Origin: Euhalothece natronophila Z-M001
GTDB taxonomy: Bacteria > Cyanobacteriota > Cyanobacteriia > Cyanobacteriales > Rubidibacteraceae
DNA: 64,000 nucleotides
NCBI RefSeq assembly: GCF_007904085.1
Contig: NZ_CP042326.1
Location: 1,240,001 to 1,304,000 of the forward strand
Reading direction: 5' to 3'
Shown: positions 1 through 64,000 of the stretch, in pieces
Layout: each line of letters opens with the position of its first letter
Position numbering within the stretch: position 1 is the first letter of the stretch
Notes under the pieces: model-generated
Told to the model about the DNA's origin: nothing
Databases searched by the model: none
The model's input: only the letters and a program-made list of their open reading frames with translations
Made by a program: the position numbers and the translations under genes

Positions 1-2
1 CA

Positions 3-644
3 GAACGAGCGAATTTGTCAACCGAGGAAGCCTTTACCAATGCCGCTCCTGTTACCTTAGTTGGAGCCGCTCTTTTTTTTAGTTGCTTAGGGGGAAGTGT
101 CGCCACAGTGGTTTCTGAGAGAGAACAACAAACGCTCAAACGGTTATTTTTATCACCCCTGAGTGGGTTATCCTACTTTTTAGGCATTTTTGTGGCTCAT
201 GCTTGTATTGGTTTTGGTCAAGGGATTTTAGTCTATTTAGTCGCTGCATTTTTCGGAGTTGAAATTGAGCAATATGTATTTCTTGGGTTATTTATTATTT
301 TAATGAGTATTGCTGCGTATGTGGGATTAGGCTTTATTTTAGGCACGCAGTTAGCCCGTCGTACAGAGGATGTGAATGCGTTGGTGGCGGCGTTTGGGGT
401 TCCTTTGTTAATTTTAGGCGGAACGTTTCTCCCGGCGGCGTTATTTCCTGATGAGTTACTAGATATTGCTGAGTTTAATCCGATTTTTCACATGAATGAG
501 GCGTTATTGGGCATTTGGGCGGAGGAAAAAACTTTAGAGGAAATTCAGTCTCATTTTATATTTTTAATGATTTTTAGTGTCTTAATGATTGGCGGTGGCT
601 GGCTATCTTATCAGGGAATGTTACGACGAGAAAGGAGGTTATAA
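3..644 (+). CDS. ABC-2 type transporter permease (5' end outside the window)
   Basis: This is the C-terminal part of an ABC-2 family membrane permease, the export channel partner of the ATPase encoded just downstream. The reading frame stays open to the left edge of the window, so the TTG at 15 is probably not the true start. The visible part has about five hydrophobic segments and the hallmark segment EREQQTLKRLFLSPLS, where permeases of this family normally carry an E-x-G/Q-T-x-E/K-x-L motif after a membrane helix. It ends 3 bp before the GTG of the ATPase gene, so the two are one operon. The substrate cannot be read from the sequence; relatives export drugs, lipids or polysaccharides. Confidence 0.85.
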   Translation, partial: ERANLSTEEAFTNAAPVTLVGAALFFSCLGGSVATVVSEREQQTLKRLFLSPLSGLSYFLGIFVAHACIGFGQGILVYLVAAFFGVEIEQYVFLGLFIILMSIAAYVGLGFILGTQLARRTEDVNALVAAFGVPLLILGGTFLPAALFPDELLDIAEFNPIFHMNEALLGIWAEEKTLEEIQSHFIFLMIFSVLMIGGGWLSYQGMLRRERRL

Positions 645-647
645 TTC

Positions 648-1538
648 GTGTTAAAAATTGAGGGTCTTTGTAAGAATTACGGGGAAGCTACGGTTTTAGA
701 TAATCTTGGCTTAACGGCTTTTCCACAGCAAGTTTATGGGTTATTGGGGCCAAATGGGGCAGGGAAAACTACGACAATTAATATTTTGTGTAATCTCTTA
801 GAGCGCGATCGCGGCACGATTGAATTTAAGCAGCAACCCATATCAGAAAAAACAAAATCTATTATTGGCATTGCCCCCCAAGAAAATTTACTTTATAAAA
901 GTCTCAGTTGCGAAGAAAATTTACAGTTTTATGCTCAATTATATGGGCTAAGTCGTCAACAACAAAAGGAACAAGTCCAATGGTGTTTAGAGGCAGTTCA
1001 ATTGCGCGATCGCGCTAAGAGTGTGGTCACTGATTTAAGTGGGGGAATGCAACGACGCTTAAATATCGCAGTTGCGCTAGTTCACAAACCAGAATTAGTT
1101 GTTTTAGATGAACCCACCACAGGATTAGATATTGAAACCCGTTACGAAATTTGGGCATTAATTAACCAGTTACGAGAAGCTGGAATGACGATTTTATTAA
1201 CCACACATTTATTAGACGAAGCGGAAAAACTCTGTCAACGCATCGGCATTCTCAAAAAGGGAAAAATTATTGCTGAGGGGAGTTTAGACCACTTAAAAGA
1301 AACAATACCAGCCGCCGAAATTATCATCATTCAAACCTCAGAAGAAGAACAAGCCATTGAACGGGGAAAAGAATTAGGTTATACGCCTCGCCATTATGGA
1401 AATAATCTTGCCTTTTGGTTGCCTGAGTCAAAAGAATTAAAAGCCATTATCGAGGAATTTGCTGATATTCCTATTCAGTCACTCACTCGGGAAGCAGTTA
1501 ATTTAGAACATATCTATCTGGAAATGATGAATCATTAG
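648..1538 (+). CDS. ABC transporter ATP-binding protein (ABC-2 exporter)
   Basis: This 296-residue cytoplasmic ATPase powers the permease encoded upstream. It shows a Walker A motif GPNGAGKTTT near residue 35, signature LSGGMQRR near 130, Walker B LVVLDEPTTGLD near 150 and the H-loop in LLTTHLLDEAE. The last ~80 residues form the accessory C-terminal domain common in DrrA/CcmA-type exporters. Translation starts at GTG 648, eight bases after a strong Shine-Dalgarno sequence (AAAGGAGG, 631-638) that lies inside the end of the permease gene, so translational coupling is likely. Substrate unknown. Confidence 0.92.
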   Translation: MLKIEGLCKNYGEATVLDNLGLTAFPQQVYGLLGPNGAGKTTTINILCNLLERDRGTIEFKQQPISEKTKSIIGIAPQENLLYKSLSCEENLQFYAQLYGLSRQQQKEQVQWCLEAVQLRDRAKSVVTDLSGGMQRRLNIAVALVHKPELVVLDEPTTGLDIETRYEIWALINQLREAGMTILLTTHLLDEAEKLCQRIGILKKGKIIAEGSLDHLKETIPAAEIIIIQTSEEEQAIERGKELGYTPRHYGNNLAFWLPESKELKAIIEEFADIPIQSLTREAVNLEHIYLEMMNH

Positions 1539-1540
1539 TT

Positions 1541-1616
1541 TAGTCATTAGTCATTGGTCATTGGTCATTGGTTTACAAACAACGAAGGACAAAGGACTAA
1601 CAACAAAGGACTAACC
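1541..1616. repeat. Heptanucleotide repeat cluster (inverted)
   Basis: The intergenic DNA carries several copies of a 7-bp unit of the type GTCATTG/GTCATTA on the left, and the opposite-strand units AAGGACA/AAGGACT on the right, around a short TTTACAAACAAC spacer. The same arrangement recurs at 6922-6974 and 12805-12878, and a longer array lies at 13557-13654. Such short tandem repeats are typical of cyanobacterial intergenic regions. No coding function. Confidence 0.8.
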
Positions 1617-1729
1617 AAATAGCCAGTTGTGAAATTGCCACAAAGCGAGTGAAACTTAAGAATATTTTTAGGTTAGGATAATAGATTGGAAATAAAACGT
1701 TATCTCTTGGAGAACGAAGGGTCAGAACT

Positions 1730-1912
1730 ATGTCTAATGCGCTGATGTCGAAACCCGTGGTAGAAGCTGCCCCAGATAAGGAAGAAAAGAAAGAAGCAGC
1801 AGAAGTGAAACAATACTTAATGAAAGTGGATCAGCAAGCTAAATTCCTTCACTTACAGGCAGAAATTGAATCTTTGTGGCAGCAAGTCCAGCGCGCCAGC
1901 ATTGATAATTAG
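1730..1912 (+). CDS. Small conserved hypothetical protein (60 aa)
   Basis: A 60-residue acidic and amphipathic protein. The N-terminal ~25 residues are rich in E, K and A and probably disordered. The second half (MKVDQQAKFLHLQAEIESLW) looks like a single charged helix or short coiled coil. There is no signal peptide or membrane segment. I recall similar short proteins annotated as hypothetical across cyanobacteria, but no function is known to me. A purine-rich stretch (GGAGAACGAAGG, just upstream) can serve as ribosome binding site. It stands alone between the ABC exporter genes and the LpxB-like gene. Confidence 0.7.
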   Translation: MSNALMSKPVVEAAPDKEEKKEAAEVKQYLMKVDQQAKFLHLQAEIESLWQQVQRASIDN

Positions 1913-2007
1913 TTATGGTGTCATAATTTAGAATTATCAACTGTCATTGCGAATTTCTGGGCGATTTCGGGGTAAATAAGTTAGGTTAAGAAGTGTAAAT
2001 TGAATTT

Positions 2008-3282
2008 ATGTCAGAGACGGATGTTGTTGACGTTCTCATCCTCAGTAATGGGCCAGGGGAACTTTCCACATGGGTACGCCCAGTGGTGGCAGCATTGCAG
2101 TCTCATCAATCTCCACAACTGAGAATTAGAATTTCTGTCGTGTTATCCCCCTGTCCTCACGCTACAGGTCAGGAGGTGAAGCTCGCTCAGTCAATTCCAG
2201 GTGTGACAAGGGTACAGGGGCCACAAGCCTTTTTTCCTTTTCTCCTTTGGGGGAAAACTGTCGATCACTGGAACTGGCATAAGCAAGGCATCGTCTTATT
2301 CTTAGGGGGAGATCAGTTTTTCCCAGTTGTAATCGGTAAACGGCTGGGATATCCCGTCGTCATCTACGCAGAGTGGGAGACACGCTGGCATGCCTGGGTG
2401 GATCGCTTTGCAGTAATGAACGCCGACTTAATCCCAAAAGCTCCTCAATTACATCGCCACAAATTTACTATCGTCGGTGATATCATGGCAGATTCTCAAA
2501 TTGCTCTCAACCAACAAACCGCCCCCCTCCCCCTTGGCATTGGGGCAGAATTAATCGGGCTTTTACCTGGCTCGAAACCTGCCAAACTAATGCAGGGAGT
2601 GCCTTTAATGATCGCGATCGCGCAATCTCTCCATACTCAGCGCCCACAAACTGAGTTTATCATTCCCGTTGCACCCACCCTTGATCTAAAAACCCTCGCT
2701 AAATATGCCAGGGCAAAACATAATCCCCTAGTCAAGGAATTAGGGGGAATGAGTGCTAAGTTAGTGACTCCTGAAGAGGAATTACCCTATCTTGAAACCA
2801 AAACAGGATTAAAAATCAAGCTCTGGACACAATCTCCTGCTTATGATGTTCTCGCCCAATGCTCTCTCTGTTTTACTACTGTGGGGGCAAATACCGCCGA
2901 ATTAGGGGCTTTAGCAATTCCGATGGTGGTACTACTCCCCACTTACCAATTAGATGCTATGCGAGCTTGGGATGGGCTTCCGGGAGTGCTAGTCAATCTA
3001 CCGCTAGTCGGGAGTGGGTTTGCTAGAGTCATTAACTGGTTTGTTTCTCGACAAAAACGCCTGTTTGCTTGGCCCAATATTTGGGCAAAAGAGGAAGTTG
3101 TCCCTGAATTAGTGGGAAAATTACAGCCAGATGCTGTTGCTGAAATTGCTTTGAACTGGCTGGAACATCCCGATAAACGGCTAGCCATTCGATCGCGCTT
3201 ACAACAGATTCGCGGTAAACCGGGTGCCTCGAAAAAAATTGCGTCTATTTTACTGGAACAACTTCAAGCAACCAAGCCCTAA
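2008..3282 (+). CDS. Lipid-A-disaccharide synthase-related glycosyltransferase-like protein
   Basis: This 424-residue protein resembles the cyanobacterial LpxB-related family, a GT-B-fold relative of lipid-A-disaccharide synthase. Supporting features are the N-terminal SNGPGELSTWVRP segment, the central LLPGSKPAKL segment matching the LLPGSR motif of LpxB, and the C-terminal GANTAELGALAIPMVVLLP segment matching the donor-binding end of LpxB. True LpxB is normally a separate gene, so the acceptor and donor of this paralogue are unknown. No signal peptide; probably a cytoplasmic or peripheral membrane enzyme. Its stop overlaps the stop of the convergent protease gene by 4 bp. Confidence 0.8.
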   Translation: MSETDVVDVLILSNGPGELSTWVRPVVAALQSHQSPQLRIRISVVLSPCPHATGQEVKLAQSIPGVTRVQGPQAFFPFLLWGKTVDHWNWHKQGIVLFLGGDQFFPVVIGKRLGYPVVIYAEWETRWHAWVDRFAVMNADLIPKAPQLHRHKFTIVGDIMADSQIALNQQTAPLPLGIGAELIGLLPGSKPAKLMQGVPLMIAIAQSLHTQRPQTEFIIPVAPTLDLKTLAKYARAKHNPLVKELGGMSAKLVTPEEELPYLETKTGLKIKLWTQSPAYDVLAQCSLCFTTVGANTAELGALAIPMVVLLPTYQLDAMRAWDGLPGVLVNLPLVGSGFARVINWFVSRQKRLFAWPNIWAKEEVVPELVGKLQPDAVAEIALNWLEHPDKRLAIRSRLQQIRGKPGASKKIASILLEQLQATKP

Positions 3283-4520
3283 TTTTGAGCGACCATTGTT
3301 TCCTCTTGGAGTAATTTTACCGCTTCTTGATATTGCTGATCTTCCTCTGTTCCCATTTGTGAGAATGGGATCAACGATTGAGACACCTTATAATCAGGTT
3401 CAATGCCTGCTTGATTAATATCCCGATGGCTTGGGGTTTCGTATTTGGCAACTGTTACGGCAATCCCAGCGTCGTCGGGTAACTCAAATAAAGATTGAAT
3501 CAAGCCTTTACCAAACGTGGTTTCTCCCACAATGGTGGCACGATGATTATCTTGTAAAGCCCCTGCTAAAATCTCGCTAGCACTGGCACTGCCTTCATTA
3601 ACTAACACCACGAGGGGGGCATCAGTAATTGCGCCGTCTTTTGCCCCGTAACTGCCAATGAGGCCTTGACGGTTGACGGTATAAACCACTGTACCATTAT
3701 CTAACCACAAACGAGCCACTTCAATTCCCGCTTGTAGTAACCCCCCAGGATTATTGCGTAAATCGAGGATAAATCCTTGTGCGCCCTGCTGTTCGAGATC
3801 AGATACCTGATTAGCAATTTCATCTGTAGCATTGGCACTAAATTGGGCAAGGCGAATATAGCCCAGGGGATAGTCAGGGTTACTGTCATCAAGACTGGCA
3901 TATACTGGACTTAGGGAAATACGATCGCGTACAATATCCACTTCTCGCTGTTGTCCACTTTCTGAGGATTCTACCGTCAGTTTCACATGAGTGCCTTCTT
4001 TTCCTCGCATCCGAGAGGCTGCCTCATCGAGAGAAAGATTTTTGGTACTAACCCCATCAATGGCTAAAATCTGATCGCGTGGTTCAATCCCTGCTTTTTC
4101 TGCGGGCGATCCATCAATGGGGGTAACCACTTCTAACTGTTTGGTTTTAGAATTAATATTAATTTGTAACCCTACCCCAGATAGTTCTCCTGAAGTGTTG
4201 ACTTGTAGGCTACGATACTGCTGGGGTCGTAGTAGGCGAGTAAAGGGGTCATCAAGGCTCGCTAACATTTCTTCAATGGCTTGATAGGTTGCCTCTCGAT
4301 CTGAAAAGCCTTTATCTAGAAAGCGTTGTCTAACAAACCACCAGTTTTGATCATTAAAGGTTTCATCCACATACGCTTGATTAACGGTACGCCATGCTTG
4401 CAGAAAAAGTTTCTCCTCTTCGCTATAATAGGCATTGGCATTACCTGTCCAACTGAACCAAACTAACCCGATAACTGCGATCGCTGTTAAAAGTTTTTGC
4501 CAAAAATTACGTTTACTCAT
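3279..4520 (-). CDS. ctpA: C-terminal processing peptidase (S41 family, CtpA-type)
   Basis: A 413-residue secreted serine protease. Residues ~1-30 form a signal peptide ending ANA, so it acts in the thylakoid lumen or periplasm. A PDZ domain lies near 100-190 (SGVGLQIN, GIEPRDQILAIDGV), followed by the S41 catalytic domain. The nucleophile serine is in NEGSASASEI and the general-base lysine in TTFGKGLIQS, giving the Ser/Lys dyad of the family. In cyanobacteria the CtpA paralogue removes the C-terminal extension of photosystem II protein D1; two or three paralogues usually coexist, so the exact paralogue is uncertain. Single gene, convergent with the LpxB-like gene. Confidence 0.9.
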   Translation of the reverse strand: MSKRNFWQKLLTAIAVIGLVWFSWTGNANAYYSEEEKLFLQAWRTVNQAYVDETFNDQNWWFVRQRFLDKGFSDREATYQAIEEMLASLDDPFTRLLRPQQYRSLQVNTSGELSGVGLQININSKTKQLEVVTPIDGSPAEKAGIEPRDQILAIDGVSTKNLSLDEAASRMRGKEGTHVKLTVESSESGQQREVDIVRDRISLSPVYASLDDSNPDYPLGYIRLAQFSANATDEIANQVSDLEQQGAQGFILDLRNNPGGLLQAGIEVARLWLDNGTVVYTVNRQGLIGSYGAKDGAITDAPLVVLVNEGSASASEILAGALQDNHRATIVGETTFGKGLIQSLFELPDDAGIAVTVAKYETPSHRDINQAGIEPDYKVSQSLIPFSQMGTEEDQQYQEAVKLLQEETMVAQN

Positions 4521-4534
4521 GAAAAAAATATTAA

Positions 4535-4795
4535 TTAAATCGGTACTCCAAATTGATTATAGCCAATAATTTTATCAGGAGTTTTGCTATCAAGAGTTGG
4601 TAAATTTCTAATTTCTTCGCCAATATTACGTATAACTTCAATATCAACTTGTTTATTTGGTTTCTTTTGTAAAGAAATAGAATCAACTTGATACAAGAGT
4701 TTGCCCTTGATCTCCATCCCTGCTAAAGACGGAGGCATTTTTACAGAGAGAACCCCATTTTGATCTATATAAGCATCAACCTTAATTTGTTGCAT
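4535..4795 (-). CDS. Orphan antitoxin-like small protein
   Basis: An 86-residue protein starting MQQIKVDAYIDQNGVLSV if the internal ATG at 4795 is used; a GTG at 4822 would add nine residues. The N-terminal half alternates hydrophobic and polar residues and contains MPPSLAGMEIKGKLLYQ, a pattern I associate with cyanobacterial AbrB/VapB-like antitoxins. The C-terminal tail is polar and may be the toxin-binding part. No PIN or RelE toxin gene is adjacent: the upstream neighbour is the kinase/WYL gene, 83 bp away. Assignment is by general resemblance only. Confidence 0.55.
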   Translation of the reverse strand: MQQIKVDAYIDQNGVLSVKMPPSLAGMEIKGKLLYQVDSISLQKKPNKQVDIEVIRNIGEEIRNLPTLDSKTPDKIIGYNQFGVPI

Positions 4796-4878
4796 AATCT
4801 TAGACTTTTTATTAGCAATCACCTTCTTAATTTTAACTTACGAAGATACAATTAAGCCTGCGCGATTGACCCAGAGGG

Positions 4879-6915
4879 TCACCGAATCGAAGATTCGATC
4901 GCGCTTCCTTTAGCTTGGATAATTTCCCGAAAATCATCCGGACTGACAACTTTTGCTTCTCCGCCAAACCCTAAAATCCAACGATGGAGATCAATATCTT
5001 CTAATGACCATTGGGGTAGAGTAACTCGAAAGCGATGGGGAAATTTTTGATCTGAGGTTTTTCTGAGGCTAAAGAGGTTTCGGTTTTTTCGTAACAACTC
5101 CCGATTAAACGGTTGTGACATTTTCATCTGGCTAAGGGGAAACCGTCTTGTTCCTTCACTAATAAACTTAAACGTTTGATCCGTGAACCAAATTTCAATG
5201 GTCACTTCTACTTTTTTTCGTTCTGAAACCTCCTTACTAAGATATTGTTTTTGTTGTTTAGGATCATTGCCTAAAAACAGTCCGCCACAAGATTGATATA
5301 GGGTAATTAGTTGCTTGAGAGATTTAATTTGATAATTGCGCGATCGCGCTTTAGATTGAGGCTTTCCTAAAAATAGACGATCTAATCTTTCAAACTTTAA
5401 TAACCCTTTCTTTTCTCCTTCTGCATATTCAAATCCCAAATACCAACCAATATTATGAAAAACAATCTGTAGAGGATAAACTAAAAATAAATTGTCTTGA
5501 CTTTCATCAAATGTTCCTCCCCCTTGGATTCGCCCTAATTCTAATAATTTACCTTCTTCAATTGCGGCTTCTACTTCCTGTGTTGACTGCGCGATCGCGC
5601 TATCAGAAAGCATCTCTAAATTAACAATATTTCGATTATGAATGGCACGAACTGGATAATGATCAGATTGGGCTAACTTTGCCATTTCCATCCGTTCTTG
5701 AAACTTATTATAAACCTGTAAATCTACAGGATCATTAAAACTTTTCGCCTGTGCTTCTAGAAGATGAAATACTCTTACTAGATCTGTTGTGGATAAAATC
5801 GCCGTTCCTGCAAAATAACCTCGTTTCATTGGAAAATCAGGTAAAATACCATAGGGTTTTAATATCTTTTCAATATCTTTTCGCAGACTATCCCGAAAAT
5901 TATACCCCACTAAATTCTCTTGTTGCATTCGAGCGACTAAACTATCAAGAGTTCCTTTTTCCCGATCCCAAATAAACGGTTCATGAATAATCAAGCGAAT
6001 CGTTTTCATTAACCGTTGAAATGGCTCAACATCGGAATAGCTGTGAGTATTGGCTTCAAATTCCTCAGAAAGCGTTAAATTAAAATCGGTTCTAATATCT
6101 GCTTTACCGATAATACCATTCTCTTCTAGCCATTGTAAATCTTTTTCAATTTTTTTATAATCAGCATAAATCGGATCAATTATCTTGCTCATAAAAGCAC
6201 AAATTTCTTCTATATCAGTTTTAAACTTGTTTGTGTTACCAATAATTTCTTTAACTGTGTCTGGATCAGTATTTTGTAAATTACCAATTCCAGGATAAGT
6301 AATAAGTAAGCGAATTAAGTAGAGTAATCGCTCAAAGTCTATCAACTCAGAATAATTATGCCGAGTTACTTTCTGAATCCGATTTTGCCGATTAATTAAA
6401 CTGCGATCAAAGGCTTTTTGTTTATTTTGAAATTGTTTAATCAGAGAAGTTTTTAATAGTGGATTTAGTGGATAAACCGTGTCAAACCCTTCTGCAACAA
6501 TAGGAGGAAATTGTTTCAATGACGCGGACATTCTTTTAATAACATGATCAGGAACTTGGCGTTCTCTTTGACTATTCCAGAACAAGCAAGTTTGAAGCGG
6601 TGTTTTCAAATACCAACCTAACCATTTAACTCCTTGATATTGATTGAGCTTTTCTAAGAGTGCTATTCGCCAAGGACGTTTATAATTTGTGGCATCATAA
6701 ATAATAGGATAACCTGCTTGAATTGAGGTTTCAATTTCATGGAAAACTTCTGCTTCAATCTTTGACCATTGTCCTTGAATTGTTTCATCACCAAATAGTT
6801 TTTTGCGAATTTGATCAGTAGAAACAATGCGATAATTGGGATCATATTCAGTAATGGCTTCTGCTAAAGTTGATTTACCACTACTTGGGCAACCGATTAA
6901 TATATGACAAAACAT
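4879..6915 (-). CDS. P-loop kinase / WYL-domain fusion protein
   Basis: A 678-residue protein. The N-terminal ~170 residues form a P-loop kinase of the AAA_33/polynucleotide-kinase/zeta type, with Walker A GCPSSGKST near residue 10 and an STDQIRKKLFGDE segment typical of that group. A helical middle region follows (~170-420). Residues ~440-680 form a WYL domain (HNIGWYLGFEYAEGEKKG and FERLDRLFLG) plus a WCX-like C-terminal extension ending LHRWILGFGGEAKVV. WYL domains bind nucleic acid or nucleotide ligands and regulate many stress and defence systems. The ATG at 6915 is preferred: a longer start at 6960 would draw its extra residues from a heptamer repeat. Substrate unknown. Confidence 0.8.
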   Translation of the reverse strand: MFCHILIGCPSSGKSTLAEAITEYDPNYRIVSTDQIRKKLFGDETIQGQWSKIEAEVFHEIETSIQAGYPIIYDATNYKRPWRIALLEKLNQYQGVKWLGWYLKTPLQTCLFWNSQRERQVPDHVIKRMSASLKQFPPIVAEGFDTVYPLNPLLKTSLIKQFQNKQKAFDRSLINRQNRIQKVTRHNYSELIDFERLLYLIRLLITYPGIGNLQNTDPDTVKEIIGNTNKFKTDIEEICAFMSKIIDPIYADYKKIEKDLQWLEENGIIGKADIRTDFNLTLSEEFEANTHSYSDVEPFQRLMKTIRLIIHEPFIWDREKGTLDSLVARMQQENLVGYNFRDSLRKDIEKILKPYGILPDFPMKRGYFAGTAILSTTDLVRVFHLLEAQAKSFNDPVDLQVYNKFQERMEMAKLAQSDHYPVRAIHNRNIVNLEMLSDSAIAQSTQEVEAAIEEGKLLELGRIQGGGTFDESQDNLFLVYPLQIVFHNIGWYLGFEYAEGEKKGLLKFERLDRLFLGKPQSKARSRNYQIKSLKQLITLYQSCGGLFLGNDPKQQKQYLSKEVSERKKVEVTIEIWFTDQTFKFISEGTRRFPLSQMKMSQPFNRELLRKNRNLFSLRKTSDQKFPHRFRVTLPQWSLEDIDLHRWILGFGGEAKVVSPDDFREIIQAKGSAIESSIR

Positions 6916-6921
6916 AATTGA

Positions 6922-6974
6922 TTTGTCCTTTGTTGTTTGTAAACTAATGACTAATGACAAAGGACTAATGACTC
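6922..6974. repeat. Heptanucleotide repeat cluster upstream of the kinase/WYL gene
   Basis: The segment repeats GTCCTTT/GTTGTTT-type units on one side and AATGACT/AAGGACT-type units on the other, around TTGTAAAC. It is the same element as at 1541-1616 and 12805-12878. It overlaps an in-frame upstream extension of the neighbouring open reading frame, which is an argument for starting that gene at 6915. Confidence 0.75.
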
Positions 6975-7101
6975 ATATTAACTTAATTCTCTCTATACGT
7001 ACCATAATTAAGCGCGAATGACGAAAACAGCGATCGCGACAGCAAAATGTTAAAATAACTTAACAACAGAAGTCTTTTTTGACTAATCCTGAATCAAATT
7101 T

Positions 7102-7974
7102 ATGAAATGTATCATTAACCGTCGGGCGCAATTCTCCGCCGCTCATCGTTACTGGCTTCCAGAACTGAGTGAAGCGGAAAATCAAGCCCAATTTGGAGAA
7201 GGAAGTCGGTTTCCCGGACATGGACATAATTATGTCCTTTATGTGTCTTTAGAACAAGATATCGACCAATATGGCATGGTCATGAACCTCTCGGAGGTAA
7301 AACCTGTTATTCGAGAAAAAATTACCAGTCAATTGAATAACGCTTATCTCAATGATGTCTGGGAAGAGTTTTCCGAAACTTTACCTACTACAGAAAATGT
7401 GGCGAGAGTCATTTGGCAACGTTTATCCCCTGATTTACCGTTAGTCAATATCCGTTTATTTGAACATCCTGAACTTTGGGCAGATTATCAAGGAAAAGAT
7501 ATGGAAGCATCATTAACCGTTGGAACTCATTTTAGTGCCGCCCACCGTCTGGCGCGTCCTGATTTAAGCTATGAGGAAAATTGCAAAATTTATGGCAAAT
7601 GCGCCCGTCCTCATGGTCATGGTCACAATTATCATCTAGAAGTAACAGTGACGGGAGAAATTCATCCTCGCACTGGGATGGTAGTCAATTTAGAAAAACT
7701 CCATCAAGTATTAGAAGATGAAGTGGTCGAACCGTTCGACCATTATTTTCTAAATGAGGATATTCCCTACTTTGCTGAGGTGGTTCCCACCGCAGAAAAT
7801 ATTGCCATTTATATTGCTCAACTCCTGCGACAGCCCATTGAAGAACTAGGAGTCACCCTAGAGAGGGTAAAACTGATTGAAAGCCCCAATAACTCCTGTG
7901 AAATTAATTGTCGCTCTCTATTTACTGAAACAACTAATGAAGCCACTCGTGAACCTGCTTTAGCCAGTTATTAA
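7102..7974 (+). CDS. Tandem-domain 6-carboxytetrahydropterin synthase-like protein (QueD/PTPS family)
   Basis: This 290-residue protein contains two consecutive PTPS/QueD-type domains (~1-135 and ~138-275). Each has a zinc-binding FSAAHR segment and an HGHNY segment, and each ends in a PTxEN segment with a downstream ExP. The family converts 7,8-dihydroneopterin triphosphate to a tetrahydropterin product for queuosine or biopterin-like pterins. Only the second domain has the cysteine-containing loop (ENCKIYGKCARPHGHGH) expected to supply the catalytic cysteine. The first domain has no cysteine there (AQFGEGSRFPGHGH) and may be structural or have another activity. A two-domain PTPS-like protein is, as far as I recall, usual in cyanobacteria. 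A terminator follows at 7989. Confidence 0.88.
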   Translation: MKCIINRRAQFSAAHRYWLPELSEAENQAQFGEGSRFPGHGHNYVLYVSLEQDIDQYGMVMNLSEVKPVIREKITSQLNNAYLNDVWEEFSETLPTTENVARVIWQRLSPDLPLVNIRLFEHPELWADYQGKDMEASLTVGTHFSAAHRLARPDLSYEENCKIYGKCARPHGHGHNYHLEVTVTGEIHPRTGMVVNLEKLHQVLEDEVVEPFDHYFLNEDIPYFAEVVPTAENIAIYIAQLLRQPIEELGVTLERVKLIESPNNSCEINCRSLFTETTNEATREPALASY

Positions 7975-7988
7975 GCAACTAATCGCGG

Positions 7989-8030
7989 AAAAGCCCTCTA
8001 CTCAATTGGAATGAGCAAGGGGCTTTTTTT
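7989..8030 (+). terminator. Rho-independent terminator after the QueD-like gene
   Basis: AAAAGCCC at 7989-7996 pairs with GGGCTTTT around 8019-8026, and the right arm continues into a run of seven T. It sits 15 bp after the stop codon. Confidence 0.75.
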
Positions 8031-8074
8031 ATGCACAGTTGCTAGGAAAAACCTCTCCCTTTGTCGCTACATAA

Positions 8075-8953
8075 TTAAGCAAACCGACGGCGGAGAATGG
8101 GTTGAATCAACAATAAAATCACGACATCAAAGGCAAATAAAGCGAGTAGGCTTGCCCCAAAAGAAAGGTTTAACCATGGAGTTTCTAAGACAATACTGCC
8201 TAAACTCCATTCTCCATTTAAGTAGATATAGCGAATGGGTTCAATGGCATAAGTTAGGGGATTTAGACTCGCTACCACTTTTAACCAGTTTGCCATAAAA
8301 TTCAGTGGTGCAAGGGCGGTACTGGCAAATAAGAGGGGAAGATTCGTTACAAAGATGACTGCAATTAATTCTACGTGACCAGGAAGGGCAAAGGCTAATC
8401 CTAAACTAAGGGCAGTAACCCCAGCGACAATGAAGAAAACAATGAGCGCGATCGCGCTTAATCCTGCTATACCCGGCAAACCAGCCCCAACTACTGCACT
8501 TAATCCCACAATGGCGGCAGTTTGTAAAAAGCTCAGGGCAATAATATAGAGGGTAGAAGCGGCGACAATGGAAAATCGGGTGCTTAACGGTGCAACCAGC
8601 AAGCGGTTCAGAAAACCAAACTCGCGATCAAACATCACGGGTAATCCTGCATTTAACGCCCCTGAAAAAGCAGTAAAAATAATCACCCCTGGGGCAAGAA
8701 ACTGACTATAGTTTACCCCTTCTCCTAGTAATCCTTCTGGGGCATACTGGAATAACGCACCAAATAAAATAAGCCACATTAATGGCTGCACAATCCCAGC
8801 CACTAGCGTAGAAGGGCGACGCTGTAACTGAATAAAAAGTCGTTTGGTTAGGGCAACGGTTTCTTGGAAAAACTCATTGACGGGATTTTCGGTTACTTGT
8901 TCTTGGCGTTCTATTAGAGAATTAGGGGATAATGGGCTAAGACTTTGACTCAT
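8075..8953 (-). CDS. ABC-2 type transporter permease (DrrB-like)
   Basis: A 292-residue integral membrane protein with about six transmembrane segments and an N-terminal cytoplasmic stretch of ~35 residues. The segment FDREFGFLNRLLVAPLS is the conserved cytoplasmic signature of ABC-2 permeases (MFDREFxFLxxLLxAPxS). It lies 23 bp after the ATPase gene and forms a drug- or lipid-type exporter with it. Substrate unknown. Confidence 0.9.
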   Translation of the reverse strand: MSQSLSPLSPNSLIERQEQVTENPVNEFFQETVALTKRLFIQLQRRPSTLVAGIVQPLMWLILFGALFQYAPEGLLGEGVNYSQFLAPGVIIFTAFSGALNAGLPVMFDREFGFLNRLLVAPLSTRFSIVAASTLYIIALSFLQTAAIVGLSAVVGAGLPGIAGLSAIALIVFFIVAGVTALSLGLAFALPGHVELIAVIFVTNLPLLFASTALAPLNFMANWLKVVASLNPLTYAIEPIRYIYLNGEWSLGSIVLETPWLNLSFGASLLALFAFDVVILLLIQPILRRRFA

Positions 8954-8976
8954 AATTATTGTTCTCCTATCGTGAT

Positions 8977-10002
8977 TTAACCACCTTTCATTGCTTGTTT
9001 TTTCTCGGCTTTGATATCGCGACTCCCTGCTGCTGCCATTTCCGCATCCAAGAGAGTGCGCCCAGTGGCAGCTAAATATACATCATCTAAACTAGGACGA
9101 GATTGGGAAATGCCAAAAGTCGGCAGGTTGAGATGCGAGAGTTTATTTTCAATATCCGTAATGGCATTACTATGGGGTTCAACCACTAAGTTTAAAGAAT
9201 TTCCTTGTGCGGGATTAATAATCACCTCTCTGACAAAATCAAGGTGGGATAACTGTTCTTTTGCCTTTTCTGCTTCCTCGGTGGGAGTAAATTCTCGAAT
9301 CCGAAGGGTAACGCGATCGCCGCCTAAACGATCTTTTAACTCATTGGGAGTCCCACTGGCAATCACTTTTCCTTGATCAATAATCGCAACGCGATCGGCT
9401 AAGGCATCCACTTCTTCCAAATAATGACTGGTAATTAACACAGTTGTACCAGCATCTCGCAACTTCCTTAAAAAGTCCCACACCACAAAGCGGCTTTCGA
9501 TATCTAATCCCACTGTGGGTTCATCTAACACCAATACCTCTGGCTGATGGAGTAATCCTGCTGCGAGATCAAGGCGTTTTTTCAATCCCCCCGAATATTT
9601 GCCCGTTTTTTGATCAGCATAGTCTTCTAAGCCTAATAAGTTCAATAGTTGGGAAATACGCTCTTGGGCAATGGATTTCGGGATATGATAGAGACTCGCT
9701 TGTAGTTGTAATAATTCCCGTCCCGTGAGAACTTTATCTAAGGCAACTTCCTGTGCCACATAACCTAGCTTACGTCGAGCTATTTTCGGCTGTTCAATAC
9801 TGGAAATGCCTCCCACCTCCACTCGCCCTCCATCAGGCTTAGTTAAGGTGCATAAGCAACGAATCGTCGTGGTTTTTCCTGCCGCATTGGGCCCAAGTAA
9901 GCCAAAAATTTCCCCCGATTCTACTGTAAAGGTAACGTCTTTGACTGCTGTTACCTCACCATAGGATTTTTTCAGATGTTCGATGCAAACAACAGATGTC
10001 AT
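8977..10002 (-). CDS. Daunorubicin-resistance-type ABC ATP-binding protein (DrrA-like)
   Basis: A 341-residue ATPase with Walker A GPNAAGKTTT near residue 38, signature YSGGLKKR near 138, Walker B VLVLDEPTVGLD and H-loop ITSHYLEEVD. The C-terminal ~100 residues, including SRPSLDDVYLAATG, form the regulatory extension of DrrA-like exporters. It is first in a two-gene operon with the permease at 8075-8953. The single unusual point is Ala for Gly in the second half of Walker A (NAAGKT), which is common in this subfamily. Confidence 0.92.
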   Translation of the reverse strand: MTSVVCIEHLKKSYGEVTAVKDVTFTVESGEIFGLLGPNAAGKTTTIRCLCTLTKPDGGRVEVGGISSIEQPKIARRKLGYVAQEVALDKVLTGRELLQLQASLYHIPKSIAQERISQLLNLLGLEDYADQKTGKYSGGLKKRLDLAAGLLHQPEVLVLDEPTVGLDIESRFVVWDFLRKLRDAGTTVLITSHYLEEVDALADRVAIIDQGKVIASGTPNELKDRLGGDRVTLRIREFTPTEEAEKAKEQLSHLDFVREVIINPAQGNSLNLVVEPHSNAITDIENKLSHLNLPTFGISQSRPSLDDVYLAATGRTLLDAEMAAAGSRDIKAEKKQAMKGG

Positions 10003-11064
10003 AAAAGTTCCTACCTAAAAATCTATCTAAGTAGCGCAACAGGACTCCCATTATAGCCGTCAGGCTTAACGGGTAGATGAATTGCGCCAAAAAACTCCGT
10101 CAGGAGATCGTTACACGAGTTGTTAAATCGTGTAGAAACAGTTAAACTGGAATTAGTTAAAGTTCCAAATCCAATGCTTACCCTTTCTTACGAGTATAAG
10201 TTAGAACCAAATCAACTTCAAATTAGTATAATCGAGCAGACCCTCGGTGTTTGCCGAACGGTTTGGAATTATGCTCTTAGAGAAAGAAAGGATTGGATCA
10301 ACTCTCGAAAATCTCCTGTTAACGCTTGTTCCATTGAACAGGAATATATTATCCCTGCTGATGAACCTTATCCGAGTTATTCAAGGCAAGCAAAAGCCTT
10401 AACGGATGCTAAAAAAGAGAGCGAACGGTTGAAGTCAGTTAATGCTCAAGTCCTTCAACAAGTTTTGAGAACTTTGGACAGGGCTTTCTCTGATATGAAA
10501 TCTAGAGGGTTCGGTTTTCCTAGATTTAAGAACAAGTATCGTTTAAGGTCTTATCTGATTCCTCAGCTAAAGGGAGAGGTATTAAAAGGAAATCAGATTA
10601 AATTACCTCAATTAGGTTGGGTTAGATTCAGAAAATCTAGAGACATCCCAGAAGGATTTGAAATTAAACAAGCCAGAGTGATCCGAAAAGCCTCTGGTTA
10701 TTTCGTCATGTTATCCCTTCAACTAAATGTGGATGTTCCTCAACCCTTCCCTCATGGACACCCAAGAGGGTTAGACTTGGGCTTTGACAAATTTGTTGCG
10801 ACTTCTGATGGTTTAGAAGTGAAACGACCTCGGTTCTTGAAGTCCCTTCAACGCAAGTTAAAATTACTGCAACGAAGGCTTAAGAACAAAAAGAAAGGGT
10901 CGAATAACCGCCAGAAACTAAACAGAAAGATAGCAAGAGTTCACCAACGTATCTCTGATGCTCGTAAAGATTGGCACTTCAAACTTGCTAATCAATTGTG
11001 CGATGAAGCAGGGATGATCTTTGTCGAAGATATTAACTTTCGTTCATGGCAAAGAGGGATGCTG

Positions 11065-12350
11065 CTCACGGGGTGACAATCGTGTTGTAATCGCCTCAAG
11101 CGCTGACGTAGATAGCCTTTTATAATAAACAGATCAGGCTGCGCGATCACGCTAACTGTGCGATCGCAGAAACCAAAATGAACTTAAAAAATGCTACCAA
11201 AATTATATCGCAATCACCTTGCTAATCGACTCACTCGTGCCCAATTATTAAGCCTAGAAATCTGGGTATGGCTGTTACAAGTTCATAAAAATGTGAAAAT
11301 CGAAAAACTAGCTGCGTACTATCCTTTACCGATTAAGTATGAAAGTCGTCGCCGTCGTCTTCAAAGATTTCTAGTGCTTCCTTCCCTGTCCATGGCCCTA
11401 ATTTGGTTTCCAATCATTAAAGAAATTATTAAACTCATTCACCCAAGTAATCAACCTCTTTACTTAGCTTTAGACAGAACGCAGTGGCAAGATAAAAACT
11501 TGTTTGTTGTCGCCTTCATTCATCAGAAACGAGCTCTTCCCATTTATTGGCAATTTTTATCAAAGAAAGGAGCCAGTAATTTAAAAGAACAAAAAGCTTT
11601 ACTCAAACCGATTTTGAAACTTCTGAGAGGTTATCGATTAATCATTTTAGGAGACCGTGAATTTCATAGCATCGAGCTGGCTAAATGGTTACGGAGAGAG
11701 AAAGTGGGCTTTGTTCTGCGTCAGAAAAAAGACCGAAACATTCAAGTCAAAGGAAAAGATTGTCAATCTCTTAGTTGCTTCGACTTTCAACCAGGAGACT
11801 CTCATTTCTTTCCTAATATAAAAGTGGGTAAAAACGGATTCGGTCAATTTTCTGTTGCCGTTAAATGGAAAAAGAAATACCGAGGAAGTGTCGAAAAAGA
11901 GCCTTGGTATCTTCTGACTAATCTTCCCGATCTCGACTCGGCAATCAAAGCTTATCAAAAGCGTATGGGAATCGAAGCCATGTTTAAGGATTGTAAGATC
12001 GGAGGTTATAATTTAGAAGGCTCTAAGGCTTCAGTCAAAAGACTAAGTAATTTGGTTTTGTTGTGCGCGATCGCGTACACGGTCTCCAGTTTAAAGGGGC
12101 AATCCATTCGGTTCAAAGGTCAACAAGAATATCTTGGTCGTCTGAGAACAGTGAAGCAAAAAATGACGAAAAATAGTAATTTCTTAATCGGCTTATATGG
12201 TCAAACTTGGATCATCACTCAGATTTTTGTCAAAGATTGGGTAGAAGAATTGATGAGTCTTAATCGCAATAAGTTTCCCTTTTATCAGAAAGGGTTAAGA
12301 GCTATGGAACTTATACAGCAAGGGGCTTAAGCCAGTCGTCACCCCTTGAG
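11065..12350 (+). mobile_element. IS4-family insertion sequence (1286 bp) with 9-bp target duplication
   Basis: The inserted DNA is bounded by imperfect terminal inverted repeats: the left end reads CTCACGGGGTGACAATCG and the complement of the right end reads CTCAAGGGGTGACGACTG. The sequence GGGATGCTG occurs immediately outside both ends (11056-11064 and 12351-12359), a 9-bp target site duplication. The element carries one transposase gene. Intact ends, an intact open reading frame and a perfect duplication suggest a recent insertion. Confidence 0.93.
11191..12330 (+). CDS. IS4-family DDE transposase
   Basis: A 379-residue transposase. The first catalytic Asp is in LALDRTQWQ near residue 94 and the second in IILGDREFHS near 155. 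The catalytic Glu lies in the YREK signature of the IS4 family: Y-x2-R-x3-E-x6-K matches YQKRMGIEAMFKDCK near 255-270. The reading frame is complete, so the element could be mobile. The subgroup within IS4 is uncertain; a 9-bp duplication would suit an IS4Sa-like group. Confidence 0.9.
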   Translation: MLPKLYRNHLANRLTRAQLLSLEIWVWLLQVHKNVKIEKLAAYYPLPIKYESRRRRLQRFLVLPSLSMALIWFPIIKEIIKLIHPSNQPLYLALDRTQWQDKNLFVVAFIHQKRALPIYWQFLSKKGASNLKEQKALLKPILKLLRGYRLIILGDREFHSIELAKWLRREKVGFVLRQKKDRNIQVKGKDCQSLSCFDFQPGDSHFFPNIKVGKNGFGQFSVAVKWKKKYRGSVEKEPWYLLTNLPDLDSAIKAYQKRMGIEAMFKDCKIGGYNLEGSKASVKRLSNLVLLCAIAYTVSSLKGQSIRFKGQQEYLGRLRTVKQKMTKNSNFLIGLYGQTWIITQIFVKDWVEELMSLNRNKFPFYQKGLRAMELIQQGA

Positions 12351-12659
12351 GGGATGCTGTCTAAGCAGGCGGCGGATGCTGGCTTTGGTCAGTTTGTAAA
12401 CATCTTGGAGTGGGTCTGTTGGAAAAGGGATGTTTACTTTGCCAAAGTTGACAAAGATGGCACTTCCCAAGAATGTAGCCAGTGTGGAGCGCATACTGGT
12501 AAGAAGACTCTAGATGTAAGAGTTCATCATTGTCCTGAATGCGGTTACATTGGTTCAAGAGATGTGGTGAGTGCTGAAGTGATTAGAAATCGAGGACTCT
12601 CCGACCTCGGGCAGGGGTTAGAGAATAAACAAATTGCCTGTGGAGGCGATCTGACGGGG

Positions 12660-12756
12660 ATGGAGGCAACTTCGTCTAGTCAAGAGCCTGAAGCAGGAAA
12701 CCTAGTCGCAAGGCTAGGAATCTCCCGTCATAGCGCGTAGCGTTTGACGGGGGAGG
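12660..12756 (+). ncRNA. Putative omega RNA / right-end guide RNA scaffold of the IS605-type element
   Basis: In tnpB elements the guide (omega) RNA overlaps the 3' end of tnpB and runs to the right end of the element. Here the stop codon of tnpB lies in the loop of a hairpin (CCCGTCA...TGACGGG), followed by GGGAGGATG at the expected right end. The boundary and expression are inferred from family knowledge, not demonstrated. Confidence 0.45.
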
Positions 12757-12804
12757 ATGTCAAACAAATATTAAGCATCTGCTCTTATCTTAATGCACGA
12801 CTTT

Positions 12805-12878
12805 TTGTTTGTCCTTTGTTGTTTGTCCCTTGTCCTTCGTCCTTGGTTGTTTGTAAGCCAATGACTAATGACTAATGT
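12805..12878. repeat. Heptanucleotide repeat cluster downstream of fur
   Basis: Units of the type GTTTGTC/CTTTGTC/CTTCGTC occur on the left and AATGACT/AATGACT on the right of a TTGTAAGCC spacer. It is the inverse arrangement of the cluster at 1541-1616. It ends at the fur stop codon. Confidence 0.75.
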
Positions 12879-13465
12879 TAATTGTCTTCAGAAGATTCCG
12901 TTTCAGCGATTTCTTGTTCAATTTCTTCAATATCTCGATTGGGATCACTTTCGGAAATAGCGCGAGTACAAGCCCAATTACTTGGAAGGGCTGAGGGCCA
13001 CCCCATGCGAATTGCCTCAGGGCAAATGGTCATAATGGTTAATTGACAGTCAATGAGTTGTAATCCTTCTTTTTCTGCTTGTTTCAGGCTTTGTTTCAGC
13101 ACTGAATCATTATTAAATTCAAGGGTGCGATTACACTGAATGCAGACAATATGATGGTGATGGTGGGGATGGGGACGGTTTAATTCATAGTGTTTGTGTC
13201 CCTCCGCTAATTCTAACTCGCGCAGAATCCCCATGCGCGTCATTAATTTCACACTGCGATAGATAGTGGAGAGACTAATTTCTTCCCCGCGCTTTTGTAA
13301 AAGGTGAAATAACTCTTCAGCACTGAGATGGTGTCCTCGGGGGAGATTTTGAAAGACATGGAGAATTGTCTCTCGTTGGGGGGTAAGCCGCCATCCTCGG
13401 GAGTTGAGTTCTGCCTTCAGGGAAGAAGAACTATAGGGTTGCCTAACCATAAGTTTTTTTGGCAA
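12878..13465 (-). CDS. fur: Ferric uptake regulator FurA
   Basis: A 195-residue Fur-family repressor. The winged-helix domain (~15-95) contains GWRLTPQRETIL and SLSTIYRSVKLM. The metal-binding part has the histidine-rich PHPHHHHHIVCIQC segment near 100-115 and the C-terminal CPEAIRMGWPSALPSNWACTR typical of cyanobacterial FurA. With Fe2+ as corepressor it controls iron uptake genes and links iron to redox status. The protein carries an extra acidic tail of ~30 residues (many E and D) after the usual end of the family. Three TATTGTCA-type motifs in the upstream DNA may be autoregulatory. Confidence 0.9.
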   Translation of the reverse strand: MPKKLMVRQPYSSSSLKAELNSRGWRLTPQRETILHVFQNLPRGHHLSAEELFHLLQKRGEEISLSTIYRSVKLMTRMGILRELELAEGHKHYELNRPHPHHHHHIVCIQCNRTLEFNNDSVLKQSLKQAEKEGLQLIDCQLTIMTICPEAIRMGWPSALPSNWACTRAISESDPNRDIEEIEQEIAETESSEDN

Positions 13466-13560
13466 TAAATGCGATATATTGACAATAATACTTTATTAAT
13501 GAATAGATTTGCAACTATTGTCATCTATTGATAATTAAGTGCAATAATTTCTATTGTCAT
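13466..13560 (-). promoter_or_regulatory. fur upstream region with TATTGTCA motifs
   Basis: The DNA upstream of fur is very AT-rich. CTATTGTCAT occurs at 13515-13524 and again at 13551-13560, and its reverse core TGACAATA at 13480-13487. ATTGATAAT lies between them. These resemble half-sites of Fur boxes (ATTATC/GATAAT hexamers) but no full 19-bp box is present, so the assignment as an autoregulatory region is tentative. Confidence 0.4.
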
Positions 13561-13654
13561 TGGTCATTTGTCATTTGTCATTTGTCATTCGTCCTTCGTC
13601 CTTCGTCCTTTGTCATTCGTCATTCGTCATTCGTCATTTGTCATTCGTCCTTTG
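13557..13654. repeat. Tandem heptanucleotide array (about 14 units)
   Basis: The array consists of consecutive 7-bp units alternating among GTCATTT, GTCATTC, GTCCTTC and GTCCTTT with no spacers. Two frames are open through it, producing repetitive peptides rich in SFVI, which are artefacts. It lies between the fur promoter and the 3' end of moaA. Confidence 0.9.
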
Positions 13655-13706
13655 CATTTGGCATAAGAAATTCTCCATCTCCCTTGTCTCCCCATCCCCT
13701 CAGCGA

Positions 13707-14696
13707 TTATCCGCCAATTTGCGACATCGTCCGAGTATAAGTACCTGTGGTTGTCCCCTTATCCCGTTCTTTAAAGTTAATCTCGGGTTTAATGTCAAGA
13801 AGATAATTGACTTGATCTCGCAATTGGGCAAAATTCGGACTCTTACGCAATTGAGATTTGAGGTCAAGTTGTTCTTGTTCGTTGAGTAAGCAGGGACGAA
13901 GCCAGCCGTCTGCGGAGAGGCGCATCCGATTACAGTTATCACAGAAGCATTCTGACATTTGGGAAATAAAGCCTAAAGTTCCCTTTGCCCCTGGGATTTG
14001 AAACACATCGGCGGGTCCATTTCCTGTGACCGTACCACTGTCTAAGCCCCACCGTTGCCGAATGTCTTGTCGGATTTCTTCTGAGGGAATCCATGCGCGA
14101 TCACGCTCTAACTCCCAATTCCCAATGGGCATAAATTCAATAAATCGCACGTGCCAATTTTTCTCAAATGTGAGAGCGGCTAAGTCTAAAATTTCGGTAT
14201 CATTGACCCCAGGAATCACAACAACATTCAATTTTAAGGGGTCAAACCCCACCTCATGAGCGGCTAAAATGCCATTCCAAGTTTGTTGCCAGCGACTGCG
14301 CCCATTATTCCCAATAATACTATCAAACTGTTCGGGGTTGAGAGAATCCAAACTAATATTAATCCGTTTCAGTCCAGCATCATAAAGGGGTTGCGCCAAT
14401 TTTTCCAATAGAAACGCATTGGTACTCAGGGCTAAATCTTCCGTTTCGGGTAATGCTGCAATCGCTTCCACAATCTCGACAATATCAGGGCGTAGTAACG
14501 GTTCGCCCCCTGTTAAGCGAAACTTATTAAACCCAAGGGGAATAAAGACTTCTTTTAAGAGGGTAATAATCTCATCCTTGGTTAGGAAGTTCTCTTCAAG
14601 AAGATAATCTAATTCTGCCCCACTGGGCATACAATACTGACAGCGAAAATTACAGCGATCAATTAAACTAATCCGAAGGTAATCAATAACAGGCAT
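13707..14696 (-). CDS. moaA: GTP 3',8-cyclase MoaA (molybdenum cofactor biosynthesis)
   Basis: A 329-residue radical-SAM enzyme that rearranges GTP to 3',8-cyclo-GTP, the first step of molybdopterin synthesis. The N-terminal cluster motif is CNFRCQYC (near residue 15-22), the SAM-binding GGEPL follows near 63, and the C-terminal second cluster uses [10 protein letters not shown] and the later Cys in LRPCL. The protein ends ...SQIGG, the functional C-terminal double glycine. No other moa gene is in the window. Length and motifs are complete. Confidence 0.95.
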
Positions 14697-14743
14697 AGAT
14701 ATTTTTCAATCTTTATTGATTGATTCATTCTGTTTCCCCTATT

Positions 14744-15238
14744 TTAAGTCGTCATTTCCCAAATTAGATTCTCTTCCGTCAAAAAATCATAACTAAAATG
14801 ATCCACTTCATTGGTATCACTGAGTTCTAAATTGTAGAAATTGATGATTTCATCTTCTTCAAAATAGGGGCCCGCGTGCCAAGTTCCTTTATGGAGTTTA
14901 ATAAAACAGTTGCCTGGAATTTGAAAGGCTTTTAATTGGCTGACATCAGGCTTAGAATTACTGCTTGGTGGGGCAACTGCTAATAACCAACTTTTTCCCT
15001 CTAAAGCGCCTAAACATTGGGTACACAATTGATGGCGGGTAATTTTATGAAATCGTTTCCCCCGTTTTTGGAGTTGCATAATATAAAAGCGCGGCGTTCC
15101 CTGACTCAAGTCTAATTTTGCATCAGTTTCGTCAAAGGGTTTACCATCTTGGGAGGGCAACACTAAATCCCCATAGGGGGCAAAATTTTCTCCTGTAATT
15201 GCTTCGATTTTTAAAGTTTGTAGCGTGGATTGCGTCAT
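14744..15238 (-). CDS. allA: Ureidoglycolate lyase family protein (AllA)
   Basis: A 164-residue cupin-type protein matching ureidoglycolate lyase, which splits ureidoglycolate to glyoxylate and urea at the end of purine (allantoin) breakdown. Supporting segments are the N-terminal EAITGENFAPYGDLV, the HKITRHQLCTQCLGALEGKSW region and the C-terminal KLHKGTWHAGPYF. It starts 3 bp after the stop of the fused peptide-ABC ATPase gene, so both are probably cotranscribed. No other allantoin genes are in the window, so a different but related substrate is possible. Confidence 0.82.
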   Translation of the reverse strand: MTQSTLQTLKIEAITGENFAPYGDLVLPSQDGKPFDETDAKLDLSQGTPRFYIMQLQKRGKRFHKITRHQLCTQCLGALEGKSWLLAVAPPSSNSKPDVSQLKAFQIPGNCFIKLHKGTWHAGPYFEEDEIINFYNLELSDTNEVDHFSYDFLTEENLIWEMTT

Positions 15239-15241
15239 AAT

Positions 15242-17083
15242 TTAAGAGACTAAAAATTTCTTTTCAATGCTGGGAATAGCATCAATCAGTTGTCGCGTGT
15301 AATCACTTCCTGGCGTTTTATAAATGGTTTCTGCTTTCCCAATTTCTTCGATTTTCCCTTTGTTCATCACCATAACGCGATCGCTGATAAATTTCACCAC
15401 ACTTAAGTCATGGGAAATGAAAATATAGGTTAACTCAAACTCTTCTTGTAATTCTTTGAGTAAGTTCAAAACTTGCGCTTGGACTGACACATCTAACGCT
15501 GAAACCGACTCATCACAGATGATAAACTCAGGATTAAGGGCAAGGGCACGGGCGACACAAATTCGTTGCCGTTGTCCGCCAGAAAACTCATGGGGATAGC
15601 GTTTAATATCATCCGCACTTAAGCCCACTCTTTCTAAGAGATACACCACTCGCTCTTTCCGTTGCCTTGCATTCTGATACCGTTTATGAATGGTGAGGGG
15701 CTCAAGAATCGTTTTGCCAATTGTAAGACGAGGATTAAGGGAATTATAGGGGTTTTGGAAGACAATCTGCATCTGACGGCGGAGATGGCGCAGTTGTTTT
15801 CCGCTTAAGTGAGTAATATCGTTCCGATTAAAGCGAATTTTTCCTTGGAGAGGATCAATTAACCGTAAAATTGCCCGAGCTAAGGTGGATTTTCCACAGC
15901 CTGATTCTCCCACTAAACCTAAAGTTTCGCCACGATAAACGGTAAATGATACCCCATTGACAGCCATTGCATATCGCTTCCGTTTACCAAAAACCCCTTT
16001 GATTGGAAATCCTACTTGTAAGTTTTGGACGGTTAACAGTGGCGCACTATTGATACTGGTATCCACAGATAAGGAATCATCATTTTTGTCTTCTGAATTA
16101 TCCCAAGTTTGAACTTGAACTGGAGGTTCTGGCTTCGTGTCTGTTTGACCATTCAGAAAGTCAGCAACTGTGGGCAGATAATCAACTTGTTGATCTAAAC
16201 GAGGGCGACAGGCGAGTAAGCCTTTAGTATAAGGATGTTGAGGATCCGAAAAAATGCTACGAATGTCCCCAGACTCGACAATTTTTCCCTGATACATCAC
16301 TGCCACTTCATCTGCTATTTCAGCAACAACCCCTAAGTCATGGGTAATAAATAACATGGACATTCCTCTTGCTTGAGACAGTTCTCGCAAAAGGTCTAAA
16401 ATGGTTTTCTGAACGGTAACATCAAGCGCCGTCGTGGGTTCGTCTGCAATTAATAAGGTAGGATTACAGGAAATCGCGATCGCAATCATGACCCGTTGCA
16501 GTTGCCCGCCAGACAGTTGATGAGGATACCGTTCGAGAAAGGTTCGTTTATACTCATTAATCTGGCGATTGACTTCTACTTCTGAGAGAGTATTATCTTC
16601 TATGAGGGCTGTTTCTTTTAATTCTTCATCGGAGGGAATGAGTTTTACCTCTTGTAGTCTGGCAGTGGCTTGTCGTCTAGCTTCACTAGGGGAGACACTT
16701 TGATGTTGTAAAATCGCTTCTGTAATTTGAAAACCAATGGTATAAACAGGATTAAGGGAACTCATGGGCTCTTGAAAAATCATGGCTATCTTCCCACCCC
16801 GATATTGTCGTCGTTGCGTTTCAGGAAGGGCAAGAAGATTAACGGCGCTTTTTTCCTCAGGGGGACGAAAATAAATTTCACCACTGCTGACTCGCCCAGG
16901 ATTAGGAATTAAGCCCATTAAGCCTAAAGCAGTAACTGATTTTCCTGATCCTGATTCTCCCACTAAACCGAGGGTTTTACCTTTCGGGATAGTAAAGTTA
17001 ATCCCATTCACGGCAATCAAATGTTGTTCTTCTGGGAAAAACTCAATTTTCAGGTTACGAACATCAATCACTGCGTCTTCCAT
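15242..17083 (-). CDS. Peptide/nickel-type ABC transporter ATPase, two fused ATP-binding domains (DppD-DppF-like)
   Basis: A 613-residue protein with two complete ATP-binding cassettes. The first has Walker A GESGSGKSVT near 42, signature LSGGQLQR and Walker B LLIADEPTTALD. The second has GESGCGKST near 390, signature FSGGQRQR and FIICDESVSALD. Each contains the oligopeptide-family segments for PVYTIG or NPYNSLNPR. A linker of ~50 polar residues joins them. Such double ATPases energise dipeptide, oligopeptide or glutathione importers; permeases and binding proteins are not in the window and must be elsewhere. Coupled with allA downstream. Confidence 0.92.
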   Translation of the reverse strand: MEDAVIDVRNLKIEFFPEEQHLIAVNGINFTIPKGKTLGLVGESGSGKSVTALGLMGLIPNPGRVSSGEIYFRPPEEKSAVNLLALPETQRRQYRGGKIAMIFQEPMSSLNPVYTIGFQITEAILQHQSVSPSEARRQATARLQEVKLIPSDEELKETALIEDNTLSEVEVNRQINEYKRTFLERYPHQLSGGQLQRVMIAIAISCNPTLLIADEPTTALDVTVQKTILDLLRELSQARGMSMLFITHDLGVVAEIADEVAVMYQGKIVESGDIRSIFSDPQHPYTKGLLACRPRLDQQVDYLPTVADFLNGQTDTKPEPPVQVQTWDNSEDKNDDSLSVDTSINSAPLLTVQNLQVGFPIKGVFGKRKRYAMAVNGVSFTVYRGETLGLVGESGCGKSTLARAILRLIDPLQGKIRFNRNDITHLSGKQLRHLRRQMQIVFQNPYNSLNPRLTIGKTILEPLTIHKRYQNARQRKERVVYLLERVGLSADDIKRYPHEFSGGQRQRICVARALALNPEFIICDESVSALDVSVQAQVLNLLKELQEEFELTYIFISHDLSVVKFISDRVMVMNKGKIEEIGKAETIYKTPGSDYTRQLIDAIPSIEKKFLVS

Positions 17084-17213
17084 AATTTTCTCCTAAGTCT
17101 CGTATTATTGTCCAATTCTATCGCTCTAACAGAACCTTGGGTTCATAGGTTATTAACATAAGACGGACAATCAAATCTTCATAAATCTTTACATTAAAAT
17201 CCTCATTTTGTAT

Positions 17214-17241
17214 TTGTTTATACAGAATTGTGTGGTATACT
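17214..17241 (+). promoter_or_regulatory. Sigma-70-type promoter of the 66-aa gene
   Basis: TTGTTT (17214-17219) and TATACT (17236-17241) are separated by 16 bp, and the -10 is preceded by TGTGG. The gene starts 52 bp downstream of the -10. Confidence 0.55.
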
Positions 17242-17293
17242 GATTCTAGAAGGTAAAAAAAACTTTAAAAAACCTAGATAAAGGAGGTTCGCT

Positions 17294-17494
17294 ATGTCTG
17301 CTGAACAACAAGCTCGCGCTCTCATGATGCGTCACCACAAAATGATTAAAAACCGTCAACAATCTATGCTCGGACGTGCTACCTCTGAAATTGGTCTTGA
17401 TGTGGATGCTAGCCAATACTGGAGCCATATTCAAGGAAAACCCAACCCTAGCTTCCGTGAGTCCTATGATCGTTCTGGTAGTGCCTCCAGCTAA
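17294..17494 (+). CDS. Small conserved hypothetical protein (66 aa)
   Basis: A 66-residue soluble protein with a basic, methionine- and histidine-rich N-terminal helix (ALMMRHHKMIKNRQQSML) and an acidic/aromatic middle (DVDASQYWSHIQGKP), ending PSFRESYDRSGSASS. The ATG follows an excellent ribosome binding site (AAGGAGG, 17281-17287) and a good promoter, which argues for real and strong expression. I do not recognise the family, although the composition looks like a conserved cyanobacterial small protein. It is encoded opposite to the surrounding minus-strand genes. Confidence 0.75.
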   Translation: MSAEQQARALMMRHHKMIKNRQQSMLGRATSEIGLDVDASQYWSHIQGKPNPSFRESYDRSGSASS

Positions 17495-17502
17495 ATTTAG
17501 AC

Positions 17503-18213
17503 CTAAGGGGCTCTTTCCCCGTCACCACTTGTTTCCATCAGTTGGAAGTTTTGCCAAAATGGTTGTGAAATTTCTGATAGTGGCTCATTGCCCAAACAGT
17601 AATCAGTTCCCCATTGTTGCTTCCAGAGGCCATTAATTTTCTGCCAAACACTAGCAGAAAAGGCGGATAATTCTTCAGGATCAGCAAGGGGATTTTGATT
17701 AAGAGAACGCCAGTCATGGACGAGAATTAACCACCAGTCGGTAAGCATCACTTGTCCGTGATACCCAAGCTCATCCCGTTTCCAAACTTCTACTCCTCCT
17801 ACTTGGATACGATGCCAGTATTCAGTGAAGTGATGAATGATTCCTTGCTCATCTTCAAAACTTCCTTGTTCCAGAAAGTTATGCTCATCTAGCCACTTAT
17901 AATCGCTACTATCTGTTTGGCTGCGAGGTGTAATTGCAAGCTGATGATGCCAAGTACAAGTCCCCTTTTTAGGGGATTTTTTATTATAGGTAAACGTTCC
18001 AGCAAACCCCATTAGGTCAGTATCAAAGCGCGATCACGCGTTCATGTTTTGATATCGTTCTGGAGTCAGTTTCCCAGAAAACGGGACACTGCGAACATCA
18101 GCAAAATAAGTTTTTCCTTGAATCCAAAGTGCCTTTTGGCCAGTTTCTTTCTCTCCCTGATCAAATTGAATCCATTGCCGTTCCCAAACCCCTTGAAAAG
18201 GATTAACTATCAT
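17503..18213 (-). pseudogene. Hypothetical lipocalin-like protein, last gene of the guanidine operon, interrupted by a stop codon
   Basis: An open frame begins at ATG 18213, overlapping the Rieske stop by 11 bp. It encodes MIVNPFQGVWERQWIQFD and continues for 59 codons to a TGA at 18036-18034. The same frame then continues without shift to 17503. Without the stop the protein would have 236 residues, with the stop codon flanked by RYQNMNA and SRFDTDLMGFAGTF. The tryptophan- and tyrosine-rich beta-like sequence suggests a small-molecule binding barrel, but I do not recognise a function. The TGA lies inside a HIP1 site where CGA would be expected. ATG 18012 could restart a 169-residue fragment but has no ribosome binding site. 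A sequencing error is possible. Confidence 0.75.
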
Positions 18214-19306
18214 CTTGTAATGCCTCTCGAATTAACCGTTGCTGATGCAAAATCCGATCCTCTAGCCGATTGGCAATCCCTCCTTCATAAGCCCCACTTT
18301 CATAGCCTTTTTGCACCAGTTCCGTAACTTCCATATCTTCAGTCATAAATGCCTCAAACTCTTCCTGTAGCTGTTCTGAAGAAGGGCTAAAATGAGGAAT
18401 ACCATAAATTTCAAGAACAACTTGGCAGGTATTAACCGTTAGCGGATCAATACGTATCCAAGCTAAAACCCCATTGGGAAGGGCTAATAAATGTAAATTG
18501 GGGAATATGCCATAGGTAAAGAAACCATAACGCGCTTCTTCTGAAGGAATGGTATCTAAAAGAGGATGGTTGTCTTGCCATTTCTGAGTAATTGGGGTAT
18601 AAAGTAAATTGACATAATCGTAAAAATAATGCTGGTAGTGACGTACGGGCCCCTGCACTTTATTTAATGTTTCTCGATGCACCACAGGGACATGATAATC
18701 GCAGAGGGTGTTATCGTGATACACTTTCCAGTTACAGGCGACCTCATATTGTTTTTGTACTAATTGTTTCGTTTCAGGTTGGCGATATCCTTGAATCTGT
18801 TTCGGAATAGCATCTAGAAATGTCATTAAGGGTGGGGCTGTCTCGTCAAAAGAAATAAAAATAAACCCTTCCCATTGGTCGCAGCGAATTGTTTTCAGGG
18901 GATAATCTTCTAAGGAAAAGGTTTCGGGAAATTGATCTTTAGCTGGAGTTCCAATTAATTGTCCGTCTAAATTATAAACCCACGCATGATAGGGGCATAC
19001 AAACTGTTTTAGAGAATGCTGTCCTAATTCTGAACATAATAAAGAGGCGCGATGGGGACAAACATTGTAGTAGGCTTTGATGGAGTTTTGAGAGGTTTTA
19101 ACCAATAAAATGCTTGTGTCATAAATGTTGGCAACAAAGACATTATTTTCCTGAAATAATTGCGTTTCATCACCGACATAAAGCCAACTCTTTTTAAAGA
19201 TTTTTTCCTTTTCTGTAGAGAGTAATTCAGGATCAGTGTAAACCTTAGCAGGGAAAAACTTTTCAGGAGGAGTTTGTTTTAAGGTAAAGTTTGAATGATG
19301 TTTCAT
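18203..19306 (-). CDS. Rieske non-heme iron oxygenase alpha subunit (choline monooxygenase-like)
   Basis: A 367-residue aromatic-ring-hydroxylating-type oxygenase. The Rieske [2Fe-2S] ligands are Cys83 and His85 in CPHRASLL, and Cys104 and His107 in CPYHAW. The mononuclear iron site follows in NWKVYHDNTLCDYHVPVVH (His205 and His210), with a third acidic ligand probably in TEDMEVTE. The NWKVYxDN...YHVPxxH pattern is closest to choline monooxygenase/carnitine oxygenase-type enzymes acting on methylated amines rather than to arene dioxygenases. It overlaps the upstream ABC ATPase gene by 4 bp, placing it in the guanidine operon. A reductase partner is not encoded nearby. Substrate unknown; a substituted guanidine is my inference. 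Confidence 0.88.
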   Translation of the reverse strand: MKHHSNFTLKQTPPEKFFPAKVYTDPELLSTEKEKIFKKSWLYVGDETQLFQENNVFVANIYDTSILLVKTSQNSIKAYYNVCPHRASLLCSELGQHSLKQFVCPYHAWVYNLDGQLIGTPAKDQFPETFSLEDYPLKTIRCDQWEGFIFISFDETAPPLMTFLDAIPKQIQGYRQPETKQLVQKQYEVACNWKVYHDNTLCDYHVPVVHRETLNKVQGPVRHYQHYFYDYVNLLYTPITQKWQDNHPLLDTIPSEEARYGFFTYGIFPNLHLLALPNGVLAWIRIDPLTVNTCQVVLEIYGIPHFSPSSEQLQEEFEAFMTEDMEVTELVQKGYESGAYEGGIANRLEDRILHQQRLIREALQDDS

Positions 19307-20097
19307 CCGACCATTACTTCCTGTTCAACGGTATTATCTCGAAGCATTTGGGTAATTGTTTCTCGATACTGTTGAAATTCAGGTAACGATTTGACATGAT
19401 ACGATCGCGCTTCTTCTTTTCCTGGTAGATTAATATTAAACTCTCTTTGAACCGTTCCGGGACGTGCCGTTAAAACATAAATTCGTTGGGCTAAAAACAC
19501 TGCTTCTTCCACATCATGGGTAATCATTAAGATACTTGTTCCCGTGCGCCGCCAAATTTCTAATAAAAACTGTTGCATGGTTTCTTTTGTTTGCACATCC
19601 AACGCCCCAAATGGCTCATCCATTAACAGGATTTTTGGTTCACAAGCCAACGCTCTGGCAATAGCAACCCGTTGTTTCATTCCCCCAGAAAGTGCTTTCG
19701 GTAGTGCATTTTTAAACTGGGTTAACCCCACCACATTTAAATAATAATCCACCCTTTCCTTCCGTTTTGCTCGGGAAATTCCTTGTAACTTTAAGCCAAA
19801 TTCTACATTTTTTGCTACATTTAACCAAGGATATAGGGTATATTGTTGAAACACCATACCGCGATCGCGCCCAGGGCCAATGACAGGCACTTGATCCACC
19901 TTAATTTCCCCCGAACTCGGAAAATCAAGCCCTGCTACTAACCGTAATAACGTTGACTTTCCTGAACCCGAAGCCCCAATAACGCAGACAAATTCGCCTG
20001 TTTCCACGTGCATATTGATATTTTTAAGGGCTGTTACCGCTCCCTGTTTAGTAGGAAATTCTTTTTGGAGATTGTTAACTTCTAAGTGCATAACCAA
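19303..20097 (-). CDS. NitT/TauT-family ABC transporter ATPase (guanidine operon)
   Basis: A 264-residue ATPase of the nitrate/sulfonate/taurine importer family. Walker A is GASGSGKST near residue 43, signature LSGGMKQR near 140, Walker B ILLMDEPFGALD and H-loop MITHDVEEAV. It sits after the permease gene (20-bp gap) and overlaps the Rieske gene by 4 bp. With the permease and the lipoprotein it would form a high-affinity importer; in Synechocystis the equivalent genes next to the guanidine hydrolase (sll1080-1082, from memory) are thought to import guanidine. Confidence 0.9.
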   Translation of the reverse strand: MVMHLEVNNLQKEFPTKQGAVTALKNINMHVETGEFVCVIGASGSGKSTLLRLVAGLDFPSSGEIKVDQVPVIGPGRDRGMVFQQYTLYPWLNVAKNVEFGLKLQGISRAKRKERVDYYLNVVGLTQFKNALPKALSGGMKQRVAIARALACEPKILLMDEPFGALDVQTKETMQQFLLEIWRRTGTSILMITHDVEEAVFLAQRIYVLTARPGTVQREFNINLPGKEEARSYHVKSLPEFQQYRETITQMLRDNTVEQEVMVG

Positions 20098-20117
20098 TTA
20101 CCAATAACAACAAATTA

Positions 20118-20960
20118 TTAAATCGCCCATTTACAGGACAGACGTAATAAAAACCGAAAAGACAAATCAATTAAAAAGCCAATTAAGCCTAGAACAATTA
20201 AACAAGCAAAAATTTCATCAGTATTGAGAACCCTTTGCGCTCGTAAAATTCGCCGTCCTAACCCTTCATCTGCTGCCACCAATTCCGCAACAATCACTAA
20301 GTTCCAAGACGTAGCAATATTAATTCGGAACGTATCAATAATATTAGGAATGACGTAGGGAAAAATTACTTGAAATAAAACTTGCCAACGTTTTCCCCCC
20401 AAGGTGTAAGTCGTTTCAATTAACTCTTTCGGCACAAACTTCACCGCATCCATAATCATCAAAATATTAAAGAAAAGTGTGCCAATAAAAATTAAGAAAA
20501 TTTTGGGCTCTTCCCCAATTCCCAAATAGAGAATGAGTAAAGGAACAAACGCCGAAGCAGGCATATAGCGGACAATGCCAATTAACGGTTCAAATAAAGA
20601 GCGAATACTGGCAAATGTTCCCATGCCAATTCCCAGTGGAACTGAGACCACTGCAGCGAAGAAAAAGCCAACAGCCACTCTGAGAAAACTTGCCACGGTA
20701 TCCTCTATCAAAAAGCCTCTGTCCCATAAGCGGACAAAGGCTTCTCCCACTTCCACAGGACTGGGGAGGAAAACATCTTGTACCCCTCCCCAAGTTGAGG
20801 CAGCCCACCAAATAGAAAAAGGAACTGCCACCGAAATAATCATTAAAGCCCATTGCAAAGAACGAGGAATATCCTCAGCAATGCGCCAAAAAATACTCGG
20901 AGACAGTCCTTGTGATTGCTGTTTTTTTCCTGATGATTGACTGACAGACATATTAGACAT
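20118..20960 (-). CDS. NitT/TauT-family ABC transporter permease (guanidine operon)
   Basis: A 280-residue membrane protein with about six transmembrane helices after a 35-residue cytoplasmic N-terminus. The ATPase-coupling (EAA) loop is recognisable at ETTYTLGGKRWQVLFQVIFP. Its ATG overlaps the last base of the binding-protein stop codon, so the two are translationally linked. Role: transmembrane channel of the importer encoded by this operon. Confidence 0.9.
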   Translation of the reverse strand: MSNMSVSQSSGKKQQSQGLSPSIFWRIAEDIPRSLQWALMIISVAVPFSIWWAASTWGGVQDVFLPSPVEVGEAFVRLWDRGFLIEDTVASFLRVAVGFFFAAVVSVPLGIGMGTFASIRSLFEPLIGIVRYMPASAFVPLLILYLGIGEEPKIFLIFIGTLFFNILMIMDAVKFVPKELIETTYTLGGKRWQVLFQVIFPYVIPNIIDTFRINIATSWNLVIVAELVAADEGLGRRILRAQRVLNTDEIFACLIVLGLIGFLIDLSFRFLLRLSCKWAI

Positions 20961-21979
20961 TATTCATTCTCATCTGCGTAAGTTTGTACAAAACTGTCAT
21001 CAAACAAATCACTTAAATCTGGAACTTCTGGGATAAAGTCAACATCAACCATAAACTCTGCCATCTCTTGGGCGGCATAAGGCATATGAGTCATATCATC
21101 GCCATCGCTGAAGGCTTCTAAATTCTCTTCGATGGTAAAAATGCGTGTTCCATCCTTAAATAGTTCCATTTCCTCCGTGCTGACATTTGCCACCTCAGCC
21201 ATAATTTCATCTGACCGTTCGGGGTTTTCTTCCATAAATTCCAAAATGTCAAACCAAGTATCTACTAAGGCTTGCACCTGATCTGGACGTTCATCCACTA
21301 ACGTTTGGGTGGTCACTAACAAATCAGGAATTGCCCCCGGAAACGCCTCAGAATTAATCAACTCACGACTTCCTTCTCGGTCTAACGCCACTAACCAATA
21401 AGGGGGATAAGACCCAACTGCATCCACTTGCCCCGAAGCAAATGCCGCAGCCCCTGCACCGGTTTCTAAGTCCACAATATTCACATCATCCCGAGACATC
21501 CCCTCTTCTTCTAGGGCTAAAGAAAGGAGAAAATCACTCACAACTCCAACTTCAACGGCAACTTCACGCCCTTCTAACTCAGGAATAGACTCAATTTCTT
21601 CAATGGCAATAATTTTGTCATTTCCTTCCGAGTTGTCATTGACTAAAACCACCACTTCTCCTTCTACCGCATCCGCCGCAAAGGAAACCGTGTCATTTAG
21701 GGTTTGACAGTTAGCATCTAATTGCCCAGCAGCCAAGGCTTCCATAGAAGCAACATAATCATCAAACCATTGCAGTCTGACATTTGCCCCATTTTTTTCA
21801 AATAGCCCTTCTTCTTCGGCAATTGCCCAGGGCCACCATCCCGCCCAATTGCTATAGCCCATGACTATCGGATCACCATTGCCATCATCTGTAATATCCG
21901 TTGCGCCATTACAGCTAACAACCAATAATAAACTGAGACAGAATAAACCAATTTTTGTCAAAATTTTGGGTAGTTGCAT
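20960..21979 (-). CDS. NitT/TauT-family ABC transporter substrate-binding lipoprotein (guanidine operon)
   Basis: A 339-residue secreted lipoprotein. The N-terminal MQLPKILTKIGLFCLSLLL hydrophobic core ends in the lipobox VVSC, with lipid attachment at Cys23. The mature protein is strongly acidic and has the SsuA/TauA-type fold signatures GYSNWAGWWPWAIAEEEGLF and QVDAVGSYPPYW. Start: ATG 21979 is placed correctly after AGGAG, whereas a GTG two codons upstream overlaps the Shine-Dalgarno sequence. It lies 12 bp after the HypB-like gene. Likely ligand: guanidine, by operon context. Confidence 0.9.
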   Translation of the reverse strand: MQLPKILTKIGLFCLSLLLVVSCNGATDITDDGNGDPIVMGYSNWAGWWPWAIAEEEGLFEKNGANVRLQWFDDYVASMEALAAGQLDANCQTLNDTVSFAADAVEGEVVVLVNDNSEGNDKIIAIEEIESIPELEGREVAVEVGVVSDFLLSLALEEEGMSRDDVNIVDLETGAGAAAFASGQVDAVGSYPPYWLVALDREGSRELINSEAFPGAIPDLLVTTQTLVDERPDQVQALVDTWFDILEFMEENPERSDEIMAEVANVSTEEMELFKDGTRIFTIEENLEAFSDGDDMTHMPYAAQEMAEFMVDVDFIPEVPDLSDLFDDSFVQTYADENE

Positions 21980-21991
21980 GATCACTCCTGA

Positions 21992-22678
21992 TTAACTCAC
22001 GATTGCTTTTGATTTAACTTGTTGATTAACCCAATTCAACCAAATATTTAACCCCTCTCCTGTTTTTGCCGAAACGGGAATAATCGTGACATTTGGGTTA
22101 ATTTGACGAACATTATTTTCAATCCGTTGAATATCAATGTCTAAATGGGGGGCTAAATCCATTTTTGTCACCAAAAGACAGTCTGCTTCTTGAAACATCA
22201 CGGGATATTTCAAGGGCTTATCTTCTCCTTCGGTGACACTAAGAAGGGCAACTTTGGCGTGTTCTCCCACTTCAAATTCAGCAGGACACACTAAGTTCCC
22301 CACATTTTCTACCAAGATTAAATCAAAGGTTTCAGGTTGATAATTTTCTTGGAACTGATGCAGTCCCCCTGCAACCATTTCGGCATCGAGATGACAAGAA
22401 CGACCCGTATTAATGGCAATAATGGGAACCCCATATTGTCGTAATCTCTCCGCATCTAATTCCGTGGTCATATCCCCTTCAATGACAGCCACATTTAGAT
22501 GTGAGGAAAGATCAGAAAGGGTTTTTTCTAGTAAAACGGTTTTACCAGCACCTGGGCTACTCATTAAGTTTAAGCAAGTAATTCCCCAAGCATCGAAATG
22601 TTCACGATTATGATCCGCTTCAGTTTGGTTGGCTTGGAGAAGATTAACGCCAAGGGCGGCATCGAAAGTTTGGTGCAT
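21992..22678 (-). CDS. HypB-type nickel GTPase (guanidine hydrolase maturation paralogue)
   Basis: A 228-residue G3E GTPase. The G1 P-loop is [13 protein letters not shown] near residue 40, Walker B/G3 is [12 protein letters not shown] near 125, and the base-recognition motif is TKMDLAP near 170. A cysteine-rich metal site surrounds SCHLDAE and VCPAEF. HypB delivers nickel to hydrogenase, but here it is encoded between a HypA-like chaperone and a ureohydrolase under a guanidine riboswitch. It therefore most likely loads nickel into guanidine hydrolase, as described for Synechocystis GdmH. It lacks an N-terminal CXXC-rich or His-rich nickel store. Confidence 0.9.
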
Positions 22679-22701
22679 TATTTTTTAATCAAAAAATTTA
22701 T

Positions 22702-23073
22702 CTAAAGGTTAGCAAATGATTCCTCAGTTGTATATTCAATGTGATCAATTTTTAACTCTCTTCCCGATCGAATATCCTCCATTGGTGAATGACAAGTGGG
22801 ACAGGCATATTGTTCACCGAATTTAGGGAAATATTCTTGTTGGCAATGGTGACAAAAAGCGACTAAAGGAATATCTTTAATTACCAGTTCTACGCCGTCT
22901 AAAAAGGTGTCTTTGGTTTGAGCTTTAAATGCAAACTGAAGACTGGCAGGTTCAACACAGGTAAATTCTCCAACTTGTAAATAAATTTTCTGAATTTTTG
23001 GTGGAGTCGGTTGAGTGTCCCACCAGTCTTTGACCGTTACAATTAAGGCTTTGGTCATGTCAGTTTCGTGCAT
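22702..23073 (-). CDS. HypA-type nickel chaperone (guanidine hydrolase maturation paralogue)
   Basis: A 123-residue HypA-family metallochaperone. The nickel site of HypA needs the N-terminal Met-His-Glu, which is present as MHETDMTKAL only if translation starts at ATG 23073, so the longer start at 23097 is rejected. A zinc ribbon follows near 75-105 with CHHC and CPTC. It lies 14 bp after the guanidine hydrolase gene and 23 bp before the HypB-like gene. It probably hands nickel to the hydrolase rather than to a hydrogenase; no hydrogenase genes are present here. Confidence 0.9.
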   Translation of the reverse strand: MHETDMTKALIVTVKDWWDTQPTPPKIQKIYLQVGEFTCVEPASLQFAFKAQTKDTFLDGVELVIKDIPLVAFCHHCQQEYFPKFGEQYACPTCHSPMEDIRSGRELKIDHIEYTTEESFANL

Positions 23074-23087
23074 AAGAAATGTCTCGC

Positions 23088-24245
23088 TTACTGCCAATAG
23101 TCTGCGGTTTCTTGGGCTTGTTCGTGAATGTAATTGGGTTTACTTTGGCGAGGAAGTTGCTTTGAGAGAACTAAATGCGCCATAGTATCGCAAATAACTC
23201 GCGTTGCCATTAAAGCAGTCATATCGCTGACATCATAGGGAGGAGAAACTTCCACCACTTCTAAACCGCACACGGGAGCTTTTTGCACAATTTTTCCTAA
23301 TAAATAAAGGGCTTCTCGTGGCAATAAACCACCCGGTTCGGGCCAACCCGTTCCCGGAACAAACCCAGCATCAATACAATCAATATCGAAACTGAGATAA
23401 ACACAATCCGTTCCATCTAAAGCCCGTTCCAAGGCAAACTCTACCGCAGCATCTAGTCCCATTTCTGTAATATCCGTAACCGTGAGAATATTGGTTTCTC
23501 GTTCTCGACAAACTTTGACCCCTTGACGAGGAACTTGCCAACCGCCAATTCCTAACTGCACAAGATTTTTGGCTGGGGCATTTTTAATGTTGGTGGCGTG
23601 AAACCAAGGACAGGTGTGCATCCGTTCATCTAAATCAGTTTCTTGGGTATCCACATGACGATCAAAGTGAATAATCCCCACTTTTTTATCCCCTAAATGC
23701 CGACAGACACCGCGCACAGTAGGAAAACCAATGGAGTGATCTCCTCCTAAAATAATGGGAAAAGCCCCAGAGGAGAAAATATGGGCAACCCCTTTAGAAA
23801 TTTGGTCAAAGGATTTCTCGTTATTCCCCGGAATCGTGAAAACATCGCCAACATCACAGAGGGTGACTTGTTCTCTTAAATCCACTCCCAGTTCAAAGTT
23901 ATAGGGAGTATAAAGGGCGGAAATTTTACGGATACCTTGAGGGCCAAAACGGGTGCCAGGACGGTAGGTCGTCCCAGAATCATGGGGAACACCAACAATG
24001 GCAATGTCATAGTTGCCCACTTGTTTTACATCCTCAATATAGGGGGCTTTGAGAAAGGTATTGATGCCTGCATAGTGGGGGAGTTCGCCTCGGGAAAAGG
24101 TAGAAATACTGCGATCGCGAATAGTGTCTGCTGCCTCTAAGCCATGATCGAGTCCCTGAGATACTTCTTGTTGCCACCCAGTTAACGGTAACTGATTTTC
24201 TTTATCTAGAGCGCGATCGGCTTCGGATTGGTTTTGATCACTCAT
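23088..24245 (-). CDS. gdmH: Ni-dependent guanidine hydrolase (ureohydrolase superfamily, GdmH-type)
   Basis: A 385-residue enzyme of the arginase/agmatinase superfamily. Metal ligands are visible in GGDHSIGFP (~170), HFDRHVDTQ (~193-200) and SFDIDCIDAG (~285). The extra ~70-residue N-terminal segment and the DRHVD (rather than DAHxD) motif match the group represented by Synechocystis Sll1077, shown to hydrolyse guanidine to urea and ammonia with nickel. Two independent contexts support this: a guanidine-I riboswitch upstream, and HypA/HypB-like nickel chaperones downstream. Annotated relatives are often misnamed agmatinase. The Shine-Dalgarno AGGAGG at 24260-24265 lies 14 bp from the ATG, rather far. 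Confidence 0.93.
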   Translation of the reverse strand: MSDQNQSEADRALDKENQLPLTGWQQEVSQGLDHGLEAADTIRDRSISTFSRGELPHYAGINTFLKAPYIEDVKQVGNYDIAIVGVPHDSGTTYRPGTRFGPQGIRKISALYTPYNFELGVDLREQVTLCDVGDVFTIPGNNEKSFDQISKGVAHIFSSGAFPIILGGDHSIGFPTVRGVCRHLGDKKVGIIHFDRHVDTQETDLDERMHTCPWFHATNIKNAPAKNLVQLGIGGWQVPRQGVKVCRERETNILTVTDITEMGLDAAVEFALERALDGTDCVYLSFDIDCIDAGFVPGTGWPEPGGLLPREALYLLGKIVQKAPVCGLEVVEVSPPYDVSDMTALMATRVICDTMAHLVLSKQLPRQSKPNYIHEQAQETADYWQ

Positions 24246-24265
24246 ATTTTCCGTTAATTCCTCCT

Positions 24266-24321
24266 AAAATAAAAAACGGGAGACCTAATAATGGTAATAC
24301 TTTACCACTCTAGACCTCCCG
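24266..24321 (-). terminator. Riboswitch-controlled intrinsic terminator
   Basis: On the minus strand CGGGAGGTCTA (24321-24311) pairs with TAGGTCTCCCG (24287-24277) in 11 bp including two G-U pairs, followed by TTTTTTATTTT. An inner TGGTAA/TTACCA stem extends the hairpin. The left arm is the last conserved part of the aptamer (CCCGGGAG), so ligand binding and terminator formation exclude each other. This predicts a transcriptional ON switch. Confidence 0.85.
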
Positions 24322-24430
24322 GGCTTTTGTCCCGCCGTGTCGCTATCGTTTTAAGCGTGCTTCTCTTGGACCAGTCATCGCAAGGGCGATGTAGCAAAGC
24401 TACTTGCTCTCAGCGATCGGAACCCTAGAA
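24313..24430 (-). ncRNA. Guanidine-I riboswitch (ykkC/yxkD class) aptamer
   Basis: Read on the minus strand, the segment contains the class hallmarks in order: CTAGGGTTCCG (24428-24418), GGTCCAAGAG, and ACACGGCGGGACAAAAGCCCGGGAG ending near 24315, written here in the order seen. These are the conserved joining segments of the guanidine-I aptamer. It precedes the guanidine hydrolase gene. Binding guanidine should stabilise the 3' stem and permit expression of the whole operon. Confidence 0.95.
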
Positions 24431-24556
24431 GCAATAATATTTTCTGTATCTTCTATGTCCAATTTTTATTCTGAAGGAAGAAGTGAGAAAATACAGTAAC
24501 TTTCACTACAAAATTAAAATTTATCCAACCCCTTTTTTTAAGGATTCTAAGGAGAA

Positions 24557-25144
24557 TTATGCGAGAAATAGTTTAAGGTAGTGACGAACACTCTCAAACC
24601 CTCGCTGGATATAATCTATATCTTGACGGAGTCTTCCCATTAACATAACCCCTTCCATCATCATGAGAAGTTCCTCTGCTAGGAGAGTCGGATTAACTTC
24701 TGGCTTAAGTTGGTTTCTTCCTTGTTCAAGGACTTGAGCTATAATTGTTTGCCAGCGATTAAAAATATCTTTTAAATGCTCTTGAAAAGATTCATCTTGC
24801 TCTGTTAAATCAACAATAAAATTTCCCAATAAGCAACCAGCACATTCTGGTTGAGAAATTTGCTTTGCTTCAAGGCGGTTAATTATTTCTAAAATTTGCT
24901 CAATCGGTTGATCGCTTTTTGCCAAAGCAGGGTCAATAATATTTGCTTGCAATTTTGACCATTCAAAGTCAATTAGAGCATGACCTAACTCATTTTTCGA
25001 GCTAAAATAATTGTAAAAGCTCCCACTGGAAGTCCCACTAACTGTAAAAAGCTCATTGAGTCCTGTTTTACTTAATCCTTTACGATGAACTGTATCAAGA
25101 ACAGATTCAAGAATATCCTCCCGAGTACGCTTAAGGTTAGCCAT
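24557..25144 (-). CDS. TetR/AcrR-family transcriptional regulator
   Basis: A 195-residue repressor. The helix-turn-helix spans ~8-55 (TREDILESVLDTVHRKGLSK...SGSFYNYFSSKNEL). The ligand domain contains ECAGCLLGNFIVDL, a cysteine pair placed where NemR/YxaF-type TetR proteins have a GCLLGN segment; it might sense electrophiles or oxidants. It is the last gene of a minus-strand set with the flavoprotein and OsmC genes. A perfect palindrome upstream of osmC (27042-27055) is a candidate operator. Confidence 0.9.
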   Translation of the reverse strand: MANLKRTREDILESVLDTVHRKGLSKTGLNELFTVSGTSSGSFYNYFSSKNELGHALIDFEWSKLQANIIDPALAKSDQPIEQILEIINRLEAKQISQPECAGCLLGNFIVDLTEQDESFQEHLKDIFNRWQTIIAQVLEQGRNQLKPEVNPTLLAEELLMMMEGVMLMGRLRQDIDYIQRGFESVRHYLKLFLA

Positions 25145-25248
25145 TAGCTTGCAGAGTTACAGCAGTTCTACAATCTAATTCTTAAGCGTTCTTGAGGTTT
25201 TGTCAATAGTTAGTCGGTTTGATTAAATTAATTATTTCTAGAGAAACC

Positions 25249-26403
25249 CTATAGTTTTGATAACATTTTTTTAAGGTGCTTGAGAGCTGGTGTCACAATA
25301 GCAATAAAATAAGCCTCCCGTAATTTTCTTTCTATTGGGTTGCCATAAATATAAGCTCTTGCTCCGGCATATAGCATGGTAGCATTAGCTGCCCGAAGAG
25401 AGAGTTCAGAACCGAGTAACCGAGTTTCAATCACTTCTCTGAGAAACCAATCTTGTAAATTATCTTGTTGATTCTCTATCTCATCTGCTAAAAAATAAGT
25501 TTTTTTACGTGCTTTCTCTAGCTCTAATTCTAGTTCTTCTACCTGATCATCTAGAAAATAATTCACATGACCTAATTGCTTATTAGAACGTTTCATTAAA
25601 TTAATGCAACTATTGATTAATCCTAGGCCCATTCCCACTTGAGAAAGAATAAACCCAGGTTTAATGCGTGGAATATAATCTTGACAAGGAGCCGCTAAAA
25701 TAAAATCCTTTGGGACGAAAACATCCTTAAAAATACAGCTATATGTTCCGCTACCTTCAAGACCAATAAATTTTGCATTAGCTCGCAAAGATAGATTTTT
25801 AAATTCATCAGAAACGATTGCCATTAGATATTGATCTGAATTAGTAATTTGAGCAACAACAGCAAAGTAATGACCCGGACCCAAATTAGAAACCCAAGGT
25901 AACATTCCGTTGATAACGTACCCTCCAGATTTAGGTTCAGCAGAAAGAGAAATTTTTTCAATATCTGCAAAATGCTTCATTGGGTTGGACAAGCCAGTAC
26001 CCGCTAATTTTTCTCCATTGGCAACTTCCCGTAGTAGAATTTGTTGTAAATTTTGGTTGTTACTATTTTGAATATACCAAGCACAAGCAATTTGACACCA
26101 AGTAATAAATCCTGTGTTTACACATTCTTCAGAGATGGTTTCAATTACTTGAATGGCTTTTTTGATTCCCTGATTACTTCCTCCATATTGAGAGGGAACA
26201 GTTTGACCAAATCCTCCGATTTCACCAATTCGGTGCATAAAGGCTTTTGGATATTCGCCTTTTTGATCAATGTCTTTTACTTTGGGAGCTAATTCTTTTT
26301 TAACAGCAGTCTTTAAATTAGACATTAGCGATTCTGTGATCGATGATTCCTTGTTTGATACTTGAATTCGGTTAGTTAGATAAGGGGGATTATAAGTTTG
26401 CAT
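25249..26403 (-). CDS. Acyl-CoA dehydrogenase-family flavoprotein
   Basis: A 384-residue member of the acyl-CoA dehydrogenase fold. The N-terminal helical domain contains GEIGGFGQTVPSQYGG, the central beta domain has LAGTGLSNP and GGYVINGMLPWVSN, and the C-terminal four-helix domain has LRAANATMLYAGARAYIYGNPIERKLREA. The catalytic-Glu region of classic dehydrogenases (YEGTSEIQ-like) is not apparent, which favours a monooxygenase or other atypical role (SfnB/DszC-like group). Start ATG 26403 follows AAGGAG. It lies between the osmC and TetR genes on the same strand. Confidence 0.82.
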   Translation of the reverse strand: MQTYNPPYLTNRIQVSNKESSITESLMSNLKTAVKKELAPKVKDIDQKGEYPKAFMHRIGEIGGFGQTVPSQYGGSNQGIKKAIQVIETISEECVNTGFITWCQIACAWYIQNSNNQNLQQILLREVANGEKLAGTGLSNPMKHFADIEKISLSAEPKSGGYVINGMLPWVSNLGPGHYFAVVAQITNSDQYLMAIVSDEFKNLSLRANAKFIGLEGSGTYSCIFKDVFVPKDFILAAPCQDYIPRIKPGFILSQVGMGLGLINSCINLMKRSNKQLGHVNYFLDDQVEELELELEKARKKTYFLADEIENQQDNLQDWFLREVIETRLLGSELSLRAANATMLYAGARAYIYGNPIERKLREAYFIAIVTPALKHLKKMLSKL

Positions 26404-26453
26404 GAGAAAATCTCCTTGCTGATTTCGGGTTTATTACCTTGAGTTAATGGAAA

Positions 26454-26505
26454 AGGTGACAAGGATAGAATGAAGGAACAATGATTGATTTTCACCTTGT
26501 CACCT
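26454..26505 (-). terminator. Long inverted repeat between osmC and the flavoprotein gene
   Basis: AGGTGACAAGG (26454-26464) and CCTTGTCACCT (26495-26505) form an 11-bp perfect stem with a 30-nt loop, followed on the minus strand by TTTTCC. It lies 10 bp after the osmC stop. It could be a weak terminator, a processing site or a regulator target. Confidence 0.5.
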
Positions 26506-26514
26506 AGTTTTGGT

Positions 26515-27030
26515 TTAAGCTAATTCAACTTCCATGTTGACTGGATTACGAAGAGTATTAGCAACTGGTGACCAGAAGTTGGAGTGAGCAACGAGATCTT
26601 CTAGTTCTTCTCGACTAACATCACCTTCAAGGTCAACTTTGACACGAATATCTGTGAATCCTAAACGTTTGTCCGATAAGTCACCGATTCCCCAAACACC
26701 TGTAATATCAATGTCTCCTTCAAGTTCTAGGTCTAACTTACTTAAAGTAATGCCTCGCATGACAGCATTGGCATGAATCCCAACAGAAATACAAGAGCCA
26801 AGGGCTGCAAGAACAACTTCAGATGGATTCGGAGCGGTATTTTCTCCTAGTAGTGTAGGTGGTTCATCAATTACATGAGCTGGTAAATCTCGAGCATAGT
26901 TGAGGTTACGGAATTGCCCTTCACAGACAGTCTTGACGCTTAATGTATTAACAACACCAGGATTTTGACGAGATTTTTCTGCTAGTGTTTCTAGACCTTC
27001 TTTACTGATTGGACGTAAGGATGTTTTCAT
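26515..27030 (-). CDS. OsmC-family peroxidase-like protein
   Basis: A 171-residue OsmC/Ohr superfamily protein. The first active-site cysteine is in LAALGSCISVGIHANAVMRGI near residue 93. The second cysteine expected near 30-60 in the Ohr/OsmC pair may be in SVKTVCEGQF. The segment PNPSEVVLAALGSC is the family hallmark. The family reduces organic hydroperoxides with thiols. First gene of the OsmC-flavoprotein-TetR set; a perfect 14-bp palindrome lies 11 bp upstream of its start. Confidence 0.88.
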   Translation of the reverse strand: MKTSLRPISKEGLETLAEKSRQNPGVVNTLSVKTVCEGQFRNLNYARDLPAHVIDEPPTLLGENTAPNPSEVVLAALGSCISVGIHANAVMRGITLSKLDLELEGDIDITGVWGIGDLSDKRLGFTDIRVKVDLEGDVSREELEDLVAHSNFWSPVANTLRNPVNMEVELA

Positions 27031-27041
27031 TGGCTTTTCAA

Positions 27042-27055
27042 ATAGAACGTTCTAT
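27042..27055 (-). promoter_or_regulatory. Candidate TetR operator palindrome
   Basis: ATAGAACGTTCTAT is a perfect 14-bp palindrome located just upstream of osmC. Its half-site TAGAAC also occurs in TAGAACAAATGTTCTA upstream of cynA (32108-32123). Perfect short palindromes of this kind suit TetR dimers. Binding by the TetR at 24557-25144 is inferred from proximity. Confidence 0.5.
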
Positions 27056-27111
27056 CTAAATATAAAAAAATGACAATCATAAAACAGTGTAAAAGGCTAC
27101 AAAATGGAAAT

Positions 27112-28179
27112 TTATCCAAATCCTTTTTTTAATTTTTCTCCACTAACCAATTCCCAAATTAAAACTTCCCCATGATTGGTTCCAGCTGCCAAATAATTGC
27201 CTTGCTTGTGCCATTGCAAACTGGAAAAGCCACCTGTTTCTATTTTTAGTGTTTTAATCGACTTTTGATCTTGCCATAGAATGATCCTGCCATCATCACT
27301 AGCAGAGGCTAAGATGGGTTGCGAGGGATGAAAACTTAAATCTCTGACAAATCCTTGATGGTTTTCTAAAACAGTATTTTGCCATTGACCACCCTTTTTT
27401 TCTTGCTGCCAAATAATAATTCCCTCAAGGCAAGCGGTGGCAATTTGAGGAAATTGATCTGGGGAAAAATTAGACCAAGCAAGTTTTCGCACTTTCCCTG
27501 GAAATCCTTGCATCAACCACGGGGGCGGATTATCCCACGCTAAGATGCTTAAGGTGCGATCTAAGTTTCCAGAGGCTAAATAATTCCCCTCTTTTGACCA
27601 AGCAACCGTTAAACTTGCCCCCGGTACTTCTAACTGATCAGGTGGGGAGTCAAGATCGTTGAGATTCCAAACTTTAACGCCACCATCGCCACTGACTGCT
27701 AAGTAATCTTGTTTGGGATGCCATGACAGGTCAAAGATAGAAGAGTTTTCAAAGGGAAGAGTGGCGATAATAACGTCTTGTTCTAAATCTAAAATATGAA
27801 CCTCACGCCCCACAGCATAAGCGAGTAGAGACTTTTGAGGATGCCACTGCAGCGTATCTAGCCAAGTGGAAGGATAGTTTCTCTCCCAGATTAAGGTGGG
27901 GGTTTCTCCCTGTAAGTTCCAAATTTCTAAGGTTCCAGCTTGTCCGGCAGTGGCTAGAAAGTTACCTTCGGCGGAAAAACCTAGACAGTTTAAAGCCATT
28001 TCTCCAGCTTGATGCAAAGCCACAGAATGACCATTCAGAGACGAGAGATAGAGTTCTCCTACAGCCGAACAGCTAGCGAGTATTTGTTTTTTTGGCGACC
28101 ACGCGATCGCGCTGATATAGTCTGATAACTGTTCTGTGTGTTTAAGACGGGTTTTTAATTTCACAAGCAATGATGACAT
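27112..28179 (-). CDS. WD40-repeat protein
   Basis: A 355-residue beta-propeller protein with about seven WD40 repeats, for example LASCSAVGELYLSSL, LATAGQAGTLEIWNL, LAVSGDGGVKVWNL, LASGNLDRTLSILAW, LASASDDGRIILWQ and LAAGTNHGEVLIWEL. No signal peptide or membrane segment; likely a cytoplasmic scaffold. The ATG at 28179 is chosen because a TTG at 28197 lies in the stem of a terminator hairpin. It follows cynS by 42 bp with that hairpin between. A role in cyanate metabolism is not indicated by sequence. Confidence 0.85.
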   Translation of the reverse strand: MSSLLVKLKTRLKHTEQLSDYISAIAWSPKKQILASCSAVGELYLSSLNGHSVALHQAGEMALNCLGFSAEGNFLATAGQAGTLEIWNLQGETPTLIWERNYPSTWLDTLQWHPQKSLLAYAVGREVHILDLEQDVIIATLPFENSSIFDLSWHPKQDYLAVSGDGGVKVWNLNDLDSPPDQLEVPGASLTVAWSKEGNYLASGNLDRTLSILAWDNPPPWLMQGFPGKVRKLAWSNFSPDQFPQIATACLEGIIIWQQEKKGGQWQNTVLENHQGFVRDLSFHPSQPILASASDDGRIILWQDQKSIKTLKIETGGFSSLQWHKQGNYLAAGTNHGEVLIWELVSGEKLKKGFG

Positions 28180-28180
28180 C

Positions 28181-28209
28181 AAAAAAATGTCCCCCAAAAG
28201 TAGGGGGAA
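28181..28209 (-). terminator. Rho-independent terminator after cynS
   Basis: On the minus strand CCCCC (28207-28203) pairs with GGGGG (28195-28191) around TACTTTT, followed by ACA and seven T. It lies 15 bp after the cynS stop and ends the cyn operon or attenuates reading into the WD40 gene. Confidence 0.75.
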
Positions 28210-28221
28210 CTTCTTGGATCA

Positions 28222-28665
28222 CTACCACTTCTTATAAGGTAAGAATTTACCGCACATCGTTACCTGAACGCGATCGCCCTTGGGATCTTCCACGCGATCC
28301 ACTTCAATGGAAAAATCAATCGCACTCATAATGCCATCCCCAAATTTTTCATGAATGACATCTTTCACAGGCATTCCGTAAACCTGCATAATTTCATAGA
28401 AACGATAAACTAACGGATCTGTCGGCACTTGCGGATCTAAACTGCCCTTCATTGGGGGAACTGTTAGCGGTTCTGCCATACTTTCGGGTAATCCCAACGC
28501 AGAAACGATTTTTTTCGCTTCTTCCATATCTGCGCTGGCTTGGCGATAGATAACTGAAGCAATCCAAACTTCATCACGACCTACTTTCTTTTCTAAATCT
28601 TCAAATGTAATTCCTTTTTCTTTTTTCGCAGCTAATAGTTTTTCAGTAATTTCAGCGATCGGCAT
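28222..28665 (-). CDS. cynS: Cyanate hydratase (cyanase)
   Basis: A 147-residue enzyme converting cyanate and bicarbonate to ammonia and CO2. The active-site triad of the family is conserved: Arg88 and Glu91 in [12 protein letters not shown] and Ser114 in MSAIDFSI. Their spacing is identical to that of the E. coli enzyme (Arg96, Glu99, Ser122). The N-terminal helical domain and the C-terminal KFLPYKKW end are also typical. It is the last gene of cynA-cynB-cynD-cynS, 56 bp after cynD. Confidence 0.97.
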
Positions 28666-28721
28666 TTTTAAGACTCCTCCAATATTAAATAGTTATTCCA
28701 GTGATTATGAAACTAGCTGTG

Positions 28722-29606
28722 TTAAATACGAGATTTTTCCACAGCCCGAGTTTCGCGATAGAGGTGTTGTTCCATCTCCAGCTTGAGGTTGTTGTATTCA
28801 GGATGAGTTTCTACCTCTTCCCGTTTACGAGGACGAGGAAAGGGAATCTCTAAAATTTCATCTACCTTTGCCCCAGGTCCACGGGTCATCATGATAATTT
28901 CATCTGAGAGTAAAAGGGCTTCCTCAATACTATGAGTAACCATAATGACAGTTTTGCGTTGTTGTTCCCAAATCCGTTCAATTTCTTCTTGGAGAAAACC
29001 ACGGGTTAAGGCATCTAACGCTCCAAACGGCTCATCCATTAGCAAAATTTGCGGATTAATCGCTAAAGCTCTGGCAATCCCTACTCGTTGTTGCATTCCT
29101 CCTGATAGCTCATGGGGATGCTTTGTTTCGGCTCCGGTTAACCCAACCAGCTCAATATTTTCTTTCACTACCCGCTTTTGTTGAACTTTCGGCATAGTGG
29201 GATAAACCGTTTCTAGGGCAAAGGCAATGTTCCCTTCTACCGTCATCCAAGGCATGAGGGCATAGTTTTGAAAAACCATGCCGCGATCGGGTCCTGGTCC
29301 TTCTACAAGATAGCCATTCATTAATAGGGCTCCACTGCTAGGAGAGGCTAATCCTGCAATAATGTTGAGTAACGTTGATTTTCCACAACCTGATGGCCCA
29401 ATAATAGAGACAAATTTATTGTGCTTAATATCTAGACTAATTTCGTCCAGGGCCATAAATTCCGAGGAAGTGCGACGTAATAATTTACTCATCCAATCTT
29501 TTTTCCCTGGAAAAACTTTGGTAATGCCTTGCAGAGAAAGTTGGACATCTTCTCCTACCTCAGCGACAGCAGGGGCGGGGTTATTGTTATAAGAAATACT
29601 AGTCAT
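28722..29606 (-). CDS. cynD: Cyanate (NitT/TauT-type) ABC transporter ATPase
   Basis: A 294-residue ATPase with Walker A GPSGCGKST near residue 72, signature LSGGMQQR, Walker B ILLMDEPFGALD and H-loop MVTHSIEEALL. It closely resembles NrtD/CynD. Its ATG overlaps the cynB stop by 4 bp. The assignment to cyanate rather than nitrate or bicarbonate rests on the adjacent cynS. A start further downstream is possible, because the first ~20 residues look non-conserved. Confidence 0.92.
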   Translation of the reverse strand: MTSISYNNNPAPAVAEVGEDVQLSLQGITKVFPGKKDWMSKLLRRTSSEFMALDEISLDIKHNKFVSIIGPSGCGKSTLLNIIAGLASPSSGALLMNGYLVEGPGPDRGMVFQNYALMPWMTVEGNIAFALETVYPTMPKVQQKRVVKENIELVGLTGAETKHPHELSGGMQQRVGIARALAINPQILLMDEPFGALDALTRGFLQEEIERIWEQQRKTVIMVTHSIEEALLLSDEIIMMTRGPGAKVDEILEIPFPRPRKREEVETHPEYNNLKLEMEQHLYRETRAVEKSRI

Positions 29607-30448
29607 GATGATTGTTTTCCAAATGAAACAAATGTCTGCAAAATGCCAAAGAGTTGGTCAAGAATAATGCCAACCATCCCGATGACAATAATGGCTGTGA
29701 TAATGCTGGTAATGCTTAAGTTATTCCATTCATTCCAAACGAAGTAACCTAAACCGGTTCCGCCGACTAACATTTCAGCAGCAACAATCACCAGCCAAGA
29801 AATCCCCATGCTAATGCGTAAACCAGAGACAATACTGGGCGCTGCAGCTGGGAGAATCACTTTAAGAAGCGTTCGCCGTCGAGAAGCCCCAAGAGTTTTG
29901 GTTACATCCAAATAATCTTCACTAACATTGCTAATGCCAAATTTGGTATTAATTAAAGTTGGCCAAATGCTGCTAATCGCAATCACAAAAATGGCAGTTA
30001 ACTCCGAGTCTTGAAGTAATCCTAACCCTAAGGGCAACCAAGCTAGAGGAGAAACAGGCTTGAAAAGTTGTACATAGGGATCAATTGCTTTCGAGGCTAC
30101 TTGCGATAATCCCACTGCAATTCCCACAGGAATAGCAATGAGAGAACCAAGTATAAAGCCAATGGCAACTCGACGTAAACTTACTAATAGATGCCAACCA
30201 ATCCCCTTATCATTAGGGCCAAAATCATAAAAAGGGTCGCTAATCCACTCCCAAAAATCAACTAAAGTTTCACTAGCAGAGGGTATTAATGAGGCAAAGA
30301 GCCCTAAAGCCTCGCCAACCTCCCAAAGTATGAGCAAAGCAGCTAAAGAAGCTAAGAAAGCAAGCAAGGCTTGTATATTTTTATTTTTTAGCCAACTCGC
30401 TTGAGTGGTCGCTTGTGGAGAGTGAGAAAACACTTGCTGTTTTGTCAT
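29603..30448 (-). CDS. cynB: Cyanate (NitT/TauT-type) ABC transporter permease
   Basis: A 281-residue membrane protein with about six transmembrane segments. The EAA coupling loop is DVTKTLGASRRRTLLKVILPAA. The LGLGLLQDSE and GLGYFVWNEWNN segments are those of the NrtB/CynB group. It starts 3 bp after the cynA stop. Together with cynA and cynD it should import cyanate for hydrolysis by CynS. Confidence 0.92.
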   Translation of the reverse strand: MTKQQVFSHSPQATTQASWLKNKNIQALLAFLASLAALLILWEVGEALGLFASLIPSASETLVDFWEWISDPFYDFGPNDKGIGWHLLVSLRRVAIGFILGSLIAIPVGIAVGLSQVASKAIDPYVQLFKPVSPLAWLPLGLGLLQDSELTAIFVIAISSIWPTLINTKFGISNVSEDYLDVTKTLGASRRRTLLKVILPAAAPSIVSGLRISMGISWLVIVAAEMLVGGTGLGYFVWNEWNNLSITSIITAIIVIGMVGIILDQLFGILQTFVSFGKQSS

Positions 30449-30451
30449 GAT

Positions 30452-32071
30452 TTACATCCCATATTCATCAATTTGTCGTCTGACGTAATCTGCTGCTTCA
30501 TCAGGCTCGAACTCATCAAACTTTAAGTTTTCAGTTCGGAACGTCTCCTCTGGGGCATCTTGTCCAATTTCCTCGGCTAATTCTCGGGCAAGATCGGTTA
30601 AGAAAATGTCGTCAGCAATGTCGTCATAATCTGCTCTTTCTTCAGGAAGGAAATCCCAACGTACAAGTTGACTGGTAATCCAATGGGAAAAGCTCTTCCA
30701 AGGATAGGGATCAAAGTCAATCCGCTCGGGAACATCCATTTGATTGCCCTGTCCATCTTCAAATTGACCAGTTAAAACAGATTCAACAACATCAACAGGC
30801 TGATTCAGGTAGCGCCGTTCTGAAATCGCTTCGGCAATTTCGCGACGATTATCTGGGTTACTGGCATAACCACAGCCATCAATAATCGCTTTGTTTAAAG
30901 CTCGGAAGGTATTGGGATTGGCATCAATCCATTCATCGCTAGCAGCAAAGGCGCAGCAAGGATGACCGGGCCACAGGTCTTTGGTTAACATATGGATGAA
31001 TCCTGCTCCTTCATCAACCGCCCGTTGATTGAAGGGGTCAGGCATCAAATAAGCATCAATATCTTCTACTTCTAGGCGTGCTACGCTATCTGGGGGAGGA
31101 ACAACTTGAATAGACACATCTCTGTCAGGATCTAACCCGCCGGTTGCTAAGTAATAGCGCAACAGGAGATTGTGCATTGAATACTCGAAAGGAACCCCAA
31201 TTGAGAATCCTTCAAAGTCTTCTGGACCATTGATTTCCCCCTCATATTTTGAGGCAACAGTAATCGCTTGACCATTAATGTTTTCAATACTGGCTAATTT
31301 AATGGGAAATGCAGATGAACCTAACCCCAGTGTCATGGCAATGGGCATAGGAGCTAACATATGATAAGCATCTAGCTCACCAGCAATGGCTGAATCTCTT
31401 ACCGCTGCCCAACTGGGCATTTTGACAACTTCGGCATCAAATCCATATCTTTCATAAAACCCTAACGGTTCTGACATGATAATGGGCGTGGCACAGGTAA
31501 TGGGAATGAACCCAATTCTTAAATCTGTTTTTTCTAATTCACTAACATCGACTGCGTCAGAGACTTCATCATCAGGACCGGCTTGTTGAGCGCCGTTGCG
31601 TCCACAGTTAGATAAAGTAACTAGGGCTGCCCCAATGGCAACATTACGGAGAAATTGCCGTCTCGTACTGGCACTAATTTTCGTAGCATCACCAAAAAAC
31701 TCGGCGGATTTTGGTCCAAAGGCTGCGGCGAAGGCTTGATCGAATCCTCCTGCTGCTTTACTGAGTTCGTTGCAAAGTCTTTCTCGTTTCGGATCACCTT
31801 TTCCTGCCATTTTTAAGAAAAGGGCTTTCCGCAGTTCAGCACGATTAAGGGTATCGGCAATGTTGAGGGATTCACTTTTGTAAATGCCCATCTTCACCAA
31901 ATCATCAATTAAATCGACGGGTTCTTGGGGCATTGTCTGAAGAAATTTCCAATGATCTTGGGTCATGTGAAAGCCCCCACAGATCATACACATCATGTCT
32001 AAATCCCCTATTTGTCCCCTTTGGGCAGATAGATTATTCCACTTTTGAGACTTGTTTGAGGCAATTGCCAT
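30452..32071 (-). CDS. cynA: Cyanate-binding protein of the NrtA/CmpA family with an N-terminal extension
   Basis: A 539-residue periplasmic binding protein. Residues ~160-480 match the NrtA/CmpA fold (LRIGFIPITCATPIIMSEPLGFYERYGF, IAGELDAYHMLAPMPIAMTLGLG, CAFAASDEW). Unusually, a twin-arginine signal (STRRQFLRN, Arg137-Arg138) with hydrophobic core and lipobox LSNC (Cys156) comes after a 130-residue N-terminal region. That region has a CMIC cysteine pair (28-31) and a helical, charged body. No ATG closer to the signal would give an ordinary start except Met88, so either the extension is real or the start is misplaced. The C-terminus is very acidic. Heads the cyn operon behind an NtcA-type promoter. 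Confidence 0.88.
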   Translation of the reverse strand: MAIASNKSQKWNNLSAQRGQIGDLDMMCMICGGFHMTQDHWKFLQTMPQEPVDLIDDLVKMGIYKSESLNIADTLNRAELRKALFLKMAGKGDPKRERLCNELSKAAGGFDQAFAAAFGPKSAEFFGDATKISASTRRQFLRNVAIGAALVTLSNCGRNGAQQAGPDDEVSDAVDVSELEKTDLRIGFIPITCATPIIMSEPLGFYERYGFDAEVVKMPSWAAVRDSAIAGELDAYHMLAPMPIAMTLGLGSSAFPIKLASIENINGQAITVASKYEGEINGPEDFEGFSIGVPFEYSMHNLLLRYYLATGGLDPDRDVSIQVVPPPDSVARLEVEDIDAYLMPDPFNQRAVDEGAGFIHMLTKDLWPGHPCCAFAASDEWIDANPNTFRALNKAIIDGCGYASNPDNRREIAEAISERRYLNQPVDVVESVLTGQFEDGQGNQMDVPERIDFDPYPWKSFSHWITSQLVRWDFLPEERADYDDIADDIFLTDLARELAEEIGQDAPEETFRTENLKFDEFEPDEAADYVRRQIDEYGM

Positions 32072-32100
32072 AAGCTACTTAACCTAGTGTCACGCTTTTA

Positions 32101-32171
32101 GTTCAATTAGAACAAATGTTCTATTTTAATTAGAACAAATGCCCCCAAGGAGTATCTGTATCGAACTTTAC
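32101..32171 (-). promoter_or_regulatory. NtcA-activated promoter of the cyn operon, with TAGAAC half-site array
   Basis: GTATCGAACTTTAC at 32158-32171 is an exact NtcA site (GTA-N8-TAC). Reading towards cynA, a -10 candidate TCTAAT (32134-32129) follows after 23 bp, the spacing of NtcA class II promoters. Around and below the -10 are four GAAC/GTTC half-sites at about 32101, 32110, 32119 and 32133. They include the palindrome TAGAACAAATGTTCTA (32108-32123), a possible repressor site. Nitrogen control of cyanate genes by NtcA is known in other cyanobacteria. Confidence 0.75.
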
Positions 32172-32278
32172 ACTTTATGATCTAGATTGCCCGAAATGAT
32201 TGATTGAATAGGTATATTGCTATACTGTATTTCGCCATATTCGACAAACTTAAGTAGGAATTTGATAGTTTAATTGGC

Positions 32279-32301
32279 AAAAAAAAAGCGCGATCGCGCT
32301 T
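32279..32301 (-). terminator. HIP1-based intrinsic terminator downstream of tyrS
   Basis: Reading on the minus strand, AAGCGC-GATC-GCGCTT (32301-32286) forms a 6-bp stem with a GATC loop and is followed by about nine T. It is placed to stop transcripts from tyrS before the cyn promoter. The other parts of the intergenic region 32172-32604 are AT-rich, and I see no further feature in them. Confidence 0.6.
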
Positions 32302-32604
32302 AGCAATTCCTATTACTCTAGTCATTCTAATTATTTCCCTTACAGCGAGCTTAAAGGGATATTCTGTAGTATAGTTTTTTACTTTAAGTTGCTATAATAC
32401 TAATCTTAAAAAAGATTCTAAATATTAAATTATAGGTTATCCCTCTAATTCTTTTAATAAGAAGAAATTAGGGGATTAATATATAGTACCAATCCCTCAA
32501 AATAGGAGGGAATTGCATCTACTTAATTAACGCTATTCGCTACTTAATCTTTTAATACAGATAGCTAAATTTTTTATTAATTAAGTTAAGATATTCTATA
32601 AAGT

Positions 32605-33813
32605 TTAATCAGCTGTTAAGCGAATAAACTTCTTTTTCCCTACCTGCAATGTTTTGCCCGCAAGTTCTTCTTTACTTGTAAACTCAGCATTAACATCAGT
32701 CATTTTTTTACCGTCTAAACGCACTGCGCCGTTTTTAATTTGTCGTCGCCCTTCTCCACTACTGGCACATAAGTCACTAACATTTAAGAGATAAAATAAC
32801 TTAACAGGAAATTCAATTTCTGCAAGGGAATATTCAGGGACGGCTTGAGCTTCTTTTGCTTGTCCTGAAATTAAACTTAATGCTGATTGTTGCGCTTGTT
32901 TAGCTGCTTCTTTCCCATGATAATGGCTAGTCACTTCTAATGCGAGTAACTTTTGGCACTCCCGTGGATTTTCGGGTAAATTATCTAACGGTAAGTTAGT
33001 TAACAGTTCAAAATAAGTTTTAATTTGATCATCAGGAACTTTTTCTAGTTTGGAATACATACTAAGAGCTTCTTCTTTTAAGCCCACATAGTTATTTAAT
33101 GATTTTGACATTTTTTGCACCCCATCAGTGCCAATTAAAATGGGCGTTAGTAAACCAAATTGCGGACGTTTTTTAAAGTAGCGTTGTAAGTCTCTTCCCA
33201 CCGCAATGTTAAATTTTTGATCAGTCCCGCCTAACTCAACATCGGCTTCTACCGCAACAGAATCATAGCCTTGCATGAGGGGATACATAAACTCATGGAG
33301 ATAGATGGGTTGATCTTTCTCGTAGCGTTCGGCAAACCCTTCTTTGGCTAACATTTGCCCTACCGTCATGGTCGCTAAAAGTTCTAAAATGTTGGTTAAA
33401 TCGAGGTCTTTTAGCCACTCTGAGTTATAGCGAATTTCTAAGCGTCCGGGGGTGTCAAAGTCAATAATTGGGCGTAATTGTTCAAGATAGGTTTGGGCGT
33501 TAGCTTCTACTTCAGCAGCAGTGAGTTGTTTACGGACTTCTGATTTTCCTGTGGGATCGCCAATTTGGGCAGTAAAATCACCAATAATTAAAACGGCGGT
33601 GTGTCCGGCATCTTGAAAAGCGCGAAGTTTACGAACAGGAATACTATGCCCAAGGTGAATGTCGGTTCCGGTAGGGTCAATGCCTAATTTTACCCGTAAA
33701 GGACGATCAATGTTACTTAAACGGGCTTCTAGATTCTCGTCAGGGTTATTACTCGGCTGCGAGGGGAAAATTTCGGTTGTGCCACGATAGAGCCAATGAT
33801 AGTTAGAGGACAT
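32605..33813 (-). CDS. tyrS: Tyrosyl-tRNA synthetase
   Basis: A 402-residue class I aminoacyl-tRNA synthetase that charges tRNA-Tyr. The HIGH-type motif is HLGHS near residue 50, and the KMSKS loop is exact (KMSKSLNNY) near 225. A C-terminal S4 RNA-binding domain follows (~335-400, ending [10 protein letters not shown]). The order and length fit the TyrZ/long-insertion type. ATG 33813 is preferred over a TTG at 33831. Monocistronic; a possible terminator lies ~300 bp downstream. Confidence 0.95.
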
Positions 33814-33891
33814 AGCGTTTCTTTTTTGCAAGATTGCCGCTTAATTTTATCTCAATTGCAAAGAAGAATCCCAACATAATTTTATCGTAAA

Positions 33892-34791
33892 CTACTGATC
33901 TTGATTAATAAGTTGAGTTACTTCTTCTGGGGACAGTTCAGTGAGTTCAGCAATCTCCTCAATTGTCATTCCCTTACTTAAGAGATTTCGGATCAATCTT
34001 TGTTGCGCGATCGCGATGCCGCGCTGTTCACCACGTTGTTCGCCACGTTGTTCACCACGTTTTTCACCTCGTTGTTCAGCTTCTTGAATGCGTTGGGTAT
34101 AAATCGTTGATAACTGCATGAGAAATTCCCTCTCTTCACTTTCTAAACCTTGTTGCTCTTGCTGTCTTACTTCTAAGATAGCAACCATATTCGCCACAAG
34201 TTCGAGAATCCTATCGCGAAAGGGGTTGGTTTCCGGCAGCCGCTGTAATTCTTCAATCGCCTGCATTTGCACTTTACCGCGACCAAATATCCTTAAGAAT
34301 AAGGTATCGGAAGTGCGAGGGAGTTGGTGAATGGCAACGAGAACCGTTCTCAATCCTTCCCCACAAAAGTAAAAGCCCTCTACCCAGTTTTCTAAGTCAG
34401 GTTCGGCTTTAAAAGCTTCAATCACTGAATCAGAAATGGTCGGCGATAGAATCCATAAAGTGGGCAGTTCTTGTTCCGAGAAGCGGGTTTGTTCTCTTCG
34501 GTAACGCCGTTGCAGGCTTGCTTCTAAATCTAGTAATTTTTTCAAGCACTTCCGCACTTCTTGGGCATTAATGGGATTACGATAGGGTTCAATTACCGCC
34601 GGGGTTAACGCTAATTTCCCCAAGAAACCTAATGCGGTTAAGTTAGCTTTCTTTTCGGGATCAGGGGTGAAAAAGAAATCAATTTCGCGAACTTCGGAAG
34701 CTACTTTAGAATCCACCTCGCTTTTTCCCAAGGAAGAGAGCAATTCTTCGAGAGAATCTTTGCTAAATTGGTCGTGAAGGTTTCGAGTCAA
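33892..34791 (-). CDS. Rpn/PD-(D/E)XK nuclease-type conserved protein
   Basis: A 299-residue protein common in cyanobacteria in many copies, related to the Rpn family of recombination-promoting nucleases. EVREIDFFFTPD (~35-46) holds an acidic pair that could belong to a PD-(D/E)XK core. The C-terminal part is a charged helix carrying a tetrapeptide repeat (RGEQ repeated after RGEK), encoded by a 12-bp tandem repeat near 34025-34075. It ends with a small helix-turn-helix-like segment (SKGMTIEEIAELTELSPEEV). The repeat number may vary. Function in the host is not known. Confidence 0.75.
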   Translation of the reverse strand: MTRNLHDQFSKDSLEELLSSLGKSEVDSKVASEVREIDFFFTPDPEKKANLTALGFLGKLALTPAVIEPYRNPINAQEVRKCLKKLLDLEASLQRRYRREQTRFSEQELPTLWILSPTISDSVIEAFKAEPDLENWVEGFYFCGEGLRTVLVAIHQLPRTSDTLFLRIFGRGKVQMQAIEELQRLPETNPFRDRILELVANMVAILEVRQQEQQGLESEEREFLMQLSTIYTQRIQEAEQRGEKRGEQRGEQRGEQRGIAIAQQRLIRNLLSKGMTIEEIAELTELSPEEVTQLINQDQ

Positions 34792-34857
34792 AACAAGAAA
34801 TAATGAGGGTTAAGTGATTGCCATTATCTCATCTTTGGTCTCTCAACACTCATTCCC

Positions 34858-36099
34858 CTAAGTCGTATATTCGGCATTAATCCGCACATAATCATAACTG
34901 AGGTCGCAACCCCAAGCCTTTCCTGACCCCTCGCCACTGCCCAGATCAACGGTAATGGTGACAGTATCTGCTTCTAAATACGTTCCTTTCGCGGCTTGTT
35001 GCAAATAATCACTGGCAGCCGCGCGATCAAACTCAACAGGCTGCCCATCCTTCAATAATAAGAAATTCCCTAACTTAACTTGCAAGTTTTCTTGTTCAAA
35101 AGGAACACCAGCACGCCCAGCAGCTGCTGCAATACGTCCCCAATTAGGATCGCGCCCAAAAATGGCAGACTTCACCAGAGATGAGCCAGCGATGGTTTTG
35201 GCCACTTGTTGGGCAGCGGTTTCATCAGGTGCGCCTGTAACTTCTACCTCAATTAAACAGGTGGCTCCTTCTCCATCTCTAGCAATGGCTTTGGCAAGGT
35301 GTTGACAAACGGCAGTTAACATGGCTTCTAGTTTTTCCGCTTTTTCCCCTGGTTCAGTAATGGCTGGGGTGCGAGATTGACCATTGGCTAGGGCAAGGAG
35401 ACAATCATTAGTGCTGGTATCTCCATCAACGGTAATTTGATTAAAACTGCGTTGGGCTGCCCGTTGTACCATTTCTTGCCAAAGGGAGGTGGAAACCGCA
35501 GCATCACAGGTGACAAAGGCTAACATGGTTGCCATATTGGGGTGAATCATTCCTGATCCTTTTGCCATGCCCCCAATTCGCACGGGACGATCATCAAATG
35601 TGGTTTCTAGGGCGATGGTTTTCGTGACTAAGTCGGTGGTAAGGATTGCTTGGGCAGCGGCGTTTCCCCCAGTTTCGCTTAAGGCTTCTACGAGTGGGGG
35701 GATTCCTGCCCGAAATTCAGGCATTGCCATCCGTTGACCGATTACCCCTGTGGAGGCAAGAAGGACGCTTGTTGGGTCAATTTTGAGGGTTTGCGCTAAT
35801 AATTGGGCGGTTTCTACGGCATCATCCCACCCCTGTTGCCCAGTGGCGGCGTTGGCTTGTCCAGAATTACAGAGAATGGCTTGGGCAGAGGCTTGTTTTT
35901 CCAGTTGTTGGCGACAATAATCTACACAGGCAGCGCGAACTTGAGAGGTGGTAAAAACTCCTGCCGCGATCGCGCTACTTTCAGAATAAATTAGAGATAA
36001 ATCAGGCTGGTGAGAAGCCTTTAATCCTGCGACAATTCCTGCTGCTTGGAAGCCATTAGGGGCGGTGACTCCCCCAGAAATGGTTTTGTAATCGGTCAT
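34858..36099 (-). CDS. argJ: Bifunctional glutamate N-acetyltransferase / amino-acid acetyltransferase ArgJ
   Basis: A 413-residue arginine-biosynthesis enzyme that recycles the acetyl group from N-acetylornithine to glutamate. The self-cleavage site is intact in MIHPNMATMLAFV, where the Thr after Ala becomes the N-terminal nucleophile of the beta chain. Other landmarks are the KGSGM oxyanion region, FNQITVDGDTSTND and FGRDPNWGR. It starts 11 bp after the gatB stop, so both genes are probably cotranscribed. Confidence 0.96.
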   Translation of the reverse strand: MTDYKTISGGVTAPNGFQAAGIVAGLKASHQPDLSLIYSESSAIAAGVFTTSQVRAACVDYCRQQLEKQASAQAILCNSGQANAATGQQGWDDAVETAQLLAQTLKIDPTSVLLASTGVIGQRMAMPEFRAGIPPLVEALSETGGNAAAQAILTTDLVTKTIALETTFDDRPVRIGGMAKGSGMIHPNMATMLAFVTCDAAVSTSLWQEMVQRAAQRSFNQITVDGDTSTNDCLLALANGQSRTPAITEPGEKAEKLEAMLTAVCQHLAKAIARDGEGATCLIEVEVTGAPDETAAQQVAKTIAGSSLVKSAIFGRDPNWGRIAAAAGRAGVPFEQENLQVKLGNFLLLKDGQPVEFDRAAASDYLQQAAKGTYLEADTVTITVDLGSGEGSGKAWGCDLSYDYVRINAEYTT

Positions 36100-36110
36100 T
36101 TGTTATTTAC

Positions 36111-37598
36111 TCACTGATTCAACTTTTGCCCGAGAATTTGGTTGGTTAATTTAGGATCCGCCCGTCCACTGGTACGTTTCATTACTTGACCGACAAAGAA
36201 GCCTTGTAGTTTCTTTTTGCCGCCGCGATATTTTTCTACTTCACTGGGATGATCCGCAAGTACCTGATCAATAATTGCTTCTAACTCGCTACTATCGGAG
36301 ATTTGGGTTAAGCCTTTGCTTTCTACTAATTCTTTCGGGGAACCGCCTTGGGTTAACAATTCCGGAAGAATCTCTTTAGCAATTTTGCCACTAATCGTTC
36401 CTTCATCAATGAGGTTTACTAATTCCGCTAATCCTTCCGGGGTGAGAGGCAGTTCGGTGATTTTCAGTTTATTTTCATTGAGATGGGCGGCAATGTCTTG
36501 GGTTACCCAATTTGCCACTTGCTTGGGATCAGCATTATTAGCAATTGTACTTTCAAAGTATTCGGCAACAGCGCGATCGTCAGTTAAAACGTTGGTATCA
36601 TAAGCCGATAACCCCAACTCTTCCTCATAACGGTGACGCTTTTGCGCTGGCAGTTCGGGAAGTTCTGATTGCCATTGTTCTAATTGGGCTTTAGACACCT
36701 TAATTGGGGGAAGATCAGGTTCTGGGAAATAGCGATAATCGCTAGACCCTTCTTTACTCCGCATACTCACCGTAACTTGTTTTCCTTCTTCCCATAAACG
36801 GGTTTCTTGAGTTAAGGCTTCTCCCTCTTCTAACGCTTTAACTTGCCGTTGAATTTCATAATCAATCGCTTTTTCGATGGCACTAAACGAGTTCATATTC
36901 TTAATCTCGATTTTCGTGCCAAACTCTTCACTTCCCACAGGACGCACCGACACATTAACATCACAACGGAGAGACCCTTCCTGCATATTGCCATCACTAA
37001 CGCCTAAATAGCGAATAATACGGCGTAATTCTTGGGCATATTCTGCTGCTTCTTTCCCTGTGCGAATATCTGGTTCAGAGACAATTTCTAATAAAGGCAC
37101 TCCAGCGCGATTAAAATCCACTAAAGAGTGAGTGGAACCTGAAAGGCGATCGCTGCCGACATGAACTAATTTTCCTGCATCTTCTTCCATGTGTAAGCGA
37201 GTAATGCCAATTCTTTTCCGTAGCGGTTCACTCCCCGGCTTTTCTGCAATTTCAATTTCTAGCCAGCCATGTTCGGCGATGGGGAGATCATACTGGGAGA
37301 TTTGATAATTCTTCGGTAGGTCAGCATAGAAATAATGTTTACGGTCAAATTTACTGTAGGGGGCAATTTGACAATTCAGGGCTAATCCTGTTTTTACCGC
37401 CGACTCTAAAACTTTCTGATTTAAGACAGGTAACACCCCCGGATATCCTAAGCAAATGGGGGAGACATTGGTATTAGGAGTTGCACCAAACTCAGTGGAG
37501 ATGGGGCTAAAAATCTTAGTGGCGGTATTGAGTTGACAATGGGTTTCTAAACCAATCACCGCTTCATATTGGGTTTTTACTGGGGCTGCTGTTGTCAT
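36111..37598 (-). CDS. gatB: Aspartyl/glutamyl-tRNA amidotransferase subunit B
   Basis: A 495-residue subunit of the GatCAB amidotransferase that converts Glu-tRNA(Gln) to Gln-tRNA(Gln), needed in cyanobacteria that lack glutaminyl-tRNA synthetase. Landmarks are the N-terminal [24 protein letters not shown], the kinase-like core [10 protein letters not shown] and [17 protein letters not shown], and the C-terminal YqeY-like tail ending [18 protein letters not shown]. Full length, first gene of a probable pair with argJ. Confidence 0.97.
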
Positions 37599-37664
37599 AA
37601 GAACCTCCGTCGCAAAATCAGGGGGTAAGTGCTAGTGTGCTGTCTATTGTATCGTTGTCTGGGT

Positions 37665-38999
37665 TTATTCGTGCTCATTTTTAATGGTTAACACTTGTGG
37701 GGGGGTGGCATCGGGAGGATAAACCAAGTTAACTTTAACTTTACGATGAGCTTCGGGAGGGATGTTTAAATTTAAAAGTGGTTCTCCCCTTTCTCCTTGA
37801 TGTTGGGCTAAATGAAAATAACGGGTTTGTTCCACTTCCTCTTCATCTGTATAAGTAACTCGCACGGTTCCCCGAAAGAAAAGCTGACCTGAGGGAGAGT
37901 CTAAAAATTCTAAACCATTACTCAGTTCATCAGTTTTTACAGGCGTTTCTAGGGCAAGGGAAATATTACGGTCTTCGTTGCTTTCATTATTGAGATTAAA
38001 AGATACCTCATACTCTACGCCGTAATTACCGTGGGCGGCATAAGCCGTGTCAGGATAACGCACTAATAGGGGAGCTGTTTGCACTTGATCCGTTCCTAAG
38101 CGCCCACCTACTAGTGTACTTAACCCATAAGAAACGGCTTCTTCCACAGTATTGAGATCCACATCAACTGTGCTTTCCCATTTTGAGCCTTCAGAAACAC
38201 CTGCCACGCGACCATAAGTAATATCCTCTGTATTTTCAGGAGGAGTAGATGCTCGATCTCGTGGGGTTGATAAATTTCCCTCTGTTAGTAGAGTTTCCCA
38301 TTCTGATAAGCTCGGGGAACGTTCTCTACCCTGATCAGTTCTGGGGGCATATTGCGCTAAACTGGCAGCGTAAACCTCACCATCACTTTCTAAACGTAAG
38401 TAGGTAGAACGACCATTAAGAGGCGGGTCAAAAGGACGAACGGGAATCGGAGCATTTAATAATAAATGGTTACTCTCTGGAGGAATTTCGATTTGAGATG
38501 GAAATTGCCAGTGACGTTTTCCTCTTAAAATATCATCCATCACTCGGCTCCCGGGCCCAGCGTAAACCTCTCCGTCGGGATTTTCGACAGTAGAGGGAAG
38601 TTCAATGAAAGGAGCATCGGGTTGACTGAGATAACTTGCCCCCGAGAGAATATCTACTGTTACCGTTTCATCGGTGGGATTATGTAATAAAAGTCCTAAA
38701 TAAAGCGTGCTTAAATCCTCTTCATTAGGCGGTTTAGCAACGTGATGGGCAAATATATCAAATCGCCCATTAAAGGCAAAGTCAAGATGGGCTTCTGGGT
38801 TACTTTTATCTTCTTCAGGAAACGTAGAAAGTAAAATTCCTTCTCCTTGCACTAACTCAGGACTATTACTGTTGAAAACAGGGACTTGGTCTAGTTCACC
38901 CGGCAGCGGTTGCACTTCCTGTTGAGTGTTTGGGAAGTCTTGGCTGATTAAGGTGGGACTGGTTAAAAGATTAGAGGCAAGAAATAAAGGAAAAAGCAT
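37665..38999 (-). CDS. DUF3370 domain-containing secreted protein
   Basis: A 444-residue protein with a short signal peptide (MLFPLFLASNLLTSPTLIS) followed by a mature domain typical of cyanobacterial DUF3370: QPLPGELDQVPVFNSNSPELVQGEGILLSTFP and FNGRFDIFAHHVAK. Predominantly beta sequence, acidic, no cysteine-rich motif, one signal-anchored domain. Probably periplasmic or exported. No function is established to my knowledge. Single gene between gatB and the MlaE-type permease. Confidence 0.82.
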   Translation of the reverse strand: MLFPLFLASNLLTSPTLISQDFPNTQQEVQPLPGELDQVPVFNSNSPELVQGEGILLSTFPEEDKSNPEAHLDFAFNGRFDIFAHHVAKPPNEEDLSTLYLGLLLHNPTDETVTVDILSGASYLSQPDAPFIELPSTVENPDGEVYAGPGSRVMDDILRGKRHWQFPSQIEIPPESNHLLLNAPIPVRPFDPPLNGRSTYLRLESDGEVYAASLAQYAPRTDQGRERSPSLSEWETLLTEGNLSTPRDRASTPPENTEDITYGRVAGVSEGSKWESTVDVDLNTVEEAVSYGLSTLVGGRLGTDQVQTAPLLVRYPDTAYAAHGNYGVEYEVSFNLNNESNEDRNISLALETPVKTDELSNGLEFLDSPSGQLFFRGTVRVTYTDEEEVEQTRYFHLAQHQGERGEPLLNLNIPPEAHRKVKVNLVYPPDATPPQVLTIKNEHE

Positions 39000-39044
39000 T
39001 TTCAGAAAGCTATTTCAGCGCAGTTAGTGTAATTCATACTATCA

Positions 39045-39824
39045 TTAAAACCCTTGAAATGCTGTTCCTGCTCCTCGGAACATAATCCAAGACAGCAAGA
39101 AATTACTAATAAAAATCGCCAGTAATGCTGTTACTACTGCCGTTGTGGTCGATTGTCCTACGCCTTTTGCTCCTCCAGTGGTCGTTAATCCCCAGTTACA
39201 GCCAATAATGGCAATTAATGCCCCAAACACCACTGCTTTAATTAAAGCACTGACTAAATCCCATAGTCCTAAAAAATTTTGGGCAGAATTTAAAAAGACC
39301 GTATCCGAGAGATCATAAACTGTTGTGGCAATGAGTAATCCGCCAGCCATGCCTGTAATCAGCGATAAAATTGTCAAAATAGGTAACATGGCACAGCAAG
39401 CAAGCATCCTCGGAATGACTAAAAATTCAATGGGATCTGTTTTCAAAACATAAAGAGCATCAATTTGTTCAGTGACTTGCATCGTGCCAATTTCAGCAGC
39501 GAATGCGGATCCCACCCGTCCTGCAATGACCACTGCGGTTAAAACTGGGGCTAATTCTCTAGTGAGCGCGATCGCGAGAACCCCTCCCACAGCATTCCCT
39601 GCTCCAAAATTAATAAACTCTCTTGCCACTTGAATTGTAAATACCATGCCCACAAAACTCGCCGTAACCAGAGAAATTAATAAAGAATCTGGCCCAACTA
39701 CAGCACATTGTTCCAAAGTATTACGACGATGAATTTTATGAGGCTTCAAATGGAAAAGAATTTGACCTCCCAAAAACATTGCTGCCACCAGACGTTGCCC
39801 CCACTGCTTTAAACCACTTGCCAA
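39045..39824 (-). CDS. MlaE-family ABC transporter permease
   Basis: A 259-residue inner-membrane protein of the MlaE/YrbE family involved in phospholipid or lipid traffic to the outer membrane. Characteristic segments are SLVTASFVGMVFTIQVAREF, ALTRELAPVLTAVVIAGRVGSAFAAEIGTM and EQIDALYVLKTDPIEFLVIPR. It lies 16 bp after the MCP gene. I recall the same gene order, taxis genes then MlaE, at Synechocystis slr1041-slr1045. The ATPase and MCE-domain partners are not in the window. Confidence 0.92.
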   Translation of the reverse strand: MASGLKQWGQRLVAAMFLGGQILFHLKPHKIHRRNTLEQCAVVGPDSLLISLVTASFVGMVFTIQVAREFINFGAGNAVGGVLAIALTRELAPVLTAVVIAGRVGSAFAAEIGTMQVTEQIDALYVLKTDPIEFLVIPRMLACCAMLPILTILSLITGMAGGLLIATTVYDLSDTVFLNSAQNFLGLWDLVSALIKAVVFGALIAIIGCNWGLTTTGGAKGVGQSTTTAVVTALLAIFISNFLLSWIMFRGAGTAFQGF

Positions 39825-39840
39825 GGTAATACCTCTTTCC

Positions 39841-42432
39841 TTACTGATCCGTTTGATTGTCTTCAGGATTAACTCGAAAACGCTCTACCGACGCTAAGAG
39901 ATCCCCAGCTAAACTCACTAAATTTTGGAGAGCGCTAGAAACCTGTTGTGACTCTTGAGAGGTTCCTTGGGCAGTCATTTCAACAGATTGCATCACCTGC
40001 GCCACTGATTGAGCTGTTTCTGATTGCTCAACTGTATCAGCAGTAATAGATTGAACGAGGGAGTCAATGCGGTTTGACACTTGAATAATCTCCTCGAGAG
40101 CATTTTTGGCTTGTTCTGCCCGTTGAGTCCCCTCAATTACCTGTTGGGTTCCCTCTTCCATAGCAATCATCACTGAGCTAGTTTCACTCTGAATTTGCAA
40201 AACAATTTTTTCAATTTCCCGTAAGGACTTAGTCGAACGGTCTGCTAGTTGTCGTACTTCATCAGCAATCACCGCAAATCCTCGTCCAGCTTCTCCAGCA
40301 CGAGCCGCCTCAATCGAGGCATTCAATGCTAAGTTATTGGTACGAGTGGCAATTTGCGAAATTACCGACACAATTTTAGAAATTTCTTGGGAAGATTCTG
40401 CCAGGCGTTTTACCTTGCGGGTACTTTGGGCTACAGTTTCTCGAATTTGTAAAATCCCAGCCACCGTACTATCCACAGCTTCGCCACCCTTGAGAGCAGT
40501 TTCAGAAGCCGATCGCGCCACTGCTTCTGCCTCTTTAGCGTTATCAGCAACCCGTTGAATGGAATCAGTCATCATTTGCGCGGAATTTAAGCTCACCGCT
40601 AATTCTTCAGCTTGTCGTAGCGCATCTTCCGATAAACCTTGAGCAAAAGATTCACTTTCGGCAGCTCCTTGGTTCACCTGTTGAGCAGCTTCTTTTACCT
40701 GTTGCACAATGGTACGCAGATTGCGAATTGTTAAGTTAAAGGCATCAGCAACAGCTCCGAGAACATCAGCACTAACCTCTGCTTGCACCGTTAAATCTCC
40801 TCTCGCCGCACCTTCTACATCATCTAAGAGACGAATAACCTGCCGTTGTAAATCTTCCTTCGCCTGCTCTTGCTCTTGTGCTTTTTGTTGTGCTTCTTTA
40901 GTAGTGGTGGAAACAACTCGCGTCATCTGATTAAACCCTGTTGCTAGTTTCCCGAGTTCATCTTGAGAATAAACCGTTGCTTTCGCCTCTAAATTACCTT
41001 GCTGCACCGCATAGATTTGCGCTTGTAAATCACCAGTGGAACGTTTCATTTGTTTAAAGACAACGCCACCAATAAAATAAGTAACAGCTCCACTAGTAAC
41101 TCCCCCAACTAATCCCACGACAGTAGAGCGTCCTAAGTTTCCGAGCCATCCTTCTCGATTTTCGCCAACATTAGAAACAGTAAAACTTCCCAATCCTACT
41201 ACAATTGCTGAAGCAATTCCCGCTGCTACAGCCAAGAATTTTTGCTTTTTCGCAAAAGGCGCATTTTCTAACAAGCTGAGAACTCCCTGATCCTGTTCAA
41301 CAACCGGTTCTTCAACTTGCTCGTCATCGCTGAAAAAAATATTAGTTCCAGTATCGCGAGAAGTCGTAGAAGCAAATAACCCTGACTGGTCACCAGAACT
41401 AGCAAACAAGGGCTGTTCATTCTCAGTATTTTGCTGCTCAGTTTCAGGAGAGAAGGAAGAACCTTGGGAATCAACATGATCAACCTCTGACTGAGATGAC
41501 GATATTGACCCTGACTCTGGTTTTTCCTCTACTTCACCAGATTCTTGCTCTTTTGACCAATAATCATTATTGGCTAGAGTTTTTGTTTTCGCTGCAGTTT
41601 CTTGATTTTGGTGATTCCCAAAAGTATCCTCACTTAATTCATCCTGTTCTTCATTTTCTTCCTCTAAAAACTCTTCACTAGTAAACTGGCTAAAATCAAA
41701 ATCTTCCTCCTCAAAACTGATTTCACTCTCTTGAGCTTCCTCCTCACCTTGATCAGACTGGTATAATAGAGGCTCGTTTTTATCTAACTGTTCTAATTCT
41801 CCTCCAGTTATTTCTCCTTCTTCTAGGTCGTCAAATTGATTAGAAAAGGAAGCATCACTGGGTTCTAGGTTAGTAATTTCTCCCTCATCACTCTCTTCCT
41901 CATCTTCTAAAGCAGAAATTGCAGTAATTTCATCTTCTGAAAGCTCTTCAAAGGGATTAATTTCCGTTTCTCCTGCTTCCGTAGCATTTTCCGATTCGGC
42001 AAAAGGATTTTCTGGCTCACTACTTACCGCATGAGTCACGGGGGCTTCGTCATTTTCATCTTCTGACCAAATTGCAGTTGCTTCATCATCATCAGAATTA
42101 AGAATCCCTGTTGGATCTATATCTCCTGTGATATCGTTTTCATTTTCCTGTCCTCTCTCTCGCCATTGTTGAACTGTCTCTAATCCAGAATAAGCACACT
42201 GGATATACTCTTCACTCTCAGCATTTTCCAAAACAAGATTATATTGTTCTTGAGCGCGATCAAAATTTCCAAAATAACAAGAAATATGACCTTTTAATAA
42301 TAAAACGTCTGGGTTGGTTTGAGAGCTTTCTTCCAAACTTTCTAGAATCTCCGCCGCCTGTTCGTAGTTGCCACGAAAATAAGCTGCTTCTGCTTGTTTA
42401 TAAGCGTTTTGATTTTGAATTCCCGATGCCAT
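39841..42432 (-). CDS. Methyl-accepting chemotaxis protein with TPR-like N-terminus (PilJ-type)
   Basis: An 863-residue transducer. Residues ~8-85 contain tetratricopeptide-like helices ([19 protein letters not shown] and [19 protein letters not shown]). About 300 residues of strongly acidic low-complexity sequence follow. Two hydrophobic segments near 395-470 anchor it in the membrane, then come HAMP-type regions (~470-590). The MCP signalling domain (~600-850) has the conserved hairpin tip [41 protein letters not shown], described here as a motif split over the tip. It lacks a periplasmic ligand domain, so the stimulus probably enters through the cytoplasmic TPR part. Part of the taxis operon with CheW- and CheY-like genes. 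Confidence 0.9.
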
Positions 42433-42546
42433 GACAATTTTTGCCTCGCCACTACTAACTTCATTAAATCTTTATTGAAGTAATCTTAATGTTTCTAGCT
42501 TAACTTTTTTCTGATATTTTTCTTTGACAGTGAAAATACTGAATTC

Positions 42547-43095
42547 CTAAGCAATCCATCTTGCCGAGCGTAGAATTGCTGAAGGATCTAACAAAAGTAA
42601 AGATGAGTTTTCTAACTCCCATTCTCCGCGAATAAAGGGAGCCATTTCATCTGATAAATTACTAGGCATTTCTAAATTTTCAGTATCTAACCATTCCATC
42701 CCAGTAATTTTTTCTACTGCTAAACCAATGATTCTTTCTTGATCTTCAATGGCAATCAGAGGGATTTCAGAGCGTTCTGTCGTTAAAACGTTGCGCTCTC
42801 CCAAAAATTGACCTAAGTCCGCTACCCAAATGACTTGACCCCGAAGATTCATGGTGCCCAACAACAGTACTGAGGCATTGGGAATAGGAGTAATTAAGTT
42901 AGGAGACTGAGAGATCACTTCTCGAATCCCTGTTGCAGGAATGGCTAGTTCGCGTTTGGAAGGCAAAAATAGTCGTAAGTGTAGTTCTCCTTCTGGTGGC
43001 TCATAAGACTGAATTTGTGAACTAAGATCATCTTCGCCATTTAGCGTAAGTCCTTCCTTGGGCTCTTCGTTATTAACGTCTATTGGATCAACCAT
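42547..43095 (-). CDS. CheW-domain protein (PilI-type)
   Basis: A 182-residue adaptor that couples receptor and histidine kinase. The CheW domain spans ~40-180, with LRLFLPSKRELAIPATGIREV, GTMNLRGQVIWVADLGQFLG and IGLAVEKITGMEWLD. It is 12 bp after the CheY-like gene. It has an acidic N-terminal tail of ~35 residues. Together with the MCP and response regulators it should control type IV pilus phototaxis or motility. Confidence 0.9.
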   Translation of the reverse strand: MVDPIDVNNEEPKEGLTLNGEDDLSSQIQSYEPPEGELHLRLFLPSKRELAIPATGIREVISQSPNLITPIPNASVLLLGTMNLRGQVIWVADLGQFLGERNVLTTERSEIPLIAIEDQERIIGLAVEKITGMEWLDTENLEMPSNLSDEMAPFIRGEWELENSSLLLLDPSAILRSARWIA

Positions 43096-43107
43096 TTTGC
43101 TTTTAAC

Positions 43108-43479
43108 TTATCCCCTCAGTAATTGTTTAATGGTACCAATGAGTTCACTGGGTTCAAACGGCTTAGCAATATAAGCATCTGCTCCTTGCTTCATTCCCCA
43201 GTATTTATCAAATTCCTCTCCTTTAGAGGAACACATAATAACTGGTAAATTTTCTGTTTTAGGATCAGTCTTGATTTCTCGACAGACTTCGTAGCCGTTC
43301 ATCCGAGGCATGACAATATCTAATACCACAATATCTGGGCATTTATTTTTGATTTGCTCTAATGCTTCTACACCGTCAGCGACACTCACCACAGAAGCAT
43401 TTAAGCCACTCTCCTTAAGAAGATCAGAAATCATTTGTCTTTGCGTGGCGCTATCCTCAACAACTAAAACTGTAGTCAT
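43108..43479 (-). CDS. CheY-like single-domain response regulator (PilH-type)
   Basis: A 123-residue receiver domain. The acid pocket is Glu-Asp in LVVEDSAT, the phosphorylation site is Asp in IVVLDIVMPRMNG (~54), the switch Ser is in VIMCSSKGEE and the Lys in YIAKPFEP. All essential residues are present, in contrast to the degenerate receiver of the upstream PatA-like protein. Second gene of the taxis operon. Confidence 0.93.
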   Translation of the reverse strand: MTTVLVVEDSATQRQMISDLLKESGLNASVVSVADGVEALEQIKNKCPDIVVLDIVMPRMNGYEVCREIKTDPKTENLPVIMCSSKGEEFDKYWGMKQGADAYIAKPFEPSELIGTIKQLLRG

Positions 43480-43577
43480 TTTATTACCTTTCTTTTTTGT
43501 CTATCTAAAATTATGACCATACCTAATGGGAAAGATCAATTTGATTGTAAGAGAATTTTCTCATCCTTTGAATGAGA

Positions 43578-44771
43578 TCAAGCTAATAAGGCTCTCCCGT
43601 TTCTAGTTGAAACAGACTGATGAGCTTTTAAAATTTGAGATAAATCTGATGGCTCAAATGGAGAAACCAAAAATTCAATTTGTCCTAGTAGCTCTAATTT
43701 TGCTAACTGTAACGGATCAGAGTTAAAAGATGCCAAAACAATAATTAGGGGTTGAGATAATTGAGGGATTCTACGGATAATTGAGGCAAGTTGATCGGCT
43801 AGTCGGTTTGACATATCTAGACTTAATAAAATGAGAGACGGTTGCTCTTCTATAATTCGACTGACAGCCTCTGCAGGATTGTTCAAGAGGATAGGGGTGT
43901 AACCTTCTTGTTTCAAGGTTAATGTAATTTGCTCATTGATGGACTCGGGTTTACCAATACAGATAACGGTTGAGGAATAAGCGTTAGTAGTAGTTTCTTC
44001 TTTCGCAACAGTTGGACTTGATGTTAAGTGTAGCCAACCCCGTTGGATATAAGGGTATAGGGCTTGACTAATGGTGACTAGATCTTTGTTAAGATAACGA
44101 GCAATTCGTCTTAGAGATAAGTCACCTTGACAAGCAACGGTTAAGGTTTTATAGGCGGAGGGATTAATCGTGTTTTTGAGTTCGCCTGGATTAGTAAGAA
44201 TTGGACATTGCTCAGGGGAGATAATATAAGGAAAGAGTTGTTTCCACTGTTGTTGCTGTTGAGTTATTTTTAATATTAATGGCGTAATTTTTATTTTAGT
44301 AATTCGGGGTTGAAAGTGACAATTCTTTTTTAAGAGAAAATTTCCGTCCCTCAAGCTTAAAATATCAAATACGGTTTCTTGGATGATATTCCTTAAAAGC
44401 CGCTTAATTTCGGAAGGGCTTACAACATTGTTTTCTAAAAGTTGCCACAAAGCATTATACTCAGGAATTTGTCTGGGAGTGAATAGGTTATCTTGCTTGG
44501 GATAAATCTCAAACCACTGGTTACTGGTGATTAATTCATCGAGGGAAGAATCTAGGTGATAGCGACGTAAATAGTCTTGAAGGCGTTGCAAAGGGAGAGA
44601 GTTATAACTAACTGCATAAGTAATTTGTCCGTAGTGAAAGTACAATAACCAAAAATGGGGGTTAGAAACTTCTTGGGCGGGAAATTCAATGAGAAGCTCT
44701 CCGCTGTGTTGAGTTTGTTCAATAAACTCTAATAAGGTTTGAATGTCAATATCCCTGAAACTGCCGTACAT
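43578..44771 (-). CDS. PatA-like response regulator with DUF4388 N-terminus and degenerate receiver
   Basis: A 397-residue protein of the PatA family (PilG position). The N-terminal domain (~1-100, LLEFIEQTQHSGELLIEF) is of the DUF4388 type, a helical middle follows, and residues ~270-390 form a receiver domain. The receiver keeps an Asp in LILLSLDMSN. The acidic pair is reduced to GKPES, and the conserved Lys-Pro of the last loop is replaced by VSP (LVSPFEPS), so normal phosphotransfer is doubtful. First gene of the taxis operon, 98 bp before the CheY-like gene. Confidence 0.88.
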   Translation of the reverse strand: MYGSFRDIDIQTLLEFIEQTQHSGELLIEFPAQEVSNPHFWLLYFHYGQITYAVSYNSLPLQRLQDYLRRYHLDSSLDELITSNQWFEIYPKQDNLFTPRQIPEYNALWQLLENNVVSPSEIKRLLRNIIQETVFDILSLRDGNFLLKKNCHFQPRITKIKITPLILKITQQQQQWKQLFPYIISPEQCPILTNPGELKNTINPSAYKTLTVACQGDLSLRRIARYLNKDLVTISQALYPYIQRGWLHLTSSPTVAKEETTTNAYSSTVICIGKPESINEQITLTLKQEGYTPILLNNPAEAVSRIIEEQPSLILLSLDMSNRLADQLASIIRRIPQLSQPLIIVLASFNSDPLQLAKLELLGQIEFLVSPFEPSDLSQILKAHQSVSTRNGRALLA

Positions 44772-44855
44772 AATATGATTTAAGTCATGACTCTTTACAA
44801 TTTACAATGTATAATGAGTTGATGAATATTTCTGTTGATGATGCTCCTTAGTGGC

Positions 44856-44905
44856 AACTACTAACTCCTAAAAAGCTGTTGCTAGCAGTCCTCACTTGAG
44901 TAGTT
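44856..44905 (+). other. Possible structured leader upstream of trpC
   Basis: AACTACT (44856-44862) can pair with AGTAGTT (44899-44905), enclosing a small CTG/CAG hairpin. GGG and CCC segments follow at 44907-44925. It lies 98 bp upstream of trpC in an otherwise featureless 230-bp gap. Weak evidence; no known riboswitch or leader is recognised. Confidence 0.25.
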
Positions 44906-45002
44906 AGGGCGAAACAGTCTCTCCCTAGGCTCTTTCCTTTGATGAGGCAATGAGGGCAAATGCAACCAATTTTTAATAATTATAACTGATTGCAGTGTAC
45001 AA

Positions 45003-45890
45003 ATGAGAATTAGAAGACGACCTCAAAATCCAGAAGTTAATGTCAATACAGTTAGCTATCAAGTAGCACTCCCGAATGATAAACCAGACAATATATTAGA
45101 AGAAATTGTTTGGCAAAAAGAAAAAGAGGTAGATCGATCGCGAGAAAAGATTCCTTTTTTACAGTTAAGAAAACAAGTTCAAGATAATGCCCCACCTGTT
45201 AAAAACTTCCTAAAAGCATTACAAAAAGGAGAACGAAATCCTGCTTTAATTGCGGAGATTAAAAAAGCCTCTCCGAGTAAAGGGGTGATTCGAGAAGATT
45301 TTGACCCGATAACGTTAGCTAAAACCTACGAAGAAGCAGGAGCAAGCTGTTTATCCGTTTTAACAGATGCTACCTTTTTTCAGGGAAGTTTTGAAAATTT
45401 AGGATTAGTAAGAGAAGCCACGAATTTACCTCTTTTATGCAAAGAGTTTATTATTTATGCTTATCAAATTTATCAGGCACGATTAATGGGTGCAGATGCA
45501 ATTTTATTGATTGCTGCAATCTTAAATGATCAAGACTTAAACTATTTTGTCAAAATTGTTAATAGTGTGGGAATGACTCCTTTAGTAGAGGTGCACACTT
45601 TAGAAGAACTCGATCGCGCCCTCTCTCTGGACGGAGTTAAGCTAATTGGGATTAACAACCGTAATTTAGAAAACTTTACTGTTGATATTCAAACCACTGT
45701 AGAGTTAATTCAACAACGGCAGGAACAATTAAAAGCAAAAAATATTACCTTGGTTAGTGAGTCGGGATTGCATACCCTTGAGGATTTAGAGATAGTAAAA
45801 AATGCTGGAGCTAATGCCGTCTTAATCGGAGAGTCATTATTAGTCAAGCCTGATCCCAAAAGCGCGATCGCTGCCTTATATAATAGTTAG
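45003..45890 (+). CDS. trpC: Indole-3-glycerol-phosphate synthase
   Basis: A 295-residue TIM-barrel enzyme of tryptophan biosynthesis, converting CdRP to indole-3-glycerol phosphate. The barrel motifs are [69 protein letters not shown] and [14 protein letters not shown]. The N-terminus has ~30 extra residues as in other cyanobacterial TrpC. Not linked to other trp genes, as usual in cyanobacteria. A short CCAATAAT/ATTATTGG hairpin follows at 45894-45910. Confidence 0.96.
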
Positions 45891-45962
45891 AGACCAATAA
45901 TCATTATTGGCTGACTCATTTATACTTTTCGTTACCAATTTCCTCGCCTTAAACCCTTTTTT

Positions 45963-46229
45963 ATGGAACCTTTACCTCTTCCTTCTCACATTCATTACGA
46001 ATTATTGTTACAACTCTTAGAAAAACAAACTCTCTCCAATACTTACCACAACTCAACACTGCAACAACAAACCCGAGAACTGATTGTTACTTTACGCAAA
46101 GCCCTCGCCCAACAAAAGCAAATTGAATCCATGTGCGACCAGAGTAATTGTCCCATTGACTACCGATGGTCATTAAATCCCAACCCCAAAACCGTGAGTT
46201 CTGATCAGATGTCAGTTTTTGATAATTAA
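45963..46229 (+). CDS. Small conserved protein (probably DUF5340)
   Basis: An 88-residue soluble protein beginning PLPLPSHIHYELLLQLLEKQT, with a single long helix region and two cysteines (CDQSNC). I associate the N-terminal segment with the cyanobacterial family DUF5340, but this is from memory. No function known. It lies 72 bp after trpC on the same strand and could be read from the same transcript. Confidence 0.7.
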   Translation: MEPLPLPSHIHYELLLQLLEKQTLSNTYHNSTLQQQTRELIVTLRKALAQQKQIESMCDQSNCPIDYRWSLNPNPKTVSSDQMSVFDN

Positions 46230-46292
46230 CCTTGGTGGGGCACTAATTCACGAATATTCCCAAAAAGTGAGATAATGTAAGCCGCTAATTCT

Positions 46293-46346
46293 GAGCCATT
46301 TTAAAGGAGTTGCTGTTCAAGAAAACAGCCTCAACTAAAGTGGCTC
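46293..46346 (+). promoter_or_regulatory. Strong hairpin in the 5' leader of the aminotransferase gene
   Basis: GAGCCATTTT (46293-46302) pairs with AAAGTGGCTC (46337-46346, one G-U). Inside it a second stem pairs AGTT-GCTGTT with AACAGC...AACT around a small loop. The whole 54-nt element lies 65 bp upstream of the start codon and has no T-tract, so it is unlikely to be a terminator. It could be an RNA leader or a protein-binding site. Confidence 0.45.
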
Positions 46347-46410
46347 TAAAAAATCAGGAAAAAACGAAAGAGAGAATTGGCAGTTACTACAAGACACAAA
46401 TGGAGATGCT

Positions 46411-47565
46411 ATGGAAAACAACAACTTACTCATGATTCCTGGGCCAACACCGGTACCAGAAAAAGTCTTACTTGCCCAAACCAAGCACCCTATTGGTCAT
46501 CGTAGCCCAGAATTTAGTGAAATTATTGGTGAAATTAATGAGAACTTGAAATGGCTACATCAAACGCAACAGGAAGTTCTCACAGTAACTGCAAGTGGCA
46601 CTGGAGCGATGGAAGCTGGAATTATTAATTTTCTAAGTGCCGGCGATCGCGTAATTGTTGCGTCTAATGGAAAATTTGGGGAGCGATGGGCAGACTTAGC
46701 TGAAGCCTTTGGCATTAAAACTGACCGTGTCAATATCACTTGGGGAGAAGTAATTGACCCTGAGATCATTCGGGAAAAATTAGAAGCTGACACCAACAAA
46801 GAAATCAAAGCAGTTATTGTCACCCATTCTGAAACCTCAACTGGGGTTTTAAATGACTTAGAAACCATCAACCGTCACGTTAAAAATCATGGCGAAGCAT
46901 TGATTATTGTTGATGCCGTAACCAGCCTCGGTGCAGTCAATCTTCCCATTGATGAATGGGGATTAGACGTGGTTGCTTCTGGGTCTCAAAAAGGTTATAT
47001 GATTCCGCCAGGGCTAGGGTTTATTGCTGTGAGTGAAAAAGCATGGCAAGCCTATGAAACCTCAACCTTACCCAAATTCTATTTTGATCTCGGTCCTTAT
47101 CGGAAATCCGCTACTAAAAATAGCACCCCTTTTACGCCCCCCATTAACCTCATGTTCGGCTTACAAACCGCACTGAGAATGATGCGAGAAGAAGGGTTAG
47201 AAAATATTTTTGCCCGTCACGAACGTAACACCAGAGCTACCCGAGAAGCTGTCCAAGCTCTTGGGCTACCCTTATTTGCCCCAGATCACGCTGCTAGCCG
47301 TGCTGTTACTGCTGTAGCACCCACCACTGTGGATCCAGAAAAAGTACGCTCGGTGATGAAAAAGCAATTTGATATTTCTTTAGCTGGTGGACAAAATGAA
47401 CTCAAGGGGAAAATTTTCCGCATTGGTCACCTTGGTTTCATTAGCGAAAGAGATGTTTTAACCGTTATCAGTGCCTTAGAAGCGGTTTTAGCAGAGCTTG
47501 GTCACGAAAGCATGAAACCAGGGGCAGGAGTAGCAGCTGCCACTCGTGTGTTTGCAGAACTGTAA
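46411..47565 (+). CDS. Alanine/serine-glyoxylate aminotransferase family protein
   Basis: A 384-residue class V PLP enzyme. The PLP lysine is in ASGSQKGYM near residue 194, the PLP phosphate loop in TASGTGAMEAG, and the Asp contacting PLP in IIVDAVTSLG. Its N-terminus (MIPGPTPVPEKV) and PIGHRSPEF are those of alanine-glyoxylate or serine-glyoxylate aminotransferases, likely for photorespiratory glyoxylate to glycine. The same family was earlier called soluble hydrogenase small subunit in cyanobacteria, which is a misnomer. A structured leader lies upstream. Confidence 0.93.
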   Translation: MENNNLLMIPGPTPVPEKVLLAQTKHPIGHRSPEFSEIIGEINENLKWLHQTQQEVLTVTASGTGAMEAGIINFLSAGDRVIVASNGKFGERWADLAEAFGIKTDRVNITWGEVIDPEIIREKLEADTNKEIKAVIVTHSETSTGVLNDLETINRHVKNHGEALIIVDAVTSLGAVNLPIDEWGLDVVASGSQKGYMIPPGLGFIAVSEKAWQAYETSTLPKFYFDLGPYRKSATKNSTPFTPPINLMFGLQTALRMMREEGLENIFARHERNTRATREAVQALGLPLFAPDHAASRAVTAVAPTTVDPEKVRSVMKKQFDISLAGGQNELKGKIFRIGHLGFISERDVLTVISALEAVLAELGHESMKPGAGVAAATRVFAEL

Positions 47566-47689
47566 TTAGCTTAGGGTTGGAAGTCGTCTTCCTTCCTTCT
47601 CTTTCTCTTATCCTTGATCCGACAGAACTGAAATGAATTAATTATAATGGAAAGGTTGTAACGATAAGATAATCTTTACTCATTTAACT

Positions 47690-47866
47690 ATGGCAGTTCC
47701 TAAGAAGAAACGCTCCAAAGCGAAAAAGCGCACTCATAAATCACTGTGGAAAGGAAAAGCCAGAGCAGAAGCCCAAAAAGCTCTCTCTTTGGGCAAATCT
47801 GTTCTTAGTGGTCGCTCTTCCTTTATTTATCCCACAGAAGAAGACGACGAAGACAACGAAGAGTAA
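47690..47866 (+). CDS. rpmF: 50S ribosomal protein L32
   Basis: A 58-residue basic protein starting [18 protein letters not shown], the hallmark of bacterial L32. The body has [16 protein letters not shown] and the acidic tail EEDDEDNEE common in cyanobacterial L32. No zinc-binding cysteines, so this is the zinc-free form. It sits between the aminotransferase and the antiporter genes and has its own leader. Confidence 0.95.
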
Positions 47867-47874
47867 TTTCTAAC

Positions 47875-47905
47875 AGGGGATGGCAAGTATTTGCGCTTTT
47901 CCCCT
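47875..47905 (+). terminator. Possible bidirectional terminator after rpmF
   Basis: AGGGGA (47875-47880) pairs with TCCCCT (47900-47905) over a 19-nt interval rich in G and T. The arms are short, and the rightmost part overlaps the end of the convergent antiporter gene. Weak. Confidence 0.35.
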
Positions 47906-49475
47906 ATTCTTCCTCCGTATTAAAGACTTTTTCTAAAACAGGAGACAGATTCTTATTGAGTTTTCCAGAACGTACTAACTCGGCATAGGTTTCTGCTTCG
48001 ATATCTAATAAATCTTCTTGTAGCTGTTCTTGATCCAGCGATCGCAGCTGAGGATAAGACTCCTGTAGCTTAGTAATTTCTTGATTAACAGAATCTAATT
48101 TTTCTTGCACCGTTCTCCGATAATTTTCCTTGAACGCTTCATCAATACTAATAGAAAGTTTTACCTCATTTAAGCGTTCTAAAACCTGTTCGAGGGCATT
48201 ACGGCGGGCAAGTAGCTCACTATAGGCTTGACGTTGTGGGCGATCGCCGATTAACCCTAACTTGTTAATGATCGTCTGCATGGTCAAGCCTTGCACTAGG
48301 AGGGTAAATAATACCACTCCAAAGACTGCCTCAATAATATCCTGTCTTCCTTCTAGCATTGCAGGAACACTCAAAGCTAAAGCAATGGAGACTGAACCAC
48401 GTAAGCCACCCCACCATAAAACAGTTTGCTGTTTCCAGCTAATTGGGTTTTTGCCAGTAATCAAATTACTAACTGTTCCCAAGCCAAAAATACTAATCGC
48501 GCGAACTACTACTAAAGCAACAATCGAAACAGCAATTAACTGCCATTTATCTAATAAGCCACGGATATCAATTTGATCCCCAATCAGCAAAAAGACAATG
48601 GAGTTAACAAAAAACGCAATAAACTCCCAAAATTCTGAAACTGATAAACGGGTGCGAGGGTTCATGCCAATCCGAGAACCAAAGTTCCCTAAAATTAGCC
48701 CTGTGGTCACTACGCCGATTACCCCTGATCCCCCTAATTCTTCTGTTAACAAATAAGTACCGTAAGCAGAAACTAAGGTTAATGATTGTTCAACTAATGG
48801 GAGATCAAAACGTTGGGTTAAATAAGAAATGCCAAAACCAATTAACCCTCCAACAGCAATTCCTATCCCTGTAAAAGTTACAAATTGAACGAGAGTATTA
48901 GTTGTAGAAAATTCCTGTGTTCCTAAAGGAATTGCCACTAAAATTCCGAACGCAACAACCGCTACTCCATCGTTAAATAAACTTTCCCCTTCCATTAAAA
49001 CAGTTAAGCGTTCTCCAACCCCTAATTCTCGGAATAGGGCAATCACAGCCACTGGATCAGTCGCTGCTAAACTAGCTCCAATCAAGAGAGCAATAGGAAG
49101 AGTTAAATCGGTAAAATGGCTAATCGTAAAGCCAATCCCTACCACTGTAATTACGACCCCAACAATAGCAAGCAAGCAAACAGGAATTAAGTTATTTTTT
49201 AAGTTTCGCCAACGGATATTCCAAGCTGCTTCAAATAATAAAGGTGGCAGAAAAATTTCTAAAATTAATTCTGGAGAAAGATTGACTAAACGAATATCAA
49301 CGAAGGCTAGAACTAATCCAACAATTACTAAGAGTAAAGTGTAAGGAATTTGACGAAAAAAACTGGATATTTGCGAGATAGTTGCTACCCCTAAAGAGAC
49401 ACAAAGAACAATTAAAAACTGTTCTAAACTTTCTTCAATGGCAGCGGCTTCTCCCATTGTCGCTTCAATAGTCAT
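47904..49475 (-). CDS. Na+/H+ antiporter, CPA1 (NhaP-type)
   Basis: A 523-residue membrane protein with about 12 transmembrane segments and a ~110-residue cytoplasmic C-terminal tail. Ion-binding residues are recognisable in GASLAATDPVAV and in the helix with MEGESLFNDGVAV. The LWWGGLRGSVSIALALS segment is also typical of CPA1. The cytoplasmic tail is charged and may sense pH or salt. Family knowledge: such NhaP/NhaS proteins are important for salt and alkaline tolerance in cyanobacteria. The N-terminus could begin at Met6. Confidence 0.93.
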   Translation of the reverse strand: MTIEATMGEAAAIEESLEQFLIVLCVSLGVATISQISSFFRQIPYTLLLVIVGLVLAFVDIRLVNLSPELILEIFLPPLLFEAAWNIRWRNLKNNLIPVCLLAIVGVVITVVGIGFTISHFTDLTLPIALLIGASLAATDPVAVIALFRELGVGERLTVLMEGESLFNDGVAVVAFGILVAIPLGTQEFSTTNTLVQFVTFTGIGIAVGGLIGFGISYLTQRFDLPLVEQSLTLVSAYGTYLLTEELGGSGVIGVVTTGLILGNFGSRIGMNPRTRLSVSEFWEFIAFFVNSIVFLLIGDQIDIRGLLDKWQLIAVSIVALVVVRAISIFGLGTVSNLITGKNPISWKQQTVLWWGGLRGSVSIALALSVPAMLEGRQDIIEAVFGVVLFTLLVQGLTMQTIINKLGLIGDRPQRQAYSELLARRNALEQVLERLNEVKLSISIDEAFKENYRRTVQEKLDSVNQEITKLQESYPQLRSLDQEQLQEDLLDIEAETYAELVRSGKLNKNLSPVLEKVFNTEEE

Positions 49476-49594
49476 AGTTTCAATGTTTTAGTTCGATGAA
49501 TAGTGGTTAGAGCAAGGAAATTTTTAATCATCTTACAAGGCTGAAATTAATTACTGAGCAATATTTTATCGTTTGATGCTCTCGTTTTAATTGA

Positions 49595-49789
49595 CCTGCT
49601 CCCGCGTTTAACCCTTCACCTTATCGTAAAATCACGGTTGTTTTGGTCGATGCTGGCTACCAAGAACCCAACTTTAGCAGGGCAGTAGAGAAGTTAACTC
49701 AAGCGTTTATCCCCCCATCTCCCATTAACCTAGCGGTATCATGGGAGTCTTCTCTTCGCATTGTGATACAAAATATCTTAGTTAATTAG
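49595..49789 (+). pseudogene. Open frame fragment, unidentified (possible gene remnant)
   Basis: A 64-codon stretch without ATG is open from a TGA at 49592 to a TAG at 49787. It encodes RKITVVLVDAGYQEPNFS, then VEKLTQAFIPPSP and WESSLRIVIQNILVN. The composition looks protein-like, but I cannot name a family; a decayed transposase is one option. The remaining DNA of the 49476-49781 gap shows nothing else. Confidence 0.3.
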
Positions 49790-50504
49790 ATTCTTTCCTT
49801 TTTCCTTCTTTTCGACGGGGTGTAGGTTTAGAAATATCCTTTTTTCGGGATGGAGAAATAATTTTTTTATTTTTGTTATTTACTTTTTTAGGTTTATCTT
49901 TATAGCTAATTTTAGTTATTTTCTCGGCGTAAGTTGCTACTAACTCTGTTCCCTTTAACTGTGCATCGAATTCCCAAAAATACCCTAATTTTTCTTCATC
50001 TTCTGGTAAAGTTCCATTGAGTTTAACCTTAAAAAAGCTAGACTTTTCTTGAGATTTCTTTTTAATTTTTATAATTATTTTTTGTTCCGCTTCTGAATAA
50101 AAAACTAATTCTCCTCGAATTGAAAAATATCCTGCTTGCGCGTTAACTTTTTTAACAGTTTCTTCCTCCAACTTTTCAGCGCGTAGGGAGGATTCGGTTA
50201 AAGTTTGGGGTTCCCAAATTCCAGCGACTTGTAAATGTAAATAATTTTGTTTCTGGCGAGTACGCGGATAAACCACCCAAAGATGTGGTTCTTCTAGATT
50301 AATATGTTTTTTGACTACACTAATAACACGCCCTAGAAGCACAGTTTCTAAAGTAGTATCTTCTGATAAAATTAATTTCCCTGAGGTGAATTTCTCATCA
50401 TCAGGTTGATAAACCCCCCACACTAAACCAATCGCGCGATATTGAGTCTCATGGGTAGGTGGTGGGATAGGATGTTGTAAAAATTTTTCTTGATCGTGAG
50501 CCAT
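49782..50504 (-). CDS. Conserved hypothetical protein (240 aa)
   Basis: A 240-residue soluble protein. The N-terminal ~200 residues are beta-rich and contain AIGLVWGVYQPDDEKFTSGKLIL and LWVVYPRTRQKQNYLHLQVAG. The C-terminal ~35 residues are very basic (KKVNNKNKKIISPSRKK), like a nucleic-acid-binding tail. I do not recognise a named domain. It lies 33 bp downstream of miaA and is on the same strand, so an RNA-related role is possible but only suggested by context. Confidence 0.7.
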   Translation of the reverse strand: MAHDQEKFLQHPIPPPTHETQYRAIGLVWGVYQPDDEKFTSGKLILSEDTTLETVLLGRVISVVKKHINLEEPHLWVVYPRTRQKQNYLHLQVAGIWEPQTLTESSLRAEKLEEETVKKVNAQAGYFSIRGELVFYSEAEQKIIIKIKKKSQEKSSFFKVKLNGTLPEDEEKLGYFWEFDAQLKGTELVATYAEKITKISYKDKPKKVNNKNKKIISPSRKKDISKPTPRRKEGKRKESN

Positions 50505-50537
50505 ATTGGTGATTAGTAATATTTAGTTTGCTTTCCC

Positions 50538-51425
50538 CTACTCACTGATATAGTGACGTACTGCATCATATAGATCAGGCTGTTGACTATTAAACCAAGT
50601 AATTTCTGCTTGAGAGGTAAACCAAGTTCGTTGTCGTTTTGCAAATTGGCGAGTATGAAGAACAATTAATTCTTCGGCGGTTTCTAAGTCAGTTTCTCCT
50701 GCTAAATAGTCTTTGATTTCTTGATATCCTAGCGTATCCAATAAGGGAAGTGACCAGCCATATTTCTCAATCAATCCTTTTACTTCTGTAATCAATCCTA
50801 AATCTAACATTTTCTGGGTACGAGTTTGGATTCTTTTTGTTAACTCTTCTGGAGAACAGTCTAACCCAATTTGTTGGATCGGATAAGAAGGGGGATTTTC
50901 CCCTTGTTGTTCACTAATTGGTTTTCCTGTCACATAAAAAACTTCTAAAGCCCGTAGGGTTCGCACCTGATCATTGGGATGGATTTTTGTTGCAGCTTTG
51001 GGATCAACTTGCTGTAAAAATGCATACAGTTGAGATTGACCAAGAGATTTTAAGCGCGATCGCAGTTCTGGATGCGCGGGAACTCTGGGAATTTTTAATC
51101 CTTTAGTTATAGCTTTAATATATAACCCCGTTCCGCCGACTAATAATAATGGGGAATAAGGAAGAGATGTAATTAAATGATTTGCTTTATCCTGATACTC
51201 TGCTACAGTTAATGAATGTCTAGGATCACAAATATCAATTAAATAATGAGAAATTAAGGCTTGTTCTTCTGGAGTCGGTTTAGCGGTTCCAATATTAAAG
51301 TCACGATACACTTGTCGGGAATCAGCACTTAAAATCACTGTATTTAATTCTTGAGCCAGTTTTAAGGCTAATCTTGATTTTCCCGTTGCAGTTGGACCAC
51401 AAATAACAATTAATTTCGTTGACAT
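50538..51425 (-). CDS. miaA: tRNA dimethylallyltransferase MiaA
   Basis: A 295-residue enzyme adding a dimethylallyl group to A37 of tRNAs reading UNN codons. Walker A is GPTATGKSRLAL near residue 9, and DSRQVYRDFNIGTAKP is the substrate-binding segment. The other family landmarks are YLIDICDPRH, LVGGTGLYIKA and DTLGYQEIKDYL. ATG 51425 (MSTKLIV) is preferred to the upstream ATG at 51455. It is followed by the 240-aa hypothetical protein. Confidence 0.95.
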   Translation of the reverse strand: MSTKLIVICGPTATGKSRLALKLAQELNTVILSADSRQVYRDFNIGTAKPTPEEQALISHYLIDICDPRHSLTVAEYQDKANHLITSLPYSPLLLVGGTGLYIKAITKGLKIPRVPAHPELRSRLKSLGQSQLYAFLQQVDPKAATKIHPNDQVRTLRALEVFYVTGKPISEQQGENPPSYPIQQIGLDCSPEELTKRIQTRTQKMLDLGLITEVKGLIEKYGWSLPLLDTLGYQEIKDYLAGETDLETAEELIVLHTRQFAKRQRTWFTSQAEITWFNSQQPDLYDAVRHYISE

Positions 51426-51473
51426 TGATTTAACCAGATAGCTGAAAGAAGACACTTACATTTTTTTTCAACC

Positions 51474-52091
51474 TTAGAAACGCAATGGAAAATCTTCTAA
51501 CCAGAGGCTAACTGGTACTGCATTTCCTCTTTCATCCACTTTAGCTTCCACAACAAACGGACGTTCCCCTGTTTCATCCGCTTGTAAATTACGAATCCTC
51601 TGGTTCAACTCTTCTCGTTGTTGCTCAGGGAAATAATAACGCTCTAAGCCATAATTTACCCATCTATTATCTAATTCTCCCTTAATCGCTATTTGTTCAT
51701 TACCTAGTTCTACGGGACGCTGATAACGCACAGCAATTGCTTCCCAAGGTGTAGGATGAGAAGATTCACTTTCAGTTTCTGGGGCTTGTAGGATTACATA
51801 AAGAGAGGTTCCATCTGGTGGAAGCGTCTCATCTTCATCATCACGAGTTTGGCGGACGACACTTTCCCACCCGTTTAAGGTTTCCAGTTTTTCTACTTGC
51901 GAGATATTGTAGCGCAGGGTTTGGGAATATCCCCTTAGGAGGTCATAAGGATCAACTGGGACAGTTTGTAATACCACTTCTGTTCCAGTGAGATGAGTAT
52001 AAATTGCTTGAGCTGGAATACTGGCAATTAAAGCAATTTGGCAGGTAAGGGGTAAGACAAAACGAACGAAAGGAAGACTATTCATAAACAA
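51474..52091 (-). CDS. GDYXXLXY-family membrane-associated protein
   Basis: A 205-residue protein with an N-terminal hydrophobic segment (residues ~5-28) that is a signal peptide or anchor. The segment VDPYDLLRGYSQTLRYNIS carries the family motif in the form P-Y-D-L-L-R-G-Y. The rest is a soluble domain with RPFVVEAKVDERGNAVPV. Family members are conserved in cyanobacteria; function unknown. It lies just downstream of the miaA start on the same strand (49 bp). Confidence 0.75.
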   Translation of the reverse strand: MFMNSLPFVRFVLPLTCQIALIASIPAQAIYTHLTGTEVVLQTVPVDPYDLLRGYSQTLRYNISQVEKLETLNGWESVVRQTRDDEDETLPPDGTSLYVILQAPETESESSHPTPWEAIAVRYQRPVELGNEQIAIKGELDNRWVNYGLERYYFPEQQREELNQRIRNLQADETGERPFVVEAKVDERGNAVPVSLWLEDFPLRF

Positions 52092-52206
52092 TTGTTAGCA
52101 AAACACCAGATCTGTATCCGTTGTAATGGTTGAGAGATTTATTTCTGGATAACATGGGAGTAAAGGAGAAATTGCTCTTACTGAGCAGGGGATTGCTGTC
52201 AGTTTT

Positions 52207-52473
52207 ATGGATATGCAACTTATTAATATTGGATTTGGGAATATTGTTTGCGCTAATCGGGTGGTTGCGATTGTTAGTCCTGAGTCAGCCCCTATCAAGC
52301 GGATTATTACAGACGCGCGCGATCGCGGTCATTTAATAGATGCCACTTATGGTCGGCGCACACGAGCTGTTATTATTACGGACTCTGGTCATATTATTTT
52401 ATCAGCCATTCAACCGGAAACAGTTGCTAATCGCTTTATTTTAAGCAAAGATAATCAAGTAGCAACAAACTAA
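52207..52473 (+). CDS. remA: RemA-family regulatory protein (DUF370)
   Basis: An 88-residue protein matching the RemA family, a DNA-binding regulator of biofilm matrix genes in Bacillus. Landmarks are [60 protein letters not shown], a compact beta-rich fold. In Bacillus remA is also next to gmk, as here (7-bp gap). In cyanobacteria its target genes are unknown. Confidence 0.92.
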
Positions 52474-52480
52474 CAGAGGA

Positions 52481-53047
52481 ATGACCAGCGGTAAATTAAT
52501 TGTGATTACAGGTCCTAGTGGCGTGGGTAAAGGAACGCTTGTCAAGTTGCTTCTTGCTCATCATCCTGACCTGAGTTTATCGGTTTCTGCCACCACTCGC
52601 CCCCCCCGGGAAGGAGAGACAGAGGGAAAAGATTACTTTTTCTTGTCTCGTGACCAATTTGAAAACATGATCGAAACAGGAGAACTTTTGGAATGGGCTG
52701 AATATGCTGGAAATTATTATGGAACGCCACGTCAAGGGGTAGAAGAAAAGCTACAAGCAGAAGAATGGGTAGTTTTAGAAATTGAAGTTGTGGGTGCCAG
52801 AAAAATTAAACAGAGTTTTCCTGAAGCTACTCGCGTTTTCATTTTACCCCCTTCTCTAGCGGTTTTAGAAGAACGCTTGATAAAACGAGGAAAAGATAGC
52901 AAAGCAGCGATCGCGCAACGTCTCGAACACGCTGAAACAGAAATTGCTGCCGCTGAAGAATTTGAGTTTTGTGTAGTCAATGATGATCTCGATCGTTCTT
53001 TAGTCAAGCTAGAAAAGATCATCTTTCAGCCATCCCAAAAGGATTAA
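52481..53047 (+). CDS. gmk: Guanylate kinase
   Basis: A 188-residue nucleotide kinase converting GMP to GDP. The P-loop is GPSGVGKGTL near residue 11. SVSATTRPPREGETEGKDYFF is the GMP-binding segment, followed by GELLEWAEYAGNYYGTP. The Lys of the usual GKST is followed by Gly rather than Ser, as in other guanylate kinases (GVGKG/S). Its stop overlaps the stop of the convergent speE gene by 4 bp. Confidence 0.96.
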   Translation: MTSGKLIVITGPSGVGKGTLVKLLLAHHPDLSLSVSATTRPPREGETEGKDYFFLSRDQFENMIETGELLEWAEYAGNYYGTPRQGVEEKLQAEEWVVLEIEVVGARKIKQSFPEATRVFILPPSLAVLEERLIKRGKDSKAAIAQRLEHAETEIAAAEEFEFCVVNDDLDRSLVKLEKIIFQPSQKD

Positions 53048-53985
53048 TGACTCACCCCTTTACCAAAAAACTTTGGCGGTTCCGAGAGGGTAAAAATTTC
53101 TTGATGCTGCGCGATCGCGCGACGAACATAAACTGGTGTCTGTAACAACCCCAATAAAGTTACTCCATCCACTAACTTGAAATTTCCAGTAGTTTTTTCC
53201 TGTAACAATTGGTCAACTACACTTGGTTCAGGGCGAGTGTTAATAGGCGTATGAGAAGAGACAGTAACACTCCAAGGTTCACCATAAGTCGGAACAAAAG
53301 TCGTATAAGAAACATTATTTTCAAAAACCGTTTTCAAAGTATTGAATAGCCGAGCATGAGTAGCAATATAAGGAGGGGCAACCGGACCTGCTTGTAAAAC
53401 AAACTTGCCATCAGGAGCTAATACCCGATTCACTTTCTCATAAAATTCCTTGGTAAATAACTTAAAAGAAGGACCCTCTTCAATGGGATCAGAAAGATCA
53501 CTAATCACCACATCCCATTGCTCTTCACTTTGATCTAATACCTCCAAAGCATCTCCAATCACTAATTCTGTCCGCGGATCAGAAAAAGCCCCTTGATGCA
53601 TCTCTGGCAAATGAGTTTGACAGGCTTCTACTACTTCCCCATCAATATCTACCATTTTTACCTTTTCTACACTTTGCCAGCGTAAAACTTCGCGAATGGT
53701 TGCTCCTTCACCACCGCCTAAAACCAGCACTTTTTTCGGAGCCTGGTGCATAATCATCGCTGGATGTACTAGAGCTTCATGGTAGAGAAACTCATCGGCA
53801 GTGGAAGATTGCCATTTTCCATCTAGAACTAGTCCCTTACCATAAGCCCCAGATTGGACAATATACATTTCCTGAAATGCTGTTTTTTTGTAGGTAAGGA
53901 TTTCTGTAACCCCATGAACATAAATATCCCAAGGGGTTATATACTCACTAATCCAAAGATCAGCTTCTAAATTGCTACCTGCCAT
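53044..53985 (-). CDS. speE: Spermidine synthase
   Basis: A 313-residue aminopropyltransferase. The decarboxy-SAM binding site is LVLGGGEGATIREVLRW near residue 83, and DLSDPIEEGPSF (~160) is the substrate-binding segment. YHEALVHPAM and PTYGEPWSVTVSS are also typical. It makes spermidine from putrescine. Divergent from the ferredoxin gene across a 119-bp gap. Confidence 0.94.
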   Translation of the reverse strand: MAGSNLEADLWISEYITPWDIYVHGVTEILTYKKTAFQEMYIVQSGAYGKGLVLDGKWQSSTADEFLYHEALVHPAMIMHQAPKKVLVLGGGEGATIREVLRWQSVEKVKMVDIDGEVVEACQTHLPEMHQGAFSDPRTELVIGDALEVLDQSEEQWDVVISDLSDPIEEGPSFKLFTKEFYEKVNRVLAPDGKFVLQAGPVAPPYIATHARLFNTLKTVFENNVSYTTFVPTYGEPWSVTVSSHTPINTRPEPSVVDQLLQEKTTGNFKLVDGVTLLGLLQTPVYVRRAIAQHQEIFTLSEPPKFFGKGVSH

Positions 53986-54104
53986 AATGAATCTCCTTCA
54001 ATTTTAATCTCAGAGATTCTAAAATTACCATGATTATAAGTTTGCTACAATCGGAATCGCATCAACTGGGATCCTGAAGCTACGTATTTTAAAAACAATT
54101 ATTT

Positions 54105-54422
54105 ATGGCAAAAACCTACACCGTCGAAATTCACCATCAAGGCAAAACCCACACTATTTCCGTCCCTGAAGATAAAACAGTTCTCGAAACTGCCCATCAA
54201 GAGGGAATTGATCTCCCTAGTTCCTGTACTGCTGGCGTTTGCACCACTTGTGCTGGACTTCTTTTAGAAGGAGAAGTGGATCAAACCGATGGCATGGGGG
54301 TATCAGAAGAATTACAATCAGAAGGCTATGCCCTGCTTTGTGTCGCCTATCCTCGCTCTGACTTGAAGATTCAATCCGAGAAAGAAGACGAGGTTTATAA
54401 GCGACAGTTTCAACAACCTTAA
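54105..54422 (+). CDS. Plant-type [2Fe-2S] ferredoxin
   Basis: A 105-residue electron carrier. The four cluster cysteines are in SSCTAGVCTTCAG (C-x4-C-x2-C) and YALLCVAYP. It is not the major PetF by sequence alone: it has Val-Cys where PetF usually has the RAGACS pattern, and a C-terminal extension QSEKEDEVYKRQFQQP. Cyanobacteria hold several such paralogues. Monocistronic, with a hairpin after the stop. Confidence 0.9.
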   Translation: MAKTYTVEIHHQGKTHTISVPEDKTVLETAHQEGIDLPSSCTAGVCTTCAGLLLEGEVDQTDGMGVSEELQSEGYALLCVAYPRSDLKIQSEKEDEVYKRQFQQP

Positions 54423-54432
54423 CTTTCCCCAA

Positions 54433-54456
54433 GACAGGGAGTTTTTCCTCTCTGTC
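54433..54456 (+). terminator. Hairpin between the ferredoxin gene and the secreted-protein gene
   Basis: GACAGGGAG (54433-54441) pairs with CTCTCTGTC (54448-54456) with one G-U, loop TTTTTCC. It lies between two convergent genes. The T-run is in the loop rather than after the stem, so termination is less certain. Confidence 0.5.
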
Positions 54457-54458
54457 TA

Positions 54459-54794
54459 TTATTCTTCAAGGTTTTCAGAGGAATCTTGATTGCGTTGGCG
54501 TAAAAGTTCTTGTTGTTGCTGACGAAACTCACTAGCTGCTCCGTCGAGATTGCGTTCTTGACGCTGACGAAAATGCTCCATAGAGTGTCCACCGCCTAAA
54601 TTAGAACGATGGATTAAATCAAAAGGACTTAACCCGTCGCCAAAGCCACTGGAAAATGCATCTTGCTCATTGCGATTGCTAGGACGCTCTACTTCTAAAT
54701 CATTGCGACTTTGCCCATAGGCTGGGAAGAGTGTTGATCCCAATACAGCAAAGCTCAAGCTTAAACTTAAACCTAAAAATAAATGACGGATCAT
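54459..54794 (-). CDS. Secreted hypothetical protein (111 aa)
   Basis: A 111-residue protein with a clear signal peptide (MIRHLFLGLSLSLSFAVLGS, cleavage after AYG). The mature part has acidic and glutamine/arginine-rich sequence and ends RQRNQDSSENLEE. No domain recognised. Similar short periplasmic proteins are common in cyanobacteria. Confidence 0.65.
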   Translation of the reverse strand: MIRHLFLGLSLSLSFAVLGSTLFPAYGQSRNDLEVERPSNRNEQDAFSSGFGDGLSPFDLIHRSNLGGGHSMEHFRQRQERNLDGAASEFRQQQQELLRQRNQDSSENLEE

Positions 54795-55200
54795 AAGGCA
54801 AATAGTAGTTTTATTAATATACTGCTTTTACCTATAGTTTAACGATAACGTTAAAAAAAATGTAAATTGATTTTTCTTTACTTCAATTTCTTTGACTGCA
54901 TCAACCTTCCTTGAATAGAGGGTTTTAAGACTTTGTAGCCAGTGGCACATGCAATTCGGGGTCGAAAAATGAGTAGAAGTTATGCTATTGTTAAAAAAAG
55001 TTAAGTAGCCTGTCTTTCTATTGTCTGGCGAAACCCCTGACATGAATAGAGTCAAGGACAGTGTAATAAGAATTAACTTTTTCGACTGTTTAAGGAGACT
55101 TTCTTAACAATTCAGTTAGGAATGGGTTATCCTAGATGAATAAAAGCACGTAAAACTTAGTATTCTTGCAAAAATTTATTAAGCAAGAGGATTTGAAACA
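54795..55200 (+). promoter_or_regulatory. psbD upstream region (406 bp)
   Basis: The gap is AT-rich, with several A- and T-tracts, and contains the psbD promoter and leader; I cannot place the start site with confidence. A purine-rich AAGAGGA (about 55187) serves as ribosome binding site. I saw no clear HLR1 pair. A minus-strand open frame at 54828-55055 is not coding-like. Confidence 0.4.
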
Positions 55201-56262
55201 ATGACAATTGCAGTAGGACGCGCCCAACAACAAAGAGGGATCTTCGACCTAGTCGATGATTGGCTCAAGCGCGACAGATTCGTCTTTATCGGCTGGTCTG
55301 GTTTACTCCTATTCCCCTGTGCTTACCTAGCCATTGGGGGATGGTTAACCGGAACCACCTTTGTCACCTCGTGGTACACCCACGGACTAGCCAGCTCTTA
55401 CCTAGAAGGCTGTAACTTCTTAACCGTAGCGGTATCAACACCAGCAGATGCCTTCGGACATTCCCTATTGTTCTTATGGGGACCGGAAGCGAACTGGGAC
55501 TTTGTACGCTGGTGTCAAATCGGCGGTTTATGGACCTTTACCGCCCTACACGGTGCTTTCGGACTGATTGGCTTCATGCTACGTCAGTTTGAAATTGCCC
55601 GTCTAGTGGGGGTACGACCCTATAACGCGATCGCGTTTTCAGGTCCGATTGCCGTATTTGTGAGCGTCTTCCTCATGTATCCCTTAGGGCAATCGAGTTG
55701 GTTCTTTGCCCCCTCATTTGGCGTAGCTGGAATCTTCCGCTTCATTCTATTCTTCCAAGGATTCCACAACTGGACCTTAAATCCCTTCCACATGATGGGA
55801 GTAGCAGGAATCTTAGGCGGTGCGCTTCTGTGTGCCATTCACGGAGCAACGGTAGAAAACACCCTATTTGAAGACGGAGACGGAAGTAACAACACCTTCC
55901 GAGCCTTCAATCCCACCCAATCCGAAGAAACCTACTCCATGGTAACTGCCAACCGTTTCTGGAGTCAGATTTTCGGCATTGCCTTCTCCAACAAACGGTG
56001 GTTACACTTCTTCATGCTGTTTGTGCCAGTAACAGGGCTATGGATGGCTTCAGTCGGAGTAGTAGGCTTAGGATTAAACCTTCGTGCCTATGACTTCGTC
56101 TCTCAAGAAATTCGGGCAGCAGAAGACCCTGAATTTGAAACCTTCTATACCAAGAACATCTTATTAAACGAAGGTCTCCGTGCTTGGATGGCAACGGATG
56201 ACCAACCCCATCAGAAGTTTGAATTCCCAGAGGAGGTACTTCCCCGTGGTAACGCTCTCTAA
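55201..56262 (+). CDS. psbD: Photosystem II D2 protein
   Basis: The 353-residue D2 reaction-centre protein, with five transmembrane helices in the thylakoid membrane. It binds part of P680, the QA plastoquinone and the non-heme iron. The segment [15 protein letters not shown] holds the chlorophyll-ligating His and its neighbour. [19 protein letters not shown] holds the His of the iron/QA region. The C-terminus [13 protein letters not shown] is typical. The gene overlaps psbC by 17 bp. Confidence 0.99.
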
Positions 56263-57628
56263 TACATTTGTCGGTACTGGTCGTGATCAAGAATCCAGTG
56301 GTTACGCATGGTGGGCTGGAAATGCCCGTTTAATCAACCTTTCTGGAAAATTGCTGGGTGCTCACGTCGCCCATGCTGGTCTCATCGTTTTCTGGGCTGG
56401 TGCAATGACCTTATTTGAAGTAGGTCACTTTGTCCCAGAAAAGCCCATGTATGAACAAGGCTTAATCCTTCTCCCTCACCTCGCCACCCTAGGCTGGGGT
56501 GTTGGACCTGGTGGAGAAGTTGTTGATACATTCCCCTATTTCGTCGTTGGAGTATTACACTTAATTTCCTCCGCAGTTCTCGGTTTAGGTGGTATCTATC
56601 ACGCCGTTCGTGGGCCAGAAACCTTAGAAGAGTACTCTTCCTTCTTTGGTTATGACTGGAAAGATAAGAATAAAATGACCACCATTTTAGGCTTCCACCT
56701 CATTGTTTTAGGCATTGGAGCTTTATTACTGGTGTTCAAAGCCGTATTCTTTGGTGGTGTTTACGATACTTGGGCTCCCGGCGGCGGTGATGTCCGCGTA
56801 ATCAATAATCCCACTCTCAACCCCGCTGCGATTTTTGGCTACATTGTTAGCTCTCCTTGGGGAGGAAATGGCTGGGTTGTCGGTGTTGACAACATGGAAG
56901 ACATCATCGGTGGTCACATCTGGGTTGGTTTAATTTGCATCGCTGGTGGTGTTTGGCACATTTTAACCAAACCCTTTGGCTGGGCTCGTCGGGCTTTTGT
57001 CTGGTCTGGTGAAGCCTATCTTTCCTACAGCCTTGGCGCTCTTTCCTTAATGGGCTTCATTGCTTCAGCGATGGTTTGGTTTAACAACACTGCCTATCCC
57101 AGTGAGTTCTATGGCCCCACTAATGCCGAAGCGTCTCAAGCACAGGCTTTCTTATTCTTAGCTCGTGACCAACGCTTAGGGGCAAACATTGCAACTTCTC
57201 AAGGTCCTACCGGTCTTGGTAAGTATTTAATGCGCTCTCCTACAGGTGAGATTATTCTCGGTGGTGAAACCATGCGCTTCTGGGACTTCCGTGGCCCTTG
57301 GTTAGAACCTCTACGCGGACCTAATGGTCTTGATGTTGACAAAATCAGAAATGATATTCAGCCTTGGCAACTTCGCCGTGCTGCTGAATACATGACTCAC
57401 GCACCTAACGGTTCTATCAACTCCGTTGGTGGTATTATTACCGAACCTAACTCCTTCAACTACGTTAACCTTCGTCAATGGTTAGCTGGTTCTCACTTTG
57501 TTTTAGCCTTCTTCTTCTTAATTGGCCACTTGTGGCACGCAGGTCGCGCTCGTGCTGCCGCAGCTGGCTTTGAAAAAGGTCTTAACCGTGAGACTGAACC
57601 AGTTCTATCCATGCCTGAACTTGACTAG
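56246..57628 (+). CDS. psbC: Photosystem II CP43 protein
   Basis: The 460-residue core antenna protein CP43, with six transmembrane helices and a large lumenal loop. The Mn4CaO5-contacting residues Glu354 and Arg357 (standard numbering) lie in [10 protein letters not shown]. The start is GTG 56246 inside psbD, with the Shine-Dalgarno AGAGGAGG at 56229-56236, ten bases before it. A longer ATG start at 56180 is not used. The N-terminus is then [21 protein letters not shown] as in other cyanobacteria. A terminator follows 45 bp after the stop. Confidence 0.99.
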
Positions 57629-57667
57629 TTTGAAGTTAACTAGTTAGTCTTTAGCTCTACCTAACAC

Positions 57668-57699
57668 GAAAAGCCCTCTCCGTTGCGAGAGGGTTTTTT
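57668..57699 (+). terminator. psbDC terminator
   Basis: CCCTCTC (57674-57680) pairs with GAGAGGG (57687-57693), followed by six T. It lies between psbC and the convergent DUF3531 gene. Confidence 0.9.
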
Positions 57700-57723
57700 G
57701 TTAATGCTTTTTAAAGAGAGGGG

Positions 57724-58173
57724 TTAGTTTTCGTCATAAAATCGTTGTTGGTGCGTTGGATCTATTTTCCAATCTTCATTTTCCCCTCCGATAATCATCT
57801 GTTTCACATTGAGAAAATCCTCACTCAGTTGTCGCAGGGCATTAATCAAAACATCCAATGCTACAGGATCACTTGTTCCTAAGTCAAACCAGCAACGCCC
57901 CCAAGTTTCTTTATATTCAAAGTCTCCCATATTGTGCATTACAGAGAGTAAAGTTTTGCTTGCCTCTTCGTGGTCATATTCCATATAACTCAGGTCAATG
58001 CCTGTTTCCATTACTTGGAAGTTTTCAGCGTTAAATCCTCCTAGTTTCCCTAAATAAAACCAAGAATTAAATAATTCTTCAACATATTGACGTTCTGTAA
58101 TCGAGGGAATTGTATCAAATTCCAACCAAATCCAAAGATCAAAGGGATTAAACTCACGAAATTTTACTTCCAT
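57724..58173 (-). CDS. DUF3531-family protein
   Basis: A 149-residue soluble protein matching the cyanobacterial/plant DUF3531 family: EVKFREFNPFDLWIWLEFD, YVEELFNSWFYLGKLGGFNAEN and TWGRCWFDLGTSDPVALDVLINALRQLS. No signal or membrane segments; function unknown. It converges on psbDC. Confidence 0.88.
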   Translation of the reverse strand: MEVKFREFNPFDLWIWLEFDTIPSITERQYVEELFNSWFYLGKLGGFNAENFQVMETGIDLSYMEYDHEEASKTLLSVMHNMGDFEYKETWGRCWFDLGTSDPVALDVLINALRQLSEDFLNVKQMIIGGENEDWKIDPTHQQRFYDEN

Positions 58174-58355
58174 TTTATTATTAGTTACAGATAACTTTGG
58201 TTTTTATTTTCTCATTGTTGTACTCCTCCTAAAGTTTAGTCAAAGAAACTTTATAACCCACATTCCGCACCCCAACTTTCACATTGTTCTTTAGCACCAA
58301 CTAAAAAGAGAAGAGTAGAGATTCTCGCTACTATTTGTTAAATCAAACCAGTGAC

Positions 58356-58490
58356 TTATAGTTCAGGGGTTTGAGAATTAGGTAAAATCCCTTGATAGGC
58401 TTCCCAGAAATCTGTATAACAGGTGTGACATTGACGGTAAACTGGTGGTAAAGAGTTCCATAATTTCCTAGCTGCGGCGCGATCGCGCAA
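58356..58490 (-). pseudogene. IS1-type transposase fragment
   Basis: The frame on the minus strand reads RDRAAARKLWNSLPPVYRQ, then CHTCYTDFWEAYQGILP, and stops at a TAA (58358-58356). This matches the middle of IS1-family InsB-type transposases (LWNSLPPVYRQC...CYTDFWxAYxxxLP). The DDE domain beyond this point and the N-terminus are missing. The rest of the 58174-58546 gap has only a short open frame with AKEQCESWGAECGL and a partial HIP1 repeat. Confidence 0.7.
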
Positions 58491-58546
58491 TCAGCGAAAC
58501 TCCTCCGCTAAACTAGACTTGAGAGTCGTAATTCACTCAATCAACC

Positions 58547-58774
58547 ATGAGTCAAAAATTAGAAGCAATCTTTGATGGTACAAGTCTTCAACCTATGATT
58601 CCCTTAACCTTAAAGCCAGGAACACGAGTCCGTATTATCGTTGAGAGTGTAGAAGCTAGCACAGAAGATCAATCGAAAAGTTTTCTACAAACCGCTAAAT
58701 CTCTTAATCTAGAAGGGAATCCAGATTGGTCGGAAAATCTTGATCAATATTTATATTCACAAGATTCAGAATGA
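58547..58774 (+). CDS. DUF104-type antitoxin
   Basis: A 75-residue antitoxin of the DUF104 (AF2212-like) type: MSQKLEAIFDGTSLQPMIPLTLKPGTRV is the AbrB-like N-terminal domain, written here as its start. The acidic C-terminal half would bind the toxin. Its stop codon overlaps the ATG of the PIN toxin remnant (ATGA). Because the toxin is deleted, this is a solitary antitoxin. Confidence 0.82.
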   Translation: MSQKLEAIFDGTSLQPMIPLTLKPGTRVRIIVESVEASTEDQSKSFLQTAKSLNLEGNPDWSENLDQYLYSQDSE

Positions 58775-58854
58775 TTGAAGTTTTTCTTGACGCTTTAACT
58801 GCTGATCGCTATTTTAGCCAAGCAGGATTTAGAGCTTTATTAATCTCTAATTGA
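58771..58854 (+). pseudogene. PIN-domain toxin with an internal deletion
   Basis: A 27-codon frame starts MIEVFLD, the typical PIN-domain N-terminus whose first catalytic Asp it retains. It then jumps to ALTADRYFSQAGFRALL, the typical PIN C-terminus. About 100 residues with the remaining catalytic acids are missing, so a single deletion joined the two ends in frame. It overlaps the antitoxin gene by 4 bp as in intact VapBC pairs. Confidence 0.7.
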
Positions 58855-58897
58855 ACGCGATCGCGCAATCAGTAAACTTACGATGTTCAGGAGAAGT
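58855..58897. repeat. 43-bp HIP1-containing repeat, copy A
   Basis: The segment starts ACGCGATCGCGCAATCAG and ends TTCAGGAGAAGT. It differs from copy B at 59221 at only two positions. It directly follows the stop of the PIN toxin remnant. Confidence 0.85.
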
Positions 58898-58945
58898 GCA
58901 AGGTGATATGATCAAACCTAACAGAAGAGAAGGGAAAGCAGTGAG

Positions 58946-59209
58946 ATGGAGATTAAAGCCTTAATTCAAGCCGAATTAGACACTTTTTCCGAAAAACAAT
59001 TAAAACAGCTTTATCGTATTATCAAAAACCTTAAACAAGACACAACGAAAAGCATTCGAGATCAGGAGCAACTAAAGAATTTCTGGGAAGAAGATCAGGT
59101 TGGGAATGTTCTGCGTGAGGATCAACCCCCTCGCACTCCAGGTTTATTATCTGGAAAGTTGGGAGATGCTTTTTTTGAACCTTTACCAGAAGACGAGTTA
59201 CAGCAATAG
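58946..59209 (+). CDS. Antitoxin-like protein (DUF2281-type C-terminus), toxin missing
   Basis: An 87-residue protein with a helical N-terminal half (MEIKALIQAELDTFSEKQLK) and a C-terminal peptide SGKLGDAFFEPLPEDELQQ. The tail resembles that of DUF2281-type antitoxins that insert in PIN toxins (xxFDEPL...). The usual toxin gene does not follow: only the 43-bp repeat and the Uma2 gene are present. Assignment by tail resemblance. Confidence 0.6.
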   Translation: MEIKALIQAELDTFSEKQLKQLYRIIKNLKQDTTKSIRDQEQLKNFWEEDQVGNVLREDQPPRTPGLLSGKLGDAFFEPLPEDELQQ

Positions 59210-59220
59210 TTAGGCTATTT

Positions 59221-59263
59221 ACGCGATCGCGCAATCAGTAAACTTGCGATATTCAGGAGAAGT
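59221..59263. repeat. 43-bp HIP1-containing repeat, copy B
   Basis: The segment matches copy A over its full length except for two bases (TTGCGATA instead of TTACGATG). It lies just after the orphan antitoxin gene and overlaps the 3' end of the Uma2 gene by a few bases. Confidence 0.85.
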
Positions 59264-59822
59264 TAACATCTTCATAAATGGTACTGACGCTGATTTTAGA
59301 ATTGATTGTTTGTAAGGTCAGAGATTCATCATCAGACCGATAAAATTTGAGTAACCAATTTCCTTCTGAGGTACGCTGAAAATAATCGATGCGCTTTTGT
59401 TTGGTGCTAATCAATAAATATTCTTTTAAAGTTTCTATTGTTTGGTAATCTATAAATTTATCTCCTCGGTCAAAAGCTTCTGTGGAATCTGATAGAACTT
59501 CAATGATTAAGCAAGGAAACTGCTTATAAAGTGATGTGTCTCGATCATTTGGGTTACAGGTGACTAGAATATCAGGATAATAAAAGCGATTAAGAGACTG
59601 AATTTTTAATTTCATATCTGATAGATAAACTCGGCAACTTGAGCCACGCAGGTGAAATTTTAATTCACTAGCTACATTCAGCGCGATCGTCACATGAGTA
59701 TCAGTTGCACCTGCCATCGGATAAACTTTACCATTAATATATTCATGTTTGACTTGACTTTTTTCTTCTTGCTTTAGATAGTCTTCTGGAGATAGGTAAG
59801 TCGATTGAGGAGAAGTAACCAT
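59253..59822 (-). CDS. Uma2-family endonuclease-like protein
   Basis: A 189-residue protein of the Uma2 family (restriction-endonuclease fold), present in many copies in cyanobacteria. The core is KHEYINGKVYPMAGATDTHVTIA, with catalytic acids probably in FYYPDILVTCN and LIIEVLSDSTEAFDRGDKF (the PD...ExL pattern). Biological target unknown. It lies among broken genes and repeats but looks intact itself. Confidence 0.88.
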   Translation of the reverse strand: MVTSPQSTYLSPEDYLKQEEKSQVKHEYINGKVYPMAGATDTHVTIALNVASELKFHLRGSSCRVYLSDMKLKIQSLNRFYYPDILVTCNPNDRDTSLYKQFPCLIIEVLSDSTEAFDRGDKFIDYQTIETLKEYLLISTKQKRIDYFQRTSEGNWLLKFYRSDDESLTLQTINSKISVSTIYEDVNFS

Positions 59823-59846
59823 TGTCTTTAGACCTTAATTTTTTTC

Positions 59847-59888
59847 ACGCGATCGCGCTTTTCAGTAAACTTGCGATGTTCAGGAGAA
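59847..59888. repeat. 43-bp HIP1-containing repeat, copy C
   Basis: The segment matches copies A and B after the HIP1 site (TTCAGTAAACTTGCGATG and TTCAGGAGAA) but has a different joint (CGCTTTTCAG) with one extra base. It lies upstream of the Uma2 gene. Confidence 0.8.
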
Positions 59889-59920
59889 TAGAACTTTAAA
59901 GCAAACTCTTTTCAAGAATG

Positions 59921-60097
59921 TTAAACCGTTTCAATTTGTTGAAGTTGACGGACGATTGTATCATCAAGTTCAATCGGAGAAATAACCAGTAATTCCTGCT
60001 TTTCAAGTCGAATCACGGTCATTCTTGTTCCAACACTTAGTCCAAAATATTGCAAAGGCTGTTCAGCAACCCAAATATCTTGATCAATTTCTCTCAT
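59921..60097 (-). pseudogene. DUF4336 protein, N-terminal fragment
   Basis: A 58-codon frame starts MREIDQDIWVAEQPLQYFGL and continues SVGTRMTVIRLEKQELLVISPIEL, the N-terminus of DUF4336 proteins (metallo-beta-lactamase-like, ~230 residues), then stops. The remaining ~170 residues are absent from the neighbouring DNA. It begins 50 bp after acnB ends, so only the start of the gene remains. Confidence 0.7.
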
Positions 60098-60146
60098 CAA
60101 AGTCTGCGTATCCCAGAAAGGTGGGCAGAACCCACCTCAATTTTAC

Positions 60147-62756
60147 CTATTTACTCGCACCCGTTGGCATTCCTAAAATGTCCTCAATTTTGGGCATTTC
60201 TTCTAACGGAATCACGCGACCTTCTTCCTCAAAATTCTCAATTTGATCAAAGTTGAGATAACGATACAAATCATCAGCAAAGGGATTAATTTTCTCTTGG
60301 ACAATAGCGAGATATTCATCCACGGTGGGAATATAACCCAACAACGCACAAACCGCAGCTAACTCCGCAGAACCGAGATAAACCCGTGCGCCTTTCCCCA
60401 TGCGATTATTAAAGTTACGGGTAGAAGTGGAAAATACTGTGGCTTCATCTTCAACACGGGCTTGGTTTCCCATACACAGAGAACAACCCGGCATTTCCGT
60501 TCGCGCACCAGCCGCGGCAAACACGCCATAAACGCCCTCTTCACGCAGTTGTTTCTCATCCATGCGAGTAGGCGGACAAACCCAGAGGCGAACTTTCACT
60601 TTCCCTGCATCTTCCAGAACTTTCGCTGCGGCGCGATAGTGACCAATGTTGGTCATGCAAGAACCAATGAAGACTTCATCAATTTTATCCCCAGCGCATT
60701 CTGACATTAATTTCACATTATCAGGGTCATTGGGAGCTGCGACAACAGGTTCTTTAATTTCGTTGAGGTTAACTTCTACAACATCAGCATATTCTGCATC
60801 TTCATCGGCTTCTAATAATTCAGGATTATCCAACCATTCCTGCATTTTTGCTGCCCGACGTAACAGGGTACGAGAGTCTTGATAACCTCGCGCTACCATG
60901 TTTTTAATCAGGGCAATATTGGAACGGAGATATTCGGAAATCGTCTCTTTCCCTAACTTAATCGTACAGCCAGAACAAGACCGTTCCGCGGTCGCATCCG
61001 TTAATTCAAAGGCTTGTTCCACTTTTAGATCAGGTAAGCCTTCCATCTCCATAATGCGACCCGAGAAGACATTTTCTTTAACTTCTGTTCCGACAGTTAA
61101 TTTCCCTTCTTGAATCGCAACATAGGGAATGGCGTTAACAATATCTCGTAGCGTTACACCCGGCTGTAATTCTCCTGTGAAACGGACTAAGACTGATTCT
61201 GGCATATCTAGAGGCATAACGCCTAAGGCTGCGGCAAACGCCACTAAACCAGACCCTGCGGGGAAAGAAATTCCGAGAGGGAAACGAGTGTGAGAGTCAC
61301 CACCCGTACCAACAGTATCAGGAAGTAACATCCGATTTAACCAAGAATGGATAATGCCATCTCCCGGTTTTAAGGAAACGCCGCCTCTGTCAGCAAAGAA
61401 GTCGGGAAGTTGTTGATGGGTTTTTACATCCACGGGTTTAGGATAGGCTGCGGTGTGACAGAAACTTTGGAGTACAAAGTCCGCATTAAAGCCCAAACAA
61501 GCCAGTTCTTTTAATTCATCCCGTGTCATCGGACCGGTGGTGTCTTGTGACCCAACAGTGGTCATAATGGGTTCACAGGAAGTCCCTGGACGCACACCTG
61601 GAAGTCCACAAGCGCGTCCCACCATTTTTTGGGCAAGGGTAAAGCCTTTATTATTTTCTTGGGGAACTTCGGGACGGGTGAAGAGGGAGGTTACTTCTAA
61701 GCCTAGTGCTTCTCGGGTTTTATCGGTTAAGGCGCGTCCAATGAGAAGAGGGATACGTCCACCAGCGCGAACTTCATCTAAGATAGTGTTGGGTTTTGGG
61801 GTAAAGGTGGTGAGGGTTTCTCCTGCTTCGTTAGTAATCTTCCCTTCGTAGGGATAGATGGTGATGACATCCCCGGTGTTCATTTGGGTAACATCGCATT
61901 CAATGGGAAATGCACCAGAGTCTTCTGCGGTATTGAAGAAAATGGGGGCAATTTTTCCGCCAAGAATATAACCACCAGCGCGTTTATTGGGAACGTTGGG
62001 AATATCATCTCCAATGTGCCACAATAGGGAGTTAATGGCAGATTTACGGGAAGAGCCAGTTCCTACTACATCGCCGACATAGGCAACAGGTAAGCCTTTT
62101 TCTTTTAGTTGGGCAATTTGTTCTAGTCCCTCTGGCATCCGTGACTCTAACATGGCAAGGGCATGAAGAGGAATATCAGGGCGTGTAGTGGCGTGTGTTG
62201 CTGGAGAAAGATCGTCGGTGTTCGTTTCCCCTGGAACTTTAAAGACGGTAACGGTAATTGCTTCGGGGACTTCTGGCTTATTCTTAAACCAAGTCCCTTG
62301 GGCCCATTCGTCGATTACCTGTTTAGCATAAGCATTATTTTGGGAGAGATCAAAAACATCATTAAACGCATCAAAGGCGAGAATGGTGTTGCTGAGTGCG
62401 GTAGCTGCTTTTTGAGCAAGATTAGAATCAGAGGATTGGAGAAATTCAATTAAAGATTGGACATTGTATCCCCCAACCATAGTTCCTAAGAGTTCTACCG
62501 CTTCTTCGGGGGTAAGGAGAGGAGAGGTAATTTCCTGTTTACCAATGGCGGTGAGGAAACTGGCTTTGACATAGGCTGCTTCGTCAACACCTGGGGGAAC
62601 GCGATCGCGCAATAGATATAATAATTCTTCTTCTGTCCCTTCAGGAGGCTGTTTTAATAGTTCACATAATTCGGACGTTTGCTCGGCATTTAAGGCAAGA
62701 GGAGGAATTCCTTGTTTTTCCCGTTCTGCTGTATGTGTGCGATACGCTTCTAACAT
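60147..62756 (-). CDS. acnB: Aconitate hydratase B
   Basis: An 869-residue iron-sulfur enzyme of the TCA cycle that interconverts citrate and isocitrate. AcnB-type order: N-terminal HEAT-like domain (~1-160), swivel domain ([24 protein letters not shown], ~230), then the catalytic domains. The cluster cysteines are in [10 protein letters not shown] and CSLCMGNQ (~710 and ~770). [25 protein letters not shown] is the substrate-binding segment. Complete; preceded by a 379-bp AT-rich gap. Confidence 0.97.
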
Positions 62757-63135
62757 TTTTGACTGTGTTCTCCTATAATTGCTCTATACTAGTTCACCGA
62801 TTATAGATTTATGTATTTATTGTTATTGTATCAAGCGCACCATCTCGTAAAGCTCAATGGGCAATGAGTTTGACAATTATAATACTTAATCATAACGATA
62901 TGTCATACAAAATAGATCAATCATTGCTACAAGTGACTGCTCTAAAAACTTTCCTTACTCTTTTTAATAAAGGAAAAATATAATTGATCAGGATTGTTTT
63001 ATTTTCATATATTGGTTTCATTTAGTAATTTCAATTTCTTAATTTTGATCCACAGAGTGAATCTTGAAGGAAATTATGTTTACTTCCCCCATCCAAAACT
63101 AAAATGATAATGGGGAAAAGTAAACCTAGTATTTT
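62757..63135 (-). promoter_or_regulatory. Intergenic region upstream of acnB (379 bp)
   Basis: The gap between acnB and the RNase gene is AT-rich and must hold the acnB promoter. TTGTTATTGTATC, TTGACAATTATAATACTT and similar segments give several possible promoter elements, for example TTGACA-like at 62871 with TATAAT-like at 62879, which are too close together to be one promoter. No gene or stable RNA is recognised. Confidence 0.3.
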
Positions 63136-63999
63136 TTAACTATCTAAATCTTCATCAGTAGCTGGAGTTGCCCCAGAAACGGTAACAAGATCAATTTGCT
63201 GACGATAATAGTCAACACTTTTTACTTGTACTTTTACCCGTGATCCCAGTCGATAGGCAATCCTATTTTTACGTCCCACTAAACAAGCATGACGGGCGCG
63301 ATATTCATACCAATCATCTTTAAGAGAACTAACATGAACTAATCCTTCCACTAATAAGTCTTCAATTTCTACGAAAAAGCCATAGGATTGTACGCCTGTA
63401 ATTAAACCAGAAAAGACTTCTCCTGTGCGTTCCTTCATTTTTTCGGCTTTATTAAGCCCTTTCAAGTCGTTTTCTGCATCTTCTACCATCTTGTCTCGTT
63501 CATTGAGATGATGAATAAAGCTAGCAATTTCTTCTTCGTATTCTGTAGCCATAGCAGGAGGAAGTACTTTCCAGTTAATTTTGCCATGACTGGTATTACT
63601 GTGGAGATCAACCCCTTCTTTTTGGGTTCTCACTCGCCGATCGCGCCCTTCGTGAAACACAGATTTTAAAATCCGTTGGTTCCACAAGTCAGCATAACGT
63701 CTTCCTGGAGAAATACAAGGGCTGTAAGGGCGATTCAAGGCTAAACCAAAATGTTCACTGGGTTTGGTGCTATATTTGGCTAGTTTGAGAGTGGACTTGA
63801 GGAAAAACATCAATACCCGAGAAGCATCGGAGTTGGCAATTTGTTGGCTAAAGTTTTGGTAATCTTGAGGGCGCAGTTCATCCTCATTTTCTAATTCGAG
63901 AGTTAACCCCAAGTTATTTCCCAATTTCATTAAGTCTTCAATTTCAGTGTAATCAGAAATATGTTGTACTCGATAAATTCCAGGTACACCAAGGGCTTG
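63136..63999 (-). CDS. RNB-domain ribonuclease (RNase R/II type), C-terminal part
   Basis: The frame is open to the right window edge, so the gene starts outside. The visible 287 residues contain the end of the RNB catalytic domain (RPYSPCISPGRRYADLWNQRIL, with the family R-Y/F-A-D-L motif) and an S1 RNA-binding domain (~GEVFSGLITGVQSYGFFVEIEDLLVEGLVHVSSL, near 200). It is a 3'-5' exoribonuclease for RNA turnover. ATG 63930 is internal, not the start. Confidence 0.9.
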   Translation of the reverse strand, partial: QALGVPGIYRVQHISDYTEIEDLMKLGNNLGLTLELENEDELRPQDYQNFSQQIANSDASRVLMFFLKSTLKLAKYSTKPSEHFGLALNRPYSPCISPGRRYADLWNQRILKSVFHEGRDRRVRTQKEGVDLHSNTSHGKINWKVLPPAMATEYEEEIASFIHHLNERDKMVEDAENDLKGLNKAEKMKERTGEVFSGLITGVQSYGFFVEIEDLLVEGLVHVSSLKDDWYEYRARHACLVGRKNRIAYRLGSRVKVQVKSVDYYRQQIDLVTVSGATPATDEDLDS

Positions 64000-64000
64000 T

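Follow-up and report, generated by a model that had tools for sequence, protein, structure and literature searches.

Cyanate provides nitrogen in poor waters, and the described proteins closest to the cyanate-binding protein CynA are NrtA and CmpA, which serve nitrate and bicarbonate, respectively, and share with CynA the fold, the Pfam family, a Tat-type signal and the kind of operon. Dedicated cytosolic maturation of Tat substrates is known from chaperones of the TorD/DmsD type, and the cyanobacterial protein MncA is reportedly loaded with manganese in the cytosol and then exported in the folded state. According to an excerpt of a study of such transporters (PMC8786288), K269 of NrtA balances the charge of nitrate, and calcium does so in CmpA, which binds its anion via this metal. 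The same excerpt calls the predicted picocyanobacterial cyanate transporters functionally unvalidated so far, and an excerpt of another paper, citing earlier work, reports that the CynABD system of Synechococcus elongatus has high affinity for cyanate and also carries nitrite (PMC6627978). In searches of open-licence papers, no title, abstract or consulted passage described a leader of CynA. Here, we analyzed a stretch of 64,000 nucleotides from Euhalothece natronophila Z-M001 (hereafter the window), in which cynA encodes a protein with a long extension ahead of its Tat signal.

The cyn operon and other genes of the window

The gene cynA (30452..32071, minus strand) is an ORF of 539 aa, which codes for a predicted substrate-binding protein of a cyanate ABC transporter with an N-terminal leader domain. 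It is the first gene in the order cynA-cynB-cynD-cynS, and the adjacent genes encode the permease CynB (29603..30448, minus strand), the ATPase CynD (28722..29606, minus strand) and the cyanase CynS (28222..28665, minus strand). CynB and CynD matched the nitrate-transport models TIGR01183 and TIGR01184, respectively, and CynS matched TIGR00673 and PRK02866, all above the cut-off. The operon content suggests that this protein is the CynA of a cynABDS cyanate system, with binding and transport of cyanate as its predicted functions. A gene for a WD40-repeat protein (27112..28197, minus strand) lies immediately 3′ of cynS.

An in-frame stop codon is located two codons 5′ of the first ATG of cynA, in the window genome as well as in G003, a genome of the same genus. 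Further upstream lies an NtcA-like site (GTAAAGTTCGATAC; 32158..32171, minus strand) with a counterpart in G003 (GTAACATTAAATAC). Such sites were called by the pattern GTA-N8-TAC, which we take to be the NtcA consensus. Three matches to it fall between 32158 and 32382, at most about 310 bp upstream of cynA, and the nearest one is retained in G003; across the whole window, 12 matches were counted vs 6.9 expected.

Several other genes of the window were recorded. The region 24557-27030 downstream of cynS holds TetR, acyl-CoA-dehydrogenase-like and OsmC-like genes; acyl-CoA-dehydrogenase-like genes also precede cynA on plasmids of Acetobacter and Moraxella (L174 and L175), together with an OsmC gene in Acetobacter. 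An NMT1-type ABC transporter (20118-21985) is found in one cluster (20118-24245) with genes for HypB (21992-22678), HypA (22702-23097) and an arginase/agmatinase-family protein (23088-24245), an arrangement presumably similar to the cyanobacterial clusters for nickel-dependent guanidine hydrolase. On the other side of cynA, an ORF of 299 aa (33892-34791) carries near its end a run of RGEQRGEQRGEQRG-type repeats, presumably like those found in Rpn/PD-(D/E)XK transposase-like proteins.

The leader of CynA is a translated and conserved domain

The leader comprises a variable start (residues 1-26; 31994..32071, minus strand) and a domain conserved in the alignments (residues 27-134; 31670..31993, minus strand), in which a Cys/His motif is followed by predicted helices and which the Tat topology would place in the cytosol. 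Compared with genome G003, the dN/dS ratio was 0.046 for residues 27-134 (dS 0.91), 0.057 for the binding domain, 0.066 for the signal plus linker (with dS almost saturated) and 0.123 over the 26 codons of the variable start. The leader and the binding domain are under equally strong purifying selection (0.046 vs 0.057), and this coding constraint leaves next to no doubt that the leader is a translated, conserved domain.

To see how widely the extension occurs, homologues were collected at several depths; no two of their rows are identical, yet some differ very little, and some genomes are represented twice, once from each of two collections. A full-length profile search of 386 cyanobacterial genomes (E 1e-100, at most three candidates per genome scored) returned 29 CynA proteins in 28 genomes, all of which start at profile positions 1-30. 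An earlier note on this DNA had asked for such a comparison and would have given up the extension if it were absent from all orthologues; it is reached by every one of these 29 matches. An extension-only profile found 29 of the 386 genomes, namely the same 28 and G322, where cynA is frameshifted. Among 60 relatives, which gave some match in 48 genomes, the 14 best (at least 60% identity, L001-L014) extend to residue 30 or earlier; the next match begins at residue 97 (L015), and the one after it is ended by a contig edge (L016). A scan of a genome contig collection showed leader and binding domain together in 78 of 78 loci among the best 80 of 103 matches, all cyanobacterial by their titles and one of them frameshifted (L102).

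In the cyanobacteria examined, the leader was found only on CynA, and the window genome has no second copy of it besides cynA at E 10. Two candidates for stand-alone leader ORFs, L133 (a short ORF of G322 from the phylum scan) and L102, were rejected as frameshifted cynA genes, and relatives of both carry intact copies. Searches of Pfam, NCBIfam and PHROGs gave no family match for the leader, with only weak hits of E 0.14-0.16 on short stretches (Pfam and PHROGs); the leader is a conserved domain undescribed in these three collections.

The same note had described the region as charged and helical, with a CMIC pair. This description was incomplete: the region forms a conserved domain, in which a Cys/His motif is followed by helices according to a low-confidence structural model of the leader (mean pLDDT 65). 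The CMIC pair is real and is not a chance occurrence: it corresponds to C28-M-I-C31, with C31 identical in 46 of 46 aligned sequences and C28 in 45. When the leader was searched by fold, the top scores were E 2.2 in Foldseek and Z 4.2 in VIA-align; this search and a comparison with the TorD/DmsD fold, which gave no significant match, used the weak model as the query, and we treated the fold search as no information for that reason.

It had also been proposed that the extension might be an independent upstream product made by internal initiation. Internal Met codons do occur at residues 26, 27, 29, 36, 47, 61 and 88, and M47 and M61 are conserved (43/46 and 46/46, respectively), both within conserved stretches. 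However, position 88, the codon named for such a start, is Met in only 11 of the 46 aligned orthologues, a single ATG stands 5′ of the motif in 9 of 14 orthologues, and dN/dS is low throughout residues 27-134. It is thus extremely improbable that translation starts inside the extension, with the upstream part separate or untranslated. Three cyanobacterial rows (L134-L136) have no ATG before the motif, so that a GTG or TTG start is needed there.

A Cys/His motif in the leader

An alignment of 46 rows, composed of the window CynA and 45 of 63 thinned rows, revealed the motif C28-x2-C31-x3-H35-x4-H40-W41 (residues 28-41; 31949..31990, minus strand). C31, H35 and H40 are identical in all 46 rows, C28 is missing from one row by a gap, and W41 is found in 39. 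A leader alignment of 64 rows gave a similar picture, with C31 and H40 invariant and C28 and H35 conserved in at least 90%. The pattern C-x1-2-C-x2-4-H-x3-6-H fitted 103 of the 111 non-identical cyanobacterial CynA proteins with a Tat motif; one of the other eight is cut by a contig end and seven are complete but have no H35 (L130-L132, L134-L136 and L092). All seven carry an extra Cys two residues before C28, a residue that only two of the rows keeping H35 possess (L010 and L064). Six of the seven (L130-L132 and L134-L136) belong to one family, putatively labelled picocyanobacteria-like.

The exchange of Cys for His is typical of zinc sites. The leader has four conserved Cys/His ligands with a ligand-preserving exchange, and the loss of one ligand together with the gain of another, at least twice, resembles the behavior of a zinc site and points to metal binding. 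No match of CynA to a known zinc-finger or zinc-ribbon family was obtained in Pfam and NCBIfam up to E 1. Judging from the pattern of conservation, the motif probably binds a metal, most likely zinc.

The Tat signal and its cleavage site

The Tat signal with R137-R138 and the lipobox Cys156 occupies residues 135-156 (31604..31669, minus strand), exactly where the earlier note had put the twin arginines and the lipobox cysteine. The NCBIfam Tat signal model TIGR01409 matched residues 136-160 above its cut-off. In the 46 aligned cyanobacterial CynA proteins, R137, R138 and F140 are identical throughout and C156 in 45, and by a simple pattern a lipobox-like site is present in 108 of 111 cyanobacterial CynA. 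CynA thus has the features of a Tat lipoprotein, i.e., twin arginines, a hydrophobic stretch and a lipobox Cys, except that its twin arginines stand at residue 137 and not near the N-terminus. Among cyanobacterial rows that have a Cys pair, the first motif Cys precedes the twin arginines by 107-138 residues. In contrast, NrtA-type relatives have no leader, with 5-17 residues from the first ATG to the twin arginines in the four cyanobacterial genes examined.

As the topology of Tat signals is known, the leader should not cross the membrane. This topology and the cleavage site indicate that the leader is very probably cytosolic and cleaved, and they support the suggestion that the extension is a cytoplasmic domain kept on the protein until export. 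The place of the leader, directly before the invariant RR-x-F and the conserved cleavage site, and its absence from the NrtA-type Tat substrates examined would also fit export control with no transfer of metal, in which a leader stabilized structurally by zinc masks or exposes the Tat signal, restricting exit from the cytosol to CynA that is folded and able to bind its ligand. Such a leader would do within the same protein what Tat proofreading chaperones do as separate proteins. Another conceivable role lies after cleavage, with the leader acting mainly as a free or membrane-held peptide of 155 residues. The conserved cleavage site means that a stable product is possible, but signal peptides are usually degraded, a search of the window genome at E 10 brought up no further copy of the domain, and the leader-only ORFs L133 and L102 are frameshifted cynA genes. 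We consider this role very unlikely.

Three cysteines replace the charged residues of the anion site

The periplasmic binding domain of NrtA/CmpA type (residues 181-539; 30455..31531, minus strand) was recognized from Pfam and from its fold. NMT1_2 (PF13379) matched residues 179-417 with E 3.6e-76, and the predicted model of the domain was closest to NrtA 2g29 (Z 47.4, rmsd 1.7, 357 residues aligned), followed by CmpA 2i4b (Z 44.5). Although domain and fold place CynA in the NrtA/CmpA family, it has Cys at all three positions of the charged residues of the anion site, where the nitrate-type relatives have the equivalents Asp193, Glu372 and Lys373. These are Cys193 (31493..31495, minus strand) and the pair Cys372-Cys373 (30953..30958, minus strand), which aligns with the Glu-Lys pair of NrtA, C373 being matched with the nitrate-binding Lys (K269, a number transferred by alignment). 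By fold, CynA belongs to the NrtA/CmpA family, yet it is neither of the nitrate nor of the bicarbonate type.

To compare this site among relatives, 150 homologous ORFs were mapped on CynA and split by the signature HPCC at residues 370-373, which gave 125 ORFs with the signature, 24 without and one truncated. Because the groups are defined by HPCC, C372-C373 is present in all HPCC rows by definition, and the independent observations are C193 and the leader motif. C193 was found in 124 of the 125 HPCC rows, with a gap in the other, whereas the 24 rows of the second group have Asp (23) or Cys (1) at position 193, E372 in 23 and K373 in all 24. This pattern across the groups suggests that three charged residues became three cysteines together. 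Three chemistries are conceivable for the cysteine site, namely metal coordination, a vicinal disulfide and the capture of cyanate as a thiocarbamate; the calcium of CmpA may serve by analogy as a precedent for a metal in the pocket of CynA.

The leader motif and the cysteine site occur together

A C-x1-2-C pair before the Tat motif was found in 122 of 123 HPCC homologues, and the remaining one is truncated within the motif. Applied to the 11 non-HPCC homologues with an RR motif, the same criterion found no such pair before it, one of the 11 being an ATPase fusion whose RR is probably no signal (L029); the other 13 of the 24 non-HPCC homologues have no RR motif. In a tree of 54 of the 150 rows, in which the non-HPCC rows were flagged for long branches, the HPCC rows form one group (100/100), within which the cyanobacterial (24) and proteobacterial (12) rows are sister groups under midpoint rooting. 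Since the HPCC rows are one clade, the motif and the cysteine site were most simply acquired together, once, and then kept, and their co-occurrence counts as one ancestral association and not as many independent events.

The proteobacterial relatives were sampled from plasmid records only. Thirteen of 22 CynA-like plasmid records (H76-H97) were fetched, 12 of them proteobacterial and one cyanobacterial, and the other nine (H81, H83-H88, H91 and H94) come from genera already represented. The proteobacterial binding domains are 41-58% identical to that of CynA, and cynS is annotated alongside in five fetched relatives (L167, L168, L172, L173 and L174). Like CynA, proteobacterial CynA proteins (e.g., L167, L168 and L173) have HPCC, C193 and a Tat signal. 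All 12 proteobacterial HPCC relatives have C193, and in all 12 the twin arginines are preceded, at a distance of 34-59 residues, by a C-x1-2-C pair. As a background, the remainder of the plasmid homologues, divided into overlapping windows of 60 residues with HPCC masked, gave the pair in 12 of 1448. The proteobacterial proteins differ from the cyanobacterial proteins in that the helical part of about 70 residues between the motif and the twin arginines is absent and a site of signal-peptidase I type, as judged by eye, takes the place of the lipobox. When the cyanobacterial and proteobacterial leader profiles were compared, 11 columns round the motif aligned with a probability of 49 and E 1.7e-4 for this single comparison. 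The annotated start lies downstream of the motif in 3 of the 10 annotated proteobacterial records (L170, L174 and L180; L169 and L176 carry no annotation). As the annotated cynA starts of these three lie 3′ of an in-frame Cys motif, gene callers may trim the leader.

These comparisons bear on the export-control reading, which alone leaves the co-occurrence with the cysteine change unexplained, as it does the CobW and HupE neighbors described below; moreover, proteobacteria keep the motif but not the helical part. We regard export control with no metal transfer as unlikely.

Four of the HPCC relatives, from Bradyrhizobium and Bosea (L170, L180, L181 and L182), have molybdopterin-dependent oxidoreductase, carbon-nitrogen hydrolase or aldoxime dehydratase-like genes as neighbors and no cynS annotated in the stretch shown, and their substrate is perhaps different.

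Metal-related genes and a PAS kinase near cynA

The 28 genomes with cynA hold 20 genes similar to the CobW query, of which six lie within 5 kb of cynA (G003, G048, G197, G374, G289 and G323) vs 0.06 expected, a test in which related genomes were counted as independent (G197/G374 and G289/G323 are close) and the 5-kb limit was set post hoc. The gene order in G003 is cynABDS, a HupE/UreJ family protein, CobW and WD40; CobW and WD40 genes form a pair next to the cyn genes in G003, L040/L041 and L190/L191, and L045 has a solitary CynA gene with one for a CobW GTPase 103 bp behind it and then one for a WD40 protein. Of 52 cynS loci that offer 1 kb or more of downstream sequence, 13 show a HupE/UreJ gene at a distance of 145-603 bp past cynS, a count which, like those for CobW and the PAS kinase, refers to tblastn matches in loci of unequal length. 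Most cyn loci examined have neither CobW nor HupE/UreJ nearby, and the window genome has both genes elsewhere and none beside cyn.

An excerpt of a paper on COG0523 proteins links a subfamily that clusters with WD40 genes to zinc limitation (PMC2770081). The CobW-WD40 pair beside several cyn clusters is likewise comparable to the COG0523 subfamily 5 chaperones next to WD40 genes in that excerpt (PMC2770081), a likeness of context and not a homologue of the leader, with presumed subfamily membership and in a minority of cyn loci.

A PAS histidine kinase, usually together with an AraC-type response regulator, was found near cynA in L058 (3403-5667) and 49 more of the 78 loci from the best 80 of 103 matches, and also in L171. 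Its PAS part is 49-52% identical to the PAS of proteobacterial regulators divergent from cynA (L167, L168, L172 and L173), and this likeness suggests that the cyn-linked kinase may be a cyanate-responsive sensor. The leader might also be imagined as a regulatory domain that signals to the cyn-linked PAS kinase or PAS sigma-54 regulator, to PII, to the transporter or to the cyanase; the frequent linkage of kinase and response regulator to cynA and the PAS similarity would agree with this, as would the extra CynA copies that adjoin the kinase in several Leptolyngbya-type loci. However, 9 of the 16 leader-bearing genomes checked (G000, G003, G012, G020, G047, G015, G250, G323 and G398) retain the leader with no kinase match at E 1e-60, and the conserved cleavage site would part the leader from the binding protein. 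A regulatory role of the leader is quite unlikely in our estimation.

The PAS kinase as an obligatory partner of the leader was dismissed on the count of those nine genomes. The sole kinase matches of G024 and G048 (E about 1e-60 to 1e-62, 34-46% identical) score far under the cyn-linked kinase.

Some CynA-like genes with a leader stand alone (L045, L069, L072, L077, L095 and L108) or are extra copies (L033, L047, L053, L058, L059, L062 and L105), and, at the applied thresholds, they have no cynB, cynD or cynS matches to go with them. Five of them that were placed in the tree form one clade, and they are possibly sensors or serve another substrate.

Discussion

The best explanation of these data, which we put forward tentatively, is that a cytosolic Tat leader holding a metal, probably zinc, helps to set the cysteine site of CynA before export, the loading role being a working hypothesis. 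CynA would be made with a long, cleavable Tat leader, of which residues 1-134 would stay in the cytosol during folding. There, C28, C31, H35 and H40 would bind the metal, and the leader would help to set or check the site formed by C193, C372 and C373, either by passing on the metal or by maintaining the thiols in a reduced state, ready for use. The folded CynA would then be exported by Tat, and the leader, cut off at C156, would remain on the inner side. A chaperone-like segment, another of the earlier suggestions for the extension, is possible, and maturation of metal or thiols in cis would be a specific form of it.

A further-reaching version holds that CynA captures cyanate by a metal-thiolate or reactive-thiol site, C193-C372-C373, assembled with the help of the leader as a built-in metallochaperone that is discarded after Tat export; we rate this version as unlikely. 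By analogy with TorD/DmsD- and MncA-type maturation, which is likewise completed in the cytosol, the supposed maturation part of CynA would lie in cis on the leader, with a predicted metal.

If a metal-type cytosolic leader is indeed tied to a three-cysteine ligand site, this would explain why CynA is exported folded, and the link between leader and cysteines would offer a direct test of what holds cyanate. As a maturation factor in cis, the leader would be a simple means of coupling metal or thiol loading to Tat export.
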